DNA from: Citrobacter gillenii
GTDB lineage: Bacteria; Pseudomonadota; Gammaproteobacteria; Enterobacterales; Enterobacteriaceae
Assembly (NCBI RefSeq): GCF_013337685.1
Contig: NZ_SUQN01000002.1
Location: 496,001 to 560,000, forward strand
Length of the DNA stretch: 64,000 bases
Direction: 5' to 3'
The position numbers and the translations under genes were made by a program. The stretch's first letter is position 1. Each line of letters opens with the position of its first letter. Below are positions 1 to 64,000 of this stretch, in pieces. The notes below the pieces were generated by a model, which was not told the DNA's origin, made no database searches, and saw only the letters and a list, made by a program, of their open reading frames with translations.

Positions 1-131
1 AAGTGATTCCATTTGGGTCTGCTCTGCGTTACGCAGGTCGCCCGGCCTCTGCCTCACCGGCAGTAGGGTATATGTCCGTTCACCAGAAGCAGCAACAAGA
101 TCTGGTAAATGACGCGCTGAACGTCGATTAA
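1..131 (+). CDS. sucA: 2-oxoglutarate dehydrogenase E1, C-terminal end (partial)
   Basis: Open frame from base 3 to a TAA at 129-131 encodes the last 42 residues, including the stretch SALRYAGRPASASPA typical of the SucA carboxy terminus. SucA is the thiamine-diphosphate decarboxylase of the 2-oxoglutarate dehydrogenase complex (TCA cycle, cytoplasm). The gene starts outside the window. Only 14 bases separate its stop from sucB, as expected in the sdhCDAB-sucABCD operon. Confidence 0.95.
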   Translation, partial: VIPFGSALRYAGRPASASPAVGYMSVHQKQQQDLVNDALNVD

Positions 132-145
132 ATAAAGGATAAATA

Positions 146-1369
146 ATGAGTAGCGTAGATATTCTTGTTCCCGACCTGCCTGAATCTGTGGCTGACGCAA
201 CCGTAGCGACCTGGCATAAAAAACCGGGCGATAGCGTTAAGCGCGATGAAGTGCTGGTAGAAATCGAAACTGACAAAGTGGTACTGGAAGTACCGGCATC
301 AGCGGACGGTATTCTTGATGCGGTTCTGGAAGATGAAGGGACAACCGTCACGTCTCGCCAGATCCTCGGTCGCCTGCGTGAAGGTAACAGCGCCGGGAAA
401 GAGACCAGCGCCAAGTCTGAAGAAAAAGATTCTACTCCGGCGCAGCGCCAGCAGGCCTCGCTCTCCGAGCAGAATAACGATGCCCTGAGCCCGGCGATTC
501 GTCGCCTGCTGGGTGAGCATAACCTCGAAGCCAGCGCCATTAATGGTACCGGTGTCGGCGGCCGCATCACTCGTGAAGATGTTGAAAAACATCTGGCTAA
601 AGCTCCGGCAGCGAAAGCGGAAGCCAAAGCACCGGCAGCCGCACCTGCCGCTCAACCTGCACTGGGTGCGCGTGGTGAGAAACGTGTTCCGATGACCCGT
701 CTGCGTAAACGCGTGGCCGAGCGTCTGCTGGAAGCGAAAAACTCCACCGCGATGCTGACGACCTTCAACGAAGTCAACATGAAGCCAATCATGGATCTGC
801 GTAAGCAGTACGGTGATGCGTTTGAAAAACGTCACGGTATCCGTCTGGGCTTTATGTCGTTCTACGTGAAAGCCGTGGTTGAAGCGCTGAAACGCTTCCC
901 TGAAGTCAACGCCTCTATCGATGGCGATGACGTGGTGTATCACAACTACTTTGATGTCAGCATGGCGGTCTCTACGCCGCGCGGCCTGGTGACTCCGGTT
1001 CTGCGCAATGTTGACCTGCTGGGTATGGCTGACATCGAGAAAAATATCAAAGAACTGGCAGTGAAAGGTCGCGACGGCAAGTTGACGGTCGAGGATCTGA
1101 CGGGCGGGAACTTCACTATCACTAACGGTGGTGTGTTCGGTTCCTTGATGTCTACGCCGATCATCAACCCGCCGCAGAGCGCCATCCTGGGTATGCATGC
1201 CATCAAAGACAGGCCGATGGCGGTAGACGGCAAGGTTGAAATCCTGCCGATGATGTATCTGGCGCTGTCTTATGACCACCGTCTGATCGATGGTCGTGAG
1301 TCAGTGGGCTTCCTGGTGACCATTAAAGAGTTGCTGGAAGATCCAACGCGTCTGCTGTTAGACGTGTAA
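146..1369 (+). CDS. sucB: Dihydrolipoyllysine-residue succinyltransferase (E2 of 2-oxoglutarate dehydrogenase)
   Basis: This is the 407-residue core of the 2-oxoglutarate dehydrogenase complex, moving the succinyl group from E1 to CoA. Domains in order: lipoyl domain (about 1-80) with the lipoylation site in ETDKVVLEV (Lys44), a flexible charged/Ala-Pro linker, the E1/E3-binding domain (about 113-150, LSPAIRRLL), a second Ala/Pro linker, and the catalytic acyltransferase domain ending in [10 protein letters not shown] with His378 and Asp382 as the active-site pair. An AAGGAT ribosome site precedes the ATG. Length and domain order are normal. Confidence 0.97.
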
Positions 1370-1389
1370 CTATAAAGAGTATCACCTGC

Positions 1390-1422
1390 CCCGTAGGTCT
1401 GCGGCCTTATCAGGCCTACGGG
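1390..1422. repeat. REP-like palindrome between sucB and sucC
   Basis: CCCGTAGG at 1390-1397 pairs with CCTACGGG at 1415-1422 around a loop containing CTTATCAGGC. The core matches the REP/BIME repeats seen elsewhere in this window. It sits inside an operon, where REP hairpins are known to stabilise upstream mRNA; that role here is inferred. Confidence 0.7.
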
Positions 1423-1460
1423 TTATAAGATAACGATTACCTGAAGGATGGACAGAACAC

Positions 1461-2627
1461 ATGAACTTACATGAATATCAGGCAAAACAACTTTTTGCCC
1501 GCTATGGCTTACCGGCACCGGTGGGTTATGCCTGTACTACTCCGCGTGAAGCCGAAGAAGCTGCCTCTAAAATCGGCGCAGGTCCATGGGTAGTAAAATG
1601 TCAGGTTCACGCTGGTGGCCGCGGTAAAGCGGGCGGTGTGAAGGTCGTTAACAGCAAAGAAGACATTCGCGCTTTTGCTGAACACTGGCTGGGTAAACGT
1701 CTGGTCACTTACCAGACGGACGCCAATGGCCAACCGGTAAATCAGATTCTGGTTGAAGCTGCGACCGATATTGGTAAAGAACTTTACCTCGGCGCAGTGG
1801 TTGACCGTAGCTCCCGTCGCGTGGTCTTTATGGCCTCTACCGAAGGCGGCGTGGAAATCGAAAAAGTCGCGGAAGAAACCCCGCACCTGATCCACAAAGT
1901 CGCACTGGATCCGCTGGCGGGCCCAATGCCGTATCAGGGACGTGAGCTGGCATTCAAACTGGGTCTGGAAGGTAAACAGGTTCAGCAGTTCACCAAAATC
2001 TTTATGGGTCTGGCGACCATCTTCCTTGAGCGTGACCTGGCGCTGATCGAAATCAACCCGTTGGTTGTCACCAAGCAAGGCGACCTGATTTGCCTCGACG
2101 GCAAACTGGGTGCTGACGGCAACGCACTGTTCCGCCAGGCTGACCTGCGCGAAATGCGCGACCAGTCTCAGGAAGATCCGCGTGAAGCGCAGGCAGCACA
2201 GTGGGAGCTGAACTACGTTGCGCTGGATGGCAACATCGGTTGCATGGTTAACGGCGCGGGCCTGGCGATGGGCACCATGGACATCGTTAAGCTGCACGGC
2301 GGCGAACCGGCTAACTTCCTCGACGTTGGCGGCGGCGCGACCAAAGAGCGCGTGACCGAAGCGTTCAAAATCATCCTTTCTGACGACAATGTTAAAGCCG
2401 TTCTGGTTAACATCTTCGGCGGTATCGTACGTTGCGACCTGATCGCTGACGGTATCATCGGCGCGGTAGCGGAAGTGGGCGTTAACGTACCTGTTGTTGT
2501 CCGTCTGGAAGGCAACAATGCCGAACTCGGCGCGAAAAAATTGGCTGACAGCGGCCTGAATATTATTGCAGCGAAAAGTCTGACGGATGCAGCTCAGCAG
2601 GTTGTTGCCGCAGTGGAGGGGAAATAA
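1461..2627 (+). CDS. sucC: Succinate-CoA ligase (ADP-forming), beta subunit
   Basis: 388 residues with an N-terminal ATP-grasp domain ([36 protein letters not shown]) and a C-terminal CoA-ligase domain ([23 protein letters not shown]). The beta subunit binds the nucleotide and succinate and, with SucD, turns succinyl-CoA into succinate while forming ATP in the TCA cycle. Its TAA overlaps the sucD ATG by one base, which implies coupled translation of the two subunits. Start is supported by GAAGGATGG upstream. Confidence 0.97.
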
Positions 2628-3496
2628 TGTCCGTTTTAATTAATAAAGATACCAAGGTAATCTGCCAGGGCTTCACCGGCAGCCAGGGGACATTCCACTC
2701 AGAACAAGCGATTGCTTACGGTACACAAATGGTCGGCGGCGTTACGCCGGGCAAAGGCGGCACCACCCATCTGGGTCTGCCGGTGTTCAACACCGTACGT
2801 GAAGCGGTAGAAGCGACCGGCGCGACTGCGTCAGTTATCTACGTACCGGCACCGTTCTGCAAAGACTCCATTCTGGAAGCTGTCAACGCGGGCATCAAAC
2901 TGATCATCACCATCACCGAAGGTATTCCGACGCTGGATATGCTGACCGTGAAAGTAGCGCTGGATGAAGCAGGCGTGCGTATGATTGGCCCGAACTGCCC
3001 AGGCGTTATCACCCCGGGCGAATGCAAAATCGGTATCATGCCGGGTCACATTCACAAACCGGGCAAAGTGGGCATCGTTTCCCGTTCCGGTACGCTGACC
3101 TATGAAGCGGTTAAGCAGACCACTGACTACGGTTTCGGCCAGTCCACCTGTGTGGGCATCGGTGGGGATCCAATCCCTGGTTCTAACTTTATCGACATTC
3201 TGAAGCTGTTCCAGGAAGATCCGCAAACCGAAGCGATTGTCATGATCGGTGAGATCGGCGGCAGCGCGGAAGAGGAAGCCGCAGCCTACATTAAAGATCA
3301 TGTGACCAAACCGGTTGTCGGCTACATCGCTGGCGTGACCGCGCCGAAAGGCAAACGTATGGGCCATGCGGGCGCGATTATCTCTGGTGGTAAAGGGACG
3401 GCGGATGAGAAGTTCGCTGCACTGGAAGCCGCTGGTGTGAAAACCGTACGCAGCCTGGCCGATATCGGCGAAGCGCTGAAGACCGTGATTAAGTAA
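2627..3496 (+). CDS. sucD: Succinate-CoA ligase, alpha subunit
   Basis: 289 residues: CoA-binding Rossmann domain at the N terminus ([13 protein letters not shown]) and a ligase domain carrying the phosphohistidine motif [10 protein letters not shown] (His near residue 247). It partners SucC in making succinate and ATP from succinyl-CoA. It is the last gene of the suc operon and is followed directly by the SdhX-type 3' UTR and a strong terminator. Confidence 0.97.
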
Positions 3497-3582
3497 TAAG
3501 TAAAAAAACAGCCCTGACTATCAATATGGTCAAGGGCTGTTCCCGTTTCGACATGGTTGGCCATCTGATGATGGCCTTTTTT
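3497..3582 (+). ncRNA. sdhX: SdhX-type small RNA from the suc operon 3' UTR
   Basis: Directly after the sucD stop lie two hairpins: an imperfect one (ACAGCCCTGAC pairing with GTCAAGGGCTGT, 3509-3540) and a terminator hairpin (3559-3576) with a U run. In E. coli the sdhCDAB-sucABCD 3' UTR at this position is processed into the Hfq-binding RNA SdhX (RybD), which links TCA flux to acetate metabolism. Assignment rests on position and two-hairpin architecture. The 5' end, set by RNA processing, is approximate. Confidence 0.7.
3559..3582 (+). terminator. Intrinsic terminator of the suc operon / SdhX
   Basis: GGCCATC (3559-3565) and GATGGCC (3570-3576) form a 7-bp stem with a 4-base loop, followed by six T residues (3577-3582). 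Confidence 0.9.
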
Positions 3583-3609
3583 ATTTTCTGCAATCCACTA
3601 TCTTGAAAT

Positions 3610-3623
3610 TTGATCACAATCAT
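3610..3623 (+). promoter_or_regulatory. Candidate FNR site upstream of the PocR-like regulator
   Basis: TTGATCACAATCAT matches the FNR consensus TTGAT-N4-ATCAA at nine of ten defined positions. It lies about 100 bases before the regulator's start codon. An oxygen-responsive input fits a fermentation island. The site is seen in sequence; its use is inference. Confidence 0.5.
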
Positions 3624-3722
3624 CTTCACAAATGAGATTATTTTTTGCGGTCAGCATCATTCTTTCTTTAGACTAAATTCTGCATATTACCGGCTTTAAT
3701 ATCAACATTGCCGGAGGATGGC

Positions 3723-4616
3723 GTGCCGCTGAAAATTAAGGATGACGACTTACAGTGTTTTTTCTCCATCGCCGATGTTTTTGCCAGAGCGACAGGATTA
3801 GCGACGGTAGTGATTGATGTTACAGGCAAGGTGATATCGGATTGCCATAATTTTAACGCATTCTGTACACTCATGCGTACCAATGAACAGTACCGAGCGA
3901 GTTGTCAAAAGTGTGATAAGTATTGCGCTTTTGAAGGGTTAAAACAGCTAAAACCAAGAATACTCTGCTGTTATGCAGGATTAAGCCTCTTCTCAATGCC
4001 ACTCATTAATGAAGGGAATCTTTGCGGTTTTATTATCTGTGGCCAAGTACGAGCCAAATATCAGGAATATAAAACGATAGTTATAGATGAGCAATCACAA
4101 TGGATGAACGACCCTGAAATAAAGGCTGCATGGGATCGCGTGATTGTTGTGGATAATAATATATTGACCGCGTCGGCAAACTTACTGAACTTTATTGTTA
4201 ATAATTATGAACGAAAGAATACGGTAGATGAAATGGTTAATAACCCTAAAGTAAGCGCCCCGCAGATTTATTTTACTGAGCTTTCCCGGCATGAAAAGAA
4301 ACTCATGGAAGCGCTACGTTATATTGATGAGAATTTATATAGTGAGCTATCTCTTGAATCCGTGGCAGCGCATGTATGTTTGAGTGCTAACTATTTTAGC
4401 CGCTTCTTTAAGAAACGTCAGGGAGTGAATTTTAAAACATGGGTGAATCAGAAGAAAATGCAAAAAGCGGGCGAATTATTGCATGATCCTGTGCATTCAA
4501 TAGACAGCATTGCCCGGAAACTTCAGTACGCGCAAACTAGTTACTTTTGCCGTGTTTTCCGGGCGGCGCATCAAACGTCACCCCAGTCTTTTCGTCACGC
4601 GAGACTTTCGCAGTAG
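3723..4616 (+). CDS. PocR-like AraC-family transcriptional regulator
   Basis: 297 residues from a GTG start at 3723, chosen because GGAGG lies five bases before it; a TTG at 3708 in the same frame has no ribosome site. The N-terminal part (about 8-150) resembles the PocR sensory domain, with a Cys-rich patch (CQKCDKYC, then CCYAG). The C-terminal 100 residues are a double helix-turn-helix of the AraC type (LSLESVAAHVCLSANYFSRFFKK; IARKLQYAQTSYFCRVFR). PocR controls cobalamin and propanediol genes in Salmonella. Here it adjoins B12-dependent glutamate fermentation genes, so control of that island is likely but inferred. Its 3' end overlaps convergent cobA by 22 bases. Confidence 0.8.
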   Translation: MPLKIKDDDLQCFFSIADVFARATGLATVVIDVTGKVISDCHNFNAFCTLMRTNEQYRASCQKCDKYCAFEGLKQLKPRILCCYAGLSLFSMPLINEGNLCGFIICGQVRAKYQEYKTIVIDEQSQWMNDPEIKAAWDRVIVVDNNILTASANLLNFIVNNYERKNTVDEMVNNPKVSAPQIYFTELSRHEKKLMEALRYIDENLYSELSLESVAAHVCLSANYFSRFFKKRQGVNFKTWVNQKKMQKAGELLHDPVHSIDSIARKLQYAQTSYFCRVFRAAHQTSPQSFRHARLSQ

Positions 4617-5383
4617 AGGCTTTCCGGTAGCGTGAGGGCTTCAGGAATAAAAGACAGTCTGTCGCTTAGGGTTACAACCTCACCGATAACGATCAGCGCG
4701 GGTGGCACGATGTTCGCTTCCTGCGCTTTGTTCAGTAATGACCCCAATGTACAAGTCAGTCGGCGCTGATTCTCCCGCGTAGCGGACATGATAATAGCGG
4801 CGGGGGTGTCGGCAGATTTTCCCCCCATGAGCAACTCTTCACAAATAAACGCCAGATTGGCGATCCCCATCACGATAACCAGCGTACCGTTGAGTTTGGC
4901 CAGCTGACGCCAGTCCTGCTGCTGATTTCCTTCACGCGTATGACCGGTGACCACGTGAAATCCTGAAGCATAATCGCGATGCGTGACTGGAATACCGGCG
5001 CAGGTCAGGCCGCCAATAGTGGAACTGATGCCGGGTACGACTTCAAAAGGTATGCCGATTTCCACGAGATCCTCAACTTCTTCAGCCCCCCGGCCAAACA
5101 CGTAAGGATCGCCGCCTTTTAAGCGCACGATATGGTGATGGGTTTCAGCATACTGGACCAGCAGCGCGTTGATTTCATCCTGTGGCACACAATGAAAGCC
5201 CGGATTTTTGCCGACATTGATGAGCTTGCAATCAGGTACCGCCCATTCCAAAATTTTAGGATTGACCAGCCTGTCGTAAATAATGACATCGGCTTGCTTA
5301 ATGCACATCATTGCTTTGAGGGTGAGTAACGATATATCACCGGGACCGGCGCCAACGAGCCAGACCTTTCCGAAAGTTTTCAC
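4595..5383 (-). CDS. cobA: Uroporphyrinogen-III C-methyltransferase (SUMT)
   Basis: 262 residues. It should methylate uroporphyrinogen III at C2 and C7 with S-adenosylmethionine to give precorrin-2, the branch point to cobalamin and sirohaem. Motifs: VWLVGAGPGD near the N terminus (SAM-binding loop), VRLKGGDPYVFGRG, and VVPGISS. It corresponds to the C-terminal half of CysG without the dehydrogenase/chelatase half. The start is GTG with AAGGA six bases upstream; an overlapping ATG is immediately followed by a stop in its own frame. A dedicated copy beside adenosylcobalamin-dependent genes suggests boosted corrin supply. The symbol follows SUMT usage and must not be confused with the adenosyltransferase also called CobA. 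Confidence 0.88.
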   Translation of the reverse strand: MKTFGKVWLVGAGPGDISLLTLKAMMCIKQADVIIYDRLVNPKILEWAVPDCKLINVGKNPGFHCVPQDEINALLVQYAETHHHIVRLKGGDPYVFGRGAEEVEDLVEIGIPFEVVPGISSTIGGLTCAGIPVTHRDYASGFHVVTGHTREGNQQQDWRQLAKLNGTLVIVMGIANLAFICEELLMGGKSADTPAAIIMSATRENQRRLTCTLGSLLNKAQEANIVPPALIVIGEVVTLSDRLSFIPEALTLPESLYCESLA

Positions 5384-5788
5384 ATTGTGTCCTTTATCAC
5401 GTCTAACATTAGAATGGCAGAAACTACATCAAGGAATGATTAAAAGCAGTCGTTTGCCGGGTGGTTATAACACTAAATTATCCTAAAATATCGCAGCAAT
5501 AATATTGATTAAACTCGCATAGTTTTTTCTGCAATAAACAAGATCATTTGAAAAATTATTAAGAACTTATAAGCACTATTTGCCCATATTTAACCTTATT
5601 TAAATTGTGTTTACTGCCCGGCTTGCGTATTATTGGTTAATATTTATCCGCCTCAGTGTGAGTAAATCATGGATTGGATCAATGACATCAATGGACAAAA
5701 TAAAATATAACTTTCGATGCTTGTCTGGGTGTAATGAAATTTATTTTATAAATTAAACTTATTTTGTACGCTGCATATGGAAGAGGTT
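5384..5788. other. Divergent AT-rich intergenic region between cobA and the LysR gene
   Basis: About 400 bases, strongly AT-rich, lying between divergent start codons. It must hold promoters for both genes, and T-N11-A type sites used by LysR proteins may be present. I could not single out any operator with confidence, and saw no open frame with a ribosome site. Confidence 0.5.
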
Positions 5789-6691
5789 ATGAGAGGAAAA
5801 ATACCGAAGACGGAGTTGCTGGTAACTTTTGAAGTGGTTGCGCGTCACGAAAGTTATACCCGGGCAGCAGAAGAGCTTGCGTTGACACAAAGTGCTGTTT
5901 TTCGCCAGGTGAATGCGCTGGAGGACTTTCTAAATACAGCGCTATTTAATCATGCCAAAAAGCGAATTTTCTTAAATGCGGCAGGGAAGCATTATTTAAC
6001 TATCGTCAAGGAAACGCTTAACAAACTGGAACGTGACACCACCACCATAATGACCTGGCAACCGACCGTGCAGGTTATTGAGTTGGCGGTTAATCCTACG
6101 TTTAGTACGCACTGGCTGATTCCTAACTTACGTGAGTTCAATAAACTTAACCCTGATATTATCGTTAATATTCACTCTTTGGCGAATATCGGCGATTTTC
6201 TCAATCGTGAATACGACGCGGCAATCATGCGGGAAGATTTTTACTCGCCATGGTCTGGGGTGGAGTACCTTTTCGAAGAGGAAATTTTACCCGTATGCAG
6301 CAGATGCCTGCTGAACGAAGCCGATCGCAAGCTGGCGGTAACCGATCTGCTGAATGAGTTTCCTCTGTTGCACCAAAGTACGCGTATCAAAGGCTGGCAG
6401 GAATGGTTTGCGTTGTCTGATGTCAGCAGTCCGTTAGTCAATAAAGGTCCGCGCTTTGATTTGCTCTCGATGCTGATCGCGGCAGTACGCTCGAATTTGG
6501 GCGTCGCGTTGTTACCCCGATTTGCTATTCAGCACGATCTGGACTGCGGTGATATGGTGATTCCCTGCGATGTCCCGATGCGTACCGGTAACCGGTTCAT
6601 TATGACGTGGCGTGAAGAGAAGGCGGAATCTCCGCATTTACAGACATTCCGTAACTGGTTACTCGGTAAATCTGTGGTGTCAGTGACGTGA
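5789..6691 (+). CDS. LysR-family transcriptional regulator, GcvA-like
   Basis: 300 residues from the ATG at 5789, which has GGAAG five bases upstream; an in-frame ATG at 5777 adds four residues but has no ribosome site. The N-terminal winged helix (FEVVARHESYTRAAEELALTQSAVFRQVNALEDFL) is followed by a LysR effector domain (VIELAVNPTFSTHWLIPNL onward). The sequence style is that of the GcvA/AmpR branch. It stands divergent from cobA and convergent with the adenosyltransferase gene, so it is a second candidate local regulator of the glutamate island. Ligand unknown. Confidence 0.85.
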   Translation: MRGKIPKTELLVTFEVVARHESYTRAAEELALTQSAVFRQVNALEDFLNTALFNHAKKRIFLNAAGKHYLTIVKETLNKLERDTTTIMTWQPTVQVIELAVNPTFSTHWLIPNLREFNKLNPDIIVNIHSLANIGDFLNREYDAAIMREDFYSPWSGVEYLFEEEILPVCSRCLLNEADRKLAVTDLLNEFPLLHQSTRIKGWQEWFALSDVSSPLVNKGPRFDLLSMLIAAVRSNLGVALLPRFAIQHDLDCGDMVIPCDVPMRTGNRFIMTWREEKAESPHLQTFRNWLLGKSVVSVT

Positions 6692-6696
6692 TGACA

Positions 6697-6732
6697 ACGC
6701 CGGCCTACAATGTTGTAGGCCAGCGTGTTTTT
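6697..6732 (+). terminator. Intrinsic terminator after the LysR gene
   Basis: ACGC-c-GGCCTACA (6697-6709) pairs with TGTAGGCC-a-GCGT (6714-6726) across a four-base loop, followed by GTTTTT to 6732. It begins six bases after the stop codon. Confidence 0.8.
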
Positions 6733-6733
6733 C

Positions 6734-7336
6734 CTACCAGTCAATCCCAACTTGTGCCTGAATACCGCTATCAAACGCGTGCTTGACCGGACGCATCTCA
6801 CTGACCGTATCGGCAAGTTCCAGTAAAAGCGTGTGGCATCCGCGGCCCGTGACAATTACGCTCTGTTCGGCTGGACGATTCTCGATGGCAGCGATCACTT
6901 CCTGAGTATCCAGATAGTGATACGCCAACATATACGTCAGTTCATCCAGTACGACCAGATCGTAGTGCGCATCGGCGAGCATGCGCTTACTTTCCTGCCA
7001 GACCACCGTTGCTGCCGCAATGTCCGCTTCCTTGTTCTGGGTTTCCCAGGTGAAGCCGGTGCCCATAATATGGAATTCAACGCCGAGCGGTTGTAACGTG
7101 TTGTATTCGCCATTATCCCACTGGCCTTTAATAAACTGCGCGACGCCAACGGTTTTTCCATGGCCGACCGCGCGCGTCGCGGTACCAAAGGCGGCAGTGG
7201 ATTTTCCTTTACCGTTGCCGGTGAAGACAATCAAAATCCCTTTCTTTTCCGTTGCCGCCGCCACGCGGGTATCAACCTGATCTTTCAGTTTCTGCTGACG
7301 CTGGCGGTGCCTGTCGTCATTGGCTCGCACTTCCAT
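6734..7336 (-). CDS. Cob(I)alamin adenosyltransferase (BtuR/CobO family)
   Basis: 200 residues with the P-loop VFTGNGKGKSTAAFG near residues 34-48, a Walker-B-like DLVVLDELTYML, and the C-terminal GIQAQVGIDW characteristic of BtuR/CobO. The family transfers the 5'-deoxyadenosyl group of ATP to reduced corrinoids, making adenosylcobalamin, the cofactor glutamate mutase needs. It lies nine bases after fumD on the same strand, and its ribosome site (AAGGAG) overlaps the fumD stop codon, so the two are co-translated. It is probably an extra copy next to a housekeeping btuR elsewhere, which cannot be checked here. Confidence 0.92.
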   Translation of the reverse strand: MEVRANDDRHRQRQQKLKDQVDTRVAAATEKKGILIVFTGNGKGKSTAAFGTATRAVGHGKTVGVAQFIKGQWDNGEYNTLQPLGVEFHIMGTGFTWETQNKEADIAAATVVWQESKRMLADAHYDLVVLDELTYMLAYHYLDTQEVIAAIENRPAEQSVIVTGRGCHTLLLELADTVSEMRPVKHAFDSGIQAQVGIDW

Positions 7337-7345
7337 TGTTGCTCC

Positions 7346-8998
7346 TTAATGTCCTGCAGGGCAGGTTGTGCAGCGATGCTGCTGCTCAAACTGACTAAAG
7401 AAGTTGTTGCCTTTGTCATCCACTAATACAAAGGCGGGCATATTTTTCACTTCCATCATCCACACCGCTTCCATACCCAGTTCAGGATATTCAAGACAAT
7501 GCAGGCTCTTCACATACTGCTGGGCCAGCAGGGCCGCTGCGCCGCCGATGCTGCCAAGGTTAAATCCACCATGCTTCTGACAAGCATCGGTCACCTGCTT
7601 GCTGCGATTGCCTTTTGACAACATGATCAAACTGCCGCCTGCTGCCTGGAAAGCATCGACATAACCGTCCATGCGCCCGCCGGTAGTGGGGCCCATTGAA
7701 CCGCAGGCCAGATTGTTAGGCGTTTTGGCGGGACCGGCGTAATACACAATGTGATTTTTCATGTATTCCGGCATCGGTTCGCCGTTATCCAGACGTTCTT
7801 TGATCTTGGCATGGGCGATATCGCGGGCAACGACAATTGGGCCGCTGAGTGACAGTCGGGTGCCAATCGGCAGTGCGGACAGATCCTGCATGATCTCGCG
7901 CAGCGGACGATCCAGATTCAGTTGTACGGTCTGACCGCTGTTTTCTACGCGCTGAGAATCGGGAATAAATTTTCCCGGATTATGTTCAAGTTTCTCCAGC
8001 CAAATACCGTGCTTATTAATTTTGGCTTTAATATTGCGGTCTGCAGAGCAGGAGAGGGCCATGGCGATAGGGCAGGAGCCACCGTGGCGTGGCAGGCGAA
8101 TGACGCGAATGTCGTGCGCGAAGTATTTACCGCCAAACTGTGCGCCAATACCAAACTCGCGGCTGGCATTGAGCAACGCCGTCTCCAGTGCGGTATCGCG
8201 GAACGCCTGACCCAGTTCGTTGCCGCTGGTTGGCAGGTTATCGTAATATTTTGTTGAAGCCAGCTTCGCCACTTTCAGCGATTGATCGGCAGAGAGCCCG
8301 CCCACGACGAACGCAATGTGATACGGCGGACAGGCAGCGGTGCCCAGTGATTTCATTTTCTCGATCAGGAAGGCGGTGAGTTTTTCTGGCTGCAGAATGG
8401 ACTTGGTTTCTTGATACAGCGCCGCTTTGTTGGCCGAGCCGCCGCCTTTATTGACGAACAGGAAGCGGTATTCGTTACCCGGAGTTGCACTGATGTCGAT
8501 TTGCGCAGGCAGGTTCGTTTGGGTGTTGACCTCGGTGTACATATCCAACGGGGCATTTTGCGAATAGCGCAGGTTATTTTCCGTGAAGGTGGTATACACG
8601 CCTTTGCTTAATGCTTCCGCGTCATCGCCGCCGGTCCAGACCTGCTGTCCTTTGCTGGCAACAATCGTTGCGGTGCCGGTATCCTGGCAGTTGGGCAGTA
8701 CGCCTTTGGCGGAAACTTCCGCATTGCGCAGCAGTTGGAGTGCGACATATTTATCGTTACTGCTGGCCTGCGGGTCGTGCAAAATGCTGGCTACCTGCTT
8801 CAAATGTCCGGCGCGCAGGAAAAAGGACGCTTCATAAAATGCCTGCTGTGCCAACAAGGTTAACGCCTCAGGCGCCACCTTGATCACTTCCTCTCCGTCT
8901 AACTCAGTTACCGTAACGTATTGGTTAGTGAGTAATTCATATTCTGTATTATCTTTACTCTGAACAAAGAGTTCCTGCCAGACAAATGGTTTAGACAT
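7346..8998 (-). CDS. fumD: Class I fumarase family hydratase, probable mesaconase/fumarase
   Basis: 550 residues, full length for the iron-sulfur class I fumarases. The three [4Fe-4S] cysteines correspond to Cys104 ([11 protein letters not shown]), Cys223 (GTAACPPYH) and Cys317 (MALSCSADR). In E. coli O157:H7 the paralogue FumD is clustered with glutamate mutase and methylaspartase genes and prefers mesaconate to fumarate, giving (S)-citramalate. The same neighbourhood here makes mesaconase the likely role. Substrate preference cannot be read from sequence, and FumA/FumB-like activity remains possible. It heads a two-gene unit with the adenosyltransferase. Confidence 0.88.
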
Positions 8999-9037
8999 TT
9001 TTACTTCTCACCTTTAGGTTTTTAGGTAACGTCGGTT

Positions 9038-9070
9038 CCGGCCAACAAAAAAGCAAACTTTGCTGGCCGG
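9038..9070. other. Perfect inverted repeat after the glutaminase gene
   Basis: CCGGCCA (9038-9044) and TGGCCGG (9064-9070) flank AGCAAA/TTTGC and a run of A residues. Read on the minus strand the inner hairpin is followed by TTTTTT, so this may be the terminator of the glutaminase gene, though the stem geometry is not classical. Confidence 0.4.
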
Positions 9071-9088
9071 AGAAGTTTTAGCGAGGAG

Positions 9089-9115
9089 GCCGGATACGCG
9101 TTAGCGCTATCCGGC
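9089..9115. repeat. REP-like palindrome between glutaminase and fumD
   Basis: GCCGGAT (9089-9095) and ATCCGGC (9109-9115) around ACGCGTTAGCGCT, the usual half of an enterobacterial REP. Confidence 0.75.
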
Positions 9116-9121
9116 ACGGGC

Positions 9122-10123
9122 TTATTTCGCTAAAAAGACGTTGGCTTTTGTCGCTTCGGCGACATATTCGATAGTTTTCTGGGCACGAACGCTGTTACCG
9201 GCTTCATCCAGCGGCGGAGAATAAACAGCTATCGCATATTCACCCGGGACAACAGCAACCATTCCGCCGCCAACGCCGCTTTTCGCCGGCAGGCCGACGG
9301 TATACAGCCACTTGCCACTGCCGTCGTACAACCCGGCAATCGCCATTTCAGCCAATACTTGCGGCACATATTTTTCGTTCAACAGCTGCTTGCCGTTAAA
9401 CGGAGACTTTCCTTTGTTGGCGAGGACAGCACCCATTTTGGCCAGTTGCTCAACGGTGATATCGACTGAGCATTGACGGGTATAAATTTCAACGGCTTCG
9501 TCGGTGTCGCCATAGAAGCTGTTGTAGGATTCCATCAGCTTCGCCAGCGCCTGGTTGTGCTGGTTGGTATCCATTTCAGATTTGAACACCGGTTCGTTCA
9601 CGGTCAGTTTGGCATCTGCCCAGACGTTCAGGTTATCGAGGATTTTGTTCCAGCGATCGGTTTTGTCTTTGGCTTCAATCAGGCTAACGGTGCTCATTGC
9701 GCCGGCATTAACCAGCGGGTTTTCCGGTGCGCCTTTGGTCAGTTCAACGGCTAAGCCTGAGTTGAATGGCATGCCGGTGGCATTGGCGCCGAGTTTATCC
9801 AGAACCACCTGTGGGCCATGCTGCTCCATAGCCAATGCCATGGTGAAGACTTTGCTCAGGGATTCCATCGGGAAGGGTTTGTTGACATCGCCAACCTGGT
9901 AGATTTTGCCGTCAACGGTGGCAATGGTGATGGCAAAATTTTTCGGGCTATAGGTCGCCAGAGCAGGGATATAGTCGGCGACTTTTCCGTCATTGTTACT
10001 TTTAAATTTCTGGTGTGCCTGTTCGATCAGTTTGGCGTAATCCGGCGTGGTTTGCGCGAACGTGGTTGCGCTAAACAAGACGCTGAAAGAAAAGAGACTT
10101 ACGCCGAGAAGTGTTTTATTCAT
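9122..10123 (-). CDS. Glutaminase with N-terminal signal peptide (probably periplasmic)
   Basis: 333 residues from the ATG at 10123 (AGGAAA upstream); the frame stays open further but without a better start. It begins with a Sec signal peptide, MNKTLLG then a hydrophobic core, with likely cleavage after TFA near residue 23. The mature part is a serine-dependent glutaminase of the GlsA fold, with the S-x-x-K motif in MESLSKVF (Ser88, Lys91), NPLVNAGAM, and AKSGVGGGMVAVVPG. It would hydrolyse glutamine to glutamate and ammonia. E. coli glutaminases YbaS and YneH are cytoplasmic, so export is unusual. Next to a glutamate-type symporter and glutamate mutase genes, it likely supplies glutamate from outside. 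Confidence 0.85.
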   Translation of the reverse strand: MNKTLLGVSLFSFSVLFSATTFAQTTPDYAKLIEQAHQKFKSNNDGKVADYIPALATYSPKNFAITIATVDGKIYQVGDVNKPFPMESLSKVFTMALAMEQHGPQVVLDKLGANATGMPFNSGLAVELTKGAPENPLVNAGAMSTVSLIEAKDKTDRWNKILDNLNVWADAKLTVNEPVFKSEMDTNQHNQALAKLMESYNSFYGDTDEAVEIYTRQCSVDITVEQLAKMGAVLANKGKSPFNGKQLLNEKYVPQVLAEMAIAGLYDGSGKWLYTVGLPAKSGVGGGMVAVVPGEYAIAVYSPPLDEAGNSVRAQKTIEYVAEATKANVFLAK

Positions 10124-10157
10124 TGTGTTTTCCTGGTGGTGTTGTGAAAAAAGATCC

Positions 10158-10257
10158 GTAGACCGGAAAAACCTTATCGACCTGGTAAGACGCTTCGCGT
10201 CGCCATCAGGTGTGGCTCTCTTGTCGGATAGCGGCGTAAACGCCTTACCCGGTCTAC
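10158..10257. repeat. BIME-like inverted repeat
   Basis: GTAGACCGG at 10158-10166 and CCGGTCTAC at 10249-10257 enclose two REP-like palindromes (GACGCTTCGCGTCGCCATCAGG and GATAGCGGCGTAAACGCC). It fills the space between the symporter and glutaminase genes. Confidence 0.7.
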
Positions 10258-10277
10258 AGATCGCAGTTATCAAATGA

Positions 10278-11582
10278 TTAAGACAAAGCAACTTCCGTTT
10301 CAGTAACCGGACGATCCTGTTCCGGGGTTTTCACTGGTGCAGTTCCGCGACAACCCTGGCCGAAGTGTTCACCTTCCCAACGACCCACGATGGCAGCACC
10401 CATGGCATTACTCATTACGTTAGTGGCAGAACGACCCATATCGAGGAACGGATCGACGCCCATCAGCAGGATCAGGCCGGCTTCCGGAATGTTGAATTGG
10501 TTCAGCGTAGCGGCGATAACTACCATTGACGCACGCGGTACACCCGCCATCCCTTTAGAGGTCAGCATCAGGATCAACAGCATGGTGATTTGCTCACCCA
10601 TGCTCAGTTCGATATTGCACGCCTGGGCAATAAAGACGGTGGCAAAGGAGCAGTAGGCCATGGAGCCGACCAGGTTAAACGAGTAACCGATAGGCAGTAC
10701 GAAGCTGGCAATTTTGGAAGAGACGCCAAACTTCTCCAGTTTATCCAGCGTGCCTGGGAAGGCCGCTTCAGAACTGGAGGTGGTAAAGGCCAGCAGAGCC
10801 GGTTCGAGAATGGATTTGGTCAGACGGCTGATGCAAGGACCAATCAGCAGCGTTGACAGACCAATCAGGATGGCCCACAGCATACCCAGCGTCAGGTAGA
10901 ACTCACCCATGAAGATCCCGGCGCTCACCATCACACCCAGACCACGTTCGGCAATCAGACCGGAAATCGCAGCAAAAACGGTCAGCGGTGCGAACAGCAT
11001 GACGTAGCCAGTCAGCTTCAGCATCACGTGTACCAGCGAGTCCAGTACCTTCACGATAGGATCGGCTTTTTCGCCAATGGCGGCCAGGCTGCAACCGAGG
11101 AAAATTGAGAACACCACGATCTGCAGGATTTCGTTACGTGCCATCGCGTCAACGATACTGGTCGGTACCGCGTGCGAGATAAATACTTTCAGCGTGAACG
11201 GCTCTGACTTAACGGCTGCGACAGCACCGACGTCATGCGGAACAAAGTTGATGCCCGCACCTGGCTGGAAGATGTTAACGATAACCAGACCCAGCGCAAT
11301 TGACACCAGAGAGGCGCAAATAAACAGGAAAAAGGTTTTAGAAAATATACGTCCCAGCGTTTTGGCATCGCCCATTTTGGCAATACCAACAACCAGTGTG
11401 GAGATAACCAATGGCGCGATAATCATTTTCACCATACGTAAGAATATAGTGGTGAAAATAGAAATATCCGCTGCATAAGATTTTGCTGTTTCAGCCGCGG
11501 CCATATTATTTATGGCCACCCCGGCAATCATGCCGAGTATCAGGCCTAATATGATCATCTTCGTTAAACTAATTTTCTTCAT
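10278..11582 (-). CDS. Dicarboxylate/amino acid:cation symporter (SDF/DAACS family), probable glutamate transporter
   Basis: 434 residues from ATG 11582 (GGAG five bases upstream). Eight or so hydrophobic segments carry the family signatures: the serine-rich hairpin AFTTSSSEAAFPG, SFNLVGSMAYCS, and DPFLDMGRSATNVMSN. The DMGR arginine corresponds to the residue that reads the side-chain carboxylate in glutamate/aspartate transporters such as GltPh, which favours an acidic amino acid over C4-dicarboxylates of the DctA kind. It lies between the secreted glutaminase and the glutamate mutase operon, so glutamate uptake is the natural reading. The hydrophilic C-terminal tail of about 35 residues is poorly conserved in style. 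Confidence 0.85.
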   Translation of the reverse strand: MKKISLTKMIILGLILGMIAGVAINNMAAAETAKSYAADISIFTTIFLRMVKMIIAPLVISTLVVGIAKMGDAKTLGRIFSKTFFLFICASLVSIALGLVIVNIFQPGAGINFVPHDVGAVAAVKSEPFTLKVFISHAVPTSIVDAMARNEILQIVVFSIFLGCSLAAIGEKADPIVKVLDSLVHVMLKLTGYVMLFAPLTVFAAISGLIAERGLGVMVSAGIFMGEFYLTLGMLWAILIGLSTLLIGPCISRLTKSILEPALLAFTTSSSEAAFPGTLDKLEKFGVSSKIASFVLPIGYSFNLVGSMAYCSFATVFIAQACNIELSMGEQITMLLILMLTSKGMAGVPRASMVVIAATLNQFNIPEAGLILLMGVDPFLDMGRSATNVMSNAMGAAIVGRWEGEHFGQGCRGTAPVKTPEQDRPVTETEVALS

Positions 11583-11635
11583 GTGTACTCCATCGGATAA
11601 AGGCTGGTAATGAAAATTGTGTAGGGTGGCGGGCA

Positions 11636-11659
11636 CCTGAGCTGGAACAGTAGCTCAGG
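11636..11659. other. Eight-base-pair hairpin upstream of the symporter gene
   Basis: CCTGAGCT (11636-11643) and AGCTCAGG (11652-11659) are perfect complements with an eight-base loop. It sits in the 168-base space between the DUF4387 gene and the symporter gene, without a T run on either strand, so it may be an mRNA-processing or attenuation structure or a protein site. Confidence 0.4.
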
Positions 11660-11750
11660 CGCACGCCTGTTGTGACCAACCGCATGAATACTTCGAAGCA
11701 CTGTGATACTGCTGAATTCTGTGCTCCAATGGTTGTTATTTTGTTTTTTA

Positions 11751-12068
11751 TTACAAATCGAACTCAATACTTAATAATGGAGCATGTTGCTGCGCGCCAT
11801 AAACATCATTGTCACCGACGTTGCCGGAAATAATATCGCGAGGCATGACGATCTTTACCGCATTTGCCGGGTCAAACCAGACAATGTTATGAATAAAGTC
11901 AGGCTCGACATTATATAATCCAGCAATCAGTTGCGGTGTTAATTGCTCGGACGCTTTTACTCGTTGATAGTCTTCCTTGGTTTTAAATAAAATATCTAAA
12001 ACCAGTTCGTACGGTCCGGCATTTTTGGAACGGATGACCTGCGCCAGTGAACAAATTGAGTGTTTCAT
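11751..12068 (-). CDS. DUF4387 family protein
   Basis: 105 residues, MKHSICSLAQVIRSKNAGPYELVLDILF onward, with the conserved-looking NAGPYELTLD-type stretch of DUF4387. The family has no firmly assigned reaction that I know of. Its ATG overlaps the stop of the AtuA-like gene (ATGA), so the two are translationally coupled and probably work as one complex; DUF4387 also occurs fused to or next to AtuA-type proteins in other bacteria. No signal peptide or membrane segment is seen. Confidence 0.8.
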   Translation of the reverse strand: MKHSICSLAQVIRSKNAGPYELVLDILFKTKEDYQRVKASEQLTPQLIAGLYNVEPDFIHNIVWFDPANAVKIVMPRDIISGNVGDNDVYGAQQHAPLLSIEFDL

Positions 12069-13435
12069 GCCTGAACTCCTTCTGGCGTGACCTGTTCAAT
12101 GTGGAAATCAAAACGCAGTGCATCGCTTGCTTCAATCAGGTGATAGATTGAGAACTCATACACCGGACCACTCTGAATATCAGATGGCGAGAACGGGAAA
12201 GCGAGGTTGCCCGCAGTCGCAATGCGATTTTCATAGCCGTAGTGCAGCAGGGTAGAGCGCACCAGCGAGCAGACGCTGTTGGCGATATCCTGCGTTGGTG
12301 CGACCACGTCCAGTAAAATCCCCAGTTCGTGACCGGCGGTTTTAATCGGCTCATGATTGCCCATCACACCGTTCTTCCCGTACAGGTGGAACGTCATGCG
12401 GATACTGTCATCATTCAGTGAAAGGTTACGTGCTACGCTTGCCTGTACCTCTTCAAGAATGGTGTCAATTCCGGCAATCATAATCGGGTCGCGTGTCCCG
12501 GCGATGGTCAGGCAGCGGAAGCCAACCTGACGTGCACCTTCCAGTTTCAGCGCATACGGCGTCTCTTCATGACGTGAGCCGCTGACATACACTTCGCCGT
12601 CGTTTACCTGCGTGAAGGTACACGCCTTCAGGTTCAGCACGCCGCCCGGTCCCGGCAGGAAGTACGGATCGGACTTCTCATACAGAGTGTGCGCTGCGGC
12701 GGAAGTTTCAGTGAACTTACGCTTTGGATTGAACGCTTTCAGCGTAAAGCCGTTGTCGTCAATGATCCCCATCGCACAATCTGAGCCGGAGCCCGGGGTG
12801 GCGGCAATAGCAGCACACTCAAGGATCTTACCGCAGTGAAGCGCCAGACCTTCATCAAAGCCCTGCATAATCGGCAGTGCGGCGAAGCAGGCCGGATCGT
12901 AGGCTCGTCCGCCCAGTACCACCTGCGCACCGGCTTCCAGCGCACGCTGGAAAGGCTCAACGCCCATCTGTGCGACGATGTAGGTGCTCTCTTCAATCGC
13001 CTCGTGAGTCAGTTCAGGGACAAAATCCAGGGCGGTGATTTTGCCGTTATCCAGCGCCTGATGAACGACCTCTTTGTCAACATCAGACGGGATCAGCGCC
13101 ATAGAGAAGGACAGTTTTTCTTCCTGCGCAATCTCATGGATAATCTGGCGACACCACTCCAGATGCGGAGCAGCACCTGAACCACCGGCTGTGCCGATGA
13201 CCACCGGGATGTTGTTCTTAACGCCTGCTACGATCATATAGCGCAGATCGCGTTTTACGCCGGCCCTGTCGGTAAACGGTTTACCTGCCCCGAGGTAGTG
13301 GGGGCCAGGATCGGAGGAACCCGCGTCAACAGCAATAAGATCCGGTGACTCTTCCATGGCTTTACGAAAACTTTCTTCCGGGAAGCCATAACCCAGGATA
13401 GCCGTAGGCGATAAGATCTTAAATGTGCGTGCCAT
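12065..13435 (-). CDS. AtuA-like (DUF1446) protein of the methylaspartate operon
   Basis: 456 residues with the glycine-rich start ILSPTAILGYGFPEESF, the acidic AVDAGSSDPGPHYLG motif, and IGTAGGSGAAPHLEW, as in the acyclic terpene utilisation AtuA/DUF1446 family. No catalytic activity is settled for this branch. It sits three bases after methylaspartase and four-base-overlaps DUF4387, inside the glutamate mutase operon. A role in handling mesaconate, citramalate or a thioester of them is possible but only inferred from position. Cytoplasmic, with no membrane segment. Confidence 0.82.
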   Translation of the reverse strand: MARTFKILSPTAILGYGFPEESFRKAMEESPDLIAVDAGSSDPGPHYLGAGKPFTDRAGVKRDLRYMIVAGVKNNIPVVIGTAGGSGAAPHLEWCRQIIHEIAQEEKLSFSMALIPSDVDKEVVHQALDNGKITALDFVPELTHEAIEESTYIVAQMGVEPFQRALEAGAQVVLGGRAYDPACFAALPIMQGFDEGLALHCGKILECAAIAATPGSGSDCAMGIIDDNGFTLKAFNPKRKFTETSAAAHTLYEKSDPYFLPGPGGVLNLKACTFTQVNDGEVYVSGSRHEETPYALKLEGARQVGFRCLTIAGTRDPIMIAGIDTILEEVQASVARNLSLNDDSIRMTFHLYGKNGVMGNHEPIKTAGHELGILLDVVAPTQDIANSVCSLVRSTLLHYGYENRIATAGNLAFPFSPSDIQSGPVYEFSIYHLIEASDALRFDFHIEQVTPEGVQA

Positions 13436-13438
13436 CTC

Positions 13439-14680
13439 TTAATCCTTAGTCTGCAACAGCGCGATGGTGCGGTTCATTTCGTTAAACACGATGTTGAGAC
13501 CTTCATCGAAACCCATACCCGGTTTGATCAGCATGCGCATTGGACGCGCGGCCAGCGCGACGTGTACGCAGGTACGTGCACTGATCTCGGTTTCGTTACA
13601 GGTGCCGCCCTGATAGGCTTCCATTCCGTGTTTGTTGCAATACAGCACTGCATCAACGATGTTGTGAACACCACCCAGATCCGGGGTCTTGATTTGCACC
13701 ATGTGGCAACTGCCCGCATCGGTGAAGTCGACGATATCCTGATAGGTGTTACACCATTCATCGGCCACGATTTTCACGCCGGAGCCCAGACGAGCCAGCT
13801 CGTTGGTGATCTCAGTCAGCATGCGGATCTGATCCGGTTTGTTACCGGCATCAACCGGACCTTCGATGTACAGCGGCAGGCCCTGTGCTTCAACTTCCAG
13901 GCTGGCGATGTATTCGGCGCAACGAACCGGATCCATATCGAAAATCAGACCGATGGTGCCGTACACATCAATGTGCAGCGTAGGCTGATACGCTTCGTTG
14001 GTGCGCAGGGTTAAGATGCGGTTGGATAACCAGCGCACATACTCGCGCAGTTTTTCACCTTTAAAGCCCAGCTTCTGCTCGACGTTGTTGATCAGCGCGT
14101 GCGGCAGAACGTCCACACCTTTGAGGATCATTTTGTCGACGGCGATATAACGGTCATCGCCGCTCTGGCCGAATAAAGGAATCGCTTCCGGAACGCATGG
14201 CAGCTGCCATTCGTCACAAACGACTTCTGCTTTCAGACGACCGGTCGCCAGCGCAGCGGCATCCAGCAGCGCCTGAGACAGGCCGTAGCGAACGGCGGTA
14301 TGCAGCAGACGACCGTCAATGCTCAGTTCGTCGAAGAAACGGGCGTTTGGCAGGAACGCATCGACATCGCGGCCTTCCAGCAGCGGTTTGATGTGATCGT
14401 TGAGGAACGGAATGAAGTTCTCTGCCAGGAACAGCGGGTCACGACCGCCCGCACCGGAATACTGTACAGCTGCACAATCACCGACCGCTACCGCGCCGTT
14501 TTCCAGAATCAGCTGAACCGAAACGCATTCACCCGCCTGGCGAACAGAAGTAAATCCAGGCGTTACCGGCGTGCCGGTATAGATGAACCCATCGTGACCT
14601 GCGCCGTCTTTAATGGCCTGCTGGTCGTCAAAATAAAATGAGGAGTAGCCAGCTGTGAAAAGGGCCTGTTTAATTTTCAT
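13439..14680 (-). CDS. mal: Methylaspartate ammonia-lyase (3-methylaspartase)
   Basis: 413 residues, the usual length. It eliminates ammonia from (2S,3S)-3-methylaspartate to give mesaconate. An enolase-superfamily barrel is preserved, with every residue known from the Citrobacter amalonaticus enzyme in register: His194, metal ligands Asp238, Glu273 and Asp307, and the catalytic base Lys331 in QIKTPDLGG. The gene's ATG shares one base with the glmE stop codon, so mutase and lyase are translated together. Active enzyme is very likely. Confidence 0.96.
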   Translation of the reverse strand: MKIKQALFTAGYSSFYFDDQQAIKDGAGHDGFIYTGTPVTPGFTSVRQAGECVSVQLILENGAVAVGDCAAVQYSGAGGRDPLFLAENFIPFLNDHIKPLLEGRDVDAFLPNARFFDELSIDGRLLHTAVRYGLSQALLDAAALATGRLKAEVVCDEWQLPCVPEAIPLFGQSGDDRYIAVDKMILKGVDVLPHALINNVEQKLGFKGEKLREYVRWLSNRILTLRTNEAYQPTLHIDVYGTIGLIFDMDPVRCAEYIASLEVEAQGLPLYIEGPVDAGNKPDQIRMLTEITNELARLGSGVKIVADEWCNTYQDIVDFTDAGSCHMVQIKTPDLGGVHNIVDAVLYCNKHGMEAYQGGTCNETEISARTCVHVALAARPMRMLIKPGMGFDEGLNIVFNEMNRTIALLQTKD

Positions 14681-16125
14681 TATGGTCTTCCTATTAATTT
14701 ACTGTGGGATACGGCGTTGATGTCATCAATGACCATCTGGAAAGAAGGCTTGCGGCCTTCAAAGTGGGCGCGCTCTGCGACGTAGTCGTGGTGCAGGGCG
14801 AGAATATCTTTCGGCAACGGTACGGAGCCGGCTTCAAGAATACGGATTGCGCCTGAGTTATCGCGAACCGGCAGGATTTTGCCAGCATTACAGGCTGCAG
14901 GTGCGAAAGGCACATCCAGTACGCCTGCTTCAAAGGCCAGCACGGTACCGCGTGCAATGTCGCCATTACCCAGTTCGAAGACTTTCTTCAGCACTGCGTG
15001 GACTTCGCTCTTAATCAGTTCTACTTCTTGCTCCACGGCTGCGCACTGCGGGAATTTCTGGTCGCTAACCATGTTCAGCATCTGACGTGACGCTTTGAGG
15101 CCTTGGGCGTTTGCTGCCGCAGTCGGGATACCAAATGCTTCATGCGGGCTCTTGGTGATCACTTTCGTTGCGCCAGACATGCCAGCCACTGCCGCACCCC
15201 AGGCGATGACGGAGAAAGCTTTCGCTTCGTCTTCCGGGAATCCGCCCATCCACTGGTGGAATACGGTGCTCAGCTCATAGTCGTCGAAGCCGTAGTTATG
15301 GAAGTATTCGTGTGACAGTTCACGCAGCGCTTGAATCGCAGCAATGTCCTGCGTCAGGCTACCGACCTGGCCGTAGCCCACCGTAATGGACTTCACGCCT
15401 TGCTCCAGCGCCAGCAGACCTTCGATGATCGCGACGGAGTGAGACATGAATGGCGGAATCAGGGTGCCGGTCAGCGGACCAAAGGGTTCACGGTTAATGC
15501 GAATCCCGTTTTCTTCGTACAGTCCCATCAGACGGTCGCAGTACTGCCAGTCACGGATGGATTTTTCCAGGGTGACGCGCTTGGCGTAAGGGATGTTGTA
15601 AGAGATACCGCCACCTTCGTAGCTGGTAAAACCACTGGCCATGGCAATTTCTGCCAGCAAGCGCGCATCTGGCGTACCGTGGCGAACCTGGATAGGTTTC
15701 TCCAGGGATTCCGTCATCCGGCGGCAGGCAGCAACCCCGTGGTTGACGACCGGTAAACCATTCAGCTTGGACGTACCCGCTTCGATAGATTTCTGGATCC
15801 CGACGGCGGCTTCTTCATAACGGTTCAGACGGGTATAAGCATCGATGGTGCTGGGCAGCAGGTCGCACTCTTGCTGCAATGTTTTGAGCAGCGCAATGTG
15901 CTCATCCATTAATGCAACGCCTGCACGCGGCTGGCTCAGGGTTTTACCTTCCTGATCGGCCTTCAACAGCGCGAGGGAGAAGCGCTTCTGGTCTGGAATT
16001 GTTTGTTGGTACTTCACGCCATCTTCGAAGTTCTCAACGTCTTTGCCGGTTTCCCAGGTTTGTAACACCTGCAGCCTTTCGGTCATAAATTCGTCATGGG
16101 TCAGTTTTTTATTTCGAAGTTCCAT
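14680..16125 (-). CDS. glmE: Glutamate mutase epsilon (catalytic) subunit
   Basis: 481 residues, the standard length for GlmE/MutE. The subunit forms the TIM barrel that binds glutamate and, with GlmS and adenosylcobalamin, interconverts L-glutamate and (2S,3S)-3-methylaspartate by a radical mechanism. Recognisable stretches include VRHGTPDARLLAEIAMASGFTSYEGGGISYNIPY and ITVGYGQVGSLTQDIAAI. It is the third gene of the glmS-glmL-glmE-mal unit. An alternative name in databases is mutE. Confidence 0.95.
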   Translation of the reverse strand: MELRNKKLTHDEFMTERLQVLQTWETGKDVENFEDGVKYQQTIPDQKRFSLALLKADQEGKTLSQPRAGVALMDEHIALLKTLQQECDLLPSTIDAYTRLNRYEEAAVGIQKSIEAGTSKLNGLPVVNHGVAACRRMTESLEKPIQVRHGTPDARLLAEIAMASGFTSYEGGGISYNIPYAKRVTLEKSIRDWQYCDRLMGLYEENGIRINREPFGPLTGTLIPPFMSHSVAIIEGLLALEQGVKSITVGYGQVGSLTQDIAAIQALRELSHEYFHNYGFDDYELSTVFHQWMGGFPEDEAKAFSVIAWGAAVAGMSGATKVITKSPHEAFGIPTAAANAQGLKASRQMLNMVSDQKFPQCAAVEQEVELIKSEVHAVLKKVFELGNGDIARGTVLAFEAGVLDVPFAPAACNAGKILPVRDNSGAIRILEAGSVPLPKDILALHHDYVAERAHFEGRKPSFQMVIDDINAVSHSKLIGRP

Positions 16126-16143
16126 TCGTAGCTGCCTTAAGTT

Positions 16144-17532
16144 TTATAGGGTTAAACACTGAATGCTGGTGCGAGCAGCGGCTTGCGGGTACAGCCTGGC
16201 GACGTTTGCCAGTAGAGGGAGCAGGCCATGTGAATCGCGGTAATACTCAAACTGATTCGGTAACAGAATTCTTTTACCCTGGTCGTCCAACTCCCGATAT
16301 TTGAGCCAGTTATGAATATCAAACTGGCTGGCGCGCGAGAGCCATCCCCCTGAACCGACAACTTTGCGTACGGTGGTGAGATCGCGACCCATCTGTAAAT
16401 CCACGTTACCTACGCAGGTGCAAACCTGCTTTTTAGTGCCCGCGTGGCGCTCAGTGGCATAGCCCACGCACAAACCTGCCAGCAGGGTGTCGAAATATTT
16501 CTCTTCCTCGCTGAGTGGCAGGTAATCCGGTTGCCCAACCAGATGGCGCAGATAGCGGTAAAACGCCTCTTCGCGCTGTGGCTGTTGGGCAAAGATAACT
16601 TTCACCATTTCCTGCGTGCTTTCTCCGACGACAACGGCGGAAACTCGCATCCCCAGATCGCCTTCAACAGTACGTTTGACGAAGGGTTCTGGGACGCCGT
16701 GCAGAACGGTGTCAGGGGAGAGGGTATTCGCGCTGGCTGAATAGACATCCGTGGTGGCGCCGCCCATGTCGATCAGCATGAATTCCTTCCATGCGCTGTC
16801 GTAGTCGCTAATCGCTTTTACCAGTTCATACACCGTCCACGGCGTGGGCATCGGCTCTTCGCCGGTTTCACCGACAATAACGTCCAGTCCTTTGCCTTTG
16901 ACGATACGGGACAAAAACACATCGCAAATGGCCTGACGAGCAGCAAACGGATTAGGGTGGTCGAGATCGGGCAGGATGTTATCTACCGTAGTCAGATCTT
17001 TATGTCCCAGGAGAGTTTGCACATCGTCCTGAATGTCGCGGTTACCAGCGTAGATAATGGCGCAATCAAGCTTTGACTCGGCCAGCGCACGCGCATTAGC
17101 CAGACCGTAGCTTTCTTCACCGCCATCCGTGCCGCCGGTAAACAACAGGATGTCTGGTGGTGATGATTCCAGCTCCTGAATGTCATGGCGGTTAAGTTTG
17201 TACGAATAATATTGCGCGATTTTTGCGCCAGCCGAATGGGCGGTTACTTTGGCCGATTCCAGCGTAATGGAAGGCACCAGCCCCATTGCTGCAACGGCGA
17301 GTCCACCTTTGGCTGACGAGGAGTATTTCAACTGCACTTCACCGCTTTTCAGTAACGGGCGAGCATCGGCAACATTTAGCACCTGATTCAGGCTGGCAAA
17401 AAAACCGTCTGCCAGATGATGTGTGGTGGTTGGGGTCAGGACATGGTTTACCAGCGTTAATTCTTCACCTTCATGTGCGAAGAGGGCTGCCTTGGTCCAT
17501 GTCGAGCCGATATCGACAGAAACTGTTTGCAT
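16144..17532 (-). CDS. glmL: GlmL/MutL, ASKHA-type ATPase of glutamate mutase operons
   Basis: 462 residues from the ATG at 17532, which shares one base with the glmS stop (TGATG); an upstream GTG-type extension inside glmS is not needed. The N terminus VSVDIGSTWTKAALF is the phosphate-1 loop of the actin/Hsp70/sugar-kinase fold, with FTGGTDGGEESYGLANA and LIDMGGATTDVYS further on. GlmL proteins lie between glmS and glmE in clostridia and resemble reactivating factors that swap damaged cobalamin, a role inferred from the family. It is not the DNA-repair MutL. Confidence 0.92.
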   Translation of the reverse strand: MQTVSVDIGSTWTKAALFAHEGEELTLVNHVLTPTTTHHLADGFFASLNQVLNVADARPLLKSGEVQLKYSSSAKGGLAVAAMGLVPSITLESAKVTAHSAGAKIAQYYSYKLNRHDIQELESSPPDILLFTGGTDGGEESYGLANARALAESKLDCAIIYAGNRDIQDDVQTLLGHKDLTTVDNILPDLDHPNPFAARQAICDVFLSRIVKGKGLDVIVGETGEEPMPTPWTVYELVKAISDYDSAWKEFMLIDMGGATTDVYSASANTLSPDTVLHGVPEPFVKRTVEGDLGMRVSAVVVGESTQEMVKVIFAQQPQREEAFYRYLRHLVGQPDYLPLSEEEKYFDTLLAGLCVGYATERHAGTKKQVCTCVGNVDLQMGRDLTTVRKVVGSGGWLSRASQFDIHNWLKYRELDDQGKRILLPNQFEYYRDSHGLLPLLANVARLYPQAAARTSIQCLTL

Positions 17533-17981
17533 CAGATAGCCTCTTCCAGGCAACGCTGCTCGAGGCCATTGTGTTGGTGAATGTCATTGGTGATAAGCGC
17601 ACAAACATCTTCCAGGTCGTGGCTTGGTGCAAAGACGCGGTTAAAGCCCATTTCTTTAAACTTCACTTCGACGTCTGCAAAGTCATGTTTACCCACAACC
17701 AGGTTGCCGCCGACATAGAGCAGAATATCGCCGAGGCCACGTTCGATGCAGCGCTCACGCAAGCCGAGGCAGTCGATATCACCGTGGCCATAGATAGATG
17801 ACACCACGATGGCATCCGCGCCTGTTTCAATCGCGGCATCAATATATTCATCCTGACTCACCATCACCCCGAGGTTGATTACGTGAAAATCGTGGGAGGT
17901 AAAAACGCGATCCAGAACTTTATTGCCTACTGCATGGCAGTCAGCACCGATAACGCCAATAACAAGTGTAGATTTCTTCAT
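17532..17981 (-). CDS. glmS: Glutamate mutase sigma subunit, cobalamin-binding
   Basis: 149 residues with the base-off cobalamin-binding motif DCHAVG (Asp14-x-His16-x-x-Gly19), then [13 protein letters not shown] and [13 protein letters not shown], completing the D-x-H-x-x-G ... S-x-x ... G-G signature. His16 should ligate cobalt. It is the first gene of the minus-strand array and so marks the promoter side, which opens into a 1.2 kb AT-rich region. Unrelated to glucosamine-6-phosphate synthase, also called glmS. Confidence 0.95.
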
Positions 17982-18853
17982 GGGGAATCCTCTGTAGGGC
18001 TGATGGTCAATAAGTAAAAATTATTTTTTAATATTTAGAACATGGATTGTGACAACCTCTTAATAGAGTCGGAGTTTCTGTGGAAGCTGAAAAGGAAGCA
18101 ATTGATCTATTTTCAAAATATCCTGATTAAAATGATTGTTATAATTGAATTTTGGTAAATCTGTGATGATTCAATGAGTTGCGTTGTCGTTTTTGTCGCA
18201 TTGTCATTTTGTTAGTAAATTCACTAATAAATGACTTGCCATCTTTGTGATCAAAATCTTATTTTGTTATGCGAGGTTTTAATGTGCGATTTTTAATAAT
18301 ATAAAAAGGTAGGTTCACTAAATAACTTGTGAACGACATAACGTTTTTTTATTTATATATCTTATATGGCAGAAATATTTTTTGTTAAATTTAAGATAAA
18401 AATGATAATAGATTGTTCGGAACATATTTAATCTTTGCCGCATAAGCATAGAGAAGGAATGACCTATAACTTATAATGATGATTCGGGCGATGATGTTTG
18501 GGTTTCGGCGCGCAGCGGTGATCCCGCTTCGTAGAGTCACTGAATGCAGCCGCATTTCACTTCTGATTGAGATAGTTACATCTCGGTGTTAATTATAAGT
18601 GAAAATAAAATGAATTATTTGTATAAAATAACAATGTTATGGCTTGCTAAAAAAAAACTGTGAGCTACCCAGCAAGAGTGACTCTTTATCTACCTCCTGA
18701 CCGTTGCCATCTTGATGGCTTAAAAGATCGTGTGGATTTTAATTAATAATCTATCATTTATGGTAACTATGATTACTTATTGTAAAACAAGAAATTAACA
18801 TGAAATTCACTAGTCATGTTATCGGTAAACATCATTAACATTAAATCTGTAAA

Positions 18854-18867
18854 TTGATTTAAATCAA
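18854..18867 (+). promoter_or_regulatory. FNR binding site (perfect consensus) upstream of cydA
   Basis: TTGAT-TTAA-ATCAA is an exact match to the FNR consensus, about 340 bases before cydA. FNR represses cydAB under full anaerobiosis in E. coli, where equivalent sites occur. Confidence 0.85.
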
Positions 18868-18950
18868 TGTTTAAAACTTGGTAAACCTCATCAAATGAGG
18901 TTAAATTGCTGCAGATCAAATTGGTCTGAAAGTGGTAAATTAGCTATAAA

Positions 18951-18964
18951 TTGATCACTATCGA
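18951..18964 (+). promoter_or_regulatory. Second FNR-like site upstream of cydA
   Basis: TTGAT-CACT-ATCGA differs from the FNR consensus at one position and lies 97 bases downstream of the perfect site. The E. coli cydA promoter region also has two FNR sites. Confidence 0.6.
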
Positions 18965-19206
18965 AAAATGCAAATTTGTCTCGATAAAAACCTGTTTATT
19001 GTAAGGATTTTACGGCGTAATATAATTGCGGGATCAATTTGAGTGTTTTATTAACATGTTTGTAACTTTTCATCATTGTCCTTTCTTCAAATGAGAAGAA
19101 AGAGCGACGGTGGAAGGACGCAAATAAATTTGTATTGGGGCATGCGTGTGACCCTTTCTAACGGGGTTCACTCTCGGAGTCTTCATGCGATGAGCAAGGA
19201 GTCATG

Positions 19207-20775
19207 ATGTTAGATATAGTCGAACTGTCGCGCTTACAGTTTGCCTTGACCGCGATGTACCACTTCCTTTTTGTGCCACTAACGCTGGGTATGGCGTTTT
19301 TGTTGGCCATCATGGAAACGGTCTACGTCCTTTCCGGCAAACAGATTTATAAAGATATGACCAAGTTCTGGGGCAAGTTGTTTGGTATCAACTTCGCTCT
19401 GGGTGTGGCTACCGGTCTGACCATGGAGTTCCAGTTCGGGACTAACTGGTCTTACTATTCCCACTATGTCGGGGATATTTTCGGTGCGCCGCTGGCGATC
19501 GAAGGTTTGATGGCCTTCTTCCTCGAATCCACCTTTGTAGGTCTGTTCTTCTTCGGCTGGGACCGTCTGAGTAAAGTCCAGCATATGTGCGTCACCTGGT
19601 TGGTGGCATTGGGTTCTAACCTGTCTGCGCTGTGGATCCTCGTGGCGAACGGCTGGATGCAAAACCCAATTGCAGCGGATTTCAACTTCGAAACCATGCG
19701 CATGGAGATGCTGAGCTTCTCTGAACTGGTGCTTAACCCGGTTGCACAGGTGAAATTTGTTCACACTGTAGCGTCTGGTTATGTCTGCGGCGCGATGTTC
19801 GTTCTGGGTATCAGCTCTTACTATATGCTGCGCGGTCGTGACTTCGCATTTGCTAAGCGTTCTTTTGCCATCGCTGCCAGCTTCGGTATGGCTGCCATTC
19901 TGTCTGTTATCGTTCTGGGTGATGAGTCCGGTTACGAAATGGGCGACGTGCAGAAAACCAAACTTGCCGCGATTGAAGCAGAGTGGGAAACCCAGCCTGC
20001 ACCGGCATCCTTTACGCTGTTCGGTATTCCGGACCAGGATGCGCAGGAAAACCATTTTGCGATTCAAATCCCTTACGCGCTGGGCATCATTGCCACCCGC
20101 TCTGTTGATACGCCGGTCATTGGTCTGAAAGACCTGATGGTGCAGCACGAAGAGCGTATCCGTAACGGGATGAAAGCGTATCAGCTGCTGGAAGAACTGC
20201 GTGCGGGTTCCACCGATCAGGCCGTTCGTGACCAGTTCAACAGCATGAAGAAAGACCTGGGATATGGTCTGCTGCTGAAACGCTATACCGACAAAGTGAC
20301 CGACGCGACCGAAGCACAAATTCAGCAGGCAACGAAAGATTCTATTCCTCGTGTCGCTCCGCTGTACTTTGCGTTCCGTATCATGGTGGCGTGCGGCATT
20401 CTGATGCTGGCTATCATCGCGGTTTCCTTCTGGACCGTCATTCGTAACCGTATCGGTGAGAAAAAATGGCTGCTGCGCACGGCGCTGTATGCGCTTCCGC
20501 TGCCATGGATTGCGATTGAGTCCGGTTGGTTTGTTGCAGAGTACGGGCGTCAGCCGTGGGCGATAGGTGAAGTGCTACCGACAGCCGTGGCGAACTCGTC
20601 ACTGACTGCGGGCGACCTGATCTTCTCGATGCTGTTGATTTGCGGCCTGTATACCCTGTTCCTGGTGGCTGAACTGTACCTGATGTTCAAGTTCGCACGC
20701 CTTGGCCCGAGCAGCCTGAAAACCGGTCGTTATCACTACGAGCAGTCCACTGTGACTTCTCAGCCGGCACGCTAA
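19207..20775 (+). CDS. cydA: Cytochrome bd-I ubiquinol oxidase subunit I
   Basis: 522 residues starting at the second of two tandem ATGs, because AAGGAG is properly spaced for 19207. The integral membrane subunit binds haems b558, b595 and d and oxidises ubiquinol at the periplasmic Q-loop (long segment with [17 protein letters not shown] before and [20 protein letters not shown] within). N-terminal His of [13 protein letters not shown] and the GRQPW motif near the C terminus are in place. First gene of the cydABX-ybgE operon, used at low oxygen. Confidence 0.97.
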
Positions 20776-20790
20776 GACAGGAGTCGTCAA

Positions 20791-21930
20791 ATGATCGATT
20801 ATGAAGTATTGCGTTTTATCTGGTGGCTGCTGGTTGGCATTCTGCTGATTGGTTTTGCAGTCACTGATGGTTTCGACATGGGGGTGGGCATGCTCACCCG
20901 TTTCCTCGGTCGTAATGATACCGAGCGTCGAATTATGATTAACTCCATCGCCCCACACTGGGACGGTAACCAGGTTTGGCTCATCACCGCGGGCGGCGCA
21001 TTATTTGCTGCCTGGCCGATGGTGTATGCCGCTGCGTTCTCCGGCTTCTATGTGGCGATGATTCTGGTACTGGCGTCCTTGTTCTTCCGTCCGGTCGGTT
21101 TTGATTACCGCTCTAAGATTGAAGACATGCGCTGGCGCAACATGTGGGACTGGGGCATCTTCATTGGTAGCTTCGTACCGCCGCTGGTCATTGGTGTGGC
21201 GTTCGGTAACCTGCTGCAAGGGGTTCCGTTCCATATGGATGAGTACATGCGTTTGTACTACACCGGTAACTTCTTCCAGTTACTGAATCCGTTTGGTCTG
21301 CTGGCCGGTGTAGTAAGCGTGGGCATGATCATCACTCAGGGAGCGACCTATCTGCAGATGCGTACTGTAGGTGAACTGCACCTGCGTGCACGTGCTACTT
21401 CACAGGTTGCCGCGCTGGTTACTCTGGTGTGCTTCGCGCTGGCCGGTGTCTGGGTGATGTACGGTATTGACGGTTATGTTGTGACCTCTGCACTGGATCA
21501 CCACGCTGCCTCTAACCCGATGACCAAAGAAGTCGCGCGAGTTGCGGGCGCATGGATGGTGAACTTTAACAATGCACCTATCCTGTGGCTGGTTCCGGCT
21601 CTGGGTGTAGCCCTGCCGCTGCTGACCATCCTGACGTCTCGTATGGAGAAAGGGGCCTGGGCGTTCGTCTTCTCTTCACTGACGTTGGCCTGCATCATCC
21701 TGACTGCGGGTATCGCAATGTTCCCATTTGTGATGCCATCCAGCACCATGATGAATGCCAGCCTGACCATGTGGGATGCTACCTCCAGCCAGAGAACATT
21801 GAACCTGATGACCTGGGTTGCGGCGGTGTTTGTACCGATCATTCTGCTCTACACCAGCTGGTGTTACTGGAAAATGTTCGGTCGTATCACCAAAGAAGAT
21901 ATTGAAAACAACACCCACTCTCTGTACTAA
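20791..21930 (+). CDS. cydB: Cytochrome bd-I ubiquinol oxidase subunit II
   Basis: 379 residues, polytopic membrane protein beginning MIDYEVLRFIWWLLVGILLIGFAVTDGFDMG, the highly conserved first helix with the FDMG motif. It pairs with CydA in the high-affinity terminal oxidase. It follows cydA by 15 bases with GGAG upstream, and has full length and no disruption. Confidence 0.97.
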   Translation: MIDYEVLRFIWWLLVGILLIGFAVTDGFDMGVGMLTRFLGRNDTERRIMINSIAPHWDGNQVWLITAGGALFAAWPMVYAAAFSGFYVAMILVLASLFFRPVGFDYRSKIEDMRWRNMWDWGIFIGSFVPPLVIGVAFGNLLQGVPFHMDEYMRLYYTGNFFQLLNPFGLLAGVVSVGMIITQGATYLQMRTVGELHLRARATSQVAALVTLVCFALAGVWVMYGIDGYVVTSALDHHAASNPMTKEVARVAGAWMVNFNNAPILWLVPALGVALPLLTILTSRMEKGAWAFVFSSLTLACIILTAGIAMFPFVMPSSTMMNASLTMWDATSSQRTLNLMTWVAAVFVPIILLYTSWCYWKMFGRITKEDIENNTHSLY

Positions 21931-21944
21931 GTAAGGAGCTTAAA

Positions 21945-22058
21945 ATGTGGTATTTCGCATGGATTTTGGGAACGCTTCTTGCCTGTGCATTTGGGATAAT
22001 CACAGCGCTGGCGCTTGAGCATGTCGAAGCAGGCAAAGCAGGGCCAGAAGAAAGCTAA
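21945..22058 (+). CDS. cydX: Cytochrome bd-I accessory subunit CydX
   Basis: A 37-residue single-helix membrane protein, MWYFAWILGTLLACAFGI then TALALEH and a polar tail ending PEES. CydX stabilises the haem sites of the CydAB oxidase. The ATG follows AAGGAG, and its TAA overlaps the ybgE ATG by one base. Confidence 0.93.
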   Translation: MWYFAWILGTLLACAFGIITALALEHVEAGKAGPEES

Positions 22059-22351
22059 TGACCAACGTTATCGCGATGTTATATAACGCGATGGATAAGC
22101 GCCCCTTGCGGGCGCTTTCTTTAGTCATGGCGTTAGTGTTGGCAGGATGTATTTTTTGGGATCCCTCACGCTTCGCAGCAAAAACCAGCGAGCTTGAAAT
22201 CTGGCATGGCCTTCTGCTGATGTGGGCGGTCTGCGCTGGCATTATCCATGGCGTCGGGTTTCGTCCTCGCGCGGTGCACTGGCAGGGCATCTTCTGCCCG
22301 CTGATAGCCGACATCGTGCTGGTGGTTGGTCTGATTTTCTTCTTCTTTTGA
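22058..22351 (+). CDS. ybgE: Cyd operon protein YbgE
   Basis: 97 residues with three hydrophobic segments (around ALSLVMALVLAGCIF, LLLMWAVCAGIIHG and LIADIVLVVGLIFFFF) and a basic N terminus. It is a conserved inner-membrane protein translated with cydX. Its exact job in cytochrome bd biogenesis is not established. It ends shortly before a strong terminator. Confidence 0.9.
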   Translation: MTNVIAMLYNAMDKRPLRALSLVMALVLAGCIFWDPSRFAAKTSELEIWHGLLLMWAVCAGIIHGVGFRPRAVHWQGIFCPLIADIVLVVGLIFFFF

Positions 22352-22372
22352 ATAAGAAACATCCTTAAATAT

Positions 22373-22402
22373 TTATGGGCTTGCATAAGCCCATAATTTT
22401 TT
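22373..22402 (+). terminator. Intrinsic terminator of the cyd operon
   Basis: TTATGGGCTT (22373-22382) and AAGCCCATAA (22387-22396) make a perfect 10-bp stem with loop GCAT, followed by six T residues. Confidence 0.93.
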
Positions 22403-22565
22403 ACTCTCCGTTTACTTTCCCCCATTCCAAAGCATCATTCCCGCGCGTATAGTAGCACCGGTTAAAAGCTCTAACTTTTGTTGCATTACCGGGATGTAAA
22501 GTGAATACAACGCGATATACAAACGACATTCTTGAAGCATCGCGGCGGCAAGAACGCGAGTCACT

Positions 22566-22622
22566 TGGCGCTTACAAAAGTAAGTAACCGGTGTGAGTGG
22601 GCGAAGCCAACAAAGAGGCAGT
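22566..22622. repeat. Partial ERIC-like repeat in the ybgC leader
   Basis: The stretch from GCGCTTACAAAAGTAAG through GTGTGAGTGGGCGAAGCCAAC resembles one end of the enterobacterial ERIC/IRU consensus (AAGTAAGTGACTGGGGTGAGCG then AGCGAAGCCAAC), with differences. Only about 55 of the usual 127 bases are recognisable. It runs up to the ybgC ribosome site. Confidence 0.6.
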
Positions 22623-22626
22623 AAGA

Positions 22627-23720
<1,094 letters not shown>

Positions 23721-23723
23721 ACC

Positions 23724-24152
23724 ATGGCCAGAACGCGTGGACGAGGTCGTCGCGAACTTAAGTCCGAAATCAATATTGTACCGCTGCTCGATGTACTGCT
23801 GGTGCTGCTGCTGATCTTTATGGCAACGGCGCCGATCATTACCCAGAGCGTGGAAGTCGATCTGCCGGATGCGACCGAATCGCAGGCCGTCAGCAGTAAC
23901 GACGAACCACCGGTCATTATTGAAGTTTCCGGTGTTGGGCAGTACAGCGTGGTGGTTGAGAAAGACAGAATGGATCAACTGCCGCCGGAGCAGGTTATCG
24001 CGGAAGCGAAAAGCCGCCTGCAGACCAATCCGAAAACGGTCTTCTTAATCGGTGGTGCGAAAGACGTGCCTTATGATGAAATAATTAAAGCGCTGAACCT
24101 GTTACACAGCGCAGGCGTGAAATCGGTTGGCTTGATGACGCAGCCAATTTGA
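23724..24152 (+). CDS. tolR: Tol-Pal system protein TolR
   Basis: 142 residues: one N-terminal membrane helix (NIVPLLDVLLVLLLIFMATAPII) containing the proton-carrying Asp in PLLDVLLVL, then a periplasmic ExbD-like domain. It partners TolQ. The ATG lies three bases after the tolQ stop. Confidence 0.97.
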   Translation: MARTRGRGRRELKSEINIVPLLDVLLVLLLIFMATAPIITQSVEVDLPDATESQAVSSNDEPPVIIEVSGVGQYSVVVEKDRMDQLPPEQVIAEAKSRLQTNPKTVFLIGGAKDVPYDEIIKALNLLHSAGVKSVGLMTQPI

Positions 24153-24216
24153 TGTCTGCGTATTCCTGGCTTGAAAGATAGCGCGTAACAGGCGAACAGT
24201 TTTTTGGGAACCCAGA

Positions 24217-25488
24217 GTGTCAAAGGCAACCGAACAAAACGACAAGCTCAAACGGGCGATAATTATTTCAGCGGTGCTGCATGTCATTTTATTTGCGGCA
24301 TTGATCTGGAGTTCGTTCGATGAGCACATTGATGCTTCAGGCGGCGGTGGCGGTTCGTCTATTGACGCCGTCATGGTCGACCCTGGTGCCGTTGTTCAAC
24401 AGTACGACAGGCAACAGCAGCAGCAGGCAAGTGCGAAACGCGCAGAAGAACAGCGTGAAAAGCAGGCGCAGCAGCAGGCCGAGGAACTTCGTGAGAAGCA
24501 GGCGGCCGAGCAGGAACGACTGAAGCAGCTAGAGAAAGAACGTTTAGCCGCGCAGGAAAAAGTGCGCGAACAGACGGAACAGCAAAAACAGGCTGAAGCT
24601 GCGGCCGCGAAAGCGCAGGAGCAACAGAAGCAGGCTGAAGAAGCGGCGGCGAAAGCTGCTGCAGACGCCAAAGCCAAGGCGGACGCTCAGGCGAAACAAG
24701 CTGCAGATTCTGCGAGGAAAGCCGCCGCTGACGCGGCGAAAAAAGCAGAGGCTGACGCCGCAGCAAAAGCCGCCGCTGATGCGAAGAAAGTTGCCGAGGC
24801 GCAAGCCGCCAAGGCTGCTGCAGATGCAGCGAAAAAAGCACAAGCAGAAGCCGCTAAGCAAGCTGCTGCCGAGAAGGCCGCAGCAGAGAAGGCCGCTGCA
24901 GCTGCAGAGAAAGCTGCAGCCGCGAAAGCTGCCGCCGCTGAAAAGGCCGCTGCTGATAAGAAAGCAGCAGCCGAAAAAGCGGCAGCAGACAAGAAAGCCG
25001 CCGCTGCAGAAAAGGCAGCAGCCGATAAGAAAGCGGCTGCTGATAAAGCTGCAGCTGCTAAAAAAGCCGCGGCGGAGAAAGCTGCTGCCGCCTCTGGCGT
25101 TGACGATCTGTTAGGTGATTTAAGCTCCGGTAAGAATGCACCGAAATCAGGTGGTGGCGCGAAAGGTAGCGGACAACCGTCGAAAGACAGTGGTACAAGT
25201 GGTGCGAATGGTGGCGCAACAGGTGCTGATATCAGCGCTTACGCGAAGCAAATTCAGGTCGCGATTCAGAGCCGTCTGTTTGATGCGGGCCTCTACCAGG
25301 GTAAACAATGCGTACTGCACATTAACCTGGCACCAGATGGACGATTAAAGAGTGTGACATCTGAAGGTGGAGATCCTGCACTATGCCAGGCCGCGTTAGC
25401 GGCGGCGAGATCGGCAAGTATTCCTAAACCGCCTAACCAGGCTGTTTACGAAAAGATAAAAGACGCCAAACTGGATTTTAAACTGTAA
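24217..25488 (+). CDS. tolA: Tol-Pal system protein TolA
   Basis: 423 residues from a GTG start. An N-terminal membrane anchor (about 14-34, IIISAVLHVILFAALIWSSF) is followed by a very long Ala/Lys/Glu/Gln helical domain (about 75-300) spanning the periplasm, and a globular C-terminal domain (SAYAKQIQVAIQSRLF ... GKQCVLHINLAPDG) that binds TolB/Pal and is the receptor for group A colicins and filamentous phage. The helical domain is built of near-repeats of AAADKKAAAEK, which vary in number between strains. A 64-base gap separates it from tolR. Confidence 0.97.
   Translation: MSKATEQNDKLKRAIIISAVLHVILFAALIWSSFDEHIDASGGGGGSSIDAVMVDPGAVVQQYDRQQQQQASAKRAEEQREKQAQQQAEELREKQAAEQERLKQLEKERLAAQEKVREQTEQQKQAEAAAAKAQEQQKQAEEAAAKAAADAKAKADAQAKQAADSARKAAADAAKKAEADAAAKAAADAKKVAEAQAAKAAADAAKKAQAEAAKQAAAEKAAAEKAAAAAEKAAAAKAAAAEKAAADKKAAAEKAAADKKAAAAEKAAADKKAAADKAAAAKKAAAEKAAAASGVDDLLGDLSSGKNAPKSGGGAKGSGQPSKDSGTSGANGGATGADISAYAKQIQVAIQSRLFDAGLYQGKQCVLHINLAPDGRLKSVTSEGGDPALCQAALAAARSASIPKPPNQAVYEKIKDAKLDFKL
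24860..25095 (+). repeat. Degenerate tandem repeats within tolA
   Basis: Units of about 24-36 bases encoding AEKAAADKKAA-type blocks repeat several times here. Such runs are prone to slippage and explain length variation of TolA among relatives. Confidence 0.7.
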
Positions 25489-25616
25489 CCGTTTTTCCGT
25501 ATTTTCGGACGAAAACAGTCTAAGGTTGAGACAGAGTTCTGGTAGTTTTGTGTATTTGAGTTTGTTAACATTCTGCTAAATTATCGTGGGCTTTTGGTCC
25601 AGATAAGGGAGATATG

Positions 25617-26909
25617 ATGAAGCAGGCATTACGAGTAGCATTTGGTTTTCTGATGCTGTGGGCAGCGGTGCTGCATGCAGAAGTACGTATCGAGATCACC
25701 CAAGGGGTGGACTCGGCGCGCCCGATTGGTGTTGTCCCGTTCCAGTGGGCAGGGCCGGGTGCTGCACCTGAAGATATCGGTGGTATCGTGGGCGCTGACC
25801 TGCGTAACAGCGGTAAATTCAACCCATTAGACCGGTCTCGTCTGCCTCAGCAGCCGGGCACTGCGGCAGAAGTTCAGCCTGCGGCATGGTCTGCGCTGGG
25901 TATTGATGCCGTAGTAGTCGGTAAGGTTACGCCGAATCCGGACGGTTCCTACAGCGTGGCTTATCAGCTGGTGGATACCGGTGGTGCACCGGGTACCGTA
26001 CTGGCACAGAACACCTACAAAGTGAACAAGCAGTGGCTGCGTTACGCGGGCCATACTGCCAGTGACGAAGTGTTTGAAAAACTGACCGGTATTAAGGGCG
26101 CATTCCGTACCCGTATCGCGTACGTTGTTCAGACTAACGGTGGCCAGTTCCCGTATGAATTACGCGTGTCTGACTACGATGGCTACAACCAGTTTGTGGT
26201 TCACCGCTCTCCGCAGCCGTTGATGTCTCCGGCATGGTCTCCGGACGGGTCTAAACTGGCCTACGTAACCTTTGAAAGCGGTCGTTCTGCACTGGTTATC
26301 CAGACGCTGTCTAACGGCGCAGTGCGTCAGGTTGCGTCGTTCCCGCGTCACAACGGTGCGCCAGCATTCTCTCCGGATGGCAGCAAACTGGCATTTGCTC
26401 TGTCTAAAACCGGTAGTCTGAATCTGTATGTGATGGACATTGGCTCTGGCCAAATCCGTCAGGTCACTGATGGTCGCAGCAACAACACGGAACCAACCTG
26501 GTTCCCGGACAGCCAAAACCTGGCCTTCACGTCTGACCAGGCCGGGCGTCCGCAGGTATACAAAGTTAATGTCAACGGCGGTGCTCCGCAGCGCATAACC
26601 TGGGAAGGTTCGCAAAACCAGGATGCGGATGTCAGCAGCGACGGTAAATTTATGGTAATGGTAAGCTCAAACAGTGGGCAGCAACACATTGCCAAACAAG
26701 ATCTGGTAGCGGGTGGCGTACAAGTTCTGTCGTCAACGTTCCTGGATGAAACGCCAAGTCTGGCACCTAACGGCACTATGGTAATCTACAGCTCTTCTCA
26801 GGGGATGGGATCCGTGCTGAATTTGGTTTCTACAGATGGGCGTTTCAAGGCGCGTCTTCCGGCAACCGATGGTCAGGTTAAATTCCCTGCCTGGTCGCCG
26901 TATCTGTGA
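25617..26909 (+). CDS. tolB: Tol-Pal system beta-propeller protein TolB
   Basis: 430 residues from the second of two adjacent ATGs (AGGGAG five bases upstream). A Sec signal peptide ([21 protein letters not shown]) precedes mature [11 protein letters not shown]; the first residues form the TolA-binding segment. The alpha/beta domain (to about 165) is followed by a six-bladed propeller with repeated [10 protein letters not shown] motifs. Periplasmic link between TolA and Pal. Confidence 0.97.
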
Positions 26910-26919
26910 TAATAAATAA

Positions 26920-27462
<543 letters not shown>

Positions 27463-27471
27463 GAGAATTGC

Positions 27472-28260
27472 ATGAGCAGTAACTTCAGACATCACCTGTT
27501 GAGTCTGTCGTTACTGGTTGGCATAGCGGCCCCTTGGGCCGCTTTTGCACAGGCGCCAATCAGTAGTGTCGGCTCAGGCTCGGTCGAAGACCGTGTCACT
27601 CAACTCGAGCGTATTTCTAACGCTCACAGTCAGCTTTTAACCCAACTCCAGCAACAACTCTCCGATAACCAGTCCGATATTGATTCCCTGCGTGGTCAAA
27701 TTCAGGAAAGTCAGTATCAACTGAATCAGGTTGTTGAGCGCCAGAAGCAGATTTTGACGCAGATGGACAGTCTTAGCAGCGGTGGTACGCCAGCGGCGCA
27801 GCCCGCAGCGGGCGACCAGAGCGGGGCTGCGGCCCCTGCGTCGGGTGCAGGCGCAGCAGCGACGTCAGGCGTTCCAGCAAGCTCTGGCGATGCGAATACC
27901 GATTACAATGCGGCAATTGCGCTGGTGCAGGATAAATCCCGCCAGGATGAAGCGATTGAAGCATTTCAGAACTTCATCAAAAATTATCCTGATTCCACCT
28001 ACCTGCCGAACGCGAATTACTGGCTGGGACAGTTGAATTACAACAAGGGTAAAAAAGATGATGCGGCGTTCTATTTTGCATCGGTAGTTAAAAACTTCCC
28101 GAAATCACCGAAGGCTGCAGACGCGATGTACAAAGTTGGCGTCATCATGCAGGACAAAGGTGATAAAGAAAAAGCCAAAGCGGTTTATCAACAGGTTATC
28201 ACTAAATACCCTGGTACTGATGGCGCGAAACAAGCGCAAAAACGCCTCGGCGCGATGTAA
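27472..28260 (+). CDS. cpoB: Cell division coordinator CpoB (YbgF)
   Basis: 262 residues: signal peptide ending AFA, a coiled-coil trimerisation segment (about 35-105, many Gln/Leu heptads), an Ala/Gly/Ser-rich linker, and a C-terminal TPR domain (DYNAAIALVQDKSRQDEAIEAFQNFIKNYPDS; YWLGQLNYNKGK). It connects Tol-Pal constriction with PBP1B peptidoglycan synthesis. Last gene of the operon. Confidence 0.96.
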   Translation: MSSNFRHHLLSLSLLVGIAAPWAAFAQAPISSVGSGSVEDRVTQLERISNAHSQLLTQLQQQLSDNQSDIDSLRGQIQESQYQLNQVVERQKQILTQMDSLSSGGTPAAQPAAGDQSGAAAPASGAGAAATSGVPASSGDANTDYNAAIALVQDKSRQDEAIEAFQNFIKNYPDSTYLPNANYWLGQLNYNKGKKDDAAFYFASVVKNFPKSPKAADAMYKVGVIMQDKGDKEKAKAVYQQVITKYPGTDGAKQAQKRLGAM

Positions 28261-28270
28261 TGCGCACCAT

Positions 28271-28300
28271 GCGACCAGAAATCGTGTTATTTCTGGTCGC
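28271..28300 (+). terminator. Perfect 12-bp hairpin after cpoB
   Basis: GCGACCAGAAAT (28271-28282) pairs with ATTTCTGGTCGC (28289-28300) around CGTGTT. There is no T run, so it may protect the mRNA 3' end or act with other factors rather than terminate alone. Confidence 0.55.
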
Positions 28301-28346
28301 GTCGTGTGATTCCTAAGCAGTTGAGTTATTTACATCGAAATTTTTG

Positions 28347-28374
28347 TTGCGCTAAAATCTGAAATCAGTAATAT
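28347..28374 (+). promoter_or_regulatory. Probable promoter of the tRNA operon
   Basis: TTGCGC (28347-28352) and TAATAT (28369-28374) are 16 bases apart and followed by a GC-rich discriminator (GCCGCC), typical of stringently controlled tRNA promoters. The start would lie about 45 bases before the first tRNA. Confidence 0.5.
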
Positions 28375-28425
28375 ATGCCGCCGTTGCCAAGGGATATCAA
28401 ACAGCCCGAAAGCGGCAAAAAAAGT

Positions 28426-28501
28426 GGGGCGTTAGCTCAGTTGGTAGAGCAGTTGACTTTTAATCAATTGGTCGCAGGTTCGAATCCTGCACGCCCCACC
28501 A
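28426..28501 (+). tRNA. lysT: tRNA-Lys (UUU), copy 1
   Basis: 76 bases with all four arms, anticodon TTT in GACTTTTAATC, and encoded CCA. The acceptor stem is GGGGCGT/ACGCCCC. Identical to the other three Lys copies in this cluster. The symbol follows the E. coli cluster order. Confidence 0.95.
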
Positions 28502-28536
28502 CTAACTTAGCAGTAAGCAGTATCCAGCGTAGTATC

Positions 28537-28612
28537 GGGTGATTAGCTCAGCTGGGAGAGCACCTCCCTTACAAGGAGGGGGTCGGCGGTTCGATCCCGT
28601 CATCACCCACCA
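28537..28612 (+). tRNA. valT: tRNA-Val (UAC)
   Basis: 76 bases, acceptor GGGTGAT/ATCACCC, anticodon TAC in CCTTACAAGG, encoded CCA. It sits between Lys copies 1 and 2 as in E. coli. Confidence 0.95.
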
Positions 28613-28615
28613 CTC

Positions 28616-28691
28616 GGGGCGTTAGCTCAGTTGGTAGAGCAGTTGACTTTTAATCAATTGGTCGCAGGTTCGAATCCTGCACGCCCCACCA
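28616..28691 (+). tRNA. lysW: tRNA-Lys (UUU), copy 2
   Basis: Identical to copy 1 over all 76 bases; it starts only three bases after the CCA of tRNA-Val. Confidence 0.95.
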
Positions 28692-28740
28692 ATTATTTTT
28701 GGTGGTTCCGAGTAAAAAATATTTCAGGCAACACCCGTAT

Positions 28741-28816
28741 GGGGCGTTAGCTCAGTTGGTAGAGCAGTTGACTTTTAATCAATTGGTCGCAGGTTCGAAT
28801 CCTGCACGCCCCACCA
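28741..28816 (+). tRNA. tRNA-Lys (UUU), copy 3
   Basis: Identical 76-base copy. A second tRNA-Val found at the comparable place in E. coli is absent here. Confidence 0.95.
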
Positions 28817-28863
28817 ATATCGCGGTGGGTTCCTGAAAAGAGTAAAGCAGTAAACCCCATATG

Positions 28864-28939
28864 GGGGCGTTAGCTCAGTTGGTAGAGCAGTTGACTTTTA
28901 ATCAATTGGTCGCAGGTTCGAATCCTGCACGCCCCACCA
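28864..28939 (+). tRNA. tRNA-Lys (UUU), copy 4
   Basis: Identical 76-base copy, preceded by one extra G, and followed five bases later by the operon terminator. Confidence 0.95.
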
Positions 28940-28943
28940 GTGT

Positions 28944-28970
28944 AAAAAGGCGCCCTAAAGGCGCCTTTTT
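28944..28970 (+). terminator. Intrinsic terminator of the tRNA operon
   Basis: AAAAAGGCGCC (28944-28954), loop CTAAA, then GGCGCCTTTTT (28960-28970). It may work on both strands. Confidence 0.93.
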
Positions 28971-28989
28971 GCTATGTACGGAATTCAAA

Positions 28990-29011
28990 GATTCGAACCT
29001 GCAGCAGGTTC
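28990..29011. repeat. Inverted fragment of the tRNA-Lys T arm
   Basis: GATTCGAACCTGC (28990-29002) is the exact reverse complement of the T-arm stretch GCAGGTTCGAATC of the upstream tRNA-Lys genes, and abuts GCAGGTTCG in direct orientation, forming a palindrome. It looks like debris of a tRNA copy or of an integration event. Confidence 0.5.
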
Positions 29012-29080
29012 GGGTCGCCAGTCGCCATCCGGCATTGTCCAACGCAATTATTGTGACTTTTTTACGCCAATCCGCTATCT

Positions 29081-29098
29081 TGTTTAGCATATAAAACA
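29081..29098. promoter_or_regulatory. NadR operator upstream of nadA
   Basis: TGTTTA-N6-AAAACA differs by one base from the NadR palindrome TGTTTA-N6-TAAACA. NadR represses nadA-pnuC when NAD is plentiful in enterobacteria. Confidence 0.8.
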
Positions 29099-29171
29099 AA
29101 TCTAACCGATTATGGCGTACGTCACGCTTTTACTCGGTTATTTCGTTAAGCCAGTAAAACGAGAAAGCATG

Positions 29172-30215
29172 ATGAGCGTGATGTTTGACCCTGAAGCCGC
29201 AATTTATCCGTTTCCGCCTAAGCCGCTGCCGCTGAGCGAAGATGAAAAACAATTTTATCGCGAGAAAATCAAACGCCTGCTAAAAGAGCGCGATGCTGTG
29301 ATGGTGGCGCACTATTATACCGACCCAGAGATCCAACAGCTGGCTGAGGAAACCGGTGGATGCATTTCTGACTCGCTGGAGATGGCGCGGTTTGGCTCAA
29401 AGCATTCGGCCTCTACGCTGCTGGTGGCTGGGGTCCGATTTATGGGCGAAACGGCTAAAATCCTCAGCCCGGAAAAGACCATTTTGATGCCAACGCTGCA
29501 GGCGGAATGTTCCTTAGACCTGGGCTGTCCAATCGACGCATTCAGTGCATTTTGCGATTCGCATCCTGACCGTACCGTCGTGGTGTATGCCAACACGTCG
29601 GCGGCAGTGAAAGCGCGTGCGGACTGGGTGGTGACATCCAGCATTGCGGTTGAACTTATTGAGCACCTGGATAGTTTAGGTGAAAAAATCATCTGGGCTC
29701 CGGACAAGCATCTGGGCAACTACGTGCAAAAACAGACCGGAGCCGATGTTCTTTGTTGGCAAGGGGCCTGTATCGTCCATGACGAATTCAAAACACAGGC
29801 ATTAACGCGCATGAAAGGGTTATATCCCGACGCAGCCGTGCTGGTACACCCTGAATCGCCTCAATCAATAGTCGATATGGCCGATGCCGTGGGGTCGACG
29901 AGTCAGCTCATCAACGCGGCAAAAACGTTACCGCATAAGCAGCTTATCGTGGCGACTGACCGGGGTATTTTTTACAAAATGCAGCAGGCTGTGCCGGACA
30001 AAGAGTTGCTTGAAGCCCCGACGGCCGGCGAGGGGGCAACCTGTCGCAGCTGTGCGCATTGCCCGTGGATGGCGATGAACGGCCTCAAAGCGATTGCAGA
30101 GGGCCTTGAGCAAGGTGGGGCAGCCCATGAGATACAGGTTGATGACGCGCTGCGAGAAGGGGCACTATTGCCGTTAAACCGCATGCTGGAATTTGCGGCT
30201 ACACTACGAGCTTAA
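29172..30215 (+). CDS. nadA: Quinolinate synthase
   Basis: 347 residues from ATG 29172 (an ATG three bases earlier is also possible). It condenses iminoaspartate with dihydroxyacetone phosphate to quinolinate, the first pyridine in NAD synthesis. The three cluster cysteines of the oxygen-sensitive [4Fe-4S] enzyme are present in [21 protein letters not shown] and the C-terminal [10 protein letters not shown]. The gene pairs with pnuC 25 bases downstream under a NadR operator. Confidence 0.96.
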
Positions 30216-30240
30216 ATAAATTATTGCTCTGGGGGAAAAG

Positions 30241-30960
30241 ATGGATTTTTTTAGCACGCAGAATATTTTGGTTCATATCCCGATTGGCGCGGGGGGATAC
30301 GACCTGTCATGGATTGAAGCAGTGGGGACCGTTGCCGGTTTACTGTGCATTGGTTTGGCAAGCCTTGAGAAAATCAGCAACTACGTCTTTGGTCTGATAA
30401 ACGTCACGCTGTTTGCGATCATCTTCTTTCAGATCCAACTCTACGCCAGCCTGTTATTACAGGTGTTCTTTTTTGCCGCCAATATCTACGGCTGGTATGC
30501 CTGGTCCCGACAAACCAGCCAACATGAGGCTGAGCTGAAAATTCGCTGGCTGCCGTTGCCGAAAGCGCTAAGTTGGCTGGCGGCTTGCGTGGTGGCGATT
30601 GGTCTGATGACGGTATTTATCGATCCGGTCTTCGCGTTTCTGACCCGTATGGCCGTGAACATTATGCAAGGGCTGGGATTACAGGTTGCCGCACCTGAGT
30701 TGCAACCCGATGCATTCCCGTTCTGGGATTCCTGCATGATGGTGCTGTCGATTGCGGCGATGATCCTGATGACGCGGAAATACGTCGAAAACTGGCTGCT
30801 GTGGGTGATCATTAACGTCATCAGCGTGGTGATCTTCGCCCTGCAAGGTGTGTATGCGATGTCGCTGGAATACATGATCCTCACCGTTATTGCGCTTAAC
30901 GGCAGCAGGATGTGGATGAACAGCGCGCGCGAACGTGGCTCACGCGCGCTCTCCCATTAG
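30241..30960 (+). CDS. pnuC: Nicotinamide riboside transporter
   Basis: 239 residues, about seven membrane helices, with the WxxW-type stretch [10 protein letters not shown] and [31 protein letters not shown] typical of PnuC. It takes up nicotinamide riboside by facilitated diffusion, trapped by NadR kinase. Its last four bases overlap the convergent zitB stop, so the two mRNAs are antisense at their ends. Confidence 0.95.
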
Positions 30961-31898
30961 TGATGGTGATGTGAATGGCCGGACAGTCCCTGATACAGGT
31001 GGCAGTCCGGCCCGTTGCATGGCTGATATTCCATCTGGATCGTTGCGTGTTCAATCTGATAATGATGCGTCAGGAAATGTTGAATGCGTTCCAGTAATGC
31101 GTCGTGATCGTGCGGGGGAACCACCTGCACATGTAGCGTCATCACCGGTTTTTCACCCACCATCCAGACGTGCACATGGTGCACGTTGCGAACTTCAGGA
31201 ATATCCCGGCTGAGGTGGCGCTGTAGCGCGGGAATATCCAGTGACAGCGGTGCGCCTTCGAGTAATTCGTTCACGCTATCTTTCAATAACCGCCAGGCGC
31301 TACGCAGTACCAGCACGGAAACCAGAATCGACAGGATCGGATCCGCTGGCGTCCAGCCGGTCCAGATGATGATCAACGCCGCGATGATCGCGCCAACCGA
31401 CCCCAGTAAATCGCCCATTACGTGCAAGGCCGCGGCGCGAACATTGAGGTTCTTCTCCTCGCTCCCGCGATGCAGCACCCAAAAGGCAAGAACGTTAGCC
31501 AGTAAACCTGCCACGGCAATCACCATCATCATGCCGCCAGCTACCGGTCGTGGGGTATAGAAGCGCTCTATCGCCTCCCAGACGATTAAAATGGTGATCA
31601 CCACTAGCGCGATAGCGTTCACAAACGCGGCCAGCGTCGTGAGCCTCAGCCAGCCGAACGTGTGTCGGATGGTCGGCGGTCGGCGAGCAAACCTGACAGC
31701 CAGCAGTGCAAAAAGCAGAGCGGCTGCATCTGTCAGCATATGGCCGGCGTCCGCCAGCAGCGCCAGCGAGCCTGACAGGATCCCGCCGACCACCTCCACG
31801 AACATAAATCCCGCCGTAATGCAGAAGGCGAACAGCAGTCGACGGGCGTTATTATCTTTGGGCAGGTCAGGGGAAGTGGGGGTATGTGAGTGCGCCAT
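30957..31898 (-). CDS. zitB: Zinc exporter ZitB (cation diffusion facilitator)
   Basis: 313 residues, six membrane helices and a cytoplasmic ferredoxin-like domain. Zinc-site motifs HxxxD occur in TM2 ([10 protein letters not shown]) and TM5 ([10 protein letters not shown]). His-rich tails at both ends (MAHSHT; GHSHHHH) are usual. It exports Zn(II) by proton antiport from the cytoplasm. Confidence 0.95.
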
Positions 31899-31965
31899 AA
31901 TGTCATCCCTTTGTTATTCTCATCATTACTGTATGACATCATACCGGGTTTGGGCTGACAAAATT

Positions 31966-31988
31966 AAAAAGGAGAGCTTTTGCTCTCC
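31966..31988 (-). terminator. Intrinsic terminator of ybgS
   Basis: On the minus strand GGAGAGC-AAAA-GCTCTCC is followed by TTTTT. It lies 23 bases past the ybgS stop. Confidence 0.85.
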
Positions 31989-32011
31989 CGTTATTAGCCA
32001 TATTTTTAGCT

Positions 32012-32386
32012 TTACTGGGTGGTGCCGTCGGTTTTGGTGTCTACGTCATTGTTGATACCGTTTCCGGTCTCTACCTTCTTGTTGATATCCGGACAACGAC
32101 CGTCTTTGCACATTGAGTTTTTGTGCATCTCGTCTTTGGTCATCCCTTCATGATTCATTGATGAGCCGTTCGGATGGAGCATGGTGCCGCCCGAATTAAC
32201 GTTGTTGTTGTCGACATTATTCGGTGCCACGTTCTCGCGTGCGTCCGGTGCGGTTTGCCCGGCATCCGCCGAAGAATTCGCCTGACCGTTATTTGACTGC
32301 GTGTTTGCGTCTGCAGCCAACGCCCCGCCGCTGGCGAGGCTAAGAGTGGCAGTAAGAAAGAGTGAGGCCAGCTTTGTCATTTGCAT
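32012..32386 (-). CDS. ybgS: YbgS, small exported Asn/Asp-rich protein
   Basis: 124 residues with a signal peptide ([20 protein letters not shown] then GALA-A) and a low-complexity mature part rich in Asn, Asp and Gly, containing two cysteines in [14 protein letters not shown]. The family is restricted to enterobacteria and its function is unknown. CAGGAG six bases before the ATG supports the start. Divergent from aroG. Confidence 0.9.
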
Positions 32387-32703
32387 AATATGCTCCTGTT
32401 ATGGTCGATATGTCGGATAACCTCTTCCAACAGTGCATGTGCCAGTTAAATCCTCAGAAGGTAGTTAACTATTTCAGTATGAAAATTAAAACCAGCATAG
32501 AATATTGAAATTAATAAAAAAATAAGCTGTTGCAGTTATAAATTGTAGTTTGGATCTCGTTTATCGCTACTTTATTGCGTTTTTTTGGCTTATTCCAGGA
32601 TTAATCCGTCCAAAGTGTAAAACCCCGTTTACACTTTATAACTGAAGATATAGATTGGAGGGATTGCATTCATTTATATAAGTATGGCAACGCTGGAATA
32701 ATC
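32387..32703. other. Divergent promoter region ybgS/aroG
   Basis: About 317 AT-rich bases without a gene. Apart from the TyrR box at 32616-32633 I find no further defined operators. Confidence 0.5.
32616..32633. promoter_or_regulatory. TyrR box upstream of aroG
   Basis: TGTAAA-ACCCCG-TTTACA is a perfect strong TyrR box. TyrR with phenylalanine represses aroG in E. coli. It lies 71 bases before the start codon. Confidence 0.88.
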
Positions 32704-33756
32704 ATGAATTATCAGAACGACGATTTACGCATTAAAGAGATCAACGAGTTACTCCCCCCGGTCGCACTGCTGGAAAAATTCCCTGCTACTGAAAATGCCG
32801 CAAATACGGTTGCTCACGCCCGCAAAGCGATTCATAAAATTCTGAAAGGCAGCGACGATCGCTTACTGGTTGTGATCGGGCCGTGCTCGATTCATGATCC
32901 GGCAGCCGCCAAAGACTATGCCGCTCGCCTGCTGGCGCTGCGTGATGAGCTTAAAGACGAGCTTGAAATTGTCATGCGCGTCTATTTTGAAAAGCCGCGT
33001 ACCACCGTAGGCTGGAAGGGGCTGATCAACGATCCGCATATGGATAACAGCTTCCAGATCAACGATGGCCTGCGCATAGCGCGTAAGTTGCTGCTGGATA
33101 TTAACGACAGCGGCTTGCCAGCAGCGGGTGAATTCCTTGATATGATCACCCCACAGTACCTGGCCGATCTGATGAGCTGGGGGGCGATCGGCGCACGTAC
33201 GACGGAGTCCCAGGTTCACCGTGAGCTGGCGTCCGGTCTTTCCTGCCCGGTTGGCTTTAAAAACGGGACTGACGGTACGATCAAAGTGGCCATTGATGCC
33301 ATCAACGCCGCTGGCGCGCCGCACTGTTTCCTGTCGGTGACCAAATGGGGTCATTCAGCCATTGTGAATACCAGTGGTAATGGTGACTGCCATATCATTC
33401 TGCGCGGTGGTAAAGAGCCGAACTACAGTGCTCAGCACGTTGCAGACGTGAAGGAAGGGCTGGTTAAAGCAGGTCTGTCCCCGCAGGTGATGATTGACTT
33501 TAGCCATGCAAACTCCAGCAAGCAGTTTAAAAAGCAGATGGATGTCGCGAAAGACGTTTGCGGACAGGTTGCTGGCGGTGAGAAAGCGATTATTGGCGTG
33601 ATGATTGAAAGTCATCTGGTTGAAGGTAATCAGAATCCGGATAGCGGCGAGCCGCTGACCTACGGTAAGAGCATTACCGATGCCTGCATTGGCTGGGAAG
33701 ATACTGATGCGGTGTTACGCCAGTTGGCAAACGCGGTCAAAACGCGTCGCGGCTAA
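32704..33756 (+). CDS. aroG: 3-deoxy-7-phosphoheptulonate (DAHP) synthase, Phe-sensitive
   Basis: 350 residues, normal length for the class I-alpha enzyme. It condenses phosphoenolpyruvate and erythrose 4-phosphate in the first step of aromatic synthesis. Seen motifs: VVIGPCSIHDPAAAKDYA (metal-binding Cys), RVYFEKPRTTVGWKG, and MIDFSHANSSKQ. Its position between ybgS and gpmA and the TyrR box identify it as aroG rather than aroF or aroH. Confidence 0.96.
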   Translation: MNYQNDDLRIKEINELLPPVALLEKFPATENAANTVAHARKAIHKILKGSDDRLLVVIGPCSIHDPAAAKDYAARLLALRDELKDELEIVMRVYFEKPRTTVGWKGLINDPHMDNSFQINDGLRIARKLLLDINDSGLPAAGEFLDMITPQYLADLMSWGAIGARTTESQVHRELASGLSCPVGFKNGTDGTIKVAIDAINAAGAPHCFLSVTKWGHSAIVNTSGNGDCHIILRGGKEPNYSAQHVADVKEGLVKAGLSPQVMIDFSHANSSKQFKKQMDVAKDVCGQVAGGEKAIIGVMIESHLVEGNQNPDSGEPLTYGKSITDACIGWEDTDAVLRQLANAVKTRRG

Positions 33757-33765
33757 CCGAGTCTC

Positions 33766-33795
33766 GTAGGCCTGATAAGCGTAGCGCCATCAGGC
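33766..33795. repeat. REP element after aroG
   Basis: GTAGGCCTGATAAGC then GTAGCGCCATCAGGC, the standard REP palindrome, nine bases after the aroG stop. Confidence 0.85.
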
Positions 33796-33829
33796 TTTTC
33801 TGCGCAGACTGCCTGGTAGCGGCGAAATA

Positions 33830-33858
33830 AAAAAAGCGCGGATAATCCGCGCTTTTTT
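33830..33858. terminator. Bidirectional terminator between aroG and gpmA
   Basis: AAAAAAGCGCGGA and TCCGCGCTTTTTT form a stem flanked by A and T runs, serving the convergent aroG and gpmA. Confidence 0.92.
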
Positions 33859-33874
33859 ATATTCAGCGAAGAAA

Positions 33875-34627
33875 TTACTTCGCTTTACCCTGGTTGGCAA
33901 CGGCGGCCGCTTTTGCCGCGATCTCGTCAGCATTACCCAGATAGTAACGTTTGATCGGCTTGAAGTTTTCGTCGAACTCATACACCAGCGGTACGCCGGT
34001 CGGAATGTTCAGTTCCAGAATTTCATCTTCGCCCATGTTATCCAGGTATTTAACCAGCGCACGCAGGGAGTTACCGTGAGCAGCGATAATCACGCGCTCA
34101 CCGCTTTTCATGCGCGGCAGAATGGTTTCGTTCCAGTAAGGGATAACACGCTCGATGGTCAGCGCCAGGCTTTCGGTAACCGGCAGCTCTTTGTCAGTGA
34201 GTTGAGCATAACGCGGATCGTGCCCCGGATAGCGCTCGTCATCTTTGGTCAGCTCCGGCGGTGTTACCGCGAAGCCACGACGCCATTGTTTAACCTGCTC
34301 GTCACCGTATTTTTCAGCGGTTTCGGCTTTGTTCAGACCCTGCAGAGCGCCGTAATGACGTTCGTTCAGCTTCCAGGATTTTTCAACCGGAAGCCACGCT
34401 TGATCCAGTTCATCCAGTACGTTCCACAGGGTGTGGATGGCACGTTTGAGCACAGAAGTGTAAGCAAAATCGAAGCTGTAGCCTTCCTCTCGCAGCAGTT
34501 TGCCCGCCGCTTTTGCTTCGCCTACGCCTTTCTCGGACAGATCAACATCGTACCAACCGGTAAAGCGGTTTTCGTTGTTCCACTGACTTTCACCGTGACG
34601 TACCAGAACCAGCTTAGTTACAGCCAT
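33875..34627 (-). CDS. gpmA: 2,3-bisphosphoglycerate-dependent phosphoglycerate mutase
   Basis: 250 residues from ATG 34627. It interconverts 3- and 2-phosphoglycerate in glycolysis. The RHG motif [12 protein letters not shown] near the N terminus carries the phosphorylated His, with Glu in [11 protein letters not shown] and a second His in [13 protein letters not shown]. Seven extra in-frame residues upstream are not needed. A Fur-like site precedes it. Confidence 0.97.
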
Positions 34628-34654
34628 ACACTCACTCCTATAAACCATATTGAA

Positions 34655-34669
34655 TGATAATAGTTCTCA
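34655..34669. promoter_or_regulatory. Fur-like site upstream of gpmA
   Basis: TGATAAT-A-GTTCTCA fits the 7-1-7 Fur model (TGATAAT-N-ATTATCA) with a perfect left half and five of seven in the right. gpmA is known to be Fur-controlled in E. coli. Confidence 0.65.
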
Positions 34670-34810
34670 TTATATTGCCGTAATGCGTCAGCGGCAATGC
34701 TTACGCATAACCATAGCGAAAATAGCTGCACAGTGTAAGGTTCTTGTGAACTCAAGGTTGCGATTTTGGCTTTTGGTGGTGAGGCTTTGAGTAGGTTGGG
34801 GGAGGGCAAT

Positions 34811-34838
34811 AAACGACGAGCCCGATACTGGACTCGTC
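34811..34838 (-). terminator. Putative terminator of the gal operon
   Basis: On the minus strand GACGAG and CTCGTC pair around 12 bases and are followed by GTTTATTG, a weak U tract, 12 bases past the galM stop. Confidence 0.55.
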
Positions 34839-34849
34839 ATGGTTAGTCG

Positions 34850-35890
34850 TCAGGCCGGAATAAACCGGTATTCCGTCACGCTGGCGTACTCTTCGCCCGG
34901 GCGCAGGAAGCAGTCCGGCTGCGGCCATTCCGGATGGTTCGGGCTGTCCGGCAGAAACTCGCTTTCCAGCGCCAGACCTTGCCAGTCGGCGTACGCCTCT
35001 GGGCCACGGGACGGCGTGCCGCCGAGGAAATTCCCGGAGTAGAACTGCAAAGCCGGGGCCGAGGTGTAGACCTCCATCTGCAATTTTTCATCCTGCGACC
35101 ACAGCAGCGCGACCGGCTTACGGACATCACCTTGTGCCTGTAGCAGGAAAGCGTGATCGTAACCTTTTACGTGGCGCTGATCGTCATCGGTCAGAAATTC
35201 GCTGGCGATAACTTTTGGCGTACGGAAGTCAAAAGAAGTGCCCGCCACCGGCTTTAGGCCCTCGTGTGGGATACCCATCGCATCAACCGGCAGATACGTG
35301 TCGGCGAGGATCTGCAGCTTATGCTGGCGGACATCGGTTTTATCACCGTCGAGGTTGAAATAAACGTGGTTGGTCAGATTCACCGGGCAGGGCTTATCGA
35401 CCGTCGCGCGATAGGTGATTGAAATGCGATTGTCGTCGGTCAGGCGATACTGCGCTGTCGCGCAAAGGTGGCCTGGGAAACCCTGGTCGCCATCGTCAGA
35501 GGTCAGTGCGAACAGCACCTGACGATCATTCTGATTCACTATCTGCCAGCGACGTTTATCGAAACCGTCCGGCCCGCCGTGCAGCTGGTTTTCACCCTGG
35601 CTTGGCAGTAATTCAATGGTTTCACCAGCGAAGGTGTAACGGCTGTTGGCGATACGGTTCGCGTAGCGGCCAATCGATGCCCCCAGAAACGCAGCCTGAT
35701 CAGGATATTGCTCCGGGCTGGCGCAGCCGAGCAATGCTTCACGCACGCTACCATCGCTCAGAGGAATGCGGGCCGACAACAGCGTTGCGCCCCAGTCCAT
35801 CAGGTTGACCACCATCCCTGCGTCATTACGCAGGGTCAGCAGACGAAACGGCTGGCCATCGGGGGCCATGACGGGAATTTCGTTTAGCAC
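34850..35890 (-). CDS. galM: Aldose 1-epimerase (mutarotase)
   Basis: 346 residues, a beta-sandwich galactose mutarotase. It converts beta- to alpha-D-galactose ahead of GalK. Catalytic features: [10 protein letters not shown], the HGG of [20 protein letters not shown] with its His, and the Glu in [16 protein letters not shown]. Last gene of galETKM; its start overlaps the galK stop by seven bases. Confidence 0.96.
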
Positions 35891-37032
35891 TGTCCGGCTC
35901 CTTGTGAAGGTTTACACACATAGAAGGTTTCTTTGATACCGGTTTTCACTTCGTACTGCGCAGCGACAGCCTGCTGTACCGCAGGAACCAACGCTTCAGG
36001 GATCAGCGCCACAATGCAGCCGCCGAAGCCGCCGCCGGTCATGCGCACGCCGCCCTGGGAGCCGATGGTCGCTTTGACGATCTCCACCAGGGTATCAATT
36101 TGCGGCACGGTAATTTCAAAGTCATCGCGCATGGAGGCGTGAGATTCCGCCATCAACTGGCCCATGCGCAGAAGGTCACCTTTTGCCAGGGCATCAGCGG
36201 CTTCCACGGTACGGGCATTTTCGGTGATCACGTGGCGGACGCGTTTGGCGACGATCGGGTCCAACTCATGGGCGACGGCGTTGAATGCCTCAAGGCTGAC
36301 ATCACGCAGCGCGGGCTGCTGGAAGAAGCGCGCGCCGGTTTCGCACTGCTCGCGACGGGTGTTGTACTCACTGCCGACCAGCGTACGCTTAAAGTTGCTG
36401 TTAATGATCACCACGGCGACGCCCTCAGGCATGGAGACCGCTTTGGTACCCAGCGTACGGCAGTCGATCAGTAGCGCATGATCTTTCTTGCCCAGCGCAG
36501 AAATCAGCTGATCCATGATGCCGCAGTTGCAACCGACGAACTGGTTTTCGGCTTCCTGACCGTTCAGGGCAATCTGCGCGCCGTCGAGCGGCAGGTGATA
36601 AAGCTGCTGGAATACGGTGCCGACCGCCACTTCCAGCGACGCTGAGGAGCTTAAGCCAGCGCCCTGCGGTACATTGCCGCTGATCACCAGATCGGCACCG
36701 CCAAAGGCGCTATTACGCTTTTGCAGGTGTTTTACCACGCCGCGGACATAGTTCGACCACTGCTGGCTGTCATGGGCGATAATCGGCGCGTCGAGAGAAA
36801 ACTCATCAACCTGATTCTCGTAGTCAGCGGCAATCACGCGCACGATGCGATCGTCACGCGTCGCACAGCTGATCACGGTTTGGTAGTCGATGGCGCAAGG
36901 CAGAACGAAGCCGTCGTTATAGTCGGTATGTTCGCCAATCAGGTTGACGCGACCGGGCGCCTGAATCGTATGGGTGGCAGGGTAGCCAAATGTTTCAGCA
37001 AACAGAGATTGTGTTTTTTCTTTCAGACTCAT
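35884..37032 (-). CDS. galK: Galactokinase
   Basis: 382 residues, GHMP kinase fold. It phosphorylates alpha-D-galactose with ATP. Signatures: [19 protein letters not shown] (galactose-binding), [18 protein letters not shown] (ATP loop) and [15 protein letters not shown]. Three bases separate it from galT upstream. Confidence 0.97.
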
Positions 37033-37035
37033 TTT

Positions 37036-38082
37036 TTAAACTCCGGATTCGCGAAAATGGATGTCACTGACCGCACGCAAACGCTCGGCGGCTTGTTCTG
37101 CCGTCAGGTCGCGCTGGGTTTCCGCCAGCATTTCATAACCGACCATAAATTTACGCACGGTCGCGGAACGCAGCAGGGGCGGATAAAAATGCGCGTGCAG
37201 CTGCCAGTGTTGATTCTCTTCGCCATTAAACGGTGCGCCGTGCCAGCCCATGGAATAAGGGAAAGAACACTGGAACAGATTGTCGTAACGGCTGGTCAGT
37301 TTCTTCAGCGCCAGCGCCAGGTCGGCACGCTGCGCGTCGGTCAAATCGGTAATACGCAGCACATGTGCTTTAGGCAGTAGCAGCGTTTCAAACGGCCATG
37401 CCGCCCAGTAAGGCACGACCGCCAGCCAGTGCTCGGTTTCCACCACCGTGCGGCTGCCGTCTGCCTGTTCACGCTGGACGTAATCGACCAGCATCGGTTT
37501 GCCTTGCTCAGCGAAATAGTCTTTTTGCAGGCGGTCTTCACGCTCTGCTTCATTGGGCAGGAAGCTATTGGCCCAAATCTGACCGTGCGGATGTGGGTTC
37601 GAACACCCCATCGCTGCGCCTTTATTTTCAAACACTTGTACCCAGGGATAGGTTTTCCCCAGATCGGCCGTTTGTGTCTGCCACGTTTTCACAATCTCCG
37701 TCAGCGCAGGCACGCTGAGTTCCGGCAGCGTTTTGCTGTGATCGGGTGAGAAGCAAATGACACGGCTGGTTCCACGTGCACTCTGACAGCGCATCAACGG
37801 ATCGTGACTGTCCGGTGCGTCCGGGGTGTCGGACATCAGCGCGGCAAAATCATTGGTAAAGACGTAGGTGCCGGTGTAATCCGGGTTTTTATCACCGGTT
37901 ACGCGCGTGTTACCTGCACACAGGAAGCAGTCCGGGTCATGTGCAGGGAGAACCTGCTTAGACGGTGTCTCCTGCGCCCCTTGCCAGGGGCGTTTGGCGC
38001 GATGTGGTGAGACGAGGATCCACTGCCCGGTAAGCGGGTTAAAGCGGCGGTGTGGATGATCGACAGGATTGAATTGCGTCAT
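37036..38082 (-). CDS. galT: Galactose-1-phosphate uridylyltransferase
   Basis: 348 residues, HIT superfamily. It exchanges UMP between UDP-glucose and galactose 1-phosphate. The active-site H-x-H-x-Q is in [11 protein letters not shown], and zinc-site cysteines in [10 protein letters not shown]. Second gene of the gal operon, nine bases after galE. Confidence 0.97.
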
Positions 38083-38091
38083 GACGTGTCC

Positions 38092-39108
38092 TTAATCCGA
38101 ATATCCTTGCGGATGGCGTGACTGCCAGTGCCAGGTGTCTTGTGCCATTTCGTCCAGCGTGCGGGTTACGCGCCAGTTTAATTCGCGATCGGCTTTGCTG
38201 GCATCTGCCCAGTAGGCGGGAAGATCGCCGTCACGACGCGGTGCAAAATGGTAGTTAATCGGTTTACCACAGGCTTTACTGAAGGCGTTGACCACGTCCA
38301 GTACGCTGCTGCCGACGCCCGCGCCGAGGTTATAAATATGCACACCTTGTTTACCCGCCAGTTTTTCCATAGCGACAACGTGCCCGTCGGCGAGATCCAT
38401 CACGTGGATGTAATCGCGAACGCCGGTACCATCTTCGGTAGGGTAGTCGTTGCCAAATACCGCAAGCGACTCGCGGCGGCCAACGGCAACTTGAGCAATG
38501 TAAGGCATCAGGTTGTTGGGAATGCCCTGCGGATCTTCGCCCATATCGCCTGACGGATGTGCGCCAACCGGGTTGAAGTAGCGCAGCAGCGCGATGCTCC
38601 ACTCTGGCTGGGCTTTTTGCAGATCGGTCAGGATCTGCTCGACCATCAGTTTGCTTTTGCCGTACGGGCTTTGCGGGGTTCCGGTTGGGAAGCTTTCAAC
38701 GTAAGGAATTTGCGGCTGATCGCCATAGACTGTGGCTGAGGAGCTGAAGATGAAGTTCTTGACGTTGGCGGCGCGCATCGCGTTTACCAGACGCAGGGTA
38801 CCGTTGACGTTGTTGTCGTAGTATTCCAGCGGTTTGGCAACAGACTCACCTACGGCCTTCAGACCGGCAAAGTGAATGACCGTATCAATGGCGTGATCGT
38901 GGAGAATTTCGGTGATCAGCGCTTCGTTGCGGATATCCCCTTCAATGAAGGTCGGATGCTTCGTGCCTAAACGCTCGATAACGGGCAGTACGCTGCGCTT
39001 ACTGTTGCAGAGGTTATCAAGGATCACTACGTCGTGACCGTTTTTCAGTAACTGCACGCACGTGTGGCTTCCGATGTAACCGCTACCACCTGTAACCAAT
39101 ACTCTCAT
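38092..39108 (-). CDS. galE: UDP-glucose 4-epimerase
   Basis: 338 residues from ATG 39108 (ACGGAGCGAATT upstream). It interconverts UDP-galactose and UDP-glucose. Extended short-chain dehydrogenase fold with NAD loop MRVLVTGGSGYIGSHT and catalytic Ser and Tyr-x-x-x-Lys (SSSATVYG; SPYGKSKLM). First gene of galETKM; the GalR internal operator lies within its first 40 bases. Confidence 0.97.
   Translation of the reverse strand: MRVLVTGGSGYIGSHTCVQLLKNGHDVVILDNLCNSKRSVLPVIERLGTKHPTFIEGDIRNEALITEILHDHAIDTVIHFAGLKAVGESVAKPLEYYDNNVNGTLRLVNAMRAANVKNFIFSSSATVYGDQPQIPYVESFPTGTPQSPYGKSKLMVEQILTDLQKAQPEWSIALLRYFNPVGAHPSGDMGEDPQGIPNNLMPYIAQVAVGRRESLAVFGNDYPTEDGTGVRDYIHVMDLADGHVVAMEKLAGKQGVHIYNLGAGVGSSVLDVVNAFSKACGKPINYHFAPRRDGDLPAYWADASKADRELNWRVTRTLDEMAQDTWHWQSRHPQGYSD
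39074..39089. promoter_or_regulatory. GalR/GalS internal operator O-I within galE
   Basis: On the gal strand GTGGTAGCGGTTACAT, the E. coli O-I sequence as I remember it. Its centre is 113 bases from the external operator, the spacing needed for the repression loop. Confidence 0.9.
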
Positions 39109-39144
39109 AATTCGCTCCGTTAAGCCTATGGTATGGAATGATCC

Positions 39145-39151
39145 TAGCATA
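39145..39151 (-). promoter_or_regulatory. gal promoter -10 element
   Basis: TATGCTA on the minus strand corresponds to the P2 -10 of the E. coli gal promoter. The adjacent P1 -10 region reads TAGGATC instead of TATGGTT, so the balance between the two promoters may differ. Confidence 0.6.
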
Positions 39152-39167
39152 ACAAAGATGCGAAAAG

Positions 39168-39183
39168 TGTGACATGGAATAAA
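39168..39183. promoter_or_regulatory. CRP site of the gal operon
   Basis: On the gal strand TTTAT-TCCATG-TCACA; one half is perfect, as in the E. coli gal CRP site that switches P1 and P2. Confidence 0.8.
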
Positions 39184-39186
39184 TTA

Positions 39187-39202
39187 GTGGAATCGTTTAC
39201 AC
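39187..39202. promoter_or_regulatory. GalR/GalS external operator O-E
   Basis: On the gal strand GTGTAAACGATTCCAC, the consensus GalR operator. Confidence 0.92.
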
Positions 39203-39446
39203 TTCAGTGTTTTCACCGTTTAGCGTCTTTTTTTTAATTGTAAATCATAGGGTTTGTTCACGACTGCGCCATTTATCCGAAAAAGCAGGTAAAAAAATGG
39301 GCGTCCAATGCGTACAGCACGTCAGTTAGACATGTATGGAAAATGTATTAGCCCGGAGCAGGATGTCGCTTCAGCGCTCTGACTTTCAGTCAAATTAATT
39401 TCTCTGTTCAGGTAAGTTCAAATAACAACACCGGTGGTTAGGTGTG
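39203..39446. other. Upstream flank of the structured element
   Basis: About 240 bases between the gal operators and the structured block, with no open frame that has a ribosome site. A small palindrome TGACT-TTC-AGTCA lies at 39380-39392. If the block is a mobile element this flank may contain its left end. Confidence 0.4.
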
Positions 39447-39660
39447 GGCTGGTCCGGCTGAAAATTGCCGACGAGTTTCCGTAAGGCCGGGAGAACCCGC
39501 AGGGATGTGGGTTCAGGGCGCGTTTTGCATGGACGCTTCCTCGCGCCCGGCCCGGTAGCCTGGAGGAATAAGCGGAGGGGACCACGAAGTGGCAATTTTC
39601 CCGCCGGGAGCCGGGATTGTAAAGGGGGTGGCGGAGAACGCCCTTTACCCGTTCACGGGT
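39447..39660 (+). ncRNA. Candidate structured RNA element (HEARO/omega-RNA-like), no ORF
   Basis: A GC-rich block with interlocking helices: GGCT/AGCC, CCGGC/GCCGG and GAAAATTGCC/GGCAATTTTC (39460-39469 with 39591-39600) form a long closing stem. Inside are GGCCGGG/CCCGGCC (39485-39491 with 39546-39552), a GAACCC-hairpin (39493-39514) and GGGCGCG/CGCGCCC. Downstream lie GTAAAGGG/CCCTTTAC (39619-39648) and ACCCG/CGGGT (39647-39660). Nearby pieces GTAAGGCC and a terminal ATGA at 39687 recall HEARO (IscB-associated omega) RNAs, but this identification is from memory. The strand is chosen on that resemblance only. No nuclease or transposase gene is present. Confidence 0.45.
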
Positions 39661-39726
39661 AGTGTGGCATCGGAGAAGCTATATACATGAGGTGAACGGA
39701 ACAGCTTGCCTGAAATAACATGTTTA

Positions 39727-41199
39727 TTATTCCAGGGACGTTTGTCGATAGCCATAGATCTCGCCGTCAGGCACAAACTCCAGTCGATGCGTAATACAGG
39801 CTGGCGCATCCTCGGCGTGGTGAGAAACGAACAGCAACTGGGTATCACCTTCGCCGATCAGCACATCAACAAAACGGCGGATCAACTGGCGATTCAGCGG
39901 ATCCAGCCCCTGCAAGGGTTCATCGAGGATTAACAGAGTAGGGTGCTTAACCAGCGCGCGAACAATCAGCGCCAGTCGCTGCTGACCCCAGGAAAGGCTG
40001 TGAAACGGCGCGTCGGCAGTACGCTTATCGATGCCCAGAATGTCTAACCACTGCTGTACCAGCTTACGCTGCCGGTCAGAAACCGCCTGGTAGATACCGA
40101 TCGAATCAAAATAACCGGAGAGGATCACGTTGCGTACCGTGGTACTGACGCGGTACTCGAGGTGCAGGCTGCTGCTGACATAGCCAATGTGTTTTTTAAT
40201 ATCCCAGATGGTTTCACCGCTGCCGCGACGACGACCAAACAGCGTCAGGGCGTTGCTGTAACCCTGTGGGTGATCGCCGGTGATTAAACTGAGCAGGGTG
40301 GATTTCCCTGCGCCATTTGGGCCGACAATTTGCCAGTGTTCGCCTGGATTCACCTGCCAGCTCAAGTGATGCAGAATAGGGCGATCGTTATACGAGACCA
40401 CGCCATCGTTGAGCACAATACGCGGTTCGTGATCGGCCAACGTACGGCGAACAGAGGGTTCATCTGGTTCGGGTAATGTAATCCCGGCCAGCTGTTCGCT
40501 ATGCGCAAGCTGGGCTATCAATGCCTGTTGCAGTAAACCGGCTTTCTCGCCGGTTTCAGTCAGGGTGCAATCCGCGAGGACGCCAGCAAACTGCACGAAT
40601 TCTGGAATCTCATCAAAGCGGTTGAGGACCAGCACCAGCGTAATACCTGCCTGATGCAACGTGGCGAGCAAATCCGCTAACTGATGACGTGACGCAACGT
40701 CCAGTCCGTCAAACGGTTCATCCAGGATCAGCAATTCCGGTTCCGACATCAGCGCCTGACAAAGCAGGGTTTTACGTGTTTCGCCGGTAGAGAGGTATTT
40801 GAAACGCCTGTCGAGCAGATGCGTAATGCCAAACTGCTGCGCCAGCGCTTTGCATCGCGCTGGATTTTTGATTTCATCGAGAATGATTTCTGCCGTCGTG
40901 CGTCCGGTGTCGTCTTCGCCGGGGCTGAGGAGATCGGTGTTATTACGCAGCCATTCGTCGCTGACCAGTTGTTGCAACTGCTCAAAGGAGAGTCGGGTGA
41001 TACGCGTGAACTGACAGCGGCGCTCGCCTTTTAACGGCGGCAATTCCCCCGCCAGCGCACGCGCTAACGCGGATTTCCCACTGCCGTTAGAACCGACAAA
41101 CGCCCAGCTATCCCCCGCGTTCAACGTCAACGTATTCAACTGGAGCGTTTTTGTGTCGCTCAGACGAAACGTGCCTTGCGAAATTTGCAACGATGACAT
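39727..41199 (-). CDS. modF: ModF, tandem ABC ATPase of the molybdate regulon
   Basis: 490 residues from ATG 41199; an in-frame ATG four codons earlier is possible. Two ABC cassettes, each with Walker A (GSNGSGKSALARA; GPNGAGKSTLLSL), signature (YLSTGETRKTLL; SLSWGQQRLALI) and Walker B (LLILDEPFDGLD; LLILDEPLQGLD). No membrane part. It is co-transcribed with modE, and its biochemical role is unsettled. The last residues (YGYRQTSLE) seem different from the E. coli end I recall, next to the structured element. Confidence 0.94.
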   Translation of the reverse strand: MSSLQISQGTFRLSDTKTLQLNTLTLNAGDSWAFVGSNGSGKSALARALAGELPPLKGERRCQFTRITRLSFEQLQQLVSDEWLRNNTDLLSPGEDDTGRTTAEIILDEIKNPARCKALAQQFGITHLLDRRFKYLSTGETRKTLLCQALMSEPELLILDEPFDGLDVASRHQLADLLATLHQAGITLVLVLNRFDEIPEFVQFAGVLADCTLTETGEKAGLLQQALIAQLAHSEQLAGITLPEPDEPSVRRTLADHEPRIVLNDGVVSYNDRPILHHLSWQVNPGEHWQIVGPNGAGKSTLLSLITGDHPQGYSNALTLFGRRRGSGETIWDIKKHIGYVSSSLHLEYRVSTTVRNVILSGYFDSIGIYQAVSDRQRKLVQQWLDILGIDKRTADAPFHSLSWGQQRLALIVRALVKHPTLLILDEPLQGLDPLNRQLIRRFVDVLIGEGDTQLLFVSHHAEDAPACITHRLEFVPDGEIYGYRQTSLE

Positions 41200-41266
41200 T
41201 TTATATCCCATTTTTTGCAGCAATGAACAACAGGGATACGTGTTCTGCGAGCCGATGTCAATCGAC

Positions 41267-42055
41267 TCAACACAACGTGGCAATAATCACTCTGTCGGCG
41301 TTGAAATACGCGGTGACGTTAGCGCCTTCTTGCAGCGTCGCGGCGTCTTCCGACGGAACCGTGGCGCACAGCGTCTGGCCATCGGGCAGCGCCATTAACA
41401 CTTCGCACTGTTCGGCGCCGCGCTCAATATGGCTGATGGTCCCCTGTAGTTGGTTATCAGCCGCCTGGGCGATAGCGTCGTCCTGGGTGATCCCCACCCA
41501 TGGCGCCTTCAGCAGGACCAGCACTTCTTTACCCTCATCCAGCCCTAAACGTTCGCCACTTTGCGCCGTCAACGCGACTTTCAGCCGCGTTTCGCCATCG
41601 GCCAGCAGGACATCAACATGCTGCTGAACCTGAGAGTGGTCGCGTGCGGTAATGGTGCCAAACCACTGGTTACGGGCGCTGGTTTGCAGTGAAAAACGGG
41701 AGATGGCTGCCAGCAAACTGTTCAGCGGCAGGGCGTCGTCATCGCTTAGGACATCAAACGCTTTCTGCTGAATTTGTGCCAGCAAATCGTAAAGTTGGAT
41801 TAGGCGCTGGCCATAGCGGGTTAATACCGCGCCGCCGCCGCCTTTGCCGCCGGTGGCGCGCTCTACCAGCGTTTGCTCACTGAGCTGGTTCATCTCATTG
41901 ATGGCATCCCAGGCGCTTTTATAACTGATGCCCGCATCCTTCGCGCCCTGACTAATAGAGCCGGAAAGCGCAATGTGCTTAAGCAGCGAAATGCGGCGGG
42001 GATCGGCAAACAGCTTTTGCTGAAGTTTCAGGGTAAGAAGGATTTCGGCCTGCAT
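41267..42055 (-). CDS. modE: Molybdate-responsive regulator ModE
   Basis: 262 residues from ATG 42055 (CAGGAGCTTGAT upstream). Winged-helix DNA-binding domain (LFADPRRISLLKHIALSGSISQGAKDAGISYKSAWDAINEM) with the loop ATGGKGGGGAVLT, then a di-mop pair (about 125-262; SARNQWFGTI and NQLQGTISHI) that binds molybdate. It represses modABC and activates molybdenum-enzyme operons. Confidence 0.96.
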   Translation of the reverse strand: MQAEILLTLKLQQKLFADPRRISLLKHIALSGSISQGAKDAGISYKSAWDAINEMNQLSEQTLVERATGGKGGGGAVLTRYGQRLIQLYDLLAQIQQKAFDVLSDDDALPLNSLLAAISRFSLQTSARNQWFGTITARDHSQVQQHVDVLLADGETRLKVALTAQSGERLGLDEGKEVLVLLKAPWVGITQDDAIAQAADNQLQGTISHIERGAEQCEVLMALPDGQTLCATVPSEDAATLQEGANVTAYFNADRVIIATLC

Positions 42056-42163
42056 ATCAAGCTCCTGGCAAAAAGGATATTGTGACGGAAAACCGCGCGC
42101 GCGCAAAGTCGACCGCACAAAAGGGGAGTGCAATTCTGCGTTATGGGGTTAAAATACAGCTAA

Positions 42164-42334
<171 letters not shown>

Positions 42335-42340
42335 TTCCCC

Positions 42341-42372
42341 AAACGCCCGCTCAGTCGGGCGTTTATCTTTTT
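42341..42372 (+). terminator. Intrinsic terminator after acrZ
   Basis: AAACGCCCG (42341-42349) and CGGGCGTTT (42356-42364), loop CTCAGT, then ATCTTTTT. Confidence 0.88.
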
Positions 42373-42489
42373 CGCCTTCCAGCTCGTTTTCGGTGCCTGT
42401 AGTTTCTCAAGATCCTGCTTTTCCTGCCGATAATTTCTTTATATAACCTTTGATGGGTACGAATAACCACTGGGAAAATCCTGAATTAA

Positions 42490-42515
42490 TCGTTATATTG
42501 CTTCGTACATAACGA
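42490..42515. promoter_or_regulatory. ModE operator of modABC
   Basis: TCGTTAT (42490-42496) and ATAACGA (42509-42515) are perfect inverted halves with 12 bases between, as in the E. coli ModE site overlapping the modA promoter. It ends 18 bases before the modA ATG. Confidence 0.88.
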
Positions 42516-42533
42516 AGCTCAAAGGAGTTACAG

Positions 42534-43307
42534 ATGGTACGTACATGGTTACGCTTGTTTGCAGGGGCAACACTCTCTCTTTCTGTTGCCGGGCATGCAT
42601 TGGCGGATGAAGGCAAAATTACGGTGTTCGCCGCGGCGTCGCTGACGAATGCGATGCAGGACATTGCAGCCCAGTATAAAAAAGAGAAGAACGTGGACGT
42701 CGTCTCCTCTTTTGCCTCGTCTTCTACGCTGGCGCGCCAGATTGAAGCCGGTGCGCCCGCCGATCTGTTTATTTCCGCCGACCAGAAATGGATGGATTAT
42801 GCGGTAGACAAAAAGTCTATCGACACCGCATCGCGTAAAACGCTGCTCGGTAACAGCCTGGTGGTCGTGGCGCCAAAAGCGAGCGAGCAGAAAGCGTTTG
42901 CCATCGACAGTAAAACCAACTGGACCAGCCTGTTGAACGGTGGGCGTCTGGCGGTCGGTGACCCGGAACATGTTCCGGCGGGCATTTATGCCAAAGAAGC
43001 GCTGCAAAAACTGGGCGCATGGGATACTCTGGCGCCGAAACTGGCCCCAGCTGAAGACGTACGCGGCGCACTGGCGCTGGTCGAACGTAACGAAGCGCCG
43101 CTGGGGATTGTTTACGGTTCCGATGCCGTCGCCAGCAAAGGCGTCAAAGTAGTCGCCACGTTCCCGGAAGATTCACACAAAAAAGTCGAATACCCTATCG
43201 CGATTGTTGATGGGCATTCTAACGCCACGGTCAGCGCGTTCTATGATTACCTGAAAGGACCGCAGGCTGCTGATATCTTTAAACGTTATGGATTTACGAC
43301 CAAGTAA
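42534..43307 (+). CDS. modA: Molybdate-binding periplasmic protein
   Basis: 257 residues: signal peptide ending GHALA near residue 24, then a type-II solute-binding fold. Ligand residues include the N-terminal FAAASLTNAM and the SSSTLARQIEAGAPADLFISA segment. It delivers molybdate or tungstate to ModBC. AAAGGAG precedes the ATG; TAATGA overlap with modB. Confidence 0.97.
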   Translation: MVRTWLRLFAGATLSLSVAGHALADEGKITVFAAASLTNAMQDIAAQYKKEKNVDVVSSFASSSTLARQIEAGAPADLFISADQKWMDYAVDKKSIDTASRKTLLGNSLVVVAPKASEQKAFAIDSKTNWTSLLNGGRLAVGDPEHVPAGIYAKEALQKLGAWDTLAPKLAPAEDVRGALALVERNEAPLGIVYGSDAVASKGVKVVATFPEDSHKKVEYPIAIVDGHSNATVSAFYDYLKGPQAADIFKRYGFTTK

Positions 43308-43996
43308 TGATACTCAGCGATCCTGAATGGCAGGCCGTTATACTGAGCCTGAAAGTTTCTTCCCTGGCCGTGCTGTTCAGCCTGCCGTTTGGGATCTTCT
43401 TTGCCTGGCTGCTGGTGCGCTGCACGTTTCCAGGTAAAGCTCTGCTCGACAGCGTGCTGCACTTGCCACTGGTACTGCCACCGGTGGTGGTCGGTTATCT
43501 GCTGTTAGTGGCCATGGGGCGACGCGGATTTATCGGCGAGCGGCTGTACGACTGGTTTGGTATTACGTTTGCCTTCAGCTGGCGCGGCGCGGTGCTGGCG
43601 GCGGCGGTGATGTCTTTCCCGCTGATGGTGCGGGCCATCCGTCTGGCGCTTGAAGGCGTGGACGTCAAGCTGGAACAGGCCGCCCGTACGCTGGGGGCCG
43701 GTCGCTGGCGCGTATTCCTGACCATCACCTTGCCGCTGATGCTACCGGGCATTATTGTCGGCACGGTGCTGGCATTTGCCCGCTCGCTCGGCGAGTTCGG
43801 CGCGACGATCACCTTCGTTTCCAATATTCCTGGCGAAACCCGCACTATCCCTTCGGCGATGTACACCCTGATCCAGACTCCTGGCGGTGAAAGCGCGGCG
43901 GCGAGACTTTGCATGATTTCTATTGTGCTGGCGTTAATTTCGCTACTGATTTCTGAGTGGCTGGCGCGCATCAGCCGCGAACGGACGGGGCGATAA
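43307..43996 (+). CDS. modB: Molybdate ABC transporter permease
   Basis: 229 residues, about five membrane helices, with the EAA loop [22 protein letters not shown] contacting ModC. The ATG overlaps the modA stop by one base. Confidence 0.97.
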
Positions 43997-43998
43997 TC

Positions 43999-45057
43999 AT
44001 GCTGGAACTGAATTTCACCCAGACGTTAGGCTCGCACTGTCTGACGCTCAACGAAACGTTACCCGCCACTGGCATTACCGCGATTTTTGGCGTGTCCGGG
44101 GCGGGCAAAACCTCGCTGATTAACGCCATTAGCGGACTGACGAAGCCGCAGTCCGGGCGCATTGTGCTCAACGGTCGGGTGTTGAACGATGTAGAAAATG
44201 GCATCTGTTTAACCCCTGAAAAACGCCGGGTCGGCTACGTTTTTCAGGATGCGCGCCTGTTCCCGCATTATAAAGTGCGCGGTAACCTGCGCTACGGCAT
44301 GGCGAAAAGCATGGCCGGGCAGTTTGATAAGCTGGTGACGTTGTTAGGGATTGAACCGCTACTCGAGCGCCTGCCTGGTAGCCTTTCCGGCGGTGAAAAA
44401 CAGCGCGTGGCCATTGGTCGGGCGCTGCTGACCGCGCCTGAGTTGCTGCTGCTTGACGAGCCGCTGGCGTCACTGGATATTCCGCGTAAGCGTGAACTGC
44501 TACCCTACCTGCAACGCCTGGCGCGCGAAATCAACATCCCGATGCTGTATGTCAGCCATTCGCTGGATGAGATTTTGCATCTGGCCGATAAAGTGATGGT
44601 GCTGGAGAACGGCCAGGTAAAAGCGTTTGGCTCGCTGGAGGATGTCTGGGGCAGCAGCGTGATGCACCCCTGGCTACCGAAAGAACAGCAAAGCAGCATC
44701 CTCAAAGTCAGCGTGCTGGAACATCATCCGCATTATTCAATGACCGCGCTGGCGCTGGGCGACCAGCATCTGTGGGTTAATAAACTGGAGCAGCCGCTGC
44801 AAACCGCGCTGCGTATTCGTATTCAGGCCTCGGATGTATCACTGGTATTACAACCGCCGCAGCAGACCAGTATTCGCAACGTGTTGCGCGCCAAGGTCGC
44901 GCAGTGCTATGACGACAACGGGCAGGTGGAAGTGCAGCTTGAGGTCGGCGGTAAAACGCTGTGGGCGAGGATCAGCCCGTGGGCCAGGGATGAACTGGGC
45001 ATCAAACCTGGCCTGTGGCTGTACGCGCAAATTAAGAGCGTGTCGATAACCGCCTGA
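43999..45057 (+). CDS. modC: Molybdate ABC transporter ATP-binding protein
   Basis: 352 residues from ATG 43999, two bases after the modB stop. Walker [14 protein letters not shown], signature [16 protein letters not shown], Walker [13 protein letters not shown], then a C-terminal mop/TOBE domain (about 290-352) used for molybdate feedback. It powers ModB. Confidence 0.97.
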
Positions 45058-45876
45058 TTACAGCAGGTGAGAATAAATAAATTTGGCGATGCTGTCGGTG
45101 GTGTTGTCACCAATCACGATATTGGCGCGGGCTTTGACCGCGTCGTCTGCATTGCCCATCGCCACGCCGGTGCCTGCGGCTTCCAGCATACTGATATCGT
45201 TAAAGTTGTCGCCAAAGGCGATGACATTCTCCATTGACCCGCCCTGCGCTTCAATCCACTGGGTCAGGCGTTTTCCTTTGCTGTTGCCTTTGCGGGCCAC
45301 GTCGACCTGATCGTGCCATGACCATTCGCACTCCAGCCCCAGTTGTTGCTCAACGTGCTTGCCAAAATGCTGCAGCTTAGGAATATCTTCGTCGGTCAGG
45401 GCAAATTTCCAGACGGCGTTAACGTCCTGTGCGGCCTGCGCCAGTGAGGGGACCTGGGTAAAGGTGGGACGCTGCTCCGGCGGCAGGGTTTGCGCCCAGT
45501 TTGCGGTACGTACCACATGCCCGGTCGGGCGCTCATACAGCATGGCATCGTCAACATACATCAGACCGTGGATCTGATGTGCCTCCAGCAGATCGATCAG
45601 TTGCAGTGCCTGATCAACGGGAAGGGGATCGGATTGCAGAACCTTTTTTGCCTGATAATCATACAAGTAAGTGCCATTACAGCAAATTGCAGGTGTATCC
45701 AGCGCCAGTGCCTGATAAAAAGGATGAATAGCAACGTGATGGCGACCTGTGACAATGATAAGTTGGTAGCCGGCTTCTCTGGCGCGCGAGAGCGCTTCGA
45801 GAGAAGAGGGCAGTAAGGTTTTTTTCGGGGTCAGCAACGTACCGTCTAAATCCAGGGCAATCACGCGAGTGGTCAT
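45058..45876 (-). CDS. ybhA: HAD phosphatase YbhA (pyridoxal phosphate phosphatase)
   Basis: 272 residues, Cof-type HAD with VIALDLDGTLL (nucleophile Asp), VTGRHH, the lysine in ARKGNSKGKRL, and IAFGDNFNDISML. E. coli YbhA dephosphorylates pyridoxal phosphate and sugar phosphates. It ends exactly where modC ends, with no gap between convergent stops. Confidence 0.92.
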   Translation of the reverse strand: MTTRVIALDLDGTLLTPKKTLLPSSLEALSRAREAGYQLIIVTGRHHVAIHPFYQALALDTPAICCNGTYLYDYQAKKVLQSDPLPVDQALQLIDLLEAHQIHGLMYVDDAMLYERPTGHVVRTANWAQTLPPEQRPTFTQVPSLAQAAQDVNAVWKFALTDEDIPKLQHFGKHVEQQLGLECEWSWHDQVDVARKGNSKGKRLTQWIEAQGGSMENVIAFGDNFNDISMLEAAGTGVAMGNADDAVKARANIVIGDNTTDSIAKFIYSHLL

Positions 45877-45952
45877 CAGTTATTCCAGATTAAGGTTGAG
45901 AATTGTGTCTTTGGGCATGGTACACCGAGTCGGCAACCGGACAAAATTCTGA

Positions 45953-47038
<1,086 letters not shown>

Positions 47039-47053
47039 GACTTTATGCCAAAT

Positions 47054-47109
47054 GGCCTACGATAAGCACACGCTTCGTAGGCCTGATAAGGCATTAGCCG
47101 CCATCAGGC
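47054..47109. repeat. REP/BIME element between pgl and ybhD
   Basis: GGCCTACG (47054-47061) pairs with CGTAGGCC (47076-47083), followed by CTGATAAGGCATTAGCCGCCATCAGGC. It runs into the last codons of ybhD. Confidence 0.85.
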
Positions 47110-48048
47110 ACTCTGTTTCCCCTGGAGATCGGAAATTGGTCGCCACAAGTTGTCCTTCTCTTCGGCCCACAGATTTAACAGCAGAGAAAAAAAGCGTTCA
47201 GCGGGAGGAGAGAGCACCGCATCTTTACGCCGAATAACGCCTAACGTGCGCCTAATCACCGGCTCAACCAGCGGGATGCCGATCAGCGTTGGATGCGACG
47301 TGTGCGGCATGGCCAACCCTGGCAACGCGGAAACCCCCAGCCCAGCCTCCACCAGGCCAAGCGAGGTGGATAAATGGCGAACCTCGTAAAACCAATCCAG
47401 CTTCCACGGTTTATCTGCCAGGTGTTGCTCAATCAGCAATCGGTTACCGCTCGACGAACGCACGCCTATTAATTTGCAATTCACCAGTTCTTGCCATTCG
47501 ACCAGCTGTTTATGGGCGAGCGGATGATCGCGCCGACATGCCAGAACAAAGGGTTCGTTAACCAGCGGGGTGAATTCAATGGAAGAATTTGTGATGTTGT
47601 TCATGTTTATGCCAAAATCAGCCTCGTTGCAAAGTACGGATTCCATACAATTATTCGTACCTTGTTCAATAATTCGCACCTTAATATTGGGATATAGCTC
47701 ATTAAATTTGCCGATCGCCAACGGTAAAAAATAGAAAACGGCGGTAGGGATACAGGATAACGTTACCATCCCGTGATAATGTGTATTCATTTTGCTTATA
47801 TTAAAGATTGTTTCATCTAGGGTTCTAATTAATTCACGGGCTTCTGGTAATAACAACTGGCCTGCTTTTGTTAATGTGACTTTGCGGGTTGTTCTCTCAA
47901 ATAGTTGAGTGTGTAAATACTCTTCCATTTTCTTTATTCTACGTGTTAATGCAGGTTGCGTAATATTAAGTAACTTAGCCGCATTGTTAAAAGAATTGGA
48001 CTCTGCCAGCGTGACAAATGCTTTCATGCTCGATAATTCATGTTTCAT
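47104..48048 (-). CDS. ybhD: LysR-family regulator YbhD
   Basis: 314 residues from ATG 48048, where TGGAG is seven bases upstream; a TTG five codons earlier is less likely. Winged helix MKAFVTLAESNSFNNAAKLLNITQPALTRRIKKMEEYL, then an effector domain. It is divergent from ybhHIJ, and control of that operon is the natural inference. The stop codon lies within a REP element, so the last residues (GKQSA) may be non-native to the family. Confidence 0.92.
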   Translation of the reverse strand: MKHELSSMKAFVTLAESNSFNNAAKLLNITQPALTRRIKKMEEYLHTQLFERTTRKVTLTKAGQLLLPEARELIRTLDETIFNISKMNTHYHGMVTLSCIPTAVFYFLPLAIGKFNELYPNIKVRIIEQGTNNCMESVLCNEADFGINMNNITNSSIEFTPLVNEPFVLACRRDHPLAHKQLVEWQELVNCKLIGVRSSSGNRLLIEQHLADKPWKLDWFYEVRHLSTSLGLVEAGLGVSALPGLAMPHTSHPTLIGIPLVEPVIRRTLGVIRRKDAVLSPPAERFFSLLLNLWAEEKDNLWRPISDLQGKQSA

Positions 48049-48227
48049 TCCGACTCCAGACAAGGTTAAGGGACGTTCTGTCCTGATAGAGCGACCAGTT
48101 TACCTGCCATTGTTAATCTTGAATTAATAAAAAAAAGTCACTAATCACGACAACAAAGTCATTAGCCAGCGTATTTCACGCATGTAATCCTGTCTTTAAT
48201 ATGAATAATATAGTTGAGGACATTGGC

Positions 48228-49283
48228 GTGAAAAAAATACCTTGCGTTATGATGCGTGGAGGAACCTCCAGAGGCGCATTTTTATTAGCAGAACATCTAC
48301 CACAAGAGAAAACGCAGCGTGATGATGTATTGATTAAAATTATGGGTTCCGGGAATGCGCTGGAAATCGACGGTATTGGTGGGGGTAATCCGCTAACCAG
48401 TAAAGTGGCGATTATCAGCCGTTCAACCGACCCACAGGCAGATATTGATTATTTATTTGCTCAGGTTTTGGTGCATGAACAACGTGTCGATACCACGCCA
48501 AACTGCGGCAATATGCTTTCCGCCGTCGGGGGATTCGCCATCGAAAATGGGCTGATTGCCGCCACAGCGCCGACGACGCGCGTACGGATTCGCAATATAA
48601 ACACCAATACATTTATTGAAGCCGATGTGCAGACGCCGCAAGGTGTTGTTGAATATGAAGGCCCGGTAAAAATAGACGGCGTACCGGGTACGTCAGCGCC
48701 TGTAGCACTCACGTTCCTGAATGCCGCGGGGTCTAAAACAGGACGTATTTTCCCAACGGGAAACCATCGTGATTGTTTTGATACCGTTCCGGTGACCTGT
48801 ATGGATATGGCGACACCGGTGGTGATTATTCCCGCTGAATATCTGGGCAAAACCGGTTATGAATCACCGGAAGAACTGGATGCTGACTCAGAATTATTAG
48901 CACGCATGGAATCTATTCGCTGTCAGGCAGGGCTGGCTATGGGGTTAGGGGATGTTTCCAATATGGTCATTCCTAAACCTATCCTTATTTCAGCGCCGCA
49001 GCAGAGTGGTGCAATTACTGTGCGCTATTTTATGCCTCACGCTTGCCATAAAGCGCTGGCGATCACTGGCGCTATTGCCATTGCCAGCAGTTGCGTGATT
49101 GCTGGGACGGTAACTCAGCAGGTAGCACCGGGGGTAGGGTATGGAAATATCAGCATTGAACACCCCGGTGGCTCACTGGATATTTATTTGAGTAATGAAA
49201 GTGATGATGCTACGGCTATTCGTGCCTCGGTGATTCGCACCGCCCGGAAAATATTTTCTGGTGAGGTTTACCTTCCCGCATAA
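48228..49283 (+). CDS. ybhH: PrpF-like isomerase YbhH
   Basis: 351 residues from a GTG start at 48228 with GAGGA seven bases upstream; the in-frame ATG at 48201 lacks a ribosome site. PrpF/DUF453 fold with MMRGGTSRGAFLL and GGGNPLTSKVAI near the N terminus and TPNCGNMLSAVGGFAIE. Relatives isomerise unsaturated di- and tricarboxylates such as methylaconitate or oxalomesaconate. Substrate of YbhH unknown. Confidence 0.9.
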   Translation: MKKIPCVMMRGGTSRGAFLLAEHLPQEKTQRDDVLIKIMGSGNALEIDGIGGGNPLTSKVAIISRSTDPQADIDYLFAQVLVHEQRVDTTPNCGNMLSAVGGFAIENGLIAATAPTTRVRIRNINTNTFIEADVQTPQGVVEYEGPVKIDGVPGTSAPVALTFLNAAGSKTGRIFPTGNHRDCFDTVPVTCMDMATPVVIIPAEYLGKTGYESPEELDADSELLARMESIRCQAGLAMGLGDVSNMVIPKPILISAPQQSGAITVRYFMPHACHKALAITGAIAIASSCVIAGTVTQQVAPGVGYGNISIEHPGGSLDIYLSNESDDATAIRASVIRTARKIFSGEVYLPA

Positions 49284-49363
49284 CGTTAATTAAAACGGTT
49301 ATGCATCGCGGATACTGGATTTATTTCGCGAGATTGCCTGTACGTATAAATCAGGAATACCAC

Positions 49364-50797
49364 ATGAATGTGAAATCATTATGGAAGCTAATCGTTATAT
49401 TGGCGATCCCCTGTATTATTGGCATTATTCCTGCGCCAGCAGGATTAACGGAACTGGCCTGGGTTCTTTTCGGTATTTATCTTGCCGCTATTGTCGGGTT
49501 GGTGATCAAACCTTTTCCTGAGCCGGTAGTGTTGTTGATTGCCGTCGCGGCATCAATGGTCGTGGTCGGTAATTTAGGTCACGGCGTACTAAAAACCAGC
49601 AGCGTTCTCAGCGGTTATGCGTCAGGCACCACGTGGCTGGTTTTCTCTGCATTTACGCTAAGTGCCGCGTTTGTGACTACCGGTCTGGGCAAGCGCATTG
49701 CCTATATTTTGATCGGCAAAATCGGGAATACCACACTGGGGCTAGGCTACGTCACTGTTTTTCTGGACCTGGTTTTGGCGCCAGCAACACCATCTAACAC
49801 CGCGCGAGCGGGAGGGATTGTGCTGCCAATCATCAATAGTGTGGCGGTGGCATTGGGGTCTGAACCAGACAGAAGCCCACGCCGTGTTGGCCACTACCTG
49901 ATGATGACGGTCTATATGGTCACCAAAACCACCAGCTATATGTTTTTTACCGCCATGGCAGGCAACATCCTGGCATTGAAAATGATTAACGATATCTGTC
50001 ACCTGCAGTTAAGTTGGGGCGGATGGGCGCTGGCGGCGAGTTTACCTGGTATTGTGATGTTGCTCCTGACTCCGTTAGTTATCTACTTTATGTATCCGCC
50101 TGAAATTACCAAAGTGGATAACAAAACCATCGCCAAAGCCGGGCTCCAGGAACTGGGGCCGATGAAAGGGCGAGAAAAAATGCTGTTGGGCATTTTTGTT
50201 CTTGCACTATTAGGGTGGATCTTCAGTAAAAGCCTCGGCGTTGATGAATCAACGGTGGCCATTGTAGTGATGGGCGCGATGCTCCTCTTGGGCGTAGTGA
50301 CCTGGGATGATGTGGTAAAAAATAAAGGGGGCTGGAATACCTTAATTTGGTACGGCGGAATTATTGGCCTGAGTTCTTTATTATCGAAAGTGAAGTTTTT
50401 TGACTGGTTAGCTGAACTGTTCAAAAATAACCTCTCTTTTGACAATCATAGCAATGTAGCCTTCTTCGTTATTTTGTTCCTGAGTATTATTGTCCGCTAT
50501 TTCTTCGCTTCCGGTAGCGCTTATATTGTGGCGATGATGCCCGTCTTTGCCATGTTAGCGAATGTCTCTGGTGCACCACTGATGTTAACGGCTCTGGCAT
50601 TACTGTTCTCTAACTCATATGGCGGAATGGTAACCCATTATGGCGGCGCGGCGGGTCCGGTTATTTTCGGTGTGGGCTATAACGACATTAAATCGTGGTG
50701 GCTGGTTGGCGGCATGCTGACATTCTTAACTTTTATTGTGCATATCACCCTGGGCGTATGGTGGTGGAGCATGTTGATTGACTGGAATATGTTGTAA
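49364..50797 (+). CDS. ybhI: DASS-family anion transporter YbhI
   Basis: 477 residues, about 12 hydrophobic segments, from ATG 49364 (AGGA upstream). Divalent anion:sodium symporter style, with LAPATPSNTARAGGIVLPI (the SNT motif) and NSYGGMVTHYGGAAGPVIFGVGY. It resembles citrate/succinate and tartrate/succinate carriers. Operon partner of ybhH and ybhJ; it probably imports the acid they metabolise. Confidence 0.92.
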   Translation: MNVKSLWKLIVILAIPCIIGIIPAPAGLTELAWVLFGIYLAAIVGLVIKPFPEPVVLLIAVAASMVVVGNLGHGVLKTSSVLSGYASGTTWLVFSAFTLSAAFVTTGLGKRIAYILIGKIGNTTLGLGYVTVFLDLVLAPATPSNTARAGGIVLPIINSVAVALGSEPDRSPRRVGHYLMMTVYMVTKTTSYMFFTAMAGNILALKMINDICHLQLSWGGWALAASLPGIVMLLLTPLVIYFMYPPEITKVDNKTIAKAGLQELGPMKGREKMLLGIFVLALLGWIFSKSLGVDESTVAIVVMGAMLLLGVVTWDDVVKNKGGWNTLIWYGGIIGLSSLLSKVKFFDWLAELFKNNLSFDNHSNVAFFVILFLSIIVRYFFASGSAYIVAMMPVFAMLANVSGAPLMLTALALLFSNSYGGMVTHYGGAAGPVIFGVGYNDIKSWWLVGGMLTFLTFIVHITLGVWWWSMLIDWNML

Positions 50798-50888
50798 ATA
50801 ACACGTCAATCTTCAGCCTATTAAATTTATTGATTAACAATGCCTTTGTGCACGGTATTTGTGCGGGCGTTGTACCATGGAGTATGTG

Positions 50889-53153
50889 ATGATTAAATTA
50901 TATGAGAAAGGCGTCTTTCTCTCCGAAAACAATGAACTGTTAACCGAGGAACATTGTTCCGGGCATATCGAAAAAGATCACGCGAAAAAAGGGACTATCG
51001 CCTGGTCGATTCTGTCGGCACACAATACGTCGGGAGATATGAACAAGCTTAAAATTAAGTTTGACTCATTAGCGTCACACGATATTACCTTTGTCGGCAT
51101 TATTCAGACAGCGAAAGCTTCAGGTATGGAGCGTTTCCCGTTGCCTTACGTGTTGACCAACTGCCATAACGCATTATGTGCGGTAGGCGGGACCATTAAC
51201 GGTGACGATCATCTGTTCGGGCTGTCCGCGGCGCAACGCTATGGGGGCATTTTTGTGCCTCCACATATTGCGGTGATCCATCAATATATGCGTGAGATGA
51301 TGGCCGGCGGCGGAAAAATGATCCTCGGCTCAGACAGCCATACGCGCTATGGCGCACTGGGCACAATGGCAGTCGGTGAAGGTGGCGGCGAGCTGGTCAA
51401 GCAGCTGTTAAACGATACCTGGGATGTTGATTATCCTGACGTTGTTGCGGTCTATCTGACCGGAAAACCGGCACCTGGCGTGGGGCCGCAGGATGTCGCG
51501 CTAGCTATTATCGGCGCGGTGTTTAAAAACGGCTACGTCAAAAATAAAGTGATGGAGTTTGTCGGTCCGGGTATTAAGTCTCTCTCCACAGATTTTCGCA
51601 ACAGCGTTGATGTGATGACGACAGAAACCACCTGTCTGAGCTCCGTCTGGCAAACGGATGACGAAACCCGCAGTTGGCTGGCGCTACATGGCCGTGAGCA
51701 AGACTATCGCCCGCTGAACCCGCAGCCGATGGCATATTACGATGGCTGTATTTATGTTGATCTGAGCGCCATCAAGCCGATGATCGCGCTGCCTTTCCAC
51801 CCCAGCAATGTCTATGAAATTGACACCCTCAATGAGAATCTCACCGATATTCTTCGCGGGATCGAAATTGAATCTGCGCGTATCGCGCAAGGGAAAGCCA
51901 GCCTCTCACTGCTCGACAAAGTTGAGAATGGGCGTTTAAAAGTACAGCAGGGGATCATTGCCGGGTGCTCGGGCGGCAACTACGAAAACGTGATTGCCGC
52001 CGCCAGTGCGCTACGCGGTCAATCCTGCGGTAGCGACACCTTCTCGCTGGCGGTCTACCCCTCATCACAGCCGGTGTTTATGGACTTAGCGAAGAAAGGC
52101 GTGGTGGCGGATTTGATGGGCGCGGGTGCCATTATCCGAACTGCGTTCTGTGGCCCTTGCTTCGGTGCGGGTGACACACCAGTCAATAACGGGCTGAGCA
52201 TTCGCCATACCACACGTAATTTCCCTAACCGCGAAGGCTCGAAGCCGGGCAACGGGCAAATGTCAGCCGTGGCGCTGATGGACGCGCGTTCCATAGCCGC
52301 AACGGCGGTAAACGGCGGATTCCTGACCCCGGCAACCGACCTGGACTGTTGGGACGAAATTCCGGCCTATGCATTTGACCCTGCGCCTTATAAAAGTCGT
52401 GTGTATCAGGGCTTTGTGAAAGGTGCCACGCAGCAGGCGTTAATCTATGGTCCCAATATTAAAGACTGGCCGGAGCTGGGTGCACTGACTGATAATATTT
52501 TGTTGAAGGTCGCCTCGAAAATTCTTGATGAAGTGACCACGACCGACGAGCTGATTCCATCAGGAGAGACGTCGTCCTATCGCTCAAATCCTTTAGGGTT
52601 GGCGGAATTTACGCTTTCACGGCGGGATCCCGGTTACGTGGGGAGGAGTAAAGCTACTGCTGAGCTGGAAAAACAGCGACGGGCTGGTGGTGTAAACAGC
52701 GCATTGTCACCCATCTTCGACCGTATTCGTCAGATTGCCGGTCAGGAAGATGTTGTGCCACTGGAAACGGGGATTGGCAGCATGATTTATGCCGTCAAAC
52801 CGGGAGATGGTTCCGCGCGTGAGCAGGCGGCAAGCTGCCAGCGCGTGATTGGTGGGCTGGCGAATATCACCGAGGAATATGCCACCAAGCGTTACCGTTC
52901 CAACGTCATCAACTGGGGGATGCTGCCGCTGCAGATGACCGGGAAGCCGTCTTTCGAGGTGGGTGATTATATTTACATTCCCGGTATTCGCCGCGCGCTG
53001 GACGCATGCAGTCGCGAGATTACCGCATACGTACTGTATGAGAATGGGTCGGTTAGTGAAATTAGCCTGTATATGGAAAGTCTGACGGCGGAAGAGCGTG
53101 AAATCATCAAGGCAGGAAGTTTGATTAACGCGAATAAAGCGCGTTTGATGTAA
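50889..53153 (+). CDS. ybhJ: Aconitase-family hydratase YbhJ
   Basis: 754 residues from ATG 50889 (GGAG six bases upstream); two in-frame starts upstream are weaker. An aconitase superfamily protein with [40 protein letters not shown] and the cluster motif [14 protein letters not shown]. The C-terminal swivel domain is short and unusual. Substrate unknown; with a PrpF-like isomerase and a carboxylate carrier it suggests a tri- or dicarboxylate route. Confidence 0.9.
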
Positions 53154-53161
53154 GGCTTACT

Positions 53162-53231
53162 GTAGGCCGGATGGCGGTTTTCGTCGCCATCCGGCACATT
53201 GCCCGGTGGCGCATGCGCTTACCGGGCCTAC
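53162..53231. repeat. BIME (paired REP) between ybhJ and ybhC
   Basis: GTAGGCCGGATGGCGG with CCGCCATCCGG-type partner and TGGCGCATGCGCTTACCGGGCCTAC: two REP units in opposite orientation. Confidence 0.85.
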
Positions 53232-53246
53232 ATAAGAGAATGACGT

Positions 53247-54530
53247 TTACTGCTTCGGCTCGGCAACCACTTTGCTACCCACACCGCGGTTGTTGTATTC
53301 CCACATGCGGTTAAAGTTGGTGTCGTTCAGGTTACGCTGGATTTCACCTTTGTCGTCTTCCGCACCGGTGTTGCCGGTAAACGGATGCTTACCGATTACG
53401 CTGTCACCCCATGGCTTCGCCATGTTAAAGCCTTCGTTGATCACGCTGTCGCGGATCACCACCTGACCGTTGGTATTAGCATCGACATCCAGTGAGCGGC
53501 CTAACTGCGCCACGCCATCACCGGCAGCCGTAAAGCGGCTGTTGACGGCAAGGAAACCGTAATAAATGTTCGACAGCGTGGCAGGTGCGAACACGTAGGC
53601 TTCCTGCTGGGTGCGAGAATTGACGACGCGGAAATCGGTGTTTTCGAATACCACCGCGCCGCGACCAGAAACAATATCCACATCGCCTTCAATGTAGCTG
53701 TTTGTCACCAGCGTACGCGGTTGACGATCGTTTTCCAGACGGTTTTGTACACCGCTGTTGGTTACGAAGAAGGTGTTCTGACGACCCAGAATGTTGACGT
53801 TGTTGATCTGTACTTTATCGCCATCGGTACGAAGAGCAACGGCCGGGTGGTTACCTGCATCCACGCTGTCGCCGAGGTTGTTTTCGATGGTCAGGTTCTG
53901 TAACTGCAGACCGTTGTTTTGTGACCAGACGACCGCAGAACACAGTACGCCAATGTTGGTACCGCGCTTGCTCTGGCAATTATCAAACATATACCACGCA
54001 GGTTTACCCGGCATATATTTACCGCCTGGGTTGACCGTACGACGCCAGTCAGCGGTGCTCATCTCTCCGTCAATTGCCTGGCCAATTTTCACATCAAGCG
54101 GTTTTTCGCCCATGCCGTACAGCGTCAGGCTGCCCGTTGCTGCCGGGATATAAACCGTGCCCTGATATTCACCCGGCATGATCGCAATATATTGACGCTT
54201 GTTGGTGCGTTTAATGATTGCTGCATCCACCGCCGCCTGAATGGTGGTGTGGGTGACGCCCTGAGTCCCTGCCGGGCCGACAACAAAATCAGGCTGTGCG
54301 GGCAGAGAAATCGCAGAAGGGGACCACGGCGCGGTGTTTGGCGTCAGTGCAGAAAAATAATGAGCCGCGACAAAATTGCTGGCTTCATTGGCCGACAGAA
54401 TCGGGCGCGAGGAGGTGCCTGGCGCGGTCTGGTCGGAAGGAATTTGATCGGGCGAGGTTGCGCTACAGGCGGTCAGCGTCACGCCAAAAGCCATTACCAG
54501 CGCCAGACGGGAAACTGATGAAATGTTCAC
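53247..54530 (-). CDS. ybhC: Outer-membrane lipoprotein YbhC, pectinesterase fold
   Basis: 427 residues from a GTG at 54530 with GGAGC six bases upstream; the frame stays open for 49 more codons but without a good start. Lipobox VTLTAC puts lipid on Cys22. The rest is a right-handed beta-helix of the pectin methylesterase family (GTQGVTHTTIQAAVDAA; NNLGDSVDAGNHPAVALRTDGDKVQINNV; GDVDIVSGRGAVVFEN). E. coli YbhC is an acyl-CoA thioesterase in vitro and lacks pectinesterase activity. Native role unknown. Confidence 0.92.
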   Translation of the reverse strand: MNISSVSRLALVMAFGVTLTACSATSPDQIPSDQTAPGTSSRPILSANEASNFVAAHYFSALTPNTAPWSPSAISLPAQPDFVVGPAGTQGVTHTTIQAAVDAAIIKRTNKRQYIAIMPGEYQGTVYIPAATGSLTLYGMGEKPLDVKIGQAIDGEMSTADWRRTVNPGGKYMPGKPAWYMFDNCQSKRGTNIGVLCSAVVWSQNNGLQLQNLTIENNLGDSVDAGNHPAVALRTDGDKVQINNVNILGRQNTFFVTNSGVQNRLENDRQPRTLVTNSYIEGDVDIVSGRGAVVFENTDFRVVNSRTQQEAYVFAPATLSNIYYGFLAVNSRFTAAGDGVAQLGRSLDVDANTNGQVVIRDSVINEGFNMAKPWGDSVIGKHPFTGNTGAEDDKGEIQRNLNDTNFNRMWEYNNRGVGSKVVAEPKQ

Positions 54531-54720
54531 AGGTTGCTCCGGGCTTTGAAATTTATCCATTGAAGCCTGCTTTTTTATACTAAGTTGAGCGAAACGGAAA
54601 GGCGAAAAGGTAAAAAGTTGTTTTTTATAGCAGCAATGTCGGATGCAGAACGTCCTGATATCACAATTAAATAACAATTATCGCCCTTCAGGTTGACAAC
54701 ATCCGCAGGATCTCAATAAA

Positions 54721-54730
54721 TGTCTATACA
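54721..54730. promoter_or_regulatory. Candidate HutC operator before hutI
   Basis: TGTCTATACA is the exact reverse complement of TGTATAGACA at 57775-57784 in front of hutU. Sharing a decamer between the two hut promoters, and its fit to GntR/HutC-type sites, supports it. Confidence 0.65.
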
Positions 54731-54753
54731 ACCTATGACAAGTGGTGAGTGGA

Positions 54754-55977
54754 ATGCAGCAATTTTTCCCTGATGATGCCATCTGGCGTAACGTCCGCCT
54801 GGCGACCATGGATCCTGAACGTAATACCCCGTATGGGCTGGTGGACGGTCACGCGCTGATTATTCGACAGGGCAAGATTCGCGCCATCGTGCCTGAATCC
54901 TCGTTATACCGTACACATGACAATACCTTTGATATGCAGGGTCGGCTGGTTACGCCAGGTTTGATTGATTGCCACACGCATCTGGTTTTTGGCGGAAATC
55001 GTGCAGGCGAGTGGGAGCAGCGGCTGAATGGTGTGTCTTACCAGCAAATCAGCGCCCAGGGTGGGGGCATAAACGCCACCGTGTCGGCGACCCGCCGCGC
55101 ATCTGACGATCAGCTCCTTGCCGTGGCGCGCGCGCGCATGGAACGGCTGATAAAAGAAGGCGTCACGTTGCTGGAAGTGAAATCAGGCTATGGTCTGGAT
55201 TTGGCGACAGAAGAGAAAATTTTGCGCGTGGTCTCTGCGCTGGCGGCGGAAAATACCCTTGAAATCAGCCCCACGCTGCTGGCCGCGCACGCGACACCGG
55301 CAGAATACCGTGACGATCCTGACGGCTATATTACGCTGGTGTGCGAGACCATTTTGCCGCAGCTGTGGGAACAGGGACTGTTTGAGACTGCCGACCTGTT
55401 TTGTGAAAGCGTTGGGTTTAGCCTGGCGCAAAGTGAACGGGTATTTCAGGCCGCTCAGGCGTTGGGCATTCCGGTTAAGGGCCACGTTGAACAGCTGTCG
55501 TTGCTCGGTGGCGCGCAGTTGGTGAGTCGCTATCACGGATTATCGGCCGATCATATTGAATATCTTGATGAAGCGGGCGTGGCGGCGATGAGCCACAGCG
55601 GCACGGTAGGGGTCCTGCTACCCGGGGCCTTTTATTTTCTTAAAGAGAAACAGCGCCCGCCGGTGGAGTGGCTACGTCAATATAACGTGCCAATGGCGGT
55701 GGCGACGGATTTCAACCCTGGTACCAGTCCGTTTATCAGTTTGCACTGGGCGATGAACATGGCCTGCGTGCAGTTTGGCTTAACGCCGGAAGAAGCGTGG
55801 GCGGGCGTCACGCGTCATGCGGCGCAAGCCCTTGGTCGTCAGGCGACCCATGGGCAATTGAAGGCCGGGTTCGTGGCGGACTTTGTGGTATGGGACGCCC
55901 ACCTTCCGGTTGAGATCCTGTATGAACCTGGCCGCAACCCGCTGTATCAACGCGTATTCCGAGGACAACCATCATGA
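54754..55977 (+). CDS. hutI: Imidazolonepropionase
   Basis: 407 residues, amidohydrolase fold with the metal pair H-x-H in [12 protein letters not shown] (His74, His76) and later [16 protein letters not shown] and [10 protein letters not shown]. It opens imidazolonepropionate to N-formimino-glutamate, the third step of histidine breakdown. The ATG at 54754 is preferred to a GTG four codons earlier, though both lack a strong ribosome site. ATGA overlap with hutG. Confidence 0.95.
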
Positions 55978-56915
55978 GTCACTGGCATCCCGCATCTCCC
56001 GCGCTTTGGCAAGGTCGCGATGATCGCGCTGAGTCACCCAACGCGCTGCGCCTGTTTCAGACCATCACGCTCAGTGCAGCGTTTAGCCCGGAAAACTATC
56101 GTGAACAGATAGCGCTGCTGGGATTCGCCTGCGATGAAGGCGTAAAGCGTAATCAGGGACGCACGGGGGCGGCTGGCGCGCCTGATGCACTGCGTAAAGC
56201 GCTGGCGAATTTAGCCAGCCACCAAGGCCATGACCGGCTGGTGGATCTGGGCAACATTGTGGCGCAAGCCCCCGATCTCGAAGGGGCGCAGCAGGCGTTA
56301 CGCCATGCGGTACAGCGTTGTCAGCAGGCTGAGATGCGCACTTTCGTGCTGGGGGGCGGGCACGAAACCGCCTTTGCCCACGGTGCAGGTGTGCTGGATG
56401 CGTTCCCACGCTTAACCGTGGGCATCGTCAATCTCGATGCCCACCTCGACTTACGCCATGCCGATCGGGCCACCTCCGGTACGCCGTTTCGCCAGTTGGC
56501 GCAGCTTTGCGACGTGCAGCAGCGTGAATTTCATTACGCCTGCTTTGGTGTTAACCGGGCGGCTAACACCCAGGCGCTGTGGGATGAAGCGCAGCGGCTT
56601 GGGGTTACAGTGGTGGAGGATCTGCACTGTCAAAACGCGCAGGCACAGATGGCGCAGTTTATTTCCAGCGTAGACGTCATCTATCTGACCATCGACCTCG
56701 ACGTTCTACCGGTCTGGGAAATGCCCGCTGTGTCCGCACCCGCCGCGCTGGGCGTGCCGTTGTCGACGCTGCTGAGGCTGATTGAGCCCCTGTGCCGCTG
56801 CGGTAAGCTGCAGGCGGTAGACATGGTTGAATTTAATCCCCGTTTTGACGATGATGGCAACGCGGCGCGCGTTGCGGCGCGTCTTGGCTGGCAAATCGCA
56901 CACTGGTGGCACTGA
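55974..56915 (+). CDS. hutG: Formimidoylglutamase
   Basis: 313 residues of the ureohydrolase (arginase) family, with manganese motifs [21 protein letters not shown] and TIDLDVLP. It splits N-formimino-L-glutamate into glutamate and formamide. Overlaps hutI by four bases; hutC follows 65 bases later. Confidence 0.95.
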
Positions 56916-56980
56916 CGTGTCGAATAGCGTTACGCCGCCATTTTTCCACTCTCATTTTTCAGCGTAAGGAAGGCTAACGC

Positions 56981-57706
56981 ATGCTCCCATCCCACTCCCG
57001 TTCTGCCCCGGCACCTTTTTACGAAAAGGTAAAACAGGAGATCAGTGAAAAGATTGCCAGCGGTATCTGGCAACCTCACGATCGCATCCCGTCGGAAGCG
57101 GAGTTGGTCGCGCAGTATGGTTTTAGCCGTATGACTATTAATCGGGCGCTGCGTGAGCTTACTGACGAGGGGCTGCTGGTGCGTTTGCAGGGCGTCGGTA
57201 CGTTTGTCGCCGAGCCGAAAGGTCAGTCCGCGTTGTTTGAAATTCGCAGCATTGCCGATGAAATTATCGCCCGCCAGCATCAGCATCGGTGTGAGGTGCT
57301 GAAGCTGGAAAGCACACGCGCGAACGCGCAGCAGGCCACGGCGCTGAACGTTAAAGAAGGTACCTTTATTTATCACTCGATTATGGTGCACTTTGAAAAC
57401 TCCCTACCTGTACAAATTGAAGATCGCTGCGTCAATGCGGAGATTGTGCCGGAGTACCTGACACAGGATTACAGTCAGACCACGCCGCACGCCTATCTGT
57501 CGCTGATCGCCCCGTTGACCGAAGGCGAGCATATTGTCGAAGCGGTTCGCGCCAGCGCGGAAGAGTGCGCGCTGCTGAATATTAAAGAACACGATCCCTG
57601 CCTGCTGATCCGTCGCAAGACCTGGTCCGCGTCATCCATTGTCTCTCATGCTCGTTTGCTTTTTCCGGGTTCCCGCTATCGTCTGCAAGGGCGCTTCATG
57701 TCCTGA
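56981..57706 (+). CDS. hutC: Histidine utilisation repressor HutC
   Basis: 241 residues, GntR/HutC family: N-terminal winged helix (IPSEAELVAQYGFSRMTINRALRELTDEGLLVRLQGVGTFV) and C-terminal UTRA domain that binds urocanate. It represses both hut operons, including its own. AAGGAAGG precedes the ATG. Third gene of hutIGC. Confidence 0.95.
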   Translation: MLPSHSRSAPAPFYEKVKQEISEKIASGIWQPHDRIPSEAELVAQYGFSRMTINRALRELTDEGLLVRLQGVGTFVAEPKGQSALFEIRSIADEIIARQHQHRCEVLKLESTRANAQQATALNVKEGTFIYHSIMVHFENSLPVQIEDRCVNAEIVPEYLTQDYSQTTPHAYLSLIAPLTEGEHIVEAVRASAEECALLNIKEHDPCLLIRRKTWSASSIVSHARLLFPGSRYRLQGRFMS

Positions 57707-57773
57707 AAATCGTGATTGCTGCCGCAGTATGACGAAAATGTAGATTACTTGTTAACTATAATCTTGCGTTTGA

Positions 57774-57793
57774 TTGTATAGACAAGTATATAC
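57774..57793. promoter_or_regulatory. HutC operator of hutUH
   Basis: TTGTATAGACAAGTATATAC carries the palindromic TTGTATAGACAAG (57774-57786). It lies 125 bases before hutU. Confidence 0.75.
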
Positions 57794-57817
57794 TTTTAAC
57801 CAATGTGACCGTTCATC

Positions 57818-57894
57818 GTAGGCCTGATTAGACGCGTTAGCGTCGCCATCAGGCGCTGTGCCGGATGGCGGCGTATACGCCTGATCCGGCCTAC
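57818..57894. repeat. BIME inside the hutU leader
   Basis: Two REP units bounded by GTAGGCC (57818) and GGCCTAC (57894), with TTAGCGTCGCCATCAGGC and GCCGGATGGCGGCG. It stands between the hut operator and the hutU ribosome site, so it should be transcribed as 5' leader. Confidence 0.85.
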
Positions 57895-57917
57895 ATTCAG
57901 TCTGAGGAGTTTCCGTC

Positions 57918-59603
57918 ATGTCTCACAGCAAGTATCGTCAGCAGGATATTCGTGCCCCACGCGGCACCACCTTAACGGCCAAAAGCTGGCTGACCGAAGC
58001 GCCGCTGCGCATGTTAATGAACAATCTCGATCCTGATGTGGCGGAAAATCCCCATGAGCTGGTGGTGTACGGCGGGATCGGTCGCGCCGCGCGTGACTGG
58101 GAATGCTATGACGCCATCGTCAAGGCGCTGACCAAACTGGAGGCCGATGAAACGCTGCTGGTCCAGTCGGGTAAACCAGTCGGCGTCTTCAGAACCCACG
58201 ACAATGCGCCGCGCGTGCTGATTGCCAACTCCAACCTGGTCCCGCACTGGGCGACCTGGGAACACTTCAACGAACTGGATGCGAAAGGGCTGGCGATGTA
58301 CGGCCAGATGACCGCCGGGAGCTGGATTTACATCGGCAGTCAGGGCATTGTGCAGGGGACGTATGAAACCTTCGTTGAAGCCGGACGTCAACATTATCAG
58401 GGTAGCCTGAGTGGACGCTGGGTACTGACCGCTGGTCTTGGCGGTATGGGCGGGGCGCAGCCGTTAGCCGCGACGCTGGCGGGGGCGTGTTCGCTGAACA
58501 TTGAATGTCAGCAAAGCCGTATCGATTTCCGTTTGCGTACCCGCTATGTGGATGAGCAGGCCACAACGTTGGATGACGCGCTGGCGCGTATCGACAAATA
58601 CACCCGTGAGGGTAAAGCCGTTTCTATTGCGCTGTGCGCGAACGCGGCCGACGTTGTTCCGGAACTGGTGAAGCGTGGTGTGCGTCCGGATATGGTCACC
58701 GATCAGACCAGCGCTCATGACCCGCTACACGGTTATCTGCCGTCCGACTGGAGCTGGGAAGAGTACCAGGCAAAAGCGGTATCCGATCCGCAGGGTACGG
58801 TGCAGGCGGCGAAACGTTCCATGGCCACACACGTACAGGCAATGCTGGACTTTAGCAAAATGGGTGTGCCGACGTTTGATTACGGTAATAACATTCGCCA
58901 GATGGCCAAAGAGATGGGCGTGGAAAATGCCTTTGATTTCCCTGGCTTTGTACCCGCCTATATTCGTCCACTGTTCTGTCGCGGCATTGGTCCCTTCCGC
59001 TGGGTGGCGCTTTCCGGCGATCCGCAGGATATTTATAAGACCGATGCCAAAGTAAAAGAAATTGTTGCCGACGATAAACACCTGCACCACTGGCTGGATA
59101 TGGCACGTGAGCGGATTAACTTCCAGGGCTTGCCAGCCCGTATCTGCTGGGTGGGTCTGGAGTGGCGGCAAAAACTGGGGCTGGCGTTTAACGAAATGGT
59201 GCGCAGCGGTGAAGTCTCCGCGCCAATCGTCATTGGACGTGACCATCTGGACTCTGGCTCTGTTGCCAGCCCAAACCGTGAAACCGAAGCCATGCGCGAC
59301 GGTTCTGACGCCGTGTCCGACTGGCCGCTGCTGAACGCGCTGCTCAATACCGCCAGCGGGGCAACCTGGGTGTCGCTGCACCACGGCGGCGGGGTCGGCA
59401 TGGGCTTCTCGCAACATGCGGGGATGGTGATTGTGTGTGACGGCACCGATGAAGCCGCCGCGCGTATTGCTCGGGTTCTGCATAACGATCCGGCCACGGG
59501 CGTCATGCGTCACGCAGACGCCGGGTATGACATCGCGGTGGAATGTGCCGTTGAACAAGGATTGAATTTACCGATGATTGCCGGGACGCAGGGGAAAGAC
59601 TGA
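57918..59603 (+). CDS. hutU: Urocanate hydratase
   Basis: 561 residues, full length, NAD-dependent. It hydrates urocanate to imidazolonepropionate. Conserved stretches: [47 protein letters not shown] (NAD loop), [19 protein letters not shown] and the active-site region [19 protein letters not shown] with its Cys. First gene of hutUH, with TGAGGAG upstream. Confidence 0.96.
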
Positions 59604-59604
59604 A

Positions 59605-61125
59605 ATGACTAAGCTTACGTTAACACCAGGTCATCTGAGTTTTACGCAGCTACGGGAGATCTGGCAGCAGCCGGTACAACTGAGTCTGGACCCCAGCGCG
59701 GTTGATGCCATCAACGCCAGCGTGGCCTGCGTGAATAATATTGTTGCCGAAGGGCGAACGGCCTACGGCATCAATACGGGATTTGGCCTGCTGGCCCAGA
59801 CCCGTATCGCCACGGAAGATCTGCAAAATCTTCAGCGCTCACTAGTGCTTTCACATGCTGCTGGCGTTGGCAACGCGCTGGATGATGCCATGGTGCGTCT
59901 GATCATGGTGCTGAAAATCAACAGCCTGGCGCGCGGTTTCTCCGGTATTCGCCTGAGCGTGATTGAAGCGTTAATTGCGCTGGTGAACGCCGAAGTTTAC
60001 CCGCTGATCCCAGCGAAAGGTTCTGTCGGCGCATCGGGCGATCTGGCCCCGCTGGCGCACATGTCGCTGACTTTGCTAGGTGAGGGGAAAGCACGCTGGC
60101 AGGGGGAATGGCTCCCGGCGACGCAGGCATTGAAAAAAGCCGGACTGGAGCCGATTACGCTGGAGGCAAAAGAGGGGCTGGCGCTGCTGAACGGGACTCA
60201 GGCGTCCACCGCCTTTGCTCTGCGTGGGTTGATTGAAGCCCAGGAGCTGTTTGCTTCAGCGACGGTGTGCGGCGCGCTGACGACCGAAGCGGTGCTGGGC
60301 TCACGTCGTCCGTTTGACCCTCGCATTCATGCCGCGCGCGGACAGCGCGGGCAGATTGACGCCGCTATGTTGTATCGTCATGTGCTGACCGACGCCAGTG
60401 CGCTGTCGCAATCCCATCATAACTGTGAAAAAGTGCAGGATCCGTATTCCCTGCGCTGTCAGCCGCAGGTGATGGGCGCGTGCCTGACGCAAATGCGCCA
60501 GGTGATGGACGTACTGTTAGTTGAAGCCAACGCTGTGTCGGACAACCCGCTGGTGTTTGCCGAAGAAGGGGATGTGATTTCCGGCGGTAACTTCCATGCC
60601 GAGCCGGTGGCGATGGCGGCGGATAATCTGGCGCTGGCGATCGCGGAAATTGGTGCGCTATCAGAGCGGCGTATTGCGCTGATGATGGATAAACACATGT
60701 CGCAGTTGCCGCCATTCCTGGTCAAAAATGGTGGGGTTAACTCTGGCTTTATGATTGCGCAGGTCACTGCCGCCGCGCTGGCCAGTGAAAACAAAGCGCT
60801 GGCACACCCGCACAGCGTAGACAGCCTGCCCACGTCGGCCAACCAGGAAGATCATGTTTCCATGGCACCTGCGGCTGGTCGCCGACTGTGGGAGATGGCG
60901 GCAAATACGCGCGGTGTGATAGCCGTGGAGTGGCTGGCGGCCTGTCAGGGGATCGATTTACGTGAAGGACTGACCTCAAGCCCGCTGTTGGAACAGGCGC
61001 GTCAGGCCTTGCGCGAACAGGTTTCACATTATACCCAGGACCGTTTTTTCGCTCCGGATATCGAGTGTGCGACCGAGCTGTTAGCGCAAGGAACGCTGTT
61101 GAAATTGTTGCCTGAATTTCTGTAG
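59605..61125 (+). CDS. hutH: Histidine ammonia-lyase
   Basis: 506 residues from ATG 59605, one base after the hutU stop. It removes ammonia from histidine to give urocanate. The self-forming MIO prosthetic group comes from Ala143-Ser144-Gly145 in [14 protein letters not shown], and catalytic Tyr lies in [11 protein letters not shown]. The final operon product starts the pathway completed by HutU, HutI and HutG. Confidence 0.96.
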
Positions 61126-61131
61126 CAAATT

Positions 61132-61211
61132 GCCTGATGGCGACGCTGATGCGTCTTATCAGGCCTACGGTCTGCCTGGTAGGCCGGATGAGGCGAAACC
61201 GACATCCGGCA
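61132..61211. repeat. BIME between hutH and ybhB
   Basis: GCCTGATGGCGACGCTGATGCG-CTTATCAGGCCTAC and GTAGGCCGGATGAGGCG-CATCCGGC, two opposed REP units between convergent genes. Confidence 0.85.
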
Positions 61212-61217
61212 CTACGC

Positions 61218-61694
61218 TTAACTGAACATCGCGGTAATTGACGCGCTGGCGAGCGAATGGAAATGGACGTTAAATCCGACCATCGCGCCGCTGGCGCCTT
61301 CATCGACATCAAGACGCTCCACATCCAGCGCGTGAACCGTAAAGATATAGCGATGCGTTTCCCCTTTTGGCGGTGCCGCGCCGCCGTAGCCAGCTTTACC
61401 GAAGTCCGTGCGCGTTTGCAGCACGCCTTCCGGCAACGCAACCAATCCGGAGCCGTACCCTTGCGGCAGAACCCGGGTATCTGCAGGCAGGTTAACCACC
61501 ACCCAGTGCCACCAGCCGGAGCCGGTTGGTGCATCAGGATCGTAACAGGTCACGACAAAACTTTTGGTCCCGGCGGGTACATCGTCCCACGCCAGATGTG
61601 GGGAAATATTGTCCCCGTCATACCCCATGCCGTTTAAAACGTGGCGATGCGGGAGTTTGTCCCCGTCGCGCAGATCGTTACTGATAAGTTTCAT
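61218..61694 (-). CDS. ybhB: YbhB, PEBP/RKIP-family protein
   Basis: 158 residues, phosphatidylethanolamine-binding-protein fold with SPHLAWDDVPAGTKSFVVTCYDPDAP, GSGWWHWVVVNLPAD and HRYIFTVHALD. Kinase-inhibitor-like in name only; its bacterial function is unknown. No signal peptide. It neighbours bioA as in E. coli. Confidence 0.93.
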   Translation of the reverse strand: MKLISNDLRDGDKLPHRHVLNGMGYDGDNISPHLAWDDVPAGTKSFVVTCYDPDAPTGSGWWHWVVVNLPADTRVLPQGYGSGLVALPEGVLQTRTDFGKAGYGGAAPPKGETHRYIFTVHALDVERLDVDEGASGAMVGFNVHFHSLASASITAMFS

Positions 61695-61751
61695 GCCGAC
61701 TCCTCTCGTTAGCCAAAAAGTGTAGCCAGAAAACGCACAGTTTACCGCCGA

Positions 61752-63041
61752 TTAATCGCTAAAAAATGTTGCATTGCGCACGGCGTCGTTCACCGCCTGG
61801 GTCAGACGACGCAGTTGTTCGGGCTGGATAATATACGGTGGCATCAGGTAGATAAGCTTGCCAAACGGTCTGACCCATACGCCCTGATCGACAAAGAACT
61901 TCTGCAACGCCGCCATCTTCACCGGGTGGGTGGTTTCTATCACGCCGATGGCACCGAGAACGCGCACGTCGGCGACATACGCCGAATCCGCCGCTGGTGC
62001 CAGTTCGCGGCGCAGTTGCGCTTCGATTGCAGCCACCTGTGAGCGCCACTCGCCCGACTCCAGCAGAGACAAACTGGCGGAGGCGACGGCACAGGCCAGC
62101 GGATTGCCCATAAACGTCGGACCGTGCATAAAGCAGCCCGCTTCGCCGTTACTGATGGTTTCCGCCACCTGGCGAGTGGTCAGGGTGGCAGAAAGGGTCA
62201 TTGTCCCGCCGGTTAACGCTTTGCCGAGACATAAAATATCCGGTGTAATGTCGGCGTGTTCACAGGCAAATAGCTTACCGGTGCGGCCAAAGCCGGTGGC
62301 GATTTCGTCGGCAATCAGCAGAATACCTTCGCGATCGCACATCTTACGGATGCGCTTTAACCACTCGGGATGGTACATGCGCATGCCGCCAGCACCCTGA
62401 ACGACAGGCTCCAGGATCACTGCCGCAATCTCGTGGCGATGGGCCGCCATCAGACGGGCAAAGGGCACCATATCCAGCTCATCCCACTCGCCGCCCATCC
62501 GGCTTTGCGGGGCTGGGGCGAACAGGTTTTCCGGCAGATACCCTTTCCACAGACTGTGCATTGAGTTGTCAGGATCGCAGACCGACATCGCCCCGAAGGT
62601 GTCACCGTGATACCCGTTACGGAACGTCAGGAAACGCTGGCGAGATTCGCCTTTTGCCTGCCAGTACTGCAGCGCCATTTTCATCGCTACTTCCACGGCA
62701 ACGGAGCCTGAGTCCGCGAGGAAAACGCATTCCAGTGGTTCTGGCGTCATGGCAACCAGCTGGCGGCACAGTGCAATGGCCGGGGCATGGGTAATACCGC
62801 CAAACATCACGTGTGACATGGCGTCGATTTGCGTTTTCATCGCGGCGTTCAGCTGCGGGTGATTGTAACCGTGGATCGCCGCCCACCAGGACGACATCCC
62901 GTCAATCAGTCTCTCGCCGCTGGCTAAAATCAGTTCACAACCTTCAGCGCGCGCTACCGGATACACCGGCAGCGGGGAGGTCATCGAGGTGTAAGGGTGC
63001 CAGATATGGCGTTGGTCAAAGGCAAGATCGTCCGTTGTCAT
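61752..63041 (-). CDS. bioA: Adenosylmethionine-8-amino-7-oxononanoate aminotransferase
   Basis: 429 residues from ATG 63041. It transfers the SAM amino group to KAPA, forming diaminopelargonic acid for biotin. Class III PLP fold: [37 protein letters not shown] and the PLP lysine in [11 protein letters not shown]. Divergent from bioB under the BirA operator. Confidence 0.96.
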
Positions 63042-63045
63042 AATC

Positions 63046-63085
63046 GACTTGTAAACCAAATTAAAAAGATTTAGGTTTACGAGTC
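63046..63085. promoter_or_regulatory. BirA operator between bioA and bioB
   Basis: TTGTAAACC (63049-63057) and GGTTTACGA (63074-63082) form the interrupted palindrome recognised by biotinyl-AMP-loaded BirA, with one mismatch from the consensus TTGTAAACC/GGTTTACAA. It controls both divergent genes. Confidence 0.9.
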
Positions 63086-63117
63086 TACACGAAACTCAAA
63101 ATGAAACGAACACCAAT

Positions 63118-64000
63118 ATGGCTCATTCTTCTCGCTGGACAATGTCGCAAGTTACCGAATTATTTGAAAAACCACTGCTGGATCTGCTGTTTGAAGCGCA
63201 ACAGATCCACCGTCAGCACTTTGACCCGCAGCAGGTACAGGTCAGTACGTTGTTGTCGATAAAAACCGGCGCTTGTCCGGAAGACTGCAAATATTGCCCA
63301 CAAAGTTCCCGCTATAAAACCGGTCTGGAAACCGAGCGTTTAATGGAAGTTGAGCAGGTACTGGACTCTGCGCGTAAGGCCAAACAAGCCGGTTCAACGC
63401 GTTTCTGCATGGGCGCTGCGTGGAAGAATCCACACGAGCGCGATATGCCTTACCTGGAACAAATGGTGCAGGGCGTGAAAGAACTGGGGCTGGAAGCCTG
63501 TATGACGCTGGGTACGCTGGACGAAACGCAGGCGCAGCGTCTGGCCAGCGCGGGTCTCGACTACTACAACCACAACCTCGACACCTCGCCGGAGTTTTAC
63601 GGCAATATCATCACTACCCGTTCATATCAGGAACGCCTGGATACGCTGGATAAAGTGCGTGAAGCCGGGATTAAAGTCTGCTCTGGCGGCATTGTCGGCT
63701 TAGGCGAAACGGTCACTGACCGCGCCGGGTTGCTGCTGCAGCTGGCAAACCTGCCCACTCCGCCGGAAAGCGTCCCCATCAATATGCTGGTGAAGGTGAA
63801 GGGCACGCCGCTGGCGGATAATGACGATGTGGATGCGTTTGATTTTATCCGCACCATCGCCGTGGCGCGCATCATGATGCCGACCTCGTATGTCCGTCTG
63901 TCTGCAGGACGCGAACAAATGAACGAACAGACCCAGGCCATGTGCTTTATGGCCGGGGCTAACTCGATTTTCTACGGCTGTAAACTGCTGACCACGCCGA
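63118..64000 (+). CDS. bioB: Biotin synthase (partial, runs off the window)
   Basis: The first 294 residues. A radical-SAM enzyme inserting sulfur into dethiobiotin. Cys53-x3-Cys57-x2-Cys60 in CPEDCKYC binds the [4Fe-4S] cluster; CMGAAW, NHNLDTS and [11 protein letters not shown] are typical, with Cys ligands of the second cluster at FCMGAA and ACMTLG. No disruption up to the window edge. Confidence 0.96.

Follow-up and report, generated by a model that had tools for sequence, protein, structure and literature searches.

Inspection by eye of the open reading frames (ORFs) between positions 36000 and 43000 of the analyzed DNA (a 64-kb stretch of the Citrobacter gillenii genome, here called the window) revealed galK, galT, galE, modF, and modE-like and modA-like frames. 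The galE ORF (38092-39150) and the modF ORF (39727-41283) are both located on the minus strand; we take these gene names, which the annotated locus of E. coli K-12 supports, to be correct. A structured stretch (39447-39690) lies between them. An earlier note had described it as a multi-helix, ORF-less RNA-type element, possibly a HEARO (omega) RNA connected with a mobile element but accompanied by no nuclease of its own, and no IscB/IsrB-type nuclease was recognised when the ORF list of 36000-43000 was judged by eye. The stretch is real, but the true element extends from about 39313 to 39729. It is indeed present between galE and modF, yet many unrelated sites carry the same sequence. Elsewhere in the window, the Rfam scan identified a CpoB/ybgF thermometer and five clustered tRNA genes (27363-27501 and 28426-28936).

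The plus strand of the element contains an RNA module whose core (39452-39613) scores 181.5 bits against R1, a covariance model of the module core built from 33 copies, this one among them. The closing stem P2, recognised by the earlier note along with further helices, joins GAAAATTGCC (39460-39469) to GGCAATTTTC (39591-39600) and is present in the sequence, in the folding and in the alignment. In addition, the following elements were distinguished: stem P1 (5′ strand 39453-39458, 3′ strand 39603-39609), hairpin 1 (39493-39514), hairpin 2 (39516-39548), a small covarying hairpin CCACGAAGTGG (39582-39592), a strong 3′ hairpin (39619-39648), and a terminal hairpin CGTTCAC...GTGAACG (39650-39702) with the 3′ end GGAAC. 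The ATGA at 39687, which had been placed just past the 3′ end, is actually situated within the terminal hairpin. Folded as RNA, the plus strand reaches -115.3 kcal/mol (z = -3.30; 1 of 200 dinucleotide shuffles was as stable), while the minus strand folded as DNA gives z = -3.95 (none of 200 dinucleotide shuffles was as good).

Conservation of the fold was analyzed in alignment A1, which comprises 53 distinct copies: 52 of the 68 extracted (15 were left out) and the window copy, standing for its identical row in locus L003. RNAalifold predicted 51 pairs, 31 of which show compensatory changes on both sides, so the covariance in homologues on which the earlier note had made its reading depend was found, and the fold is kept in all 53 copies. 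Standard pairs fill 97.2% of the cells in A1 compared with 84.1% in shuffles, and none of 500 shuffles reaches any of five pairing measures. Sliding the partners by 1-3 columns reduced pairing to 38-43%, although this control leans toward the structure, because RNAalifold chose it on the same alignment. Changes on both sides were found in 3 of 4 counted pairs of P1, in 3 of 8 pairs of the helix holding the first eight closing-stem pairs, and in 6 of 8 pairs of the hairpin 1 stem; 3 of 4 pairs are compensated in the small hairpin and 8 of 11 in the strong 3′ hairpin. The terminal hairpin shows no covariation because it is nearly invariant in A1. This comparative evidence is decisive support for the helices being real. 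Where a pair was predicted on both strands (42 pairs), G-U combinations are more frequent than A-C (21 versus 9 cells, 12 versus 5 pairs), an excess that modestly favours the plus strand acting as RNA. The frame noted earlier as the only open one is not a gene, being interrupted by a stop codon in 39 of the 53 copies; the element thus has no coding capacity, and a protein-coding repeat was ruled out.

All Rfam families were searched against positions 39000-40000. At E ≤ 10 this revealed three matches, all below cut-off: TwoAYGGAY (RF01731; 26.9 bits, cut-off 43, E 0.1) and two weaker ones. HEARO was not among them, and no HEARO match above cut-off was found in the whole window. TwoAYGGAY, which appears as a table row in PMC2864571, resembles the module in its closing stem and in two hairpins with AYGGAY loops. 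The model RF01731 has no match in the genome of the window species; of 369 class genomes, 15 contain a match that passes its cut-off, this one not included. Only one of ten scanned loci passed this cut-off (L028, 49.2 bits, a training locus of R1), and the copy in L004 scored 35.7 bits. Among further loci submitted to the scan, five of seven distant gammaproteobacterial ones, found with R1, exceed the TwoAYGGAY cut-off, as opposed to 1 of 11 enterobacterial ones. Among the matches listed by this 369-genome search, 57 were examined for pairing and include four close pairs, all head to head; a further close pair, below cut-off and outside this set (G373:C40), has direct orientation. Thus, like the element described here, the distant gammaproteobacterial members of the family are multi-copy and their close pairs above cut-off are arranged head to head; the enterobacterial modules differ from them by additional hairpins on the 3′ side and, in several genera, by tips of the IS4 type. 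In another genus, the modules of genomes G192 and G280 have a different 3′ hairpin, GCGCTCCC...GGGAGCGC, in place of the terminal one. In one G192 region (C1:1789217-1791392; L118, L152), near-identical modules are repeated in direct orientation about every 446 bp, and REP-like sequences were seen by eye at the flanks of other G192 copies.

Further copies, for which the earlier note had advised a search, are dispersed in the genome of the window species, in the genus and in E. coli. Ten matches to positions 39400-39720 were found in the own genome, and contigs of this assembly break inside copies (C9 of G000 at both ends, C6 at its start, C12 at its end), so the copy number may be underestimated. 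With positions 39404-39702 as the query, matches were obtained in 13 of 15 other genus genomes (0-23 each, halves and fragments counted) and, overall, in 19 of 60 relatives, the own genome included. The module alone (39452-39702) matches 5375 of 5426 complete E. coli genomes, mostly in part, with at least 80% coverage in 60 genomes; an E. coli copy used as the query again matched 5375 genomes (median of 3 places), 1907 of which have a place covered to at least 80%. Model R1 finds 83 of 246 family genomes and 9 of 369 class genomes, the own genome being included in both. One exact core pattern occurs in 56 stretches, whose named hosts include Citrobacter, Escherichia, Kluyvera, Enterobacter sp. 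ENT03, Pseudocitrobacter, Trabulsiella and Pluralibacter; one record with this pattern is titled Chryseobacterium. No match indicating a phage origin was obtained in 50,697 phage records. Twenty-two plasmid records match, 21 of them typed as non-mobilizable. Of five plasmid matches inspected, four are annotated and show chromosomal-type genes adjoining the element, and one is without annotated genes; from the neighbouring genes of these few records we provisionally take the plasmid matches to be chromosomal pieces or integrations.

In many copies a second module, about 70% identical and in the opposite direction, was identified approximately 45-60 bp from the 299 bp repeat. The intact element is a composite of about 590-800 bp, most often near 730 bp, composed of two divergent modules (B and A) that are arranged head to head and point outward. 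Beyond the module 3′ end (GTGAACGGAAC) there is an arm terminating in an IS4-like tip. Such a tip (at most 5 of 18 mismatches) was found at 43 of 72 module 3′ ends, at 48-50 bp in 24 cases and at 82-87 bp in 12, while 24 of the 72 ends have no recognisable tip (at least 7 mismatches). In other genera, 11 of 46 modules have a tip when up to 3 mismatches in 15 positions are allowed, compared with 12 of 400 stretches drawn at random from these loci, and paired modules with IS4-type tips occur there in L106, L117, L123 and L028; no tip was found in the E. coli locus L001. According to the K-12 record, the ends of IS4 itself (the insG copy) read TAATGCCAGTCAGTTAAG and TAATGCCGATCAGTTAAG, with a duplication of 12 bp in the flanks. 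IS4 and the element thus share the terminal TAATGCCnnTCAGTTAA and a target duplication of similar length (10-13 bp in the family, 12 bp in K-12), but the element has no transposase, matches IS4 in the tips only and is frequently located in terminator hairpins.

Tip pairs defined by set criteria were identified in 22 loci of the genus and other genera (27 pairings, alternatives included), some of which represent the same site in related species and hence are not all independent. A target-duplication score of at least 5 was reached by 10 of the 27 pairings compared with 0.75% of shuffled pairings, and four loci have perfect duplications: L038 (11 bp), L117 (12 bp), L028 (13 bp) and L123 (13 bp). 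When the flanks were joined to rebuild the target, 8 of the 22 loci were terminator-like, compared with 65 of 1320 control positions, which were taken 150-500 bp outside the elements and include coding DNA. The duplicated 12 bp of L117 form the centre of AAAAAGCCTCACATTGTGAGGCTTTTTT. The connection with a mobile element suggested by the earlier note is thus borne out by IS4-type inverted-repeat ends and target duplications in the family.

Comparison of empty and filled galE-modF sites, also proposed in that note, was performed for 17 genus genomes, with spacing measured between chosen anchors. The site is empty in 14 of them (231-236 bp) and filled in three: the spacing is 632 bp both in the own genome and in a second genome of this species, and 975 bp in G008. 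E. coli K-12 has no copy there. In 13 of the 14 empty sites an intrinsic terminator (a hairpin with a T-run) on the modF strand is situated exactly at the insertion point, whereas the scan detected none in the three filled sites and none in K-12. The remaining half of the interrupted modF terminator was assigned to 39291-39312 on the minus strand. On the plus strand, the window copy keeps the left tip, a decayed IS4-type terminal inverted repeat (39313-39329), whose first 16 bases are identical to the left tip of G008, itself differing from IS4 at 6 of 18 positions (L032 row). The tip belongs to the outer arm of the lost B half (39313-39364), which corresponds to the B outer arm seen in the complete element of G008, and is followed by the central spacer (39365-39451), which matches the spacer of complete composites, and by the whole A module. 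The B module, missing between 39364 and 39365, and the right tip are lost, and the outer arm of the A half (39703-39729), compared with other A arms and with G008, is truncated at a junction that coincides with the modF stop codon. As only this single decayed tip is left, a target duplication cannot be shown for the window copy; that of G008, judged by eye, is poor at best. The G008 copy (L046) has both modules and the same left tip as the window copy (39300-39750), and its interior orientation is opposite to that of the window species, which suggests a flip of the interior between inverted repeats. As judged from these sequence comparisons, the element appears to have hit the modF terminator, with subsequent deletion of the B half and the right tip. 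Loss of this terminator could direct modF transcripts toward galE.

High-affinity sites of the regulators CsrA and RsmE are described in PMC7652899 and PMC4005645 as ANGGAX hexaloops placed directly on a C-G-closed stem, in which the positions N and X vary; the distance over which CsrA can bridge two sites is given as 10-63 nt, preferably more than 18 nt. In the window copy, loop 1 (AGGGAU, 39501-39506) rests on a C-G pair, and loop 2 (AUGGAC, 39529-39534) follows at a distance of 28 nt. Of the 53 copies in A1, 51 have ANGGA in loop 1, 50 have it in loop 2 and 49 have it in both; in these 49 the two GGA triplets lie 28 nt apart in 46 cases and 29 nt apart in three. The base preceding GGA varies freely, and the stems change by compensation. 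Hence ANGGA hairpin loops and a bridging distance are both present in the module, and on the strength of the sequence the two loops look like a CsrA/RsmE binding signature. One CsrA dimer could bridge both hairpins because C-G-closed ANGGAY hexaloops are 28-29 nt apart. Hairpin 1 is long and stable, unlike the mostly short stems of SELEX sites reported in PMC7652899, and may therefore bind CsrA with lower affinity. One loop is mutated in the E. coli copy L001. When ANGGA hairpins were counted automatically in 70 R1 hits from across the family, 13 hits had two, 49 had one and 8 had none, compared with 23, 236 and 1141, respectively, of 1400 shuffled sequences; the second loop is thus often weak or without N outside the genus. 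The own genome contains csrA, as do 36 of 37 tested genomes that carry the element; only G573, a fragmented assembly with 7% contamination, gave none. This is a weak test because csrA is nearly universal in such genomes.

No promoter above chance was detected inside the element, spacer 39365-39451 included, and the terminator scan found none at the module's own hairpins. Placement was determined for 42 single modules with callable neighbours, some of which represent the same site in related strains: 25 are located between convergent genes and one in a divergent space, while those at tandem-gene sites (5 sense, 11 antisense) show no sense bias. This placement fits terminator targets and promoter avoidance, not a preference for the sense orientation.

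Taken together, we consider it probable that the window sequence is a decayed, non-autonomous element of the IS4 type, and that such elements spread CsrA-binding RNA modules. An IS4-group transposase would have moved the element in trans, in the past: none was found in the own genome, and the Nterm_IS4 domain (PF13006) was detected in just 1 of 17 genus genomes, so mobilisation in the genus is regarded as historical. Insertion, often into hairpins of intrinsic terminators, duplicates 10-13 bp of the target. As no promoter stands out, sense RNA would come from read-through, and the head-to-head pair would present one sense module to read-through from either flank, whatever the orientation of the insertion. 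Such transcripts are predicted to bind CsrA, causing either its titration or its recruitment to the 3′ end of the host transcript. The copy in the window is probably a silent relic, because the A module, which alone survives, lies antisense to read-through from modF and no promoter could be recognised for it. A broader reading is tentative, and we consider it possible but not likely: terminator-seeking IS4-type elements would act as transposon-borne CsrA traps that add CsrA-responsive 3′ ends or sponges in many Enterobacteriaceae, including E. coli, and the head-to-head TwoAYGGAY pairs found elsewhere in Gammaproteobacteria would be elements of the same kind with other ends.

Two rival explanations were weighed. 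The module could belong to a purely selfish DNA element, with hairpins serving transposition or forming as structures in single-stranded DNA and with ANGGA kept for a reason other than CsrA. Inverted pairs, mobile ends and the lack of a detected promoter agree with this, as does the good folding of the minus strand as DNA, and the G-U versus A-C asymmetry is modest. However, ANGGA with a free N, a fixed spacing and compensating stems are hard to explain without an RNA-binding partner, and the inner structure is common to elements with different 3′ hairpins and to the distant TwoAYGGAY loci; we regard this explanation as unlikely. The module could also be a structure of 3′ untranslated regions that, like REP/BIME or ERIC repeats, stabilises transcripts or brings them to an end, its resemblance to CsrA sites being secondary. 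The excess of convergent over divergent placement and the frequent choice of terminators as targets are in line with such a role. Nevertheless, target choice together with selection against insertion into promoters also leads to this placement, no terminator was detected at the module hairpins by the scan, and both loops are constrained in sequence and not in shape alone, which makes this role rather improbable.

The remaining two proposals are given hardly any weight. In the earlier note the stretch was tentatively read as a stand-alone HEARO RNA, either a relic or a trans-acting guide of an IS200/IS605-type nuclease system. The element does resemble HEARO (RF02033) in being structured, ORF-less and tied to a mobile element, but it differs in the absence of a model match, in its conserved ANGGA loops and in the kind of transposon, since the family has IS4-type inverted repeats with target duplications and IS200/IS605 elements are not known to make any. 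This reading therefore has a negligible probability. Ordinary control DNA of the gal and mod genes, which the position between modF and galE, upstream of galE, might indicate, was rejected with the same near-certainty, the sequence being missing from the site in 14 of 17 genus genomes and in K-12 and present at many unrelated sites. RyfA/PAIR3 of E. coli was considered as a candidate and also rejected; comparison of the window copy with 43 loci including the K-12 ryfA stretch (L042) gave no match, and ryfA did not appear in the Rfam scan.

An IS4-type element carrying TwoAYGGAY-like modules remains the preferred interpretation, and it can be compared with several known systems. Enterobacterial miniature inverted-repeat transposable elements (MITEs) such as ERIC are likewise ORF-less, intergenic, bordered by inverted repeats and present in many copies. 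MITEs are usually shorter than 500 bp, according to PMC10969869, whereas the intact composites reach about 590-800 bp and contain two divergent conserved RNA folds. The module shares ANGGA in hairpin loops and the bridging distance with the CsrA-sequestering small RNAs CsrB, CsrC and RsmZ; unlike them, it has two loop sites in place of many, is part of a mobile element and shows no promoter or terminator of its own, and its binding of CsrA is a prediction. According to PMC4333381, two motifs for CsrA binding have been predicted in TwoAYGGAY. The literature search, which covered open-access main texts, yielded no account of a TwoAYGGAY element with IS4 tips: queries combining the IS4 family with MITEs or terminators returned only a report on a Porphyromonas MITE, those combining CsrA with insertion-sequence terms returned nothing, and those combining CsrA with transposable elements and sponges returned nothing judged relevant. 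As far as this search extends, the IS4-type mobile context, the targeting of terminators, and the enterobacterial (including E. coli) branch of TwoAYGGAY-like RNA with CsrA-type loops are new. TwoAYGGAY, an RNA family without a demonstrated function in the parts of the literature covered, thereby gains a genomic context and a tie to mobility, and its loop pattern opens the older CsrA prediction to tests in standard laboratory strains. If the predicted binding is true, mobile DNA has spread sites for a global post-transcriptional regulator.

Several minor observations concern individual loci. Stretches of 6 kb between elements in genomes G000 and G002 were considered as a possible autonomous version, but inspection by eye identified ordinary chromosomal genes. 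In a distant gammaproteobacterium (L127, 1704-2657), two inverted TwoAYGGAY modules 1.2 kb apart enclose an ORF of 317 aa which, by eye, has SH3-like and thermonuclease-like parts. In genome G026 (4.3 Mb, 50 matches), inverted module pairs recur in tandem about every 640 bp (L078, L029). Three other elements of distant Gammaproteobacteria, L134 (approximately 1331-1992), L230 and L234, each form an imperfect inverted repeat over their whole length of about 580-660 bp, and L134 has long terminal inverted repeats that, by eye, are unlike those of IS4. Finally, one copy is adjoined by a phage-type control region (L006, 2266-2450) with a C4 antisense RNA (77.9 bits) and sub-threshold matches to isrK and c4-a1b1.
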